Below are positions 1 to 35,031 of a stretch of DNA of 35,031 nucleotides, in pieces (the first letter of the stretch is position 1; every line of letters begins with the position of its first letter). A program made the position numbers and the translations under genes. The notes beneath the pieces were generated by a model. That model was not told the origin of the DNA. It saw nothing but the letters and a program-made list of their open reading frames with translations, and did no database searches. The stretch is from contig JAHEGN010000019.1 in the NCBI GenBank assembly GCA_024645085.1, positions 1 to 35,031 on the forward strand, written 5' to 3'. Origin of the DNA: Rhodobiaceae bacterium (GTDB taxonomy: Bacteria > Pseudomonadota > Alphaproteobacteria > RS24).

Positions 1-999
1 CCGATGATGGATTGGACAGACCGGCATGACCGGTTTTTCCTGCGGCTCATCACCCGTCATGCGCGTCTTTATACGGAAATGGTGACCGCCGATGCGATCC
101 GCCACGGTGACCGGCACCGGCTGCTCGATTTTAATGCACAAGAACACCCGCTGGCCTTGCAGCTCGGCGGCAGCGACGCAAGCGCGCTGTGCGAGGCGGC
201 GAAGATTGGCGAGGATTGGGGTTATGACGAAATTAACCTGAATGTCGGCTGCCCGTCGGACCGTGTGCAATCGGGGCAATTTGGCGCCTGTCTGATGCAA
301 ACGCCAGATTTAGTCGCCGATTGCATGGCCGCCATGGCCAATGCAGTGGCGGTTCCGGTGACGGTGAAATGTCGTATTGGGGTGGATGAACAAGACCCGC
401 ATGAGGCGTTGTTTACCTTGGTTGACAAATGCGCTGCCGCCGGTGTCGGCCAGTTTATTGTGCATGCCCGCAAAGCTTGGCTGGATGGCTTGAGCGCCAA
501 ACAAAACCGTGAAATTCCGCCGCTCGATTACCCGCTGGTTTATGCGCTGAAAAAAGCCTATCCGCAGCTGACCATTGTCATCAATGGCGGCATTGATAAT
601 TTGCCCGATGCGCAAGCCCATTTAGACCATGTTGATGGCGTCATGCTGGGCCGCGCCGCCTATAAAAACCCCTATCTTATGGCCGCTGTTGACCAGCAGT
701 TTTTTGCTGATGCGCGGGCCGTGCCAAGCCGCCATGAGATTGTTGAACAACTGATTCCCTATGCTGAAAAATTAGTCGCCAGCGGGGTGCCATTGCACGC
801 TTTGACGCGGCATTTAATGGGCCTGTATCAAGGGCAGATAGGCGGCCGACAATGGCGGCGTTATTTGAGTGAAAATGCACCAGGAAATGATAGCTCGGCC
901 GGTGTTTTGGTCGAAGCTTTGGAGGTCGTGCGCGGTTGCGAGAAAAAACAAGCCGATCATCAGGCCGCCTATGCGGCTTCGTTAGCAGTGAGTTCTTGA
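1..999 (+). CDS. dusA: tRNA-dihydrouridine(20/20a) synthase DusA, 5' partial
   Basis: Flavoenzyme that uses NADPH to reduce uridine to dihydrouridine in the tRNA D-loop. The reading frame is open to the first base, and the first codon (Pro) followed by MMDWTDRH matches the family pattern APMMDWTDRH, so the true start lies upstream of the window. Seen: the FMN-barrel motif EMVTADAI, the block NLNVGCPSDRVQSGQFGAC with cysteines near residues 83 and 96 (counted from the first Met; the second is the likely catalytic acid), HARKAWLDGLS, the REIPPLDYP segment, INGGI and DGVMLGRAAY near the phosphate site, and the C-terminal GGRQWRRYLSEN block typical of DusA. About 331 residues are present, near full family length. 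A TauE/SafE permease follows after 13 bases. Family assignment is very secure. Confidence 0.95.
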   Translation, partial: PMMDWTDRHDRFFLRLITRHARLYTEMVTADAIRHGDRHRLLDFNAQEHPLALQLGGSDASALCEAAKIGEDWGYDEINLNVGCPSDRVQSGQFGACLMQTPDLVADCMAAMANAVAVPVTVKCRIGVDEQDPHEALFTLVDKCAAAGVGQFIVHARKAWLDGLSAKQNREIPPLDYPLVYALKKAYPQLTIVINGGIDNLPDAQAHLDHVDGVMLGRAAYKNPYLMAAVDQQFFADARAVPSRHEIVEQLIPYAEKLVASGVPLHALTRHLMGLYQGQIGGRQWRRYLSENAPGNDSSAGVLVEALEVVRGCEKKQADHQAAYAASLAVSS

Positions 1000-1012
1000 T
1001 GAGTATTTTGCA

Positions 1013-1834
1013 ATGAGTTTTTCAATGGAAATGATGGCCTTGGCGCTGGCTTTGCTGGCGGCCGGTTTTGCCTCGGGCATTATTGCTGGCATGTTGGGCG
1101 TTGGTGGCGGCATTGTTCTGGTGCCGGTTTTATTTCAGACCTTTGTGTTTTTTGATTTGCCGACGCATTTACAAATTCACATGGCGGTGGCGACGTCGCT
1201 GGCGATTATTTGTTTCACCGGCACGCAATCGGCACGCAGTCATTTGGCGATGCAGGCAGTCGATATTGATATTTTGAAAAGCTGGTTTGTTTTTGTCGCT
1301 ATCGGCGCCCTGAGTGGGGCCATTGCCGCCCGCTTTATTGCCCCTGGTGGCTTAAAGCTGGTGTTTGCCGCCCTGACTTTATTCATGGGGCTGCGCATGT
1401 TGTTAAGCCGCGATGGTGGCGAGGGCAGTGTGAAAATATTGGCTGTCGGTTTGCAAAAAATCGGCGCCACATTGGTTGGCTTTTTATCCGCCCTCATGGG
1501 TATTGGCGGTGGCACCTTATCAGTGCCCTTACTGGGCCTATCGGGCCGCGACGTGCACAAGGCCGTTGGCACGTCCTCTGCCATTGGCGTGGTCATTGCC
1601 GTGCCGGCGACCATTGGTTTTATGATTGCCGGCTGGTCGGTGCCGGATTTGCCGGCTTATTCGCTCGGCTATGTCAATGTCATGGCCTTTGTGCTGATGA
1701 TTCCCGCCAGCATGTTCGGCGCTCCCTATGGCGCGCGTTTGGCGCATCGCTTGTCAAAGCCAGTGTTGAAATATATTTTTGCTGGATTTTTGCTGCTCAG
1801 CGCCAGCCGCATGATTATTGCTTTGCTCAGTTAA
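1013..1834 (+). CDS. TauE/SafE (TSUP) family membrane permease
   Basis: Predicted inner-membrane permease of 273 residues with about eight hydrophobic segments. Two related glycine-rich repeats identify the TSUP family: GMLGVGGGIVLVPVL near residues 26-40 and ALMGIGGGTLSVPLL near 160-174, which reflect the family's internal duplication. Characterised relatives export sulfite, sulfoacetate or other organosulfur anions or take up sulfur compounds; the substrate here cannot be read from the sequence. It starts 13 bases after dusA in the same direction and may be co-transcribed with it. Its stop lies 7 bases from the stop of the convergent phosphomannomutase gene, with no obvious terminator hairpin between. 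Confidence 0.88.
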   Translation: MSFSMEMMALALALLAAGFASGIIAGMLGVGGGIVLVPVLFQTFVFFDLPTHLQIHMAVATSLAIICFTGTQSARSHLAMQAVDIDILKSWFVFVAIGALSGAIAARFIAPGGLKLVFAALTLFMGLRMLLSRDGGEGSVKILAVGLQKIGATLVGFLSALMGIGGGTLSVPLLGLSGRDVHKAVGTSSAIGVVIAVPATIGFMIAGWSVPDLPAYSLGYVNVMAFVLMIPASMFGAPYGARLAHRLSKPVLKYIFAGFLLLSASRMIIALLS

Positions 1835-1841
1835 GACAGCC

Positions 1842-3356
1842 TCAGCCTTCGAGCTTTTGGTCGTAATCGCCGACTTCGTCATAGCCTGATAAGACATCGT
1901 CAATGACTTTGAACATGGCGTGCAAATTGGCTTTTGACGTCGGGCTTTCGACAACCACAACCAGCCCCGGCTTATTAGATGAGGCGCGCACCAGCCCCCA
2001 TGTGCCGTCTTCAAGGGTGATACGAATGCCATTAACGGTAACCATATCGCGAATTTTTTGTCCCAAAAGCATTTGGCCATCGGCCGCGAGTTTTTCAAAA
2101 TGCGCAATCGCCCGATCGACCACTTGATATTTTTGCGTATCCGCACAATAGGGCGACATGGTCGGTGAGCTATAAGTCACTGGCAGGGAACGGCGCAAAT
2201 CGGCCATTGATTGTGTGCCAGCGCGTTCCAGCATATCGCAAATCGCGATAGCGGTGACCAAGCCATCGTCGTAACCACGCCCAATCGGCGCATTGAAGAA
2301 AAAATGCCCGCTTTTTTCAAAGCCAGCCAGCGCACCGGTTTCATGTGTGTGGCGCTTCATATAGCTATGGCCGGTTTTCCAATATAGCGTGCTGGCGCCA
2401 CTGGCTTGTAATTCTGGGTCGGTGAGGAAGAGGCCAGTGGATTTCACATCGGCGATAAAGACGGGCTTGTCATATTGTTTGGCCAAATCGCGGGCCACCA
2501 GAACCCCCATTTTATCTGCAAAAATCTCTTCGCCCTCATTGTCGACAACGCCGCAGCGATCGCCGTCGCCGTCAAAGGCAAAGCCAATATCGGCGCCGGT
2601 TTCGAGAATTTTATCGCGCAGAGCATGCAGCATTTCCATGTCTTCCGGATTGGGATTGTGATGGGGAAAGCTATGATCCAAATCGCAATGTAAGGGCACA
2701 ACATCGACGCCCAATTTGCTCAGCACCTCAGGCGCAAACGCACCAGCCGTGCCATTGCCGCAGGCGACGACGGCTTTTAACTTACGGCCAAAGGCGGGCC
2801 GATTGGTTAAATCGTCTTTATAGCGCTTAGCCATATTGTCGATACGGTGATAGCTACCGCCCGGGCGTGCCACGCCAGTATTATCCAGCACTGTGCGGCG
2901 CAGCTTGTCCATTTCGTCCGGGCCAAAAGTCAAAGGTCGGGCCGCCCCCATTTTGACGCCGGTCCAGCCATTTTCATTATGGCTGGCGGTAACCATGGCG
3001 ACGGCATCAATTTGTGCCTCGAATTGGGCAAAATAAGCGGTGGGCGACAGGGCCAGACCAATATCGTGAACGCCGACACCGGCGCTCATTAATCCGGTCG
3101 TCAGGGCCAGCTTGATTGATTGCGAATAGGAGCGGTAATCATGGCCGACAATGATTTGCGGCTGTTGCGCGTCGCCTAAAAGCTCAAATAAAACCGTGCC
3201 CAGACCAAAACCGAGCGCCTGTATGCCGGTTAGATTAATTTCCTCTGGAAACAACCAGCGCGCGTCATATTCGCGAAAGCCGGTGGGTTTTACCAGCGGC
3301 GTGTTTTCGAAATCGGCATGGTTGGCATCCAATTGGTCGACTGGTTTTTCAAACAT
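1842..3356 (-). CDS. phosphomannomutase/phosphoglucomutase (alpha-D-phosphohexomutase)
   Basis: Cytoplasmic enzyme that interconverts hexose 1- and 6-phosphates (mannose and/or glucose), feeding nucleotide-sugar synthesis for lipopolysaccharide and exopolysaccharide. All four family signatures are visible: the phosphoserine loop TASHNENG (Ser125), the Mg-binding loop DGDGDR (262-267), the sugar-binding block KTGHSYMK (327-334) with EKSGH (347-351), and a C-terminal phosphate-binding loop containing SSNKPG. The open frame extends 15 codons further upstream to 3401, but I chose the ATG at 3356 because AGGGA lies about ten bases before it and the extra residues do not resemble the family. The product is 504 residues, somewhat longer than the 450-470 common for AlgC/ManB. 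It is divergent from the sumT-like gene. Mannose versus glucose preference is not predictable here. Confidence 0.92.
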   Translation of the reverse strand: MFEKPVDQLDANHADFENTPLVKPTGFREYDARWLFPEEINLTGIQALGFGLGTVLFELLGDAQQPQIIVGHDYRSYSQSIKLALTTGLMSAGVGVHDIGLALSPTAYFAQFEAQIDAVAMVTASHNENGWTGVKMGAARPLTFGPDEMDKLRRTVLDNTGVARPGGSYHRIDNMAKRYKDDLTNRPAFGRKLKAVVACGNGTAGAFAPEVLSKLGVDVVPLHCDLDHSFPHHNPNPEDMEMLHALRDKILETGADIGFAFDGDGDRCGVVDNEGEEIFADKMGVLVARDLAKQYDKPVFIADVKSTGLFLTDPELQASGASTLYWKTGHSYMKRHTHETGALAGFEKSGHFFFNAPIGRGYDDGLVTAIAICDMLERAGTQSMADLRRSLPVTYSSPTMSPYCADTQKYQVVDRAIAHFEKLAADGQMLLGQKIRDMVTVNGIRITLEDGTWGLVRASSNKPGLVVVVESPTSKANLHAMFKVIDDVLSGYDEVGDYDQKLEG

Positions 3357-3480
3357 TTTACAAATTCCCTGTTGCCGCGTGTATAGCAAAACTCTCAGCA
3401 TTTCCCAACCGTTTCATCGGCTTGGCCATATTCTATGAGTTTTATTTGGCAGATGTCGTCAGCTTCACTATAACCGGCAG

Positions 3481-4374
3481 ATGAGTAAAGACGACAAACA
3501 CACGTTGCCAGACGGCGCTCAGCCAGATGAGGCGGCACGGCAAGATATTGTGCGGCTGAAGCTGAGCCAATTACCGGTGCCGGATATTGAGCTGCATGGG
3601 CTACCGATCTTTGCCCCCGGTTGGGTGTGGCTGGCTGGCGCGGGCCCGGGAGACCCGGGGCTGTTAACCTTGCATGCGGTGAATGCGCTGAAACAAGCGG
3701 ATAAGGTGGTCTATGATGCGCTGGTGTCAGAGGATATTCTGTCGCTGGTCAAGCCCGAAGCCGAGCTGCTTTACGCCGGTAAGCGCGGTGGCAAACCGTC
3801 ATGGAACCAGCAGGATATTACCGATAAATTGATTGAATTGGCCGGGCAAGGCCATCGGGTTTTGCGGCTCAAGGGCGGCGACCCATTTGTCTTTGGCCGT
3901 GGCGGCGAAGAAGCGCAAGCACTGGTGGCGGCGCAAGTGCCGTTTCGGGTAATCCCGGGAATTTCAGCAGGGGTTGGCGGATTAGGCTATGCCGGTATTC
4001 CCGTGACCCATCGCGATGTCAATCATGCGGTAACTTTCGTGACCGGTCATTTGGCTGGCAAACATGAAAATGAATTGCTCGATTGGCAAGCCATTGCCAA
4101 AGCCTCGCCAGTGATTGTAATCTATATGGCGATGAGCCGTTTGGCTGTGATTGCTGATTTGCTGATGGCCGCCGGACGCGCCAGTGACGAATCTGTGGCC
4201 ATTGTGACCCATGCGACAACGCCAAATCAGCGTGTGGTGACGGGACGTCTGGCGGATGCCGCCGACATGGCGAAACAGCACAATTTGGAACCGCCGTCGA
4301 TTATCGTTATTGGTGGGGTGGTGGATTTGGCGCCAACATTGGCTTGGTTTGGCAGCCTTGAAAGCGCCGATTAA
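3481..4374 (+). CDS. cobA: uroporphyrinogen-III C-methyltransferase (SUMT/CobA type)
   Basis: S-adenosylmethionine-dependent enzyme that methylates uroporphyrinogen III at C2 and C7 to give precorrin-2, the branch point to siroheme and cobalamin. Seen: GAGPGDPGLLTL (53-64), the start of the tetrapyrrole methylase fold, GKRGGKPSWNQ (100-110), the diagnostic KGGDPFVFGRGGEE (131-144), GIPVTHRD, and YMAMSRL with THATTPNQ further on. The first 45 residues are a charged extension with no family similarity that I recognise, so a start downstream of 3481 cannot be excluded; the ribosome binding site before 3481 is weak. It is a stand-alone methyltransferase, without the CysG oxidase/ferrochelatase half. 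Its last four bases overlap the end of a convergent DUF1289 gene. Confidence 0.92.
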   Translation: MSKDDKHTLPDGAQPDEAARQDIVRLKLSQLPVPDIELHGLPIFAPGWVWLAGAGPGDPGLLTLHAVNALKQADKVVYDALVSEDILSLVKPEAELLYAGKRGGKPSWNQQDITDKLIELAGQGHRVLRLKGGDPFVFGRGGEEAQALVAAQVPFRVIPGISAGVGGLGYAGIPVTHRDVNHAVTFVTGHLAGKHENELLDWQAIAKASPVIVIYMAMSRLAVIADLLMAAGRASDESVAIVTHATTPNQRVVTGRLADAADMAKQHNLEPPSIIVIGGVVDLAPTLAWFGSLESAD

Positions 4375-4574
4375 GCCTTGGCTGTCAGGCTTTGTTTGAC
4401 CAATTGCAAGCGGGCTGGCAATTGATCCAAAACCGCTTGTTTTTGTTCTGCTGTAAAACCTGACCAGCCGCCAATTTCGGCCAATTTTCGGCCGCAGCCA
4501 ATGCAAAAGCCAATGCGGCCAGAAACAGCGCATGAACTAATGCAGGGTGATTTTGGGTGGGTTTCAGTGCTCAT
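4371..4574 (-). CDS. DUF1289 family small cysteine-rich protein
   Basis: A 67-residue protein with four cysteines in the arrangement SPCISSC near residues 9-15 and GFCIGCGR near 22-29, followed by LAEIGGWSGFT. This is the DUF1289 pattern found widely in proteobacteria. Spacing of the cysteines (11, 15, 24, 27) suggests a bound metal or iron-sulfur centre, but that is inference; no reaction is known to me for the family. It ends by overlapping the last four bases of the convergent methyltransferase gene. The short length and good family match make it a real gene in spite of its size. Confidence 0.85.
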   Translation of the reverse strand: MSTETHPKSPCISSCAVSGRIGFCIGCGRKLAEIGGWSGFTAEQKQAVLDQLPARLQLVKQSLTAKA

Positions 4575-4739
4575 CGGCCTAAATTACGCGACAGTGGGGA
4601 GAGACGCAACCAAACTTTGTTATTTGCGTATGATTTGCAGGCTTTTGACTGCGGCATTTTTTCCCCTTGTTTCGGCTCGCAATGATTGATTTGCCCGCCA
4701 TATAGGTTAAACATATGACTTCAAAAATGGAGATTTAAG

Positions 4740-5927
4740 ATGGACGTAGAATTTGCCCCCGAAGACGCCGCCTTCCGTGAGGAAGTGCGCAGCTTTATCG
4801 AAGAAAATTATCCAAAACATTTGATTGGTAAAGACCGTGGCGATTTGAGCAAAGAAGACTTTCTCGCTTGGCACCGTATTTTGCACACCAAAGGCTGGGT
4901 TGCCCCATCATGGCCAGAGGAGTTCGGCGGCACCAATTGGACGGTGACGCAGAAATATATCTTCAATGAAGAAAGCGCCCGTTTCGGCACCATTCCGCCA
5001 CTGCCATTTGGCGTCGGCATGCTTGGCCCGGTGATTTACACATTCGGCAATCAAGAGCAGAAAGATTGGGTTCTGCCCGGTATTCTGTCAGGCGACACAT
5101 GGTGGTGCCAAGGCTATTCAGAGCCCGGCGCTGGATCAGATTTGGCCTCATTGAAAACCAAAGCCGTGCTGGAAGGCGATGAATATGTCGTCAATGGCCA
5201 CAAAATTTGGACGACTTTGGCACAACACGCCGACTGGATGTTCTGCCTGGTGCGCACAACCAGTGGCGACAAACGCCAAGATGGTATTTCCTTCTTGCTG
5301 ATTGATATGAACACGCCGGGCATGGAAGTGCGCCCGATCATCACCATTGATGGCGGTCACGAAGTCAATGAAGTATTCCTGACCGACGTCCGCGTACCGG
5401 CCAAAAACTTGGTTGGGGAGCAAGATAAGGGCTGGACGATTGCCAAATTCCTTTTAGGTAATGAGCGCTCTGGCATTGCTGGTGTCGCGCGGTCGAAAAA
5501 AGCTATTGATCGTCTGCGTGATATTGCGCGCGGCGAATTGGAAGACGGCGAGCCGCTTCTTAACACGGCTGATTTTTCAAAGAAAATTGCCGAGCTGGAA
5601 ATTGATTTGACGGCTTTGGAATATACTGAACTGCGTACTTTGGCGTCAGAAAGCCGCGGCAAAGGCCCGGGCCCAGAAAGTTCAATTTTGAAAATTAAGG
5701 GCACGGAAATTCAGCAACGTATTACCGAGCTGACCATGGAAGCTGTCGGCAATTACGCCTCACCATGGGTGCCAGCAGCTGAAGCCGGTGACAATTATCT
5801 GACCATTGGGCCAGATGCCAGCCATGGCGTGTCGCAAACTTATTTTAACAATCGTAAGACATCAATTTACGGTGGGTCGAACGAAATTCAACGCAATATT
5901 ATTGCAAAAATGGTATTGGGCCTGTAG
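4740..5927 (+). CDS. acyl-CoA dehydrogenase, first of three in the operon
   Basis: FAD enzyme that introduces the alpha-beta double bond in an acyl-CoA and passes electrons to electron-transfer flavoprotein. The 395 residues show the N-terminal helical domain, the flavin/substrate motif WWCQGYSEPGAGSDLASL (about 121-138), NGHKIWTT, and the C-terminal NRKTSIYGGSNEIQRNIIAK block. By eye alignment, the medium-chain type catalytic Glu is replaced by Gly378, but Glu242 in GNERSG sits where isovaleryl- and long-chain acyl-CoA dehydrogenases keep their base, so this subunit is probably active. GGAG precedes the ATG. A second, more divergent dehydrogenase follows 29 bases later and may be its partner. 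The chain length or ring substrate is unknown. Confidence 0.93.
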   Translation: MDVEFAPEDAAFREEVRSFIEENYPKHLIGKDRGDLSKEDFLAWHRILHTKGWVAPSWPEEFGGTNWTVTQKYIFNEESARFGTIPPLPFGVGMLGPVIYTFGNQEQKDWVLPGILSGDTWWCQGYSEPGAGSDLASLKTKAVLEGDEYVVNGHKIWTTLAQHADWMFCLVRTTSGDKRQDGISFLLIDMNTPGMEVRPIITIDGGHEVNEVFLTDVRVPAKNLVGEQDKGWTIAKFLLGNERSGIAGVARSKKAIDRLRDIARGELEDGEPLLNTADFSKKIAELEIDLTALEYTELRTLASESRGKGPGPESSILKIKGTEIQQRITELTMEAVGNYASPWVPAAEAGDNYLTIGPDASHGVSQTYFNNRKTSIYGGSNEIQRNIIAKMVLGL

Positions 5928-5956
5928 GCCGCATTACGCACACAGAGGAGAGAAAC

Positions 5957-7084
5957 GTGGATTTTAGCTTTACAGAAGAACAGACATTGCTGCGCAATAT
6001 GGTGCAAAGCTTTGTGCAAGATAATTATGACTTCGACACACGGATGAAAATCATTCGCAGTGAAGAAGGTATGAGCCGCGAAATCTGGCAGCAATTTGCT
6101 GAATTGGGTCTATTGGCAGCACCATTTTCTGAAGAATTGGGTGGCCTTGACGGTGGCCCAATTGAGACCATGGTGATTATGGAAGAACTGGCCCGTGGTT
6201 TGGTCGTTGAGCCCTATATGCCAACCGTGGTGCTTTGCGGTGGTATTTTGAACCGCCACGCTTCAAAAGAGCAGCAAGAAACACATTTGCCATCTTTGAT
6301 TGCTGGCGAAAGCATTTGGGCTTTGGCCTATTCTGAGCCGCAAGGTCGTTTCAACCTGGCGGATATTGTAACATCTGCGAAAGCCGACGGTGCTGGATTT
6401 GTGCTCAATGGCACAAAGGCAGTAGTGCAGGGCGGCCCATGGGCTGACAAGCTGATTGTTTCGGCTCGTGTATCCGGCGGCCAACGCGACCAAGACGGCG
6501 TGAGCTTGTTTATCGTTGATAAATCAGCCGCTGGCGTCAGCACGCAGGATTATCCGACGGTTGACGGCGGCCGCGCTTGTGAAGTGACGCTGGAAAATGT
6601 CGCTGTCGGTGCCGATGCGCTGATTGGTGAAGCCGGCAAAGGCTTTGCGATTTTGGATGAAGCCATTGACTACGGTATTGGTGCGCTGAGCGCGGAAGCC
6701 GTCGGTCACATGAAACAACTGAATGATGCCACGGTTGAATATTGTAAAACCCGTAAGCAGTTTGGCGTTGCCATTGGCAGCTTCCAAGTGTTGCAGCATC
6801 GTATGGTTGACATGTTCATGGAATATGAGCAGTCGGTTTCAATGACCTATATGGTCAATATGAAGCTGACCGAAAGCGAAGCAGAGCGCAAAAAAGCCGC
6901 CTCTGGCGCCAAAGTTCAGATTGGTAAATCAGGTCGTTTTGTAGGTCAGCAAGCAGTGCAATTGCACGGTGGCATGGGCATGACAGAAGAGCTGAATGTT
7001 GGGCATTATTTCAAACGCCTGACTATGATCGATACTCAGTTTGGTAATGTTGATCACCATCTGAAGCGGTTCGCGGCAGCTTAA
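5957..7084 (+). CDS. acyl-CoA dehydrogenase family protein, possible non-catalytic partner subunit
   Basis: A 375-residue protein of the acyl-CoA dehydrogenase fold, beginning with GTG at 5957 behind a good AGGAG site. Seen: LAYSEPQGRFNLADI near 123-137 (a degenerate form of the flavin motif, with QGRFNL instead of GAGSDL), TRKQFGVAIGSFQVLQHRMVDM, and LHGGMGMTEE with a C-terminus reading DTQFGN. By eye alignment both positions that hold the catalytic Glu in known family members are non-acidic: Gly240 at the isovaleryl/long-chain position and Phe362 at the medium-chain position. Heteromeric dehydrogenases, such as the FadE pairs of actinobacterial steroid degradation, have one such partner, and this gene lies directly after an intact paralogue. 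The crotonase gene starts 3 bases after its stop. Confidence 0.88.
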   Translation: MDFSFTEEQTLLRNMVQSFVQDNYDFDTRMKIIRSEEGMSREIWQQFAELGLLAAPFSEELGGLDGGPIETMVIMEELARGLVVEPYMPTVVLCGGILNRHASKEQQETHLPSLIAGESIWALAYSEPQGRFNLADIVTSAKADGAGFVLNGTKAVVQGGPWADKLIVSARVSGGQRDQDGVSLFIVDKSAAGVSTQDYPTVDGGRACEVTLENVAVGADALIGEAGKGFAILDEAIDYGIGALSAEAVGHMKQLNDATVEYCKTRKQFGVAIGSFQVLQHRMVDMFMEYEQSVSMTYMVNMKLTESEAERKKAASGAKVQIGKSGRFVGQQAVQLHGGMGMTEELNVGHYFKRLTMIDTQFGNVDHHLKRFAAA

Positions 7085-7087
7085 TCA

Positions 7088-7888
7088 ATGAGCGAGGTGC
7101 TGGATTATCGCCAGCAAGGCGCTATTGCTCTTTTGACCATTTCCCGTCCCGACATGCGCAATGCGCTTGGCGAGGCGGGGGATGGTCAATGTTTTTCTGA
7201 GATATGTGATCGCATTAACGCCGACCGTTCGGTGCGCTGCGTGATATTGACCGGACAGGGTTCAGCCTTTTCCGCTGGTGGCAATGTGAAAGCCATGCGC
7301 GATGGCCTGCCGCCGTTTGACGGCGCTGGCGTTCATATCGCTGATGGCTATCGTCGCGGCATCCATCAAATCGTCAAAAGTTTATGGGGCTTGCAAGTGC
7401 CGGTGATTGCTGCGGTCAATGGCCCAGCCATTGGCTTGGGCAATGATGTGGCCTGTTTATGCGATATGCGCATTGCGTCTCAAAAGGCAATTTTTGGTTC
7501 AACATTTTTGAAAATTGGTCTGATTCCCGGCGATGGCGGGGCTTGGCTTTTGCCGCGTATTATCGGCACGGCGCGGGCCAGCGAGTTATTATTCACCGGC
7601 CGCACGATTGATGCGCCAACGGCTGAGGCTTGGGGGCTGGTCTCGCAAGTAGTCGCCGAAGACGCGCTTATGGACACCGCCATGGCCTTGGCTGAACAAA
7701 TTGTGGCGCAACCGCCAGAGGCTTTGCGGGCTGCCAAACGACTGATGCGGCACGGCCAGCAAGCCAGTTTTGAAACCATTATGGAAATGTCGGCCACCAC
7801 GCAGGCGTTGATGCATGAGACACAAGACCACAGCGAAGCGGTTGGGGCGATGCTTGACAAACGCACACCAGATTATAACGATAAGTAA
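7088..7888 (+). CDS. enoyl-CoA hydratase/isomerase (crotonase) family protein
   Basis: A 266-residue crotonase-fold protein expected to act on the 2-enoyl-CoA made by the neighbouring dehydrogenases. Seen: the oxyanion-hole segments SAFSAGGNVKAMRDG (59-73) and NGPAIGLGNDVACLCDMRIAS (111-131), then GLIPGDGGAWLLPR (144-157) and ASELLFTGRTIDAPTAEAWGLVS. The two glutamates of classical enoyl-CoA hydratase (rat Glu144 and Glu164) align with Asp120 and Phe140, so the standard two-glutamate hydration mechanism is not supported; isomerase or another crotonase reaction is possible. Asp149 in PGDGG may contribute. It sits three bases after the second dehydrogenase and 17 before the ABM-domain gene, clearly in the same operon. 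Confidence 0.9.
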   Translation: MSEVLDYRQQGAIALLTISRPDMRNALGEAGDGQCFSEICDRINADRSVRCVILTGQGSAFSAGGNVKAMRDGLPPFDGAGVHIADGYRRGIHQIVKSLWGLQVPVIAAVNGPAIGLGNDVACLCDMRIASQKAIFGSTFLKIGLIPGDGGAWLLPRIIGTARASELLFTGRTIDAPTAEAWGLVSQVVAEDALMDTAMALAEQIVAQPPEALRAAKRLMRHGQQASFETIMEMSATTQALMHETQDHSEAVGAMLDKRTPDYNDK

Positions 7889-7905
7889 ATTATAGGAGAG
7901 AGATT

Positions 7906-8199
7906 ATGGCAGTAGGAATTATCGCAACACTGAAAGTACAAGAAGGCAAACAGGCTGATTTTGAGGCCGCATTTGCGAAAATGCAGGACGTCGTCAAAGC
8001 CGAAGAACCCGGTTGTTTGCTGTATTCTTTGTGCCAAGACAAAGACGACGCAACGACCTATCGCGTGATGGAGCAATATGCTGATGAAGACGCACGCAAA
8101 TCCCACGGTCGTTCGCCAGCCTTTGGCGAAGCCGCAGCCCCGGTTGGTGGATGTTTGGCTGGCGCCCCCGAATTAATCGAAGTTAACATCGTAAGCTAG
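7906..8199 (+). CDS. small ABM-domain protein (YgiN-like putative quinol monooxygenase)
   Basis: A 97-residue protein with the dimeric alpha-beta barrel pattern: an N-terminal strand AVGIIATLKVQEGK, a helix through about residue 35, AEEPGCLLYSLCQDKDD, a strand with TYRVMEQYADEDARKSHGRS, and a final strand PELIEVNIV. This matches the antibiotic biosynthesis monooxygenase (ABM) family. Some members oxidise quinols or polyketides without a cofactor; many others have no known activity. The gene has a strong site (TAGGAGAGAG) and lies between the crotonase and the third dehydrogenase, so it is co-expressed with acyl-CoA oxidation genes. Whether it is an oxygenase here, or a small binding or isomerase-like protein, cannot be decided from sequence. 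Confidence 0.8.
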   Translation: MAVGIIATLKVQEGKQADFEAAFAKMQDVVKAEEPGCLLYSLCQDKDDATTYRVMEQYADEDARKSHGRSPAFGEAAAPVGGCLAGAPELIEVNIVS

Positions 8200-8208
8200 G
8201 AGTGAATC

Positions 8209-9420
8209 ATGGATCTCAGTTACAATAGTGATGACAATGCGTTTCGCGCGGAAGTAAAAGAATTTATCGCCGAAGCCTTCACCCCAGATTTGCAAGCTGA
8301 AGCAGCACGTTCGAAAAACGGCTATATCAGCAAACAAGGCCATATTACCTGGCAAAAGCGCTTGTTTGAAAAAGGTTGGGCGGCGCCAAACTGGCCAGCC
8401 GAACATGGCGGCGCTGGTTTCACACCGACCCAGAAGTTTATTTTCACGCAAGAAATGGATGCTGCTGGTGCGCCGCATTCCATTCCTTTTGGCCTGACCA
8501 TGGTCGCGCCAGTGATTATGGCATTTGGTTCGGAAGAGCAGAAGCAGCGGTTCTTGCCCGATATTCTGGCGACTAATGTTTGGTGGTGTCAGGGTTATTC
8601 TGAGCCGGGCTCAGGTTCTGACTTGGCTTCTTTGCAAATGAAAGCCGAAGACAAGGGCGATCATTATTTGTGCAATGGGTCAAAAATTTGGACCTCCATG
8701 GCGCAACATGCTGATTGGATTTTCTGCCTCGTGCGCACAGCAAAAACCGAAAAGCCACAACAGGGCATTTCCTTTTTGCTGATTGAGATGAATTCACCGG
8801 GCGTGAAAGTGGCACCATTGGTGACTTTGGATGGCCCTGCTGAAGGTCAGCAAGAAATCAACCAAGTGTTTTTTGAAGACGTCAAAGTGCCGAAAGAAAA
8901 CCTGATTGGTGAAGAGAATAAAGGCTGGACCTATGCCAAATATCTGCTCGAGTTTGAGCGCGGTAATCCTTATTCAGCTGGCCTCAACCGGTCGTTGAAA
9001 AAAGTCAAAGAAATGGCCGCTGAGATTGAAGCAAATGGCGACAAGCTGGCTAATGACCCAGATTTTGCCCGTAAGGCAACCGATTTGGAGCGTCAAATTA
9101 TGGTGATGGAAGCCACTGAATTGCGGATTTTTGCCGAAATCAGTGCCGGTCAAAATATTGGCCCAGGGTCTTCATCGCTGCTGAAAACTCGTGGTACGGA
9201 AATCCAGCAAGATGTGTCTGAATTGGCGGTTGAAGCAATTGGCCAATATGGTTTCCCATTTGTCGAGGACACATTGGCTTCAACCAATGAGCCCGATGTT
9301 GGTATGGACGGCGCGCCAATGGTGGTGCCGGGCTATTTCAACAAGCGTAAGACGACAATTTACGCCGGTTCAAATGAGATCCAGCGCAATATTATCGCCA
9401 AGGCGGTTCTCGGCCTGTAG
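8209..9420 (+). CDS. acyl-CoA dehydrogenase, third of the operon
   Basis: A 403-residue acyl-CoA dehydrogenase closely related to the first dehydrogenase of this operon: it shares WWCQGYSEPGSGSDLASL (about 125-142), NGSKIWTSMAQHADWIFCLVRT, a C-terminal KRKTTIYAGSNEIQRNIIAK and a VLGL end. As in its paralogue, the medium-chain catalytic position is not acidic (Ala386), while Glu250 in LEFERGN occupies the isovaleryl/long-chain position. An AGGAG site precedes the ATG and the gene begins 9 bases after the ABM gene. It is the last gene before a rho-independent terminator. The two similar dehydrogenases in one operon suggest a recent duplication or different chain-length or cycle-specific roles. 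Confidence 0.93.
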   Translation: MDLSYNSDDNAFRAEVKEFIAEAFTPDLQAEAARSKNGYISKQGHITWQKRLFEKGWAAPNWPAEHGGAGFTPTQKFIFTQEMDAAGAPHSIPFGLTMVAPVIMAFGSEEQKQRFLPDILATNVWWCQGYSEPGSGSDLASLQMKAEDKGDHYLCNGSKIWTSMAQHADWIFCLVRTAKTEKPQQGISFLLIEMNSPGVKVAPLVTLDGPAEGQQEINQVFFEDVKVPKENLIGEENKGWTYAKYLLEFERGNPYSAGLNRSLKKVKEMAAEIEANGDKLANDPDFARKATDLERQIMVMEATELRIFAEISAGQNIGPGSSSLLKTRGTEIQQDVSELAVEAIGQYGFPFVEDTLASTNEPDVGMDGAPMVVPGYFNKRKTTIYAGSNEIQRNIIAKAVLGL

Positions 9421-9440
9421 ACCATAGAATAGAAGATTTG

Positions 9441-9477
9441 AAAGGGCGTCCGGCATCTGCCGTGGCGCCCTTTTTTT
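9441..9477 (+). terminator. rho-independent terminator of the acyl-CoA operon
   Basis: Bases 9441-9448 (AAAGGGCG) pair with 9466-9473 (CGCCCTTT); inside, CGGC at 9451-9454 pairs with GCCG at 9459-9462. A run of seven T (9471-9477) follows. It lies 20 bases after the third dehydrogenase stop, and ends just before the convergent antiporter gene. Confidence 0.88.
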
Positions 9478-9479
9478 GG

Positions 9480-11189
9480 CTACATAGAGAATAGCAACAG
9501 CAGCAAGAGGGCGAAGACGGCGAGGAAAATACCAGCCGCAGCTCCAGTGCTGGCAACGCCGGACACTAATCCGGTTTGCTGGCTGGCCCGTTCGCCGACG
9601 TAAAGACCATCCATCACCAGTTTTTTGGTCTGCCCTAAAGCGGCAAACCAGACAGAAAGAATGGGCCGCGCAATGGCCATGGTCAGACGCGGCAGAAGGC
9701 GGCGCAAGAACCAATCTGTGTTGAGCACAGTGGAGTCAATCTCTGGCGGATAAAGCCCGCGCACCATTAAGAACACAAAGGCCAGAATAGCGAATAATAG
9801 CAATTGCATTTCGCCCAGCACATGGCCGGCATCCCACACATTATAATCGACCGCATAGGGCAACAGCCCGTAAAGCAATTGCGGCGCCACGCCAATGGCA
9901 ATGCACAAGCCAGCGGCAATGCCCATGGCAATGAGCATATTCACCGGTGCTTCTTTAACCTCGAATTTGCGGTCATGGCCGAAGAAGGCGAAATACGGAA
10001 TTTTAATACCCGAATGTTCAAGCACGCCAGCTGAGGCAAAGATTAAAATCATCCAGACCACGAAATAGCCATCCTTGGCGACACTGCCAATGGTCAGCGA
10101 TTTGGTGACAAAGCCACTGAACAGCGGGAAGGAGGAAATCGATACGGCGCCAATAATACAGAAAATCATGGTCAGCGGCATGCGTTTCCACAGCCCACCC
10201 AATTCGCTGGCTTTGGCGGTGCCTGTGCGGTGCAATACCGCGCCCATGCTCATGAACAGCAAGGCTTTATAAATAATATGGGCAAAGGCGTGCGATACGG
10301 TGCCATTGATCGCCAATTCACTACCAATGCCGACGCCAACGACCATAAAGCCGAGCTGATTGTTCAACGAAAAGGCCAAAACCCGTCGCAGGTCATTCTC
10401 AATCACCGCAAAGAATACGGGGAATAAGGTCATCACCGCGCCAATCCAGATAAGAATCTCTGTGCCCGCGAAACACAAGGCCAGCATGTAAATCGCCAAT
10501 TTTGTGGTGAAGGCCGAGAGAATGACCGTGCCGGTAACGCTGGCCTCTGGATAGGCGTCTTGCAGCCAGCCATTGAGGAAGGGGAAGGCAGCTTTAATGC
10601 CAAAGGCCAGCAGAATGAGGCCGCCGGCCAGAGTTGATGCGTCCAGCGCTTGCACGCTGAGGCCTTGGCCGCTGTGCCATAAAATCACCGCGCCGGCCAA
10701 TAAAATGACGCCGGAACTGACTTGCATCAGCAAATAGCGCATGGCAGCGGCAAAACTGCGCTCGCTGCGGCTGATTAAAATCAAAAATACCGATGTGAAA
10801 GCGGTGAGTTCCCAATAGATAAACAGGGTGACGAAATCGCCAGCGAATAAGGCGGCAATGGCGGCACCTGCATAGGCCAAGCCAGCGGTTGCTGTGGTGC
10901 GCACATTTTCGTGCATGGCGTAAATCACATTAAGCGCAGCGGCAATATGGAACACTAGCGCAAACGGTCTGGTGATGGCATCGGCGCGCACCAATATGAG
11001 GTCGAGCCCCGCCAATTGGGTGGTCATATGCACGCCCGGTGCAATTCCCCAACACAGCCAAGCCGATAGGGCGATAACCGCCAACATCCAAATTTGCCGT
11101 AGTGCATGAGGCAGAATTGGCACCAGCACGGCACCAAACACCATCAATAAACCGGGGATTTGCAACAATGACGGCAGCAGACTATTCAT
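9480..11189 (-). CDS. Mrp-type antiporter subunit D paralogue, third copy (NuoL/MrpD-like)
   Basis: Polytopic membrane protein of the proton-conducting subunit family shared by Mrp antiporters and respiratory complex I. From the chosen start it has 569 residues, the longest of the three D-type subunits here. The channel residues are conserved by eye: Glu127 in FIYWELTAF, Lys199 in FGIKAAFPF, Lys230 in FTTKLAIY and Lys308 in HIIYKALLF. The frame extends six codons upstream, but ATG at 11189 has AGGAGA six bases before it and overlaps the preceding small gene by eight bases, typical of coupling. The extra C-terminal length holds additional membrane helices and a loop (YVGERASQQTG). It is the last gene of the operon; which ion it carries is unknown. 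Confidence 0.9.
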   Translation of the reverse strand: MNSLLPSLLQIPGLLMVFGAVLVPILPHALRQIWMLAVIALSAWLCWGIAPGVHMTTQLAGLDLILVRADAITRPFALVFHIAAALNVIYAMHENVRTTATAGLAYAGAAIAALFAGDFVTLFIYWELTAFTSVFLILISRSERSFAAAMRYLLMQVSSGVILLAGAVILWHSGQGLSVQALDASTLAGGLILLAFGIKAAFPFLNGWLQDAYPEASVTGTVILSAFTTKLAIYMLALCFAGTEILIWIGAVMTLFPVFFAVIENDLRRVLAFSLNNQLGFMVVGVGIGSELAINGTVSHAFAHIIYKALLFMSMGAVLHRTGTAKASELGGLWKRMPLTMIFCIIGAVSISSFPLFSGFVTKSLTIGSVAKDGYFVVWMILIFASAGVLEHSGIKIPYFAFFGHDRKFEVKEAPVNMLIAMGIAAGLCIAIGVAPQLLYGLLPYAVDYNVWDAGHVLGEMQLLLFAILAFVFLMVRGLYPPEIDSTVLNTDWFLRRLLPRLTMAIARPILSVWFAALGQTKKLVMDGLYVGERASQQTGLVSGVASTGAAAGIFLAVFALLLLLLFSM

Positions 11190-11442
11190 GATCGTCTCCT
11201 GCATCATAATAATCTGGCGCTCGCATGATTAATTTGCGCAGGCCAATACCGCCGACCACGACAATGATAAAGGCAATGAAGCCATAGGCGGCAAAAAACA
11301 TTGGCCGTCCTTCAAGCGCAAAATAAGCGTGGCGATGAATGACAAATTCCAGAACCGTCAGGCCAAAGCAGATAATGCAAAGGGCGATGATAAAGCGCTT
11401 GGCGGCTGGGCTGATTTCGGGTTTTTCAGAAGAATGTGACAT
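11182..11442 (-). CDS. small two-helix membrane protein of the antiporter operon
   Basis: An 86-residue protein with a short polar start (MSHSSEKPEISPAAK), a hydrophobic helix at about 16-36, a second at about 46-68, and an acidic tail ending DAGDDHE. It lies between two D-type antiporter subunits, with three bases to the gene before and an eight-base overlap with the gene after, so it is almost certainly translated as part of the operon. I do not recognise a named family and it has no counterpart among the seven standard Mrp subunits. It may be an accessory or assembly subunit; this is inference from position only. Confidence 0.75.
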   Translation of the reverse strand: MSHSSEKPEISPAAKRFIIALCIICFGLTVLEFVIHRHAYFALEGRPMFFAAYGFIAFIIVVVGGIGLRKLIMRAPDYYDAGDDHE

Positions 11443-11445
11443 GGC

Positions 11446-12897
11446 TTACCCGCTAAAGTTCAGAATGAAAAAATCAACGCTGAAGAACAGCAATATTGAT
11501 ATCAGCGCAGTGATGCACAGCGGCGCCACACAAGCCCAAGGCGCTTCGGCGTAACCGCCCTCGGCGACAGAACCGGCTTTGGCGGGAGCGAAAAACCCAC
11601 GCAATATAATTTCACCGAGATAGACAAGGTTCAATAGCGACGACACCATTAAAACCACAAGCACCAGCATATGTTGGCCGTCCAGCGCCCCGCCCATCAG
11701 CATGAATTTCGACCATGCCCCGCCCAAAGGTGGCACACCAATAATCGACAAAGCGGCCAAGGCAAAGGCGCCATAGGTAAGCGGCATGCGTCGCCCAAGA
11801 CCATCCATATCTTTGATATCGCTGAGGTGATGGGCGACATAAATCGCACCGGCGCAGAAGAACAGCGTAATTTTGCCGGCCGCATGTGTGGCTATATGCA
11901 AGGCTGCGCCGGAGGCAGCTAAGGGCGACGCCAGCGCCGCGCCGAGCACAATATAACCAAGCTGGCTGACCGTTGAATAGGCTAAGCGGGCTTTCAAATT
12001 GGTTTTGCGCAAAGCAACAATAGAGGCCGCCAGAATAGAGAAGCTGGCAACAATAATCAGCCATTCGCTGGCGCCGGTTGAGCTTAAAAAATCGAGGCCG
12101 AAAATGTAAATCGCTACTTTCAAAACGGTAAACACGCCCGCCTTTACCACCGCCACAGCATGCAATAAAGCGCTGACCGGGGTCGGCGCCACCATGGCCG
12201 CTGGCAACCAGCGGTGCAACGGCATGAGTGCCGCCTTGCCAATGCCGAAAGCGAATAAGCCGAGCAAAAAGGGCACGTAAATCGGGTCAATTTTACCGGC
12301 TAAAATACCACCGGCTGTGAAGTCCAGCGTGCCGGCAATCACCCAAACGCCTATGACGCCAAACAGTAAAAACACCACTGAGCTGGCCACCAATATGCCG
12401 AGATAGACGCGGCCTGCCTTGCGCGCATCCTCAGTGCCCTTATGGGTGACCAATGGATAGGTCGAGAAGGTCAGAATTTCATAGAATACGAAAAGCGTCA
12501 GCAAATTGCCCGATAGGGCAATCGCCATAGCGGCGTGAATGGCAATAGCATAGAAGAACATAAAGCGGGTTTGATTGTCTTCATGGGCGCCGCGCAAATA
12601 GCCAATCGTATAGAGCGTCGCCAATGGCCATAGGCAGCCAGCAACCAAGGCAAATAACAGCCCCAGAGGCTCCGGCGTGAAGCTGATGGACAGGCTTGGC
12701 GTCATTGCCAATAGCGTCAGGCTGGTGCCATCAGCGCCACGCGCAAAAAATTCAATCGCGCAGGCGGCGGTGAGCAGGCCAATCACTACCGCTTGCCCAT
12801 CGCGTAAATTCGGCCATTTGCGCAGCACTAAAACGCCAAGCGACGCCATCAACGGTAAGCCGAGCAGAGCATAGATTAATGTTTCAGAGTGAAGCAT
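11446..12897 (-). CDS. Mrp-type antiporter subunit D paralogue, second copy
   Basis: A 483-residue polytopic protein of the MrpD/NuoL/NuoM/NuoN family. Conserved channel residues are visible: Glu140 in FVFYEILTFS, Lys221 in GIGKAALMPLHRW, Lys252 in VVKAGVF and Lys342 in AAGKITLFF. The PLHRWLPAAMVAPTPVSALLHA stretch is close to complex I subunits NuoL and NuoM. Its ATG overlaps the preceding D-type gene by a single base (TAATG), so translation is probably coupled. Together with its two paralogues it would give the complex three proton channels. It may take the place of the N-terminal half of MrpA, which is missing from this operon. Confidence 0.92.
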   Translation of the reverse strand: MLHSETLIYALLGLPLMASLGVLVLRKWPNLRDGQAVVIGLLTAACAIEFFARGADGTSLTLLAMTPSLSISFTPEPLGLLFALVAGCLWPLATLYTIGYLRGAHEDNQTRFMFFYAIAIHAAMAIALSGNLLTLFVFYEILTFSTYPLVTHKGTEDARKAGRVYLGILVASSVVFLLFGVIGVWVIAGTLDFTAGGILAGKIDPIYVPFLLGLFAFGIGKAALMPLHRWLPAAMVAPTPVSALLHAVAVVKAGVFTVLKVAIYIFGLDFLSSTGASEWLIIVASFSILAASIVALRKTNLKARLAYSTVSQLGYIVLGAALASPLAASGAALHIATHAAGKITLFFCAGAIYVAHHLSDIKDMDGLGRRMPLTYGAFALAALSIIGVPPLGGAWSKFMLMGGALDGQHMLVLVVLMVSSLLNLVYLGEIILRGFFAPAKAGSVAEGGYAEAPWACVAPLCITALISILLFFSVDFFILNFSG

Positions 12898-14381
12898 TAA
12901 GATTGCCCTCCAAAGAATATAGCGGCCGCTTGCACAGCGCCATTAATCAGCGGGCTGGCAAATATACCAAAGCCAATTGTTGCAATAACCAACAGCCATG
13001 CCGGCAGCCACATGATCGCTGTTTCATGCAAATCTGGCGCCCCTTCTGGGCGTGGCTTGAGCCAAGCCGCTTCGACGATTTTCCAGACATAGGCTAAGGC
13101 CAGAGCCGAGCTAACAAAGGTCAGGCCGGCTAATATCCATAAATCACTCTCCAGCAAGGCGCGGATCAAATATAATTTAGAAATAAATCCGGCGGTAAGC
13201 GGCACACCAATCAGGGCGAGACCGCCAAATAAGATTGCCGTCATGGTCATCGGAATTTGCCGTCCGGCGCCTTCAATACTGCGCATGGTGGCACGGCCGG
13301 TTTGCGCGCCAATGACGCCAATGGCCAGAAATAATGTGCCCTTCATCAGCGCATGATTGAACAAATGAATAAAGGCGGCAGCCAGACCGGCCGGTGTCAT
13401 AATGCCAATGCCAATGGCCATATAGCCAAGCTGGGCAATTGACGATTGAGCAAAGAGCTTTTTCAAATCGGTTTCAACAATCGCTGCCAATGTGCCAACA
13501 AAGGCGCCAATAATACCCAGCGTCAAAAGCACCGTGCCGAGCCCGTCGCTGATGCCGACAAAGCCAATGCCGAAGACGCCAAACATCAGCCGCACCAGCA
13601 CATATACGGACACTTTGGTGGCGGTTGCGGCCATCAAAGCAGAGACAGCTGAAGGGGCGTAGCTATAGGCTGGCACCAACCAGAAATGCAGCGGGAATAG
13701 CGCCATTTTCAAGAACAGCCCCAAGGCAATAAACGCCATGGCCATATAGGCGGCACGGGTTTGTTCAATATCGGCCAGACGAACCGCCAAATCATCCAGG
13801 TTCAATGTGCCGGTCAGCATATATAGCAGACCCAGACCAATGACATAGAAAGTGGCGCCGACCGTGCCCAAAATCAGATAGTTAAAGGCGGCGGGTAGGG
13901 CGCGGCGGTCGCGGCCAGCCCCCATGGCGACCAAAGCATAGGCCGACAGAGAGGAAATCTCGAGGAAAACGAAAATATTAAAGGCGTCGCCCGTTGTTAC
14001 TTGCCCCAGCATGCCGGCAATGGTTAGCACCCAAGCGGTGAAAAACAGCGGATGGTCGCGTTGATCAATCTCGGCCGTTACCAAATGCCTTGCGGCTAAG
14101 GTCACCACAAAGCCAATGCCGGTAACAATTGGCAGCACCAGCGCACTGGCGGCGTCAATCACATAGACAATGCCCAAGGGGGCGGCCCATCCGCCAATTT
14201 CATAGACCAGACGGGCGCCGCTTTCGCTGACTTGATGATACAGCAAAAGCGAAATAACAAAGGTCACGCCGGTGACGATAAAGGTCGCCAACCAAGCGAT
14301 TTCTCGGCCCCGTAAAAGGGCAATCAGAGGCGCCGCCAAAAGCGGCACAATCACTTGCAAAATGGGCAGATGTTGCATCAT
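12897..14381 (-). CDS. mrpD: Mrp-type Na+/H+ antiporter subunit D
   Basis: A 494-residue polytopic inner-membrane protein, the copy most like canonical MrpD by its position right after the C subunit. Channel residues are seen at Glu141 (FVFLEISSLSAYAL), Lys225 (LKMALFPLHFWL), Lys256 (ATKVSVY) and Lys347 (NHALMKGTLF), matching the Glu/Lys/Lys/Lys pattern of the family; the first two correspond to residues required for Mrp activity in Bacillus. The gene starts with an ATGA overlap onto the C-subunit gene and ends with a one-base overlap into the next D paralogue. The expected activity is exchange of a cation, classically Na+, for protons, driven by the proton gradient. Confidence 0.93.
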   Translation of the reverse strand: MMQHLPILQVIVPLLAAPLIALLRGREIAWLATFIVTGVTFVISLLLYHQVSESGARLVYEIGGWAAPLGIVYVIDAASALVLPIVTGIGFVVTLAARHLVTAEIDQRDHPLFFTAWVLTIAGMLGQVTTGDAFNIFVFLEISSLSAYALVAMGAGRDRRALPAAFNYLILGTVGATFYVIGLGLLYMLTGTLNLDDLAVRLADIEQTRAAYMAMAFIALGLFLKMALFPLHFWLVPAYSYAPSAVSALMAATATKVSVYVLVRLMFGVFGIGFVGISDGLGTVLLTLGIIGAFVGTLAAIVETDLKKLFAQSSIAQLGYMAIGIGIMTPAGLAAAFIHLFNHALMKGTLFLAIGVIGAQTGRATMRSIEGAGRQIPMTMTAILFGGLALIGVPLTAGFISKLYLIRALLESDLWILAGLTFVSSALALAYVWKIVEAAWLKPRPEGAPDLHETAIMWLPAWLLVIATIGFGIFASPLINGAVQAAAIFFGGQS

Positions 14382-14764
14382 GATGCGGGCCCCTCGCTTG
14401 CCGCGTCGGCGTCATCCATTAACTCGATAATTTCGTCATCCTCAATAGTGCCGAAGCTTTCTTGAATGCGGATAATCAGCGCATAGCCGACAGCGGTGGT
14501 TGCCACACCGACAACAATGGCAGTGAGAATAAGCACATGCGGCAGCGGGTTAGAATAAACTGTGCTGCTGTCGCCGGTCAGAATGGGTGCCGTGCCATTG
14601 CTCACCTTGCCCATGGAAATATACAGCATGAAAACCGAGGTCTGAAAAATATTCAGCCCGACCATTTTCTTCACCATATTGCCGCGCGCAATCACCGCAT
14701 AAAAGCCTAGCATCATCAAAATAATGACGAGGAAATAATTCCATTGCGCAAAGAGACTAGTCAT
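14378..14764 (-). CDS. mrpC: Mrp-type antiporter subunit C (NuoK-like)
   Basis: A 128-residue protein with three predicted membrane helices of the MrpC/NuoK family: helix one FLVIILMMLGFYAVIA, helix two MVGLNIFQTSVFMLYISM, then PLPHVLILTAIVVGVATTAVGYALIIRI, where the PLPHVLILTAIVVG block is diagnostic of subunit C. The tail is unusually acidic (IEDDEIIELMDDADAASEG). The open frame starts 12 codons upstream, but I chose ATG at 14764 because AAAGGGA lies before it and the upstream residues are lysine-rich and non-membrane. It overlaps the B-subunit gene by eight bases and the D gene by four. Confidence 0.92.
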   Translation of the reverse strand: MTSLFAQWNYFLVIILMMLGFYAVIARGNMVKKMVGLNIFQTSVFMLYISMGKVSNGTAPILTGDSSTVYSNPLPHVLILTAIVVGVATTAVGYALIIRIQESFGTIEDDEIIELMDDADAASEGPAS

Positions 14765-15245
14765 TGGCTGTCCCTTTCGCTTCGGCTTGGGCTTTTTCAT
14801 GGGCCCGGGTTTTGTTCAGCAGCCGGACATGCGAGACGCGGCCAGCAAAGGCGAAAAACAGAGCGACCATGACCGCCGCAACCGTCAGGCCGACGCCAAA
14901 TTCGACCAATAAAATACCCAAATGTTGACCGGCGATCGGATCGTCAGACAAAGCATTATAGCTCAGGAAGTTCTCACCCAGCACCATAGTGGCAACGCCG
15001 GTGCCGCCGTACAGCAACACGCCAAGGGTTATCGCCATTAGGTTAAGCCGCGCCGGCCAAACATGGCGGCCGCGATTAAAACCAAAGACAGTCGCGTTCA
15101 GAATAAAGGCGGCAGCAAAAATAACCCCAGCCTGAAAGCCGCCACCGGGCCCATAGTCGCCGTGGAATTGCACATAAAGGGCAAATAGCATCATTGTTGG
15201 TATTAGCACTTTGGCGATAACGCGAATGACGGGATCATCCTGCAT
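14757..15245 (-). CDS. mrpB: Mrp-type antiporter subunit B (MnhB domain)
   Basis: A 162-residue protein of the MnhB family with four predicted helices. The signature block [25 protein letters not shown] (given here as its start and end, about residues 20-43) has the PGGGFQAG motif diagnostic of MrpB and archaeal MbhF. The frame opens 18 codons earlier, but ATG at 15245 has a strong GGAGGA site and begins exactly where similarity begins ([15 protein letters not shown]). It overlaps the preceding gene by 11 bases and the C gene by eight. It is distinct from the preceding gene, which annotators often also call subunit B. Confidence 0.9.
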
Positions 15246-15801
15246 GGTCGTCCTCCGTGCTTTCGGTGATTTCGGTTTCGCGTCGCGTCCATCCGCCAAT
15301 AATCAGCAAGACAGCAATGGCGGCGGTGAACACGACCACGGTTTCACCCAATGTGTCATAGCCGCGATAGCTGGCCAGAACCGAGGTCACAACATTGGGC
15401 ACGCCGATTTTTTCTTCGCTGCCAATAATGAATTCAGGCGCGACATGATTGTGAATTGGTGCATCGGCGGCGCCAAATTCGGGCAAATCGCTGACCGCGA
15501 CCGATAATAACAAGCCGGTCGCTAGCGCCAGAACGGCGGGCACAATGGCAATCGAATGCGGTTTTTCCTCAGCCGGCACTAAAGATAAGGTGGCCAAGGC
15601 CAGAACCGTTGAAATACCGGCGCCAACAGCGGCTTCGGTAAAGGCCACATCCACCGCATCAAGCACCACAAATAAGGTCGCCGCGACCAAGGAAAAAGCG
15701 CCAGAGAGCATGACCATGCCAAAAAGCTGTTTGCGGCGCAGCGCAGCAATGGCAATCAGCGCCAGAAAGGCGATGAGCGTGGCGTCAATAATAAACCCCA
15801 T
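15235..15801 (-). CDS. antiporter subunit equivalent to the MrpA C-terminal region (DUF4040 + MbhE-like)
   Basis: A 188-residue membrane protein in two parts. The first (about 1-80) is DUF4040-like, with [15 protein letters not shown] and [17 protein letters not shown], as in archaeal MbhD. The second (about 128-175) resembles MbhE, with [18 protein letters not shown] followed by a helix. In classical Mrp complexes both parts form the C-terminal end of the large MrpA subunit; here they are a separate gene, and the NuoL-like N-terminal part of MrpA is not attached. A strong AAGGAGGG site precedes the ATG, three bases after the G-subunit gene. The tail [12 protein letters not shown] is acidic. 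Confidence 0.87.
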
Positions 15802-15804
15802 GGC

Positions 15805-16155
15805 TTAGCCCTCCTTTTCTTTGCTGTCGGTTGACAATATTGGCTCAACGCCAGAGAAGCGAGCTGCCCGTGCAATCGCATGTGTGGCCGTTGGGCTGGT
15901 CATAATCAGCAGGCCGCCAATCAGCGCAATGCGCACGGCTACCGTCCAATCAGGCGATAATAGCAAAAGCCCAAGCAGCACCAGACCGGCGCCGCCAGTG
16001 TCGATAATGCCAGCGCCGTGCATGCGCTGATAAACATCACCAAGCCGCAATAGGCCAAGGGCGCCAATAACAATCGCCAGACTGCCAAGCAGCAGGGCGC
16101 CGATGCCGATGATTTGGCGCGCGATATCAATAAATATGAGCATGTCATTAACCAT
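15805..16155 (-). CDS. mrpG: Mrp-type antiporter subunit G
   Basis: A 116-residue protein with three hydrophobic helices and the family block GLLRLGDVYQRMHGAGIIDTGG (about residues 35-56), diagnostic of MrpG/PhaG. The open frame reaches 16230, but ATG at 16155 is preceded by GAGGA at proper distance and overlaps the F gene by eight bases, and the N-terminal residues upstream are not family-like. A later ATG at 16143 is possible. The C-terminal region THAIARAARFSG is typical. It works with subunits E and F in the small membrane part of the complex. Confidence 0.91.
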   Translation of the reverse strand: MVNDMLIFIDIARQIIGIGALLLGSLAIVIGALGLLRLGDVYQRMHGAGIIDTGGAGLVLLGLLLLSPDWTVAVRIALIGGLLIMTSPTATHAIARAARFSGVEPILSTDSKEKEG

Positions 16156-16450
16156 GATGCTTATCCTCGGGCGGTAAGTGATCGCCCAATGTGCCATGGC
16201 GGAAGAATTTGAGAATAGCGATGGTGCCAATGAAATTAATCAAAGCATATAAAACCGCAATATCGAGGAATTCTGGGCGGCCATCGAAAAACCCATAGAC
16301 GCAAATAGACAACACAACCAGCGTGCCGATTGTGTTGACCGCCAAAACCCGATCAAAAGCAGTTGGCCCCAGAGAGGCGCGCAAAATAGCGATAATGATA
16401 GACACACCAATACTGGCCAAGGTCACGCCGAACCACAGGGTCAAGGTCAT
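16148..16450 (-). CDS. mrpF: Mrp-type antiporter subunit F
   Basis: A 100-residue, three-helix protein. The block RASLGPTAFDRVLAVNTIGT (about 24-43) is the hallmark of the MrpF/MnhF family, followed by DIAVLYALINFIGTIAILKF. The start overlaps the E-subunit stop by four bases (ATGA), and its own end overlaps the G gene by eight, so it is fully embedded in the operon. The length equals the family norm. Confidence 0.93.
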   Translation of the reverse strand: MTLTLWFGVTLASIGVSIIIAILRASLGPTAFDRVLAVNTIGTLVVLSICVYGFFDGRPEFLDIAVLYALINFIGTIAILKFFRHGTLGDHLPPEDKHHG

Positions 16451-16935
16451 GATGACTTCCCTTCCAGCGCAGACACTCTTTCATCCATTTCCGGATCCGC
16501 TAAGCCGTCGCAAAAACTTTTGGTCAGCCCATGCACCAGAATCTCATTTTTTGTTTCATCGACATTGACCGAGACTGTGCCCGGTGTCAGCGTGATGAAA
16601 TTGGCATAAGTCACCAGACCAGCGACGGTTTTTTGTGAGGCTTTGACGCGGACTAATTGTGGGCGGGCGCTGGCAGGGTTGATAATCACCCGCGCTACAT
16701 CAATATTTGATTTTAGAATTTCCCAAATCAGCCAGAAAGACACTTTCGGCAAGCGGATGAGCAGGCCCAAAGGCAGGCCTTCTTCGTCAAGCACACCCAT
16801 ACGATAGGCAATCAGCGAGGCGCCAATGGCGCTGATCAAGCCGAGCGAGATGAGCAGGCCTGTGTAATGGCCTGATAACATCAACCAGAGCCCAAACATC
16901 AGGGCGGTAGAGGCGGAAATAGCTTTAATAGGCAT
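16447..16935 (-). CDS. mrpE: Mrp-type antiporter subunit E
   Basis: A 162-residue protein, first gene of the ten-gene antiporter operon. It has N-terminal hydrophobic helices (to about residue 45) and then the conserved MrpE core IWEILKSNIDVARVIINP, with LVTYANFITLTPGTVSVNVD and a soluble C-terminal domain. No good ribosome binding site precedes the ATG at 16935; the bases just upstream are the U-tract of a terminator-like hairpin. An internal ATG at 16899 also lacks a clear site. The start is therefore less certain than the gene. Confidence 0.9.
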   Translation of the reverse strand: MPIKAISASTALMFGLWLMLSGHYTGLLISLGLISAIGASLIAYRMGVLDEEGLPLGLLIRLPKVSFWLIWEILKSNIDVARVIINPASARPQLVRVKASQKTVAGLVTYANFITLTPGTVSVNVDETKNEILVHGLTKSFCDGLADPEMDERVSALEGKSS

Positions 16936-16973
16936 CAGAAAAATAAGGGGCGCATGGGCTGCACGCGCCCCTC
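16936..16973 (-). terminator. terminator-like hairpin between the SDR gene and mrpE
   Basis: Read on the minus strand after the SDR stop, bases 16972-16965 (AGGGGCGC) pair with 16953-16946 (GCGCCCCT), an eight-base GC-rich stem with an eleven-base loop, followed by TATTTTTCTG and directly by the mrpE ATG. It looks like a rho-independent terminator for the SDR gene. Its position leaves no room for a separate promoter and ribosome site for mrpE. Confidence 0.78.
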
Positions 16974-16979
16974 AATAAC

Positions 16980-17888
16980 TTATTTATTGGCGGCTTGAAT
17001 CAGTTCGAAGAAACGACGCGTTTGGTCGCCGCCTTGGAACAGAGCTTCAGCTTGGTCGTCAAGTTTCGAAATTTGTTCCCAATTCTCAGCCACTTGTTCA
17101 GCGGACGGGTCTGCGCCCAAATACATGCCACGGGTTTCAACAATATGTGCCGAAGCAAAAGCACCGGCGCCAGCGCAAATGATTTTGCCGGTTGGGGCAT
17201 TTTCTGAACACATAAACACAACCGCAGGGGTCACTTGTTCAGGCTTCAGCATTTCTTCCATTTCTGGCGGCATCAGATTTGATGTCATGCGTGTCCAAGC
17301 GACAGGGGCCAGCGCGTTAATGTGGATATTGTCTTTCTGACCTTCCAATTTCAGCGTGTTGATAAAGCCCACAACGCCCAATTTGGCGGCACCATAATTG
17401 GCCTGACCAAAATTGCCATATAGGCCTGATGATGAAGAGGTCACCATAATACGTCCATAGCCTTGCTCTTTCATAATCGGCCAAACCGCTTTGGTTGGTT
17501 TCAATGTGCCGAACAAATGCACGTCGACGACGAATGTAAAGTCGTCAATTTCCATTTTGGCAAAGCTTTTATCGCGCAATACGCCGGCATTATTAACCAA
17601 TACGTCAATACGACCAAAAGCGTCCATGGTTTGGCTAATCATATTGGCGACGCCTGCATCGTCGGTAACCGACGAACCATTAGCGATGGCGGTGCCACCG
17701 GCGGCGAGGATTTCATCGACCACGCCTTGTGCGGCTTCTGATGTACCAGCTGAACCGTCGACTGAGCCGCCCAAGTCATTGACCACCACTTTGGCGCCAC
17801 GGCGCGCGAAATCGAGCGCATGGCTCTTGCCTAATCCACCGCCAGCGCCGGTGACGATGACAACCTTATCGGTAAAATCCAAACTCAT
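16980..17888 (-). CDS. SDR family dehydrogenase, MFE-2-like (3R)-hydroxyacyl-CoA dehydrogenase
   Basis: A 302-residue short-chain dehydrogenase with cofactor motif TGAGGGLG (13-20), VVVNDLGG (35-41), NNAG (99-102) and the catalytic set Ser152, Tyr165 and Lys169 in SGLYGNFGQANYGAAKLG. The DLGG and GNFGQANY features are those of the dehydrogenase part of peroxisomal multifunctional enzyme 2 (17-beta-HSD type 4), which oxidises (3R)-hydroxyacyl-CoA with NAD+. The usual downstream hydratase and sterol-carrier domains are absent, as in many bacterial homologues. AAGGAG precedes the ATG. It is monocistronic by appearance, with a terminator at its end, and lies in a neighbourhood of acyl-CoA enzymes. 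Exact substrate is unknown. Confidence 0.88.
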   Translation of the reverse strand: MSLDFTDKVVIVTGAGGGLGKSHALDFARRGAKVVVNDLGGSVDGSAGTSEAAQGVVDEILAAGGTAIANGSSVTDDAGVANMISQTMDAFGRIDVLVNNAGVLRDKSFAKMEIDDFTFVVDVHLFGTLKPTKAVWPIMKEQGYGRIMVTSSSSGLYGNFGQANYGAAKLGVVGFINTLKLEGQKDNIHINALAPVAWTRMTSNLMPPEMEEMLKPEQVTPAVVFMCSENAPTGKIICAGAGAFASAHIVETRGMYLGADPSAEQVAENWEQISKLDDQAEALFQGGDQTRRFFELIQAANK

Positions 17889-18032
17889 AATTTATCTCCT
17901 TGGTTGGATGACTCATATGTCAAATATGTGTTCTGTTGTGCATGAAGCCAGCCTTGCGGTCAAGACGCTAAGCGGCAAGTTGGGCGCAATTCTGTGCGTC
18001 TTTTTGCCTTACTTTATCGCTAACGAGGCGGC

Positions 18033-19091
18033 CTATTCAGCGGCTTGCGCTTTGGCGCTCAGCCCGGCTTGATCGGCCAAAAGTTTGTAAGACGTCTTGC
18101 GGGCCTGCAAATCGGGAATCAGCGTCAGCAAAAACACTTCGTCTAGACCATGCTGGCGCACCAAATCGTCGAGCTGCTGCATCACCAACTCTGGCGTTCC
18201 GGTAAAGCCGCGTTGCGACATCATTTCAAAATAGGCGGCATCATTGCCAGTCATTTGCCAATCTTGCGCTTCTTGCAAGCTTGGGAAAACGCCAGCTTTA
18301 TTCTGCATTAAGCGGGCCGCCCAAATATTGCGCGGGCGGGCGTAATAGGCGGCTTCTTCGGATGTGGCGGCGGCCAATACAGACGTGGCTAGCACAATTT
18401 TTGGCTGCTGCAAAAACCGCGATGGTTTGAAATGGCGCCGATACACATCAACCGCTTGCTCAAGATTATCTGGGTTGATGAAATGCGCATAAACATATGG
18501 CAGGCCAAATTGCGCTGCATGGACGGCGCCATCACCACCTGAGCCGAGCATCCATACGGGAACCCGCGACGGCCCGCGTGGTTGCGCATGAATGCCTTGA
18601 TAGGGGTGGTCTATGGCAAAGCCGCCATCATCACCTGAAAGACCCATGGCATCTTCGAGGAATTGCAGCAAAATTTCGACCTGCTGCGGAAACACTTCAA
18701 CCGGCCAAGCTTTTGGGCCGCTCTGCAGGGCGGCGGCGGTTTTGGCGTCGCCTCCAGGGGCGCGGCCGATACCAAGGTCAATGCGCCCCGGCGCCAATGT
18801 TTCAAGCATGCGGAATTGTTCGGCGACTTTCAGCGGGCTGTAATGCGGCAACATAATGCCGCCGGAGCCGACGTGGATTTGGCTGGTGCGGGCGGCAATA
18901 TGGGCGATGAGCACTTCCGGTGCAGCGCCTGCAAAAGCTGATGTATTGTGATGTTCAGCCAACCAGAATCGGCGGAAGCCCAAAGCGTCTAGATAAATCG
19001 CCAAGTCGACAGTTTCCGACACCGCCTGAGCGGCGTCAGAGGTTGACGTGATGGCTGATTGGTCGAGCGCATTCAGAGAAAAGTCTATCAT
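18033..19091 (-). CDS. luciferase-like (LLM) flavin-dependent monooxygenase
   Basis: A 352-residue protein of the bacterial luciferase-like fold (TIM barrel) that would use reduced FMN and oxygen, usually from a partner reductase. Seen: GFRRFWLAEHHNT near residues 37-49, IHVGSGGIMLPHYSPLKVAEQFRMLE (start and end of a conserved block at about 71-96), GRIDLGIGRAPGGD and VPVWMLGSGGDGAVHAAQFGLPYVYAHF, all typical of the MsnO8-type LLM group. No specific substrate can be assigned; many members of this group are uncharacterised. It is transcribed towards the SDR, with a 144-base gap holding no recognisable gene. No strong ribosome site precedes the ATG. Confidence 0.87.
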   Translation of the reverse strand: MIDFSLNALDQSAITSTSDAAQAVSETVDLAIYLDALGFRRFWLAEHHNTSAFAGAAPEVLIAHIAARTSQIHVGSGGIMLPHYSPLKVAEQFRMLETLAPGRIDLGIGRAPGGDAKTAAALQSGPKAWPVEVFPQQVEILLQFLEDAMGLSGDDGGFAIDHPYQGIHAQPRGPSRVPVWMLGSGGDGAVHAAQFGLPYVYAHFINPDNLEQAVDVYRRHFKPSRFLQQPKIVLATSVLAAATSEEAAYYARPRNIWAARLMQNKAGVFPSLQEAQDWQMTGNDAAYFEMMSQRGFTGTPELVMQQLDDLVRQHGLDEVFLLTLIPDLQARKTSYKLLADQAGLSAKAQAAE

Positions 19092-19167
19092 GTGATTAAA
19101 TTAACCAAAAAATGACCCCGTCGCCAGTAAAACACGTCATTTTACCAAAATTATGCCGAAATTAACT

Positions 19168-19195
19168 TGCCGCCATCGGCCTTGTCGGTAATATC
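19168..19195 (+). promoter_or_regulatory. candidate sigma-70 promoter for the acyl-CoA ligase gene
   Basis: TTGCCG at 19168-19173 and TAATAT at 19190-19195 are separated by 16 bases, a reasonable -35/-10 pair. Transcription would begin near 19202, about 40 bases before the ATG. Found by eye; not unique in such sequence. Confidence 0.4.
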
Positions 19196-19241
19196 TCCCC
19201 TTCGGGCTCGGGAGGCCCAAAGTAAAGCAAAGGGAGCAGAA

Positions 19242-20945
19242 ATGTATCAGGAATTAAAAGACGTTTGGGCCGAAATGACCGGCGAAACCGGCATGTTTGC
19301 CATCACGGAAGTTGAAGTGCGTGGCGAAAAACTGAAAACCTATGCATTGGCTCCTAATTCATTACGCGACGTTTGGATGATGAGCGCTGCTTATGCCGAA
19401 CGCGACTATATTCTATATGAAGACGAGCGCTGGACTTACGGTGAAGCGATGGCCGAGACCGCCAGTATCGCCAATTGGATGCACGCCAATGGCATTAAAC
19501 GCGGCGACCGCGTGGCCATTGCCATGCGTAATTTCCCTGAGTGGATGCTGAATTATTGGGCGCTGACATCAATTGGCGTCGCAGTTGTTGGCATGAATGC
19601 CTGGTGGGTGACCGACGAAATGCAATATGGTTTGTCCGATTCGGCACCAAAGGCGCTGATTTGTGACCAAGACCGGTTGAATAATCTGACACCGGTGCGC
19701 GATCAATTCCCCGATATGAAGGTCATCGGTGTGCGCCTGCCGCAACCAGCCGACGGGGTGATTGATTATGCCGAGGTTAAAGGCTTTGGCGGCGACATGC
19801 CGGATGTGGCCATCGACGGCGACGATGATGCGTGTATTTTTTACACCTCAGGCACGACCGGTCGCCCGAAAGGCGCGCAATTAACCCACCGTGGTTGTGT
19901 GCTCAATATTATGAATGTGGCGTTTATGAACCTGTGCTCAACCACCGCACAAGCCCGCGCCAATGGCGTTGAGGATAGTTTGCCGGCGCCCGACCAAGGG
20001 CCAATTGGTAAAACCCTAGTGACCACACCCTTGTTCCATGTGACCGCCAATAATTGCGTTGTTCAGCCAACCACGCTGACCGGCGGCCAGATTATTCATA
20101 TGTATAAATGGGACGCAGGCGAGGCCTTGAAACTGATTGATCGGGAAAAAATTACCGGCATTAGCGGCGTGCCCGTAATGTCGCGCGAAATTATCTCGCA
20201 CCCTGATTTTGACAAATATGACACCTCATCTTTGACCGCGCTTGGCGGCGGTGGGGCGCAATTGCAGCCAGACTTGGTTGGCAAAATTGACAAAGCCCTA
20301 CCCAATGGTAAAGCCGCCACGGGTTATGGCATGACCGAAACCTGCGGTATTATTACCGCTGTTTCAGGCGATTATTTCCTCGACCGTCCCGATAGTTGCG
20401 GGCCAGTTGTGCCAACACTTGACGCCAAAGTTATCGACGCCGATGGCAATGATTTACCGGCCGGTGAATTGGGTGAATTATGCGTTAAAGGCGGCAATGT
20501 GATTAAGGGCTATCTCAATCGCGCTGATGCGACGGCCGAAAGCATTCAGCAGGGCTGGCTGCGCACCGGTGATATCGCACGCCAAGACGCCGATGGGTTT
20601 GTTTATCTGGTCGACCGCGCCAAAGACATGGTGTTGCGTGGCGGCGAAAATATTTATTGCGCTGAAGTCGAAAGCGCTGTGTTCAAACTCGATGGCGTTG
20701 CCGAATGCACCGTATTTGGCGTCGCCGATGACCGTTTGGGCGAAGAAGTTGGCATTGCGATTGTTCCAGCGGCTGGCGTCACACTGACGGCCGAAGCGGT
20801 GCGCGAGCATTGCAGTCATTTACTGGCCAAATTCAAAATCCCGCGTTATATCTGGATGCGGTCAGAAGCATTGCCGCGAAATGCCAGTGGTAAGTTTTTG
20901 AAACGTGAATTGCGTGATAGTTTAGACCCAGCCGACGCCGAATAA
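19242..20945 (+). CDS. fatty-acid acyl-CoA synthetase (AMP-forming ligase)
   Basis: Activates a carboxylic acid with ATP and joins it to CoA, supplying substrate for beta-oxidation. The 567 residues contain the phosphate loop YTSGTTGRPKG (201-211), GYGMTETCG, the GWLRTGDIA region, the hinge DRAKDMVLRGGENIYCAEVE, and the C-terminal NASGKFLKREL with catalytic Lys551. These are the ordered motifs of class I adenylate-forming enzymes. The frame opens 25 codons earlier, but ATG at 19242 has AGGGAG eight bases before it and begins a family-like sequence. Medium- or long-chain preference is not clear. An autotransporter gene starts 30 bases downstream. The dehydrogenases and SDR in this window could act on its product. 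Confidence 0.9.
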   Translation: MYQELKDVWAEMTGETGMFAITEVEVRGEKLKTYALAPNSLRDVWMMSAAYAERDYILYEDERWTYGEAMAETASIANWMHANGIKRGDRVAIAMRNFPEWMLNYWALTSIGVAVVGMNAWWVTDEMQYGLSDSAPKALICDQDRLNNLTPVRDQFPDMKVIGVRLPQPADGVIDYAEVKGFGGDMPDVAIDGDDDACIFYTSGTTGRPKGAQLTHRGCVLNIMNVAFMNLCSTTAQARANGVEDSLPAPDQGPIGKTLVTTPLFHVTANNCVVQPTTLTGGQIIHMYKWDAGEALKLIDREKITGISGVPVMSREIISHPDFDKYDTSSLTALGGGGAQLQPDLVGKIDKALPNGKAATGYGMTETCGIITAVSGDYFLDRPDSCGPVVPTLDAKVIDADGNDLPAGELGELCVKGGNVIKGYLNRADATAESIQQGWLRTGDIARQDADGFVYLVDRAKDMVLRGGENIYCAEVESAVFKLDGVAECTVFGVADDRLGEEVGIAIVPAAGVTLTAEAVREHCSHLLAKFKIPRYIWMRSEALPRNASGKFLKRELRDSLDPADAE

Positions 20946-20975
20946 GTGAAATCTGAAAACCAGCCCGAGGACATA

Positions 20976-23900
20976 ATGAGCTATAAATCGAGACTACTAA
21001 CAACGGCATTTGTTTTGCCTGTATTGATGACCAGTCTTCCGGCTTTTGCTCTAGATGTCCAAACCGCCGTTACTGCCGAAGAGGCGACGCTGAATAGTGC
21101 CGTTGATGCCGATGGCCTTCATTCGATTTCATCTGCGGGCAGTGTCACCATTACTGGGCCGACGGTCAGCGGTGCAGCTGTCGTGATTAATCACAGCGAT
21201 GCGGTTGATGTGTCGATTAATGGCACGGTCAGCGTGGTTGATGAAAACTCTGACGGCACCATTAAGTATGACACCTCCGGTGAATATGGCGTGTGGGTTA
21301 AAGACCCGTTCAGCGGTGATTTAATACTCGGGGCCAGTGCTTCGATTCTGTTGCTTGATAGTTTGGCGCGTGTCGACAATGATGAAGATGGTATTTTAGA
21401 CGGTATTACGCTCGACCAGAATACAGCTGATACGGGCGATGATGTGTTCAGTGCTACAAATTTCGCTCAGGATTCGGGGCGTATTGGTTTGTTCATCGAG
21501 CAAGCGATGAACGGCAATTTGTTGAGCGTGGCGGGCTCGCGAATAGCTGTCACCTCGGATAATGGCTTGGGTCTTTATTTAGACAGTGCACTTACCGGCA
21601 ATATTGATTTGCGCGGCACCATTAGTGTTGTTGGCTCGCAGCTTGGTGCCTCCGGCTATACAGCAGCCGTGTATATTGACCCGCTGGCGTCGATAACCGG
21701 TCGCTATATTCAAGCTGGTACATTGTCGGCCACAGGCATTGGTGCCTCTGGCCTCATTGTTGAGGGCGGTATTACCGGCGGCCTTCAAATCGAAGGCTCC
21801 ATCACCTCAACCGGCTATCAAACAACTGCTGTGAATAATAGAGGCCTTTTGGCGGCTGATAGTGAGACCAATCTTGACGCCAATGAGCTGCAACAGGGCG
21901 GCTCGGCTGTCGTGTTAAAAGGCGATATCACCCAAGGCATCTTGATTAACGGGCCGATAAATTCGAGACGTTCAGCCGATGAAACGACCAGCCTGACGGC
22001 GATTACTACGGCGCGCGGCAATGATGAGGCGGTCAATGCACTGAAAACTCAGCCTTATCATTTTGATGAAAACCGTGGCACGGGGCGCATTACCACCTAT
22101 GGTTCAGCCCCAGCTCTCGCAATATCAACTGGCACTTTTGGTCAAATCGTCGAAGGCTTTGCAGATACGCGAAACGATGACAATGACACGTCGACGGCGT
22201 TTAGCGGCGCGACATTTTCCTATAGTAATTCATTCATCAATCGCGGGGCAATTACAGCGAATGGCTGGAATGACGGCATTTCGGCCACGGCAGTTTCGGT
22301 TGGCAATGGCGCGATATTAGACGGCGGCTTTTTGAATGCCGGCACGATTTCAGCAACCGCCTATAATAATAACGCAACGGCCATTTCATTGGAATCATCG
22401 TCTTTCGGCACTGTAAGCTTGGCATCAGATATTTTCATCAATGAGGGCACAATTTCGGCAACGGTGACCAGCAACACCAAAACCGATGCGACAGCAACCG
22501 GCAGCAGCTATGCGGCAAAAGCAGTTGCGCTGTCAGCCTCTACTGCTTTGCCAAACGCCGCCGTGTTCGTTAACCGCGGCGCCGTTTATGCCAGTTCAAC
22601 GCATATTGATGGTACGACAAGCGTCAGTGGTGATAAGGCGATTGCCTATGATTTCTCGACCTATAGCGGTGACGCGCTCAGCGGCGGCATTACCTTGCGG
22701 CAATCCTTGCGAGAAAATGACCAATTGAACAATTCCAACCAATATTTGGGCAATGGTGATCTTGATCTCGATGTGGCTGGCGATACCGATGCCGACGACA
22801 ATGCGATTGGTGACGGTTTTGTGACCTCGCAAGATGTTCAGGTGCCAGCCATTATCGGTGATGTTTATTTCTCAGCCTATAACGATACGCTAGATCTGAC
22901 TTCTGGCACTATGTTCTCCAATGTCTATTTTGGCCAGGGCAATGACGTCTTTAACATCAGCAATCCTGAAGCCAACCCGATTGCCACAAGCACTTATGAA
23001 AAACCCTATACGGTTTTCGTCGGTGCGTTAACATCATCTGGCGGCACGTTGGACGTGAATATGTCAGGCCGCTCGCGGATGATTTTCAGCAATCAGGAAG
23101 TCATTGATGAAGGCGTTAATCTTAATAGCCTATCAATCGCTGATGAAGCCGACATTGGCTTTGTGGTTGATAGCACGGTCGCTACACCGAACACGGCTTT
23201 GGTCAATGTGCAAAATTTAACCATAAGCGGCACAGATTTCAAAATCTCGCCAGCGCTTGAAAACATTGTAGCAGAAGGTTATTCGCAGCGGTTTATTCAA
23301 ACGGCCAGTGATTTGTCTTCTTATTCGGCGACCATTAATGACCATTTAAGTGGCAATCAGCCGTTCATTTATAATGTCAGTCTGGCGATTGAAGATATTG
23401 TGGCTAATGGCGACCAGGCGATTACTGCCACATTTGCTATTAAAACCGCTACTGAGCTGGGTCTGAACACCACGCAGGCACCGTCTTTGAATGCCGTGCT
23501 GAGCCATTTCGGTCGTCATTCGGCACTTGAAACGGCGCTGGCAGCGATTGACACCCAAGCTAATTTCGCCACTGCCTATGATCAAATTCTGCCGCATTAT
23601 GGTGATGGCACCATGCGCCAATTGTCGATGTTGGCCACGTCAGCCAATGGCTCGGTGAGCCAACACATGCAATTAGTCAAAGCTGGTGGACGCAGTGGCG
23701 GCGAGGGTTGGTTGCAGCAATTTGGAGATTACCGTAAGCAAGATGCCACAACTGAGGGCGGCACATTGCGTGGCGATAGTTATTCCATCGCTTATGGCTA
23801 TGACGCGCCTGTTTTGGGACTTGATGCTCTGGGTCTTTTCACCCAATTGAGCTTTTCCAATGTTGATGAGAAAACATCGTCAGTCAATGAAGTCAAGTCT

Positions 23901-24539
23901 GAGGGCTGGGCTATTGGCGCCTATTTGGCCCATGAGATTGGGCCTATTGGGATTGAACTGACGGCGCAAGGCGGCAATGTCAAATTTGACTCGGAACGGA
24001 TTGCACGTGTCGGCGATGCTAGCGATATTTTGCGCGATGGTTGGGATGGCACAAGCTTTGCCGCATCGGCCAAACTTGCCGTGCCTATCTTGACCGGTCG
24101 CCACAGTTTGCAGGCTGAATTTGGCACAGACTTCTTCTCGCTCGAACAAGATGCGCATACAGAAACTTCTGTCTATGACATGAACCTGGGTGTGCATGTT
24201 GGCAGCGCCACCTCTGAATTGACCACCAATCATTTCGGTCTGCGCGGACAGGCAAATTATGGCGGTGGGTCGCCAGTTGCCGTGACGTGGTCGCCAAATT
24301 ATTATATTGGCTATCAGTCGGTCGGTACTTATCAGCCATTTTCTGCCAATGTGAATTTCGTTGGGTCGAATGAGAGTTTTGTTATGAAAACTGCCACTGA
24401 GGTAGCCGACCAGACCAATATTGGTTTCGGCGTGTCGGCGCATAATGATTATTTTGCTGTTGAGCTGAGCTATCGCGCTGCCTTTGGTGACGACGTCAAT
24501 GTTCAGGGCGGCGGCTTGGCAATCCGACTGAAATTCTAG
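20976..24539 (+). CDS. large autotransporter (type V secretion) protein
   Basis: A 1187-residue surface or secreted protein. Residues 1-25 form a signal peptide (positive start, hydrophobic core, LPAFA cleavage site). The passenger, about 26-850, is rich in Ser, Thr, Asn, Gly and short alternating hydrophobics with repeated INRGAI, LNAGTISA and FINEGTISA type strands, as in beta-helix passengers. A linker helix with AYDQILPHYGDGTMRQL precedes a barrel from about 906, beginning near GEGWLQQFGDYRK and ending LAIRLKF with terminal Phe, the signal for outer-membrane insertion. Two Asp-rich loops are noted separately. GTG at 20946 opens the frame, but ATG at 20976 starts the signal peptide and has GAGGA before it. 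Function of the passenger (adhesin, enzyme) is unknown; I see no protease motif. Confidence 0.9.
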   Translation: MSYKSRLLTTAFVLPVLMTSLPAFALDVQTAVTAEEATLNSAVDADGLHSISSAGSVTITGPTVSGAAVVINHSDAVDVSINGTVSVVDENSDGTIKYDTSGEYGVWVKDPFSGDLILGASASILLLDSLARVDNDEDGILDGITLDQNTADTGDDVFSATNFAQDSGRIGLFIEQAMNGNLLSVAGSRIAVTSDNGLGLYLDSALTGNIDLRGTISVVGSQLGASGYTAAVYIDPLASITGRYIQAGTLSATGIGASGLIVEGGITGGLQIEGSITSTGYQTTAVNNRGLLAADSETNLDANELQQGGSAVVLKGDITQGILINGPINSRRSADETTSLTAITTARGNDEAVNALKTQPYHFDENRGTGRITTYGSAPALAISTGTFGQIVEGFADTRNDDNDTSTAFSGATFSYSNSFINRGAITANGWNDGISATAVSVGNGAILDGGFLNAGTISATAYNNNATAISLESSSFGTVSLASDIFINEGTISATVTSNTKTDATATGSSYAAKAVALSASTALPNAAVFVNRGAVYASSTHIDGTTSVSGDKAIAYDFSTYSGDALSGGITLRQSLRENDQLNNSNQYLGNGDLDLDVAGDTDADDNAIGDGFVTSQDVQVPAIIGDVYFSAYNDTLDLTSGTMFSNVYFGQGNDVFNISNPEANPIATSTYEKPYTVFVGALTSSGGTLDVNMSGRSRMIFSNQEVIDEGVNLNSLSIADEADIGFVVDSTVATPNTALVNVQNLTISGTDFKISPALENIVAEGYSQRFIQTASDLSSYSATINDHLSGNQPFIYNVSLAIEDIVANGDQAITATFAIKTATELGLNTTQAPSLNAVLSHFGRHSALETALAAIDTQANFATAYDQILPHYGDGTMRQLSMLATSANGSVSQHMQLVKAGGRSGGEGWLQQFGDYRKQDATTEGGTLRGDSYSIAYGYDAPVLGLDALGLFTQLSFSNVDEKTSSVNEVKSEGWAIGAYLAHEIGPIGIELTAQGGNVKFDSERIARVGDASDILRDGWDGTSFAASAKLAVPILTGRHSLQAEFGTDFFSLEQDAHTETSVYDMNLGVHVGSATSELTTNHFGLRGQANYGGGSPVAVTWSPNYYIGYQSVGTYQPFSANVNFVGSNESFVMKTATEVADQTNIGFGVSAHNDYFAVELSYRAAFGDDVNVQGGGLAIRLKF

Positions 24540-24552
24540 ACTGTCTCAATTT

Positions 24553-25233
24553 CTAAAGGGCGTCGAACTTGCCGGGTTTTAGGGCTTTGGCGGCAGCAGA
24601 AAATTCGTTGAAATGGTCGATAATGGCATCGGCGCCAAGTGCGTCGAGGCTGACCCGACGATAACCAAAACTGACACAAATACACGCCACTTTGGCGGCC
24701 TGTGCGCTCGCCGTATCGGCTTCGCTGTCACCAACCATAATCGCATCCTCTGGCGCCACGTCCAAACGCCGCAGGGCTTCGGTGATGGGCGCGGCATCGG
24801 GTTTGCGGCTGGCTAATGTATCGCCACCGACCAATGTGTCGAAATACTGATGCACGCCAAGCCGGAATAGCAATTTGCTCGACAGGCTCTCCCGCTTATT
24901 GGTGACCACGGCCATTTTATATTGGGCCGCTTTGGCGGCTTGCAAAATCGGCAACACGCCGTCAAACAGTCGCGTGTGCTTATCGATGTTTTGATCATAC
25001 CAAAGCACCAGCTCTTCGGTCGCCAAATCCAGCGCCGCATCATCCATGCTGGCGTTATTTTCGGCCAGGCCGCGCTGCAAAATCATCCGCGCGCCGCCGC
25101 CAATCATATTATGCACCGCATCATTGGGCACTGGCTGATAGCCATATTTCTGTAACACATAATTCATCGCCGCATGTAAATCAGCGTCAGTATTGGCAAG
25201 CGTGCCATCAAGGTCAAAAAGCAGGGCGGGCAT
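24553..25233 (-). CDS. gph: HAD hydrolase, phosphoglycolate phosphatase-like
   Basis: A 226-residue HAD-superfamily phosphatase. Motif I FDLDGTLANTDAD gives the nucleophile Asp7 and acid Asp9; motif II is VVTNKRE; motif III includes SRKPDAAPI; motif IV is MVGDSEADTASA. The cap domain after motif I is of the C1 helical type used by phosphoglycolate phosphatases, which remove phosphate from 2-phosphoglycolate formed during DNA repair or photorespiration. Related HADs act on other small phosphates, so the gph symbol is a best guess. It is divergent from the EamA gene, with 65 bases between, and its 3' end faces that of the autotransporter with a 13-base gap. Confidence 0.85.
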   Translation of the reverse strand: MPALLFDLDGTLANTDADLHAAMNYVLQKYGYQPVPNDAVHNMIGGGARMILQRGLAENNASMDDAALDLATEELVLWYDQNIDKHTRLFDGVLPILQAAKAAQYKMAVVTNKRESLSSKLLFRLGVHQYFDTLVGGDTLASRKPDAAPITEALRRLDVAPEDAIMVGDSEADTASAQAAKVACICVSFGYRRVSLDALGADAIIDHFNEFSAAAKALKPGKFDAL

Positions 25234-25298
25234 GGTGCCTCCATTGGTTTCACAAGCAGGCTATAGCGCTTTGTTGGAACTCATGCTACATCCGATTG

Positions 25299-26174
25299 AT
25301 GGCCGTTCGACATCTTTTTCTTATGCTTATCATTTGCTTGGTTTGGGGGTTCACTTTCGTCGCTGGTAAAGCGGGGGTGAGTGAAATCCCACCGATGATG
25401 TTTACCGCTTTGCGCTATCTTTTATTATCGCTGATTTTAATCCCGTTTTTGAAAGTCGTTGCCGGCAATATGCGGCAGATTTTCTTTATTTCCGTGACCA
25501 TGGGGTCCGCCCATTTTACGCTATTTTATGGCGGCATGTCGGTGGCTGAGAATGTCTCATCGGTCGCCGTCGCCACCCAGCTTGGCGTGCCGATTAGCAC
25601 GATTATGTCGATTGTGTTTTTGGGCGAGCAAGTGCGTTGGCGGCGTTGGCTGGGGGTGATTGCGGCGTTCAGCGGGGTGATGGTCATCAGTTTTGATCCG
25701 GCCGTGGTCAATGAGCGTCTCGGGCTATTATTGGTCGTCGGTGCCGCCTTTATTGGCTCGGTTGGCACGATTATCATGAAACAAATTCCCAAAACCGGCG
25801 TTTATCAAATGCAGGCGTGGATTTCGACCCTGAGTTGGCCGCCGCTGATTATTGTGTCGCTGATGTTTGAGAGCAATCACCTAGAAGTATTGACGCAAGC
25901 CAGTTGGATGGCTTGGGGCGGGGTTGTCTATACGGCGATTGGCGCCAGCCTGATCGGCCATGCTGGCATGTATTATCTGCTCCAACGTTATGATGTTTCA
26001 GTCACCGCCCCCCTAACGCTCATGGCGCCGATTTTTGGCATCGTCTTTGGGGTTTTGGTCTGGGGCGATAGTTTAGGCCTGCGGTTTTGGATTGGCAGTG
26101 CCATCACCCTGTCAGGTGTGTTGATTATTGGCCTGCGTAAGCGCGAGGTGGCACCAGCGGGGACGGTATTGTGA
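25299..26174 (+). CDS. EamA/DMT family inner-membrane transporter
   Basis: A 291-residue protein with about ten hydrophobic helices arranged as two EamA repeats. The first repeat begins LMLIICLVWGFTFVAGKAG and includes VAVATQLGVPISTIMSIVFLGEQVRWRRWLGV; the second ends with LTLMAPIFGIVFGVLVWGDSL. These are typical of drug/metabolite transporters that export amino acids or related small molecules; the substrate is unknown. I chose ATG at 25299; a TTG just before it at 25296 is a less likely start. Its TGA overlaps the ATG of the amidase gene by one base, so the two are probably translationally coupled. Confidence 0.88.
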   Translation: MAVRHLFLMLIICLVWGFTFVAGKAGVSEIPPMMFTALRYLLLSLILIPFLKVVAGNMRQIFFISVTMGSAHFTLFYGGMSVAENVSSVAVATQLGVPISTIMSIVFLGEQVRWRRWLGVIAAFSGVMVISFDPAVVNERLGLLLVVGAAFIGSVGTIIMKQIPKTGVYQMQAWISTLSWPPLIIVSLMFESNHLEVLTQASWMAWGGVVYTAIGASLIGHAGMYYLLQRYDVSVTAPLTLMAPIFGIVFGVLVWGDSLGLRFWIGSAITLSGVLIIGLRKREVAPAGTVL

Positions 26175-26905
26175 TGCGTCCCATCAATAGCCGCCCGTCG
26201 CCAAATTTTGATAGCCGCCAAAGCACCGTCTCGCTGCTGATTTTGCATTATACAAATATGCCGACAGCCGAACAGGCATTGGCGCGCCTATGCGATGCGG
26301 CCAGCAAAGTCTCGGCGCATTATTTAATTGATCAGCACGGGCAGATAACACAAATGGTCGATGAGGCGGCCCGCGCATGGCACGCCGGCGTTGCCCATTG
26401 GGCTGGGCTTGATGATGTCAATAGCGCTTCTATTGGCATTGAGCTCGATCATGCTGGACATGTCGATGGGCAGATGGCGGCTTATCCGTCGCCGCAAATC
26501 TCCGCCCTTGTCGACTTGTCGCGCGATATTATCGCCCGCCATCACATCGCACCAGCTGGCGTGTTGGGGCATAGCGATGTTGCGCCAACGCGCAAAATTG
26601 ACCCGGGCGAAGCGCTTGATTGGCGCTGGTTAGCGGCTCAAGGGGTTGGGCTTTGGGCCGATGATGTGCGCGTCGAAAAAGTTGACACATTGGCGCTCAA
26701 CGCCGAAGGGCCAGCCGTTGCTGCCTTGCAAAAAACCTTGGCAGCCTATGGTTATGGGGTGGCGCCAGATGGCGTTTATGGGCCGCAAACGCAGGCTGTC
26801 GTGAGCGCTTTTCAACGCCATTTCCGACCGCAAAACATTGACGGCGCGGCCGATGCGCAAACCCAGAGTTTAATTTATGCGCTTTGCCGTTTGGCCAAGA
26901 GCTGA
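26174..26905 (+). CDS. N-acetylmuramoyl-L-alanine amidase with C-terminal peptidoglycan-binding domain
   Basis: Zinc enzyme that cleaves the bond between N-acetylmuramic acid and L-alanine of peptidoglycan fragments. The 243 residues show an amidase_2 domain: LLILHYT (His25), SAHYLIDQHGQI, SIGIELDH (Glu90), and LGHSDVAPTRKIDPG with His133 and Asp143 as the other zinc ligands. From about 180 a PG_binding_1 domain follows (VAALQKTLAAYGYGV, DGVYGPQTQAVVSAFQRHF). This domain order resembles AmiD of Escherichia coli, but no signal peptide or lipobox is visible at the start MRPINSRPSP, so location is uncertain. ATG at 26174 (TGATG overlap) is preferred to GTG at 26171. rnpB follows. Confidence 0.9.
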   Translation: MRPINSRPSPNFDSRQSTVSLLILHYTNMPTAEQALARLCDAASKVSAHYLIDQHGQITQMVDEAARAWHAGVAHWAGLDDVNSASIGIELDHAGHVDGQMAAYPSPQISALVDLSRDIIARHHIAPAGVLGHSDVAPTRKIDPGEALDWRWLAAQGVGLWADDVRVEKVDTLALNAEGPAVAALQKTLAAYGYGVAPDGVYGPQTQAVVSAFQRHFRPQNIDGAADAQTQSLIYALCRLAKS

Positions 26906-26913
26906 CATCAGGC

Positions 26914-26942
26914 TTGACGCCTTGCGGGTGGCGGCGTAATTC
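26914..26942 (+). promoter_or_regulatory. rnpB promoter (sigma-70 type)
   Basis: TTGACG at 26914-26919 and TAATTC at 26937-26942 are separated by exactly 17 bases. The expected start, about seven bases on at 26949, coincides with the first base of the RNase P RNA P1 helix. The close fit of spacing and RNA end supports it. Confidence 0.75.
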
Positions 26943-26948
26943 ACATAT

Positions 26949-27306
<358 letters not shown>

Positions 27307-27317
27307 ATTTCAAATAT

Positions 27318-27340
27318 AACGCTGGTTTTGGCGCGTTTTT
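27318..27340 (+). terminator. possible rnpB terminator
   Basis: AACGC at 27318-27322 can pair with GCGTT at 27333-27337, with five T from 27336. The stem is short, and an alternative hairpin (27330-27333 with 27341-27344) ends in TTTT. Plausible by location only. Confidence 0.4.
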
Positions 27341-27366
27341 CGCCTTTTGAAGCGAAATGACACGAT

Positions 27367-27401
27367 AAAACCGTCAACGCTCAGGTTTCCGCCGGTTTTT
27401 T
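27367..27401 (+). terminator. second possible terminator upstream of mraZ
   Basis: AAAACCG at 27367-27373 pairs with CGGTTTT at 27393-27399, within a run of six T at 27396-27401; the loop of 19 bases is long. It may back up the first rnpB terminator and insulate the mraZ promoter. Confidence 0.35.
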
Positions 27402-27410
27402 GGTTTAATA

Positions 27411-27477
27411 ATCCCATTTTATCCCAGACAAATTCGTTGACTTCCCATCAAATCCCATGCTATCCCAAGGTATCCCA
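27411..27477 (-). promoter_or_regulatory. six-box putative MraZ operator
   Basis: On the minus strand there are six boxes with core TGGGA(T/A), at plus-strand 27411-27416, 27421-27426, 27442-27447, 27452-27457, 27462-27467 and 27472-27477. Start-to-start spacing is 10, 21, 10, 10 and 10 bases, so all boxes face the same side of the helix. MraZ in Escherichia coli is known to bind TGGG-type direct repeats with ten-base spacing upstream of its own gene. The position 48 bases before mraZ fits autoregulation; the orientation relative to the gene was not compared with known operators. Confidence 0.75.
27437..27466 (+). promoter_or_regulatory. candidate mraZ/dcw promoter inside the box array
   Basis: TTGACT at 27437-27442 and TATCCC at 27461-27466 are 18 bases apart. 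The -10 is imperfect. If real, the third to fifth boxes lie across the promoter, as expected for repression by MraZ. The leader downstream can form a five-pair stem (27486-27490 with 27501-27505). Confidence 0.35.
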
Positions 27478-27524
27478 TAGGGAGCTGTGCGTCGACGGAT
27501 GCACATAGTTGAGCGGAGGAAGGC

Positions 27525-28016
27525 ATGACCAGATTCATGTCCACAATTGAGGGCAAGATTGACGCCAAAGGGCGCGTCTCTGTTCCGGCTGTCTTTCGTT
27601 CGGCAATTCTGGCTCAAAATGGGGGTGCCGCAGGGCCTCATTCGATTTTCGTTTATCCTTCCTTCACCGAAATGACGATTGAGGGCGGCGGCGTTAGCCT
27701 CAGTGCCTATTACAATCAAATGGTCGACCGTTTGGACCCATTCACCGAAGAATATGAAGCTTTGGCTTCGGTTCTTTTCGGCGATAGTCATACATTAACC
27801 TTTGACACGGATGGTCGGGTATCATTGCCCGAGGCGCTGCTGCATCACGCCCAAATTGACAAAGCGGTTTGTTTTGTCGGCATGGGGAGCAAGTTCCGCA
27901 TTTGGAACCCAGAAGCCTATGCGGATTATCGTGCCAAGGCGCGAGCCCGAGCATTAGAAGACCGCAGTTTGCTCAAATCCTTATCAGGCCCACCCCCGGG
28001 CGGGAGCTCACATTGA
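27525..28016 (+). CDS. mraZ: MraZ transcriptional regulator of the dcw cluster
   Basis: A 163-residue DNA-binding protein that forms rings and controls transcription of the division and cell-wall cluster. Two AbrB-like halves are seen: STIEGKIDAKGRVSVPAVFRSAI near residues 6-28 and HTLTFDTDGRVSLPEALLHHA near 88-108; both carry the conserved DxxGR(V)S(L)P pattern. A strong GGAGGA site lies before ATG at 27525. The six TGGG boxes upstream suggest autoregulation. Its stop overlaps the TTG start of rsmH by two bases. It is slightly longer than the 152-residue E. coli protein, with a polar C-terminal tail. Confidence 0.96.
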   Translation: MTRFMSTIEGKIDAKGRVSVPAVFRSAILAQNGGAAGPHSIFVYPSFTEMTIEGGGVSLSAYYNQMVDRLDPFTEEYEALASVLFGDSHTLTFDTDGRVSLPEALLHHAQIDKAVCFVGMGSKFRIWNPEAYADYRAKARARALEDRSLLKSLSGPPPGGSSH

Positions 28017-29059
28017 CTAGTCGGGGCCATGTGACGCAAGCGCATGACGTGACCCCGTCTCCGTCGTCCCCCTCTGCGCCTCATATTCCAGTTTTACTCT
28101 CAGAAGTTGCCACCGCAATGGCACCGCGCGACGGTGGCGTTTATGTCGATGGCACATTTGGCGCTGGCGGCTATACACAAAAAATTCTGTCCACTGCTGA
28201 CTGCACCGTGCTGGCGATTGATCGCGACCCCACCGCCTTTGCTTTCGCCGCGCCGCTGAAAGATCAATTCGGCGATCGGCTCGTGTGTCTGGAAGGCTGC
28301 TTCGGTGATATGGCTGAATTGGTGGCCACTGCCGGCTATCAAACCGTTGATGGGGTGATGTTGGATTTGGGGGTTTCCTCCATGCAGCTTGATCAGGCTG
28401 AACGCGGGTTTTCATTCATGCGCGACGGGCCGCTGGATATGCGGATGAGCCGCGAGGGCATGTCAGCGCAAGAACTGCTGGAAACCGCCGAGGCTGATTT
28501 GCTGGCTGATATTTTGTTTGTTTATGGCGAGGAGCGCCGTGCGCGCGCCATCGCCCGCGCCATTGTCGAAAAACGCGCCAGTCAAGCCCTAACTCGCACA
28601 AGCCAATTGGCCGATTTGATTTGCGGTGTTCTGGGCCAGCCGCGTGCTAAACAGGCGCATCCGGCGACGCGGAGTTTTCAAGCCTTGCGGATTTATCTCA
28701 ATGATGAGCTCGGTGAATTGGTCAGCGGTTTGCAGGCGGCTGAGCAGATTTTGCACCCACAAGGTCGCCTTGCTGTGGTCACTTTCCATTCGTTGGAAGA
28801 CCGAATTGTGAAGCAATTTTTTGCCCCGCGTACCGGTCGCGCGGGTCGGCCGTCGCGTCACCAGCCAGATATTGTCGGCCCACAAGCCAGCTTCAGCGAG
28901 CTTGATAAGCGCAGCACCAAAGCCCGACCAGAAGAAATTGCCGCCAATCCGCGCGCTCGTTCAGCGCGGTTACGGGCGGCGCAACGCACCACCGCGCCAG
29001 CCTATCCGGCGACCACTGATCTGATGCCGGCGCGGGCGCCGCAGGCGGTGTCTTCATGA
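28013..29059 (+). CDS. rsmH: 16S rRNA (cytosine1402-N4)-methyltransferase RsmH
   Basis: S-adenosylmethionine-dependent enzyme that methylates C1402 in the ribosomal P site (old name MraW). Seen: HIPVLLSEV, the SAM loop VDGTFGAGGYTQ near residues 46-57, VMLDLGVSSMQLD, GFSFMRDGPLDMRM, ATRSFQALRIYLNDELGEL and VVTFHSLEDRIVKQFF; these are the ordered family blocks. The frame is open back to 27869 inside mraZ, but that part is not family-like. I chose TTG at 28013, which has GGGAG six bases upstream and overlaps the mraZ stop; GTG at 28031 is the alternative. Length is 348 residues. The C-terminus overlaps ftsL by four bases. Confidence 0.95.
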   Translation: MTSRGHVTQAHDVTPSPSSPSAPHIPVLLSEVATAMAPRDGGVYVDGTFGAGGYTQKILSTADCTVLAIDRDPTAFAFAAPLKDQFGDRLVCLEGCFGDMAELVATAGYQTVDGVMLDLGVSSMQLDQAERGFSFMRDGPLDMRMSREGMSAQELLETAEADLLADILFVYGEERRARAIARAIVEKRASQALTRTSQLADLICGVLGQPRAKQAHPATRSFQALRIYLNDELGELVSGLQAAEQILHPQGRLAVVTFHSLEDRIVKQFFAPRTGRAGRPSRHQPDIVGPQASFSELDKRSTKARPEEIAANPRARSARLRAAQRTTAPAYPATTDLMPARAPQAVSS

Positions 29060-29379
29060 TACGTTTGGTCAATATTATTTGTGCGGTTTTGATTATTGCC
29101 CTGACGGCGGCGGTCTATCATGTGCGTTATAGCGCCGACGCCGAAATGCGGGCGCTGGAAAAAGTTAAGGAAACAATGTTGGCGGCCCGCGATGAGCGGC
29201 GCACATTGGAAGCCGAGTGGAGCAGTTTGAATGATCCGCGTCGTCTGCAAGAATTGGCCAATCGTTATTTGAGCCTGAGTTATTTAGCGGCCAATCAGGT
29301 GATTGATTTGCGGCCAGATGAAATTCGGCCAATTTCAGTATTGTTGCAAAGCGGGGAGGTGAGCGATGGCCCGCGCTAG
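29056..29379 (+). CDS. ftsL: cell division protein FtsL
   Basis: A 107-residue bitopic membrane protein of the divisome, assigned from its place between rsmH and ftsI and its topology. It has one N-terminal helix (about 3-20, LVNIICAVLIIALTAAVY) and a periplasmic region predicted as coiled coil (AEMRALEKVKETMLAARDE, then RRTLEAEWSSLNDPRRLQEL). The LNDPRRLQELA block is common in alphaproteobacterial FtsL. FtsL would join FtsB and FtsQ and activate the FtsWI synthase. The ATGA overlap with rsmH and the 14-base overlap with ftsI show tight coupling. Confidence 0.88.
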   Translation: MIRLVNIICAVLIIALTAAVYHVRYSADAEMRALEKVKETMLAARDERRTLEAEWSSLNDPRRLQELANRYLSLSYLAANQVIDLRPDEIRPISVLLQSGEVSDGPR

Positions 29380-31114
29380 TACCCCGATTGTACGCGCCGG
29401 TGGCGATTGGGCGGCTGTTATGGGTAGTCGCTTGGGACAGCGCCCGAGTGATTTATCGCATCATGCGGTTGAGCAAACGCGGCGTCGTTTGCGTCTCGCC
29501 TTGATTAGTTTCAGCCTTGTATTTGTTGTGCTTATCGGGAGGCTGGCTGATTTGACCACTAGCTATCAAGTGACTGGCGCGTCAACGGCGTTGCAGACCA
29601 GCGCCAAGCAAGAACGGCCGATTATCACCGACCGTCATGGGGTGGTGTTGGCGACGCAAATTTCAACCACCACATTGGGCGCCAATACGGCTGAGATTGA
29701 AGACGGTGTAGCCATGGCGCGCCAGCTCAGTGAAATTTTGCCACGGTTAAATGAGCGCCGCGCCGCGCAATTGCTGTCGCGCCGAGGGCCTTATGTGAAG
29801 CTGCAAACCAGTCTGACGCCAGATGAGCGGCGGGCAGTTTTGAATTTGGGCAACCCGGCCTTGCAATTGAAAAAAGCCACCAGTCGGGTGTACCCAAATG
29901 GTGAAGTGGCGAGCCATATTGTTGGTTTTTCTAGCAGCGATATGCGCGGCTTGTCCGGTATTGAACTATGGCTTGATCAGGGCGAAGAGTTTTCGCTGTT
30001 GGATAATCAGTTTGAAACCAGTCTTGATGTGCGCGTGCAGCACAGTGTTCGCGATGAGCTCATGCGGGCGATGGAAAAATTCTCTGCCAAGGGCGCGGCT
30101 GCGGTGATTATGGATGCCCATAATGGCGAGATTATTGCCTCCGTGTCCTTGCCAGATTTTGACGCCAATCAGCCAACCGCCAGTCCTGAAAGCGCACGGT
30201 TTAATAAAATCATTCAGGGCACTTATGAGCTTGGCTCGGTGTTCAAAGTGTTCACTGTGGCCATGGCATTGGACGGCGGCTATGTGACACGCGAAGATAT
30301 TTTTGATGCCAGCGAACCGATGAAAATCGGACCAGAAAAAATCTCAGACGACCACCCGCAAAACCGCCCGCTTACGGTTGATGAAATATTGGTTCATTCG
30401 TCAAATATTGGCTCGTCGAAAATTGCCTTGCAAGTGCCTGAGCAGGCACATGCAGAATTTTTACAGCGACTTGGCATGCGGGACCGCGTGGCCACTGATT
30501 TCCCCGCCCGCGCCCGGCCTTTGCCGGTCGGTCGGTGGACTGACATTGAGCGCGCCACCACATCTTTTGGGCACGGTATTTCCGTGTCACCGCTGCATGT
30601 CCTAGTGGCCGGCGCGGCGATGATGAATGGCGGCGTGCTTTATCCACCAACTCTGCAAAAAGTCGCTATGCCAATCGGTCAGCGGGTTGTTAGCGCGCAA
30701 ACCAGCGCGGCCATCCGCGACATGATGCGCCGCGTGGTCACCATGGGCACTGGCAAAAATGCCAATGTTGAGGGTTATGCGGTGATTGGCAAAACCGGCA
30801 CGGCCAATAAACCACAACAGGGATCTTATAGTGCCGATGCACGCATCACGAGTTTTCTATCGGGCTTTCCCGGCCATGCGCCGCGCTATGCAATGTTGGT
30901 CATGCTTGATGAGCCAAATGGCAATGAGGCGACTTATGGCCAAACCGGTGCTGGCTGGAATGCGGCGCCGACCAGCGGCAATATTATTAAGCGCATAGCA
31001 CCGATTTTGGGCGTGCTGCCAAATCGTGATGCGACACAGCAAGAAGCCAAACTTCAAAGCTTGCGGCAAACGGCCATGGCCGAGCCAACAATGGGAGGCT
31101 CCTATGCGCCTTGA
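29366..31114 (+). CDS. ftsI: peptidoglycan transpeptidase FtsI (PBP3)
   Basis: Septal class B penicillin-binding protein, anchored by an N-terminal helix (about 43-60, LRLALISFSLVFVVLIGRL) and acting in the periplasm. The N-terminal pedestal domain begins RPIITDRHGVVLATQ (about 84-98). The transpeptidase motifs are intact: SVFK with nucleophile Ser291, SSN at 345-347 and KTG at 476-478. Total 582 residues, normal for FtsI. A GGGAGG site precedes the ATG, inside ftsL. The C-terminus overlaps the first codons of murE by 11 bases. Confidence 0.96.
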   Translation: MARASTPIVRAGGDWAAVMGSRLGQRPSDLSHHAVEQTRRRLRLALISFSLVFVVLIGRLADLTTSYQVTGASTALQTSAKQERPIITDRHGVVLATQISTTTLGANTAEIEDGVAMARQLSEILPRLNERRAAQLLSRRGPYVKLQTSLTPDERRAVLNLGNPALQLKKATSRVYPNGEVASHIVGFSSSDMRGLSGIELWLDQGEEFSLLDNQFETSLDVRVQHSVRDELMRAMEKFSAKGAAAVIMDAHNGEIIASVSLPDFDANQPTASPESARFNKIIQGTYELGSVFKVFTVAMALDGGYVTREDIFDASEPMKIGPEKISDDHPQNRPLTVDEILVHSSNIGSSKIALQVPEQAHAEFLQRLGMRDRVATDFPARARPLPVGRWTDIERATTSFGHGISVSPLHVLVAGAAMMNGGVLYPPTLQKVAMPIGQRVVSAQTSAAIRDMMRRVVTMGTGKNANVEGYAVIGKTGTANKPQQGSYSADARITSFLSGFPGHAPRYAMLVMLDEPNGNEATYGQTGAGWNAAPTSGNIIKRIAPILGVLPNRDATQQEAKLQSLRQTAMAEPTMGGSYAP

Positions 31115-32579
31115 TCGATTGGCTCCTGAATTTAATCCGCTTCCGGCTTTCGCCAGCACCGATATTCGCGGTCTCACCGCCGATAGTCGCGAGGTGATGC
31201 CGGGCTATTTATTCGCAGCTTTAAGCGGCGTGAAAACCGACGGTGGGGCATTTATTGATCAGGCCATTGCGCGCGGCGCGGCGGCTGTTTTAGTGGCCAA
31301 GCCAGCGCAAATACCCGCCGACACCAGCGCCCAAGTGGCGGTTTTGCAAAGCGAGAACCCGCGCCGTGATTTGGCGCTCATGGCCAAACGCTTTTTTGCC
31401 ACCCAGCCCCAATATGTAGCCGCCATCACTGGCACCAATGGCAAAACCTCGACGGCGCAATTCTTGCAACAAATTCTTGCCGCTTGTGGACATGCCGCCG
31501 CTAGCCTCGGCACATTGGGCATTCAAAGCGCCAGCTATCAAGCGCCGCTGCACCATACGACACCAGATCCGGTGACCTTGAGTGCGGCTCTGCGCGATTT
31601 GGTGGCGCATCAAATCACCCATGTCGCGCTGGAAGCGTCGAGCCATGGTCTGGCGCAATATCGCCTCGATGGCACAGATATTCAGCTTGCCGGATTTACC
31701 AATCTAAGCCGCGACCATCTCGATTATCACAAAGACGAAGCTGATTATTTGGCCGCCAAGCAACGCTTGTTTACCGAGGTGCTCAGTGTCGATGGCACAG
31801 CTGTCGTTACCATTACCTCTGAGGCTGGACAACAGATTGCCGCGGCGGCGGCGCGGTGCGGTCGGCGGGTCATGCGGGTCGGCACGCCGCAGGCTGATTT
31901 ATATGTTGAGCTGGTCAGCCGCCAACGTGATGGGCTTGTTTTGCGGGCTCATTTCGGCGACCAGCAGGGCGAAGTGATACTGCCCTTGGTTGGTGATTTC
32001 CAAATTGAAAATGTGCAATTAGCCATGGCGATGAGCCTGCAACTGGGGTGTGCTTGGGATGATGTGCTGGCCGCAGTCAGCAGCTTGGTTGCGCCGTTGG
32101 GACGGTTGCAAAAAGCCGGCGAAACATCTGCTGGTGCCGCCGTCTATGTCGATTATGCCCATACGCCCGATGCGCTGGCCAATGCTCTGACCGCTTTGCG
32201 CGCACATATGCAAGACAATGGTGCTCTGCATTTGGTGTTTGGCTGTGGCGGCGGCCGCGATGCTGGTAAACGTCCACTAATGGGCAAAATTGCCGCCCGT
32301 TTGGCCGAACATATTATTGTCACTGATGACAATTCGCGCCACGAAGACGCGGCACAAATTCGCCAAGCGATTTTGGCGCAATGCCCGATGGCACAAGACA
32401 TTGCCGACCGCGGGCAAGCGATTGACGCGGCTTTGGCGCAGGCTCAAGCCGATGATATGGTTCTCGTGGCTGGCAAAGGCCATGAAACAGGACAGATAAT
32501 CGGCGACACAATTTTGCCATTTAATGATGTCACTTACATTGCTCAAGCACTTGGGCAGAGCGAGGTGCGTCATGGCTAA
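31104..32579 (+). CDS. murE: UDP-MurNAc-tripeptide synthetase MurE
   Basis: Cytoplasmic ATP-dependent ligase that adds the third residue, expected to be meso-diaminopimelate, to UDP-MurNAc-L-Ala-D-Glu. The 491 residues show LTADSREVMPGYLFAA, the ATP loop GTNGKTS (110-116), HTTPDP, LSRDHLDYH with the lysine to be carbamylated at 219, and VDYAHTPDAL. The specificity motif, DNPR in most meso-DAP enzymes, here reads DNSR (409-412), with the arginine kept and the proline replaced. The frame opens at 31026, but ATG at 31104 has GGAGG five bases before and begins the family similarity. It overlaps ftsI and murF. Confidence 0.95.
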   Translation: MRLDRLAPEFNPLPAFASTDIRGLTADSREVMPGYLFAALSGVKTDGGAFIDQAIARGAAAVLVAKPAQIPADTSAQVAVLQSENPRRDLALMAKRFFATQPQYVAAITGTNGKTSTAQFLQQILAACGHAAASLGTLGIQSASYQAPLHHTTPDPVTLSAALRDLVAHQITHVALEASSHGLAQYRLDGTDIQLAGFTNLSRDHLDYHKDEADYLAAKQRLFTEVLSVDGTAVVTITSEAGQQIAAAAARCGRRVMRVGTPQADLYVELVSRQRDGLVLRAHFGDQQGEVILPLVGDFQIENVQLAMAMSLQLGCAWDDVLAAVSSLVAPLGRLQKAGETSAGAAVYVDYAHTPDALANALTALRAHMQDNGALHLVFGCGGGRDAGKRPLMGKIAARLAEHIIVTDDNSRHEDAAQIRQAILAQCPMAQDIADRGQAIDAALAQAQADDMVLVAGKGHETGQIIGDTILPFNDVTYIAQALGQSEVRHG

Positions 32580-34056
32580 TTTGCAATCACATATTATCTG
32601 GACTGGCGACGCCATCGCCGATGCTTTGGCGGATGTTTTGGCCGCACCATTGAGCGCCGAGCTGCAACAAAATCTGGCCGTGCGCGGTGTTTCGATTGAT
32701 ACGCGCAGCCTCAAAAAAGGCGATCTATTTATTGCCCTGCCGGGCGAGCAAGCCGACGGCCATGACTATGTCGCGGCTGCCTTACAAGCCGGTGCCGCTG
32801 CGGCTTTGGTCGAGCACGGCCGCGACATCAAAAACCTCAGCGCCAGCGACAATCTTATTGTGGTGCGCGATGTGATGAGCGCCCTTGAGGTTTTGGCTCT
32901 AGCCGCCAGAGCCCGTTCGACTGCCTATATTATTGGCGTTACCGGATCGGTTGGCAAAACCAGCGTTAAAGAGTCCTTGCGCAATGCATTAGAGAAATCA
33001 GGTGCCGTTCATGCCTCGGAGAAATCTTATAATAATCATATTGGCGTGCCGCTGAGTTTGGCGCGGATGCCGGACAACTGCCAATATGCGGTGTTTGAAA
33101 TCGGCATGAACCATGCTGGTGAAATTGATGCGCTGGTCAAAATGGTGCAGCCACATTGCGCAATAATTACCGAAATCGGCACGGCGCATATTGAGCATTT
33201 TGACACAATGGAAGATTTGGCCCGCGCTAAAGCGGAAATCTTTTCTGGCGTGATTGCCGGTGGCGCCGCCATATTGCCGGCCGCCAGCCCTTATCTTGAT
33301 TTACTGAAAGCGCAGGCGGCCGCTTGTCAGATTGATAATATCGTCACCTTCGGCAGCGCCGACAGCGTAAACACTGGCGTGCAAGCCTTGGCTGAGAAAG
33401 TCAAATTACACCCTTCTTGCAGTTGTGTAAGCGCAAAGATTTTGGCTGATCAAGTGACCTATAAAGTCGGTATGTCGGGCGCGCATCACGTGCAAAACAG
33501 TCTTGCTGTCTTGGCTGGCGTGTCTCTGGCCGGCGCTGATTTGGCCTTAGCGGCTCTGTCTCTGGCTGATCATGATGGTTTGGTGGGGCGCGGCGAGCGG
33601 CATTATTTGCATGCCGAAGATGGTCAATATGTTTTGGTCGATGAAAGCTATAACGCCAACCCAACCTCTATGGCGGCGGCGCTGACGACGCTGGGGCTGG
33701 CGCCACGCAATGGTCGGGGGCGGCGCATTGCCGTATTGGGCGATATGGCCGAGCTCGGCGATCAAGCGGTTGATATGCACATCCAACTGGCTGACATCAT
33801 CGCCGAGGCTGAGATTGATCAAGTGCTGACCTATGGGCCGTTAAGCCATCATTTACACGAACATTTACCGGCCGATTGCATGGCCTATCACGCTAATTCG
33901 CTGGCCGATATGACGCATCATTTGCTGAGAGATATGCGGGCTGGCGACGTGGTTATGGTGAAGGGCTCGAATGCCTCTGGCATGGGGGCGGTTGTTGACG
34001 CACTGGTACAGGCCGATGAATCGGCTGCGGCACAGAGTGCGCAGGAAAGGGGATAA
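32572..34056 (+). CDS. murF: UDP-MurNAc-tripeptide-D-Ala-D-Ala ligase MurF
   Basis: Completes the soluble peptidoglycan precursor by adding D-Ala-D-Ala to the tripeptide. The 494 residues have the N-terminal block [20 protein letters not shown], the ATP loop [10 protein letters not shown] (122-131), [40 protein letters not shown] and [16 protein letters not shown], all in family order. ATG at 32572 is preferred over the upstream in-frame ATG at 32524 because GAGG precedes it and it overlaps the murE stop by eight bases. mraY starts one base after the stop. Confidence 0.96.
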
Positions 34057-34057
34057 T

Positions 34058-35031
34058 ATGTTTTACGAGCTGATGACATCAATGAAAGAAGCGCTACCTG
34101 GCGCCAATCTATTTTCCTATATCACCTTCCGCGCTGGCGGCGCCATGCTGACCGCTTTGCTGATTAGTTTTTTAATGGGCCCTTGGCTGATTGACACATT
34201 GCGCGCCCGTCAAGGCAAAGGTCAGCCGATCCGCAAAGATGGGCCAGCCTCGCATTTGTTGACTAAAGTCGGCACGCCGACTATGGGCGGGCTGTTAATT
34301 TTAATCTCCTCCCTCGGCGCGTCACTGCTCTGGGGCGATTTGAGCAATATGTTTCTATGGGCGATTATGCTGACCACTTTGGGCTTTGGCGCGATTGGCT
34401 TTGCTGATGATTTTCTGAAATTGCGCAGCAGCAGCAGCGACGGCGTGCCCGGTCGCATTAAGCTTTTGCTTGAGGCTATCGTGGCCGTTGCCACTGTTCT
34501 GTATATTTCAAAATTGCTACCCGCGCCGATGGCCACCAGCTATGCCATTCCATTTGTGAAAGATTATTTGCTGCCGCTTGGCTTGCCACTTTTTGTTATC
34601 GCTGGCTTGTTTGTCATTGTAGGCGCTTCAAATGCGGTCAATCTCACCGACGGTTTGGACGGTCTGGCGATTGTGCCGACAATGATTGCGGCGCTGAGCT
34701 TCGGCCTGATTGCCTATCTTGTCGGCAATGCCGTGTTTTCCAATTATTTGCAAATTCATTATGTGCCTGGTACCGGCGAATTGGCAGTATTTTGCGCCGC
34801 GCTGATTGGCGCTGGCCTCGGCTTTCTTTGGTATAATGCGCCGCCAGCTGCGGTATTTATGGGCGACACTGGCTCATTGGCGCTGGGTGGCGCTATTGGT
34901 TCTATTGCTGTCGCCACCAAACACGAATTGGTGCTGGCGATTATCGGCGGCTTGTTTGTGCTCGAAGCGGTCTCAGTGATTGTGCAAGTGGCATCTTTCA
35001 AACTGACCGGCAAGCGGGTGTTTGCCATGGC
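34058..35031 (+). CDS. mraY: phospho-N-acetylmuramoyl-pentapeptide transferase MraY, 3' partial
   Basis: Integral membrane enzyme that transfers phospho-MurNAc-pentapeptide to undecaprenyl phosphate, giving lipid I. About 324 codons are in the window and the frame is still open at the edge. Seen: [18 protein letters not shown] followed by GTPTMGG near 52-76, the catalytic FADDFLK with paired Asp, [10 protein letters not shown], and the [12 protein letters not shown] motif. The ATG at 34058 follows AGGAAAGGGG and lies one base after murF. Many hydrophobic helices are visible, as expected for ten membrane segments. Confidence 0.96.

Follow-up and report, generated by a model that had tools for sequence, protein, structure and literature searches.

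A putative MraZ operator interlaced with the mraZ/dcw promoter in a Rhodobiaceae bacterium and in other Alphaproteobacteria

We consider it highly likely that six phased boxes upstream of mraZ in a Rhodobiaceae bacterium form an MraZ operator fused with the mraZ/dcw promoter, which MraZ would occlude when bound. The boxes lie in a stretch of 35,031 nucleotides that was analysed as a whole (the window). Comparison with other Alphaproteobacteria points to a composite element in which the dcw promoter and the MraZ operator would share bases, and which appears to have been kept across the class upstream of mraZ.

The presumed regulator and the next gene of the dcw cluster follow the array directly:

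27525..28016, plus strand: mraZ, 163 aa, presumed regulator (PF02381, E 1.8e-19)
28013..29059, plus strand: rsmH (mraW), next dcw gene

After rsmH come a 107-aa open reading frame without a Pfam match, in what we take to be the usual place of ftsL, and then ftsI, murE and murF, which were named from their Pfam domains and order. Proteins of the MraZ family consist of two AbrB-like halves with D-x-x-G-R motifs. The window MraZ carries DAKGR and DTDGR, and both halves were matched, which places it in the family. Its predicted structure (mean pLDDT of 88) matched the entries 1n0e, 1n0f, 9r4j, 9qlg, and 9sz7 with Z values of 16.8 to 17.7, and the MraZ proteins of Mycoplasma genitalium and M. pneumoniae are among these structures. 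The nearest MraZ among the named genomes was 96% identical and came from a genome labelled Rhodobiaceae. Further relatives, at 60 to 67%, were labelled Rhodobiaceae, PS1 clade, or Alphaproteobacteria. Judging by these labels, the window may belong to the PS1 clade.

On its other side, the array is bordered by rnpB, the RNase P RNA gene (26952-27307; RF00010, 333 bits). In the sampled alphaproteobacterial loci, rnpB precedes mraZ in 10 of 20 cases, nine of them on the same strand, and the rnpB–mraZ neighbourhood is therefore probably old. Farther upstream, the window holds a 1197-aa autotransporter-like protein (20946-24539; PF03797), located directly after the gene of an AMP-binding enzyme. 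Two proton-antiporter subunits (PF00361) are encoded on the minus strand at 9480-12897; small minus-strand frames adjoin them up to about 16900 and may form an Mrp-type antiporter operon together with them.

The initial annotation had listed six minus-strand TGGGA(T/A) boxes upstream of mraZ, and all of them were recovered at the same positions and with the same steps. The hexamers start at 27411, 27421, 27442, 27452, 27462, and 27472, yielding steps of 10, 21, 10, 10, and 10 bases; the third reads TGGGAA and the other five TGGGAT. Placed on the slots of the class-wide element described below, the array and the promoter predicted within it comprise the following features, where family arrays are those of the window's family:

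27411..27416, minus strand: putative distal MraZ box 1 (slot -21), TGGGAT; exact box in 5/21 family arrays
27421..27426, minus strand: putative distal MraZ box 2 (slot -11), TGGGAT; exact box in 9/21 family arrays
27434..27437, minus strand: lost box, slot A (TCGT on the plus strand); the slot holds CCCA in 66/166 arrays
27437..27442, plus strand: predicted -35, TTGACT; one base upstream of the usual class position
27442..27447, minus strand: putative proximal box B, TGGGAA, in the spacer; CCC and CCCA each in 21/21 family arrays
27452..27457, minus strand: putative proximal box C, TGGGAT, in the spacer; CCC in 20/21 and CCCA in 18/21 family arrays
27458..27459, plus strand: TG of the predicted extended -10 (TGnTAT); TG in 21/21 family and 114/134 non-redundant arrays
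27461..27466, plus strand: predicted -10, TATCCC; TATCCC in 21/21 family and 93/134 non-redundant arrays
27462..27467, minus strand: putative proximal box D, TGGGAT, overlapping the -10; CCC in 21/21 and CCCA in 16/21 family arrays
27472..27477, minus strand: putative proximal box E, TGGGAT, over the predicted start; CCC in 21/21 and CCCA in 19/21 family arrays

On this class scale, boxes occupy slots -21, -11, B, C, D, and E of the window array, and slot A is lost. The 21-base step corresponds to the stretch across the -35 plus this one dead slot.

The word TGGGAW is not enriched over the whole window (21 observed against 39.3 expected); what is unusual about these boxes is their phased clustering, not their overall number. 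The window was compared with 1000 first-order Markov shuffles of itself. When 4-mer boxes were chained by steps of 10 or 21 bases, the longest chain had six boxes in the real sequence and no shuffle exceeded four, a length reached once. For runs of 6-mer boxes at exact 10-base steps, the values were four and at most two. A search of the 1.7-Mb assembly with the four-box pattern at zero or one mismatch returned the window array as the sole match, and thus no second array of this quality, as might mark another MraZ target, was found there. Two further places, on contigs C28 and C46, appeared at two mismatches. With up to three mismatches, the assembly gave 29 matches, three of them within the window array, as compared with 10 for the pattern read backwards. 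These weak matches exceed the control, and the C28 and C46 places are candidate further MraZ targets.

A 44-base motif fitted to 173 mraZ upstream regions, CCCATTGACNCCCATANAATCCCATGNTATCCCATANNNTCCCA, reads as a promoter of sigma70 type (TTGAC-17-TATCCC with TGn) through which boxes run at 10-bp intervals. Slot A adjoins the -35, B and C take up the spacer, the CCC of D is also that of the -10, and E lies over the likely start. The 10-bp phase resides in CCCA on the coding strand: in 138 class mraZ upstream regions, pairs of CCCA peaked at 10 (284 pairs), 20 (187), and 30 (106) bases, and TGGG on the coding strand of the same regions showed no 10-base peak (9 pairs at 10).

To carry the claim, we relied on a held-out comparison, because counts within the fitted sample are inflated by the fitting. 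A model derived from 35 regions, comprising the window's family and other relatives, was applied to 138 other alphaproteobacterial regions, which represent the better-scoring MraZ proteins among the matches listed. It exceeded 12 bits in 129 of the 138 regions, in none of their 138 reverse complements, and in none of 138 shuffles. Within the sample, 168 of the 173 regions lay above the 99th percentile of the null and 166 above 12 bits. The same procedure fitted to shuffled sequences brought 43 of 173 above 12 bits; fitted to reverse complements, it brought 167 of 173, presumably by locking onto the array from the other side. All 80 named loci also passed the motif threshold, but these were found by protein similarity and the threshold was lenient, so that they count as supporting evidence only. 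The seven regions at or below 12 bits were L188, L042, L166, L194, L236, L206, and L049. The boxes had decayed in L206, and L049 retained three CCCA at 10 bp.

The initial annotation had placed a candidate promoter inside the array. The class-wide comparison bears this out, in that the composite element appears to contain a sigma70-type promoter interlaced with the boxes. The window version is TTGACT-18-TATCCC with TG, whereas the fitted class consensus is TTGAC-17-TATCCC. The predicted -10 begins 18 bases after the -35 and has its CCC in common with box D, and the first base pair of box B overlaps the end of the predicted -35. The upstream-shifted -35 and the 18-base spacer were common to the congener G001 and the five members of genus g3 that were examined. 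A generic sigma70 scan of the array detected no promoter, because TATCCC is a poor -10. Weak by consensus, this -10 draws its support from conservation: TATCCC together with TG occurs in every one of the 21 family arrays. Deduced from the -10, the transcription start would lie at about 27473, giving mraZ a predicted leader of about 52 bases. Across the 80 named loci, the predicted leaders ranged from 12 to 352 bases. Outside Rhodobacteraceae, leaders derived from mapped starts measure at most 70 bases, Sinorhizobium meliloti (170) excepted, according to excerpts of PMC5089854. The longest predicted leaders exceed most of the reported ones, which counts against a promoter fused with the operator.

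Conservation was followed in a family set of 25 genomes, of which 22 have MraZ and 21 contributed an array. All four proximal slots are kept with their phase, at least 20 of the 21 arrays holding CCC in each of them. The distal slots are occupied by an exact box in fewer than half of the arrays, as listed above. The total number of boxes varies even within the genus, where exact boxes number six (G000), five (G001), and five (G002) and the upstream ones occupy differing slots. Among relatives, then, the proximal four boxes and their phase have persisted and the box number has not. The proposed division into four proximal and two distal operator parts is supported in part, since the proximal slots are conserved and the distal boxes vary in number and phase. 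Six boxes is a high count but not a unique one among the sampled arrays: at least six exact boxes were chained in 21 of 166 arrays when steps of 10, 11, 20, 21, 30, and 31 were allowed.

The extra base between the core and the distal boxes recurs in other arrays. Among 134 non-redundant arrays, 17 have a box at -21 and two have one at -20. We rejected a one-base shift of the flanking boxes as a general rule, because only this slot gave a clear difference; the other counts were 6 against 9 for -11 and -10, 7 against 4 for +51 and +50, and 5 against 3 for +61 and +60. A joint drift of the boxes of one array was weakly positive (89 box pairs with the same deviation against 74 ± 7.7 in shuffles, with a maximum of 97 in 500 shuffles) and was therefore not used as evidence.

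The array accompanies MraZ across the class. Exact four-box arrays were present in 126 of 386 class genomes, and in 7 of 386 when the pattern was read backwards; given this control, chance will account for a small part of the 126. All 126 fell among the 324 genomes with a detected MraZ, and none among the 62 without (Fisher p = 1.7e-12, ignoring relatedness). Of 30 sampled four-box loci, 28 had an mraZ reading frame, the exceptions being L081 and L082. We also inspected 30 regions upstream of rsmH from genomes scored as lacking MraZ. The motif was missing from 26 of them, and the four above threshold scored 41.7, 14.6, 2.7, and 2.6 bits. A divergent mraZ was looked for in six of the 30 loci, the higher-scoring ones, and three of the four regions above threshold contain one, which means that at least three of the 62 genomes scored as MraZ-less do carry a divergent mraZ. 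The remaining region, L286 (14.6 bits), comes from a genome without a detected mraZ, G143, and retains a decayed composite promoter upstream of rsmH. TTGAC and TAT persist in it, but the -10 is TATTTT in place of TATCCC and no box is left in the last two slots. This decay pattern is as expected for the loss of a repressor.

The array thus has at least three direct repeats with a TGGG- or GTG-type core at 10-bp steps, lies upstream of mraZ and the dcw cluster, and is conserved in relatives and associated with MraZ, three of the marks by which an MraZ operator is recognized; the fourth would be binding by MraZ. It is very probably the MraZ operator that the initial annotation proposed, as the element is found class-wide before mraZ and is rare where MraZ was undetected.

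Under the fused-operator model, two boxes would lie in the promoter spacer, one on the CCC of the -10, one over the start, and two a short way upstream of the -35. Abundant MraZ would occupy the four proximal boxes in phase with its ring and exclude RNA polymerase from the -35 to +1 region. MraZ and the polymerase would be rivals for these bases, and mraZ and the dcw genes would come under negative feedback. At low MraZ levels, this stretch could work as a normal promoter, with its good -35 and its extended -10. The distal pair would probably be an auxiliary site for further subunits or for a second ring. A larger number of boxes might, as the initial annotation suggested, engage more ring subunits simultaneously and make repression stronger. 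For this model, the element, its conservation, its association with MraZ, and the variability of the distal boxes were shown by comparing sequences; binding, occlusion, feedback, and the start are what we infer. Autorepression by promoter occlusion is very likely, on account of the position of the boxes and of the MraZ repression reported for Escherichia coli and M. genitalium. Four boxes per ring are plausible, because M. genitalium MraZ is represented together with promoter DNA in two cryo-EM entries (9r4j and 9sz7), the latter titled 'in complex with 4 box promoter'.

A more far-reaching version of the model seems rather unlikely to us. It holds that the alphaproteobacterial dcw promoter and MraZ operator were inherited together as a single element, which runs inverted to the form of other Pseudomonadota and whose boxes, as many as seven on a 10-bp grid, would allow the promoter DNA to be partly wrapped around the MraZ ring. 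The extra base at -21 would then show where two half-rings, or two rings, meet. On this view, MraZ would control the cluster by winding the entire promoter around itself, as opposed to sitting after the -10 in E. coli.

The sign of the regulation is not guaranteed, because an activating MraZ has been described for mycoplasmas (PMC7761207, excerpt). MraZ might accordingly act mainly as an activator, or in both directions, with the distal boxes as the activating site and the proximal boxes as the repressing one. The distal boxes do lie upstream of the -35, which is the usual position for an activator. The conserved boxes, however, overlap the spacer, the -10, and the predicted start, as would fit the exclusion of polymerase, and many relatives lack the distal boxes or have them in other slots; we regard an activating role as improbable. 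Still less probable, at odds that we put very low, is that another regulator reads the boxes, such as the response regulators NtrX or CenR. NtrX binds upstream of mraZ in Rhodobacter sphaeroides, although its site as given in the excerpt of PMC7240162, GCAn9TGC, contains no TGGGA repeat. CenR was enriched at R. sphaeroides mraZ in ChIP-seq, there without its motif and as a possible artefact according to the authors (PMC9275681, excerpt). Against any such regulator, the array accompanies MraZ, and MraZ boxes elsewhere share the form of a 10-bp repeat.

We give hardly any credence to the idea that the repeats arose by accident as tandem repeats or belong to an RNA element at the 3′ end of rnpB. 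The rnpB gene ends about 100 bases upstream of the array and, as noted, often precedes mraZ in the class. Nevertheless, nine of the ten sampled loci without an rnpB match still exceeded 12 bits (all but L042), and the 10-bp phase across the class is carried by CCCA, not by TGGG. As for a tandem-repeat origin, the spacers between the boxes differ from one another, and the boxes are conserved where the spacers are variable. An MraZ operator fused with the dcw promoter remains our preferred reading.

Several loci depart from the usual form. In L042 (G138), the array runs at 11-bp steps and has five boxes by eye. The boxes of L236/L336 (G231) read CCTAT, and the MraZ of this genome carries DAKFR in place of the D-x-KGR of 30 aligned proteins; DAKFR also occurs in L340 (G141), of the same family. 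It is possible that operator and MraZ changed together. ACCAT boxes were seen in two genomes of about 0.9 Mb, G192 and G087, and the low scorers L166 and L194 have ACCAT boxes. Family f72, represented by L188/L334 (G282) and L341 (G352), has forward GTGG boxes, as in the other Pseudomonadota sampled. Each of these variants is a single lineage and proves nothing alone.

The regulator MraZ is widely conserved in bacteria, and its operator is understood in few species only. A class-wide element offers a prediction of the start site and the operator for the division cluster of many Alphaproteobacteria. The inversion and the natural variants (11-bp spacing, altered box letters, forward orientation, lost MraZ) allow features of the ring and the array to be compared for their part in repression. 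RegPrecise may list alphaproteobacterial MraZ sites. In the titles and abstract openings of the open-licence papers that our searches listed, we found no description of MraZ boxes in Alphaproteobacteria. The R. sphaeroides promoter PUpsM is likewise an alphaproteobacterial dcw promoter upstream of mraZ, but it has a 268-base leader with an sRNA (PMC5089854, excerpt); neither 'MraZ binding' nor 'TGGG' occurs in the main text of that paper, and its section 8 makes no mention of boxes.

The E. coli mraZ promoter is said, in work by Eraso from 2014, to carry three TGGGN repeats. It shares with the window the 10-bp direct repeats upstream of mraZ, the same gene cluster, and reported repression by MraZ, which acts on the dcw operon through the upstream repeat (PMC7761207, excerpt). 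MraZ of M. genitalium has also been reported as a repressor. In E. coli, however, it is the coding strand that reads TGGG, and the boxes, at -43, -33, and -23 relative to the start codon, follow the -10, whereas the window boxes are on the minus strand and span the -35 to +1. The initial annotation's comparison with E. coli passes over these differences of strand and position. The window array is therefore not of the E. coli type, and the suggestion that it simply extends the array known from E. coli is not supported as worded: it is inverted and covers the promoter instead of following it.

The same contrast was obtained with 70 loci of other Pseudomonadota, a sample that favours better-scoring MraZ proteins. 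GTGG pairs at 10 bases numbered 114 on the coding strand against 13 on the other, and 59 of the 70 loci had at least three GTG at 10-bp steps, on the strand opposite to the alphaproteobacterial boxes. Of these 59 loci, 39 had a recognizable promoter-like sequence; in 38 of those, the first box started no more than 2 bases ahead of the end of the -10 or 18 bases beyond it. The alphaproteobacterial model exceeded 12 bits on neither strand of any of the 70 loci. Judged from these comparisons, the putative alphaproteobacterial operator is inverted relative to that of other Pseudomonadota and is placed over the core promoter.

Burkholderia cenocepacia PmraBc, of which MraZ binds a 250-bp fragment in gel shifts, has four 7-base repeats at 3-base spacing that overlap the start site; these are downstream of the -10 and were found through a GTG motif (PMC7761207, excerpt). 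The window box, in contrast, is ATGGGA on the template side, and the boxes cover the -35 to the start. The Mycoplasma operator, (AAAGTGKN3)3, resembles the window array in its 10-bp repeats and differs in the box sequence (PMC5282649, excerpt). Taken together, the window array is very probably an inverted, promoter-overlapping form of the already known MraZ operator.
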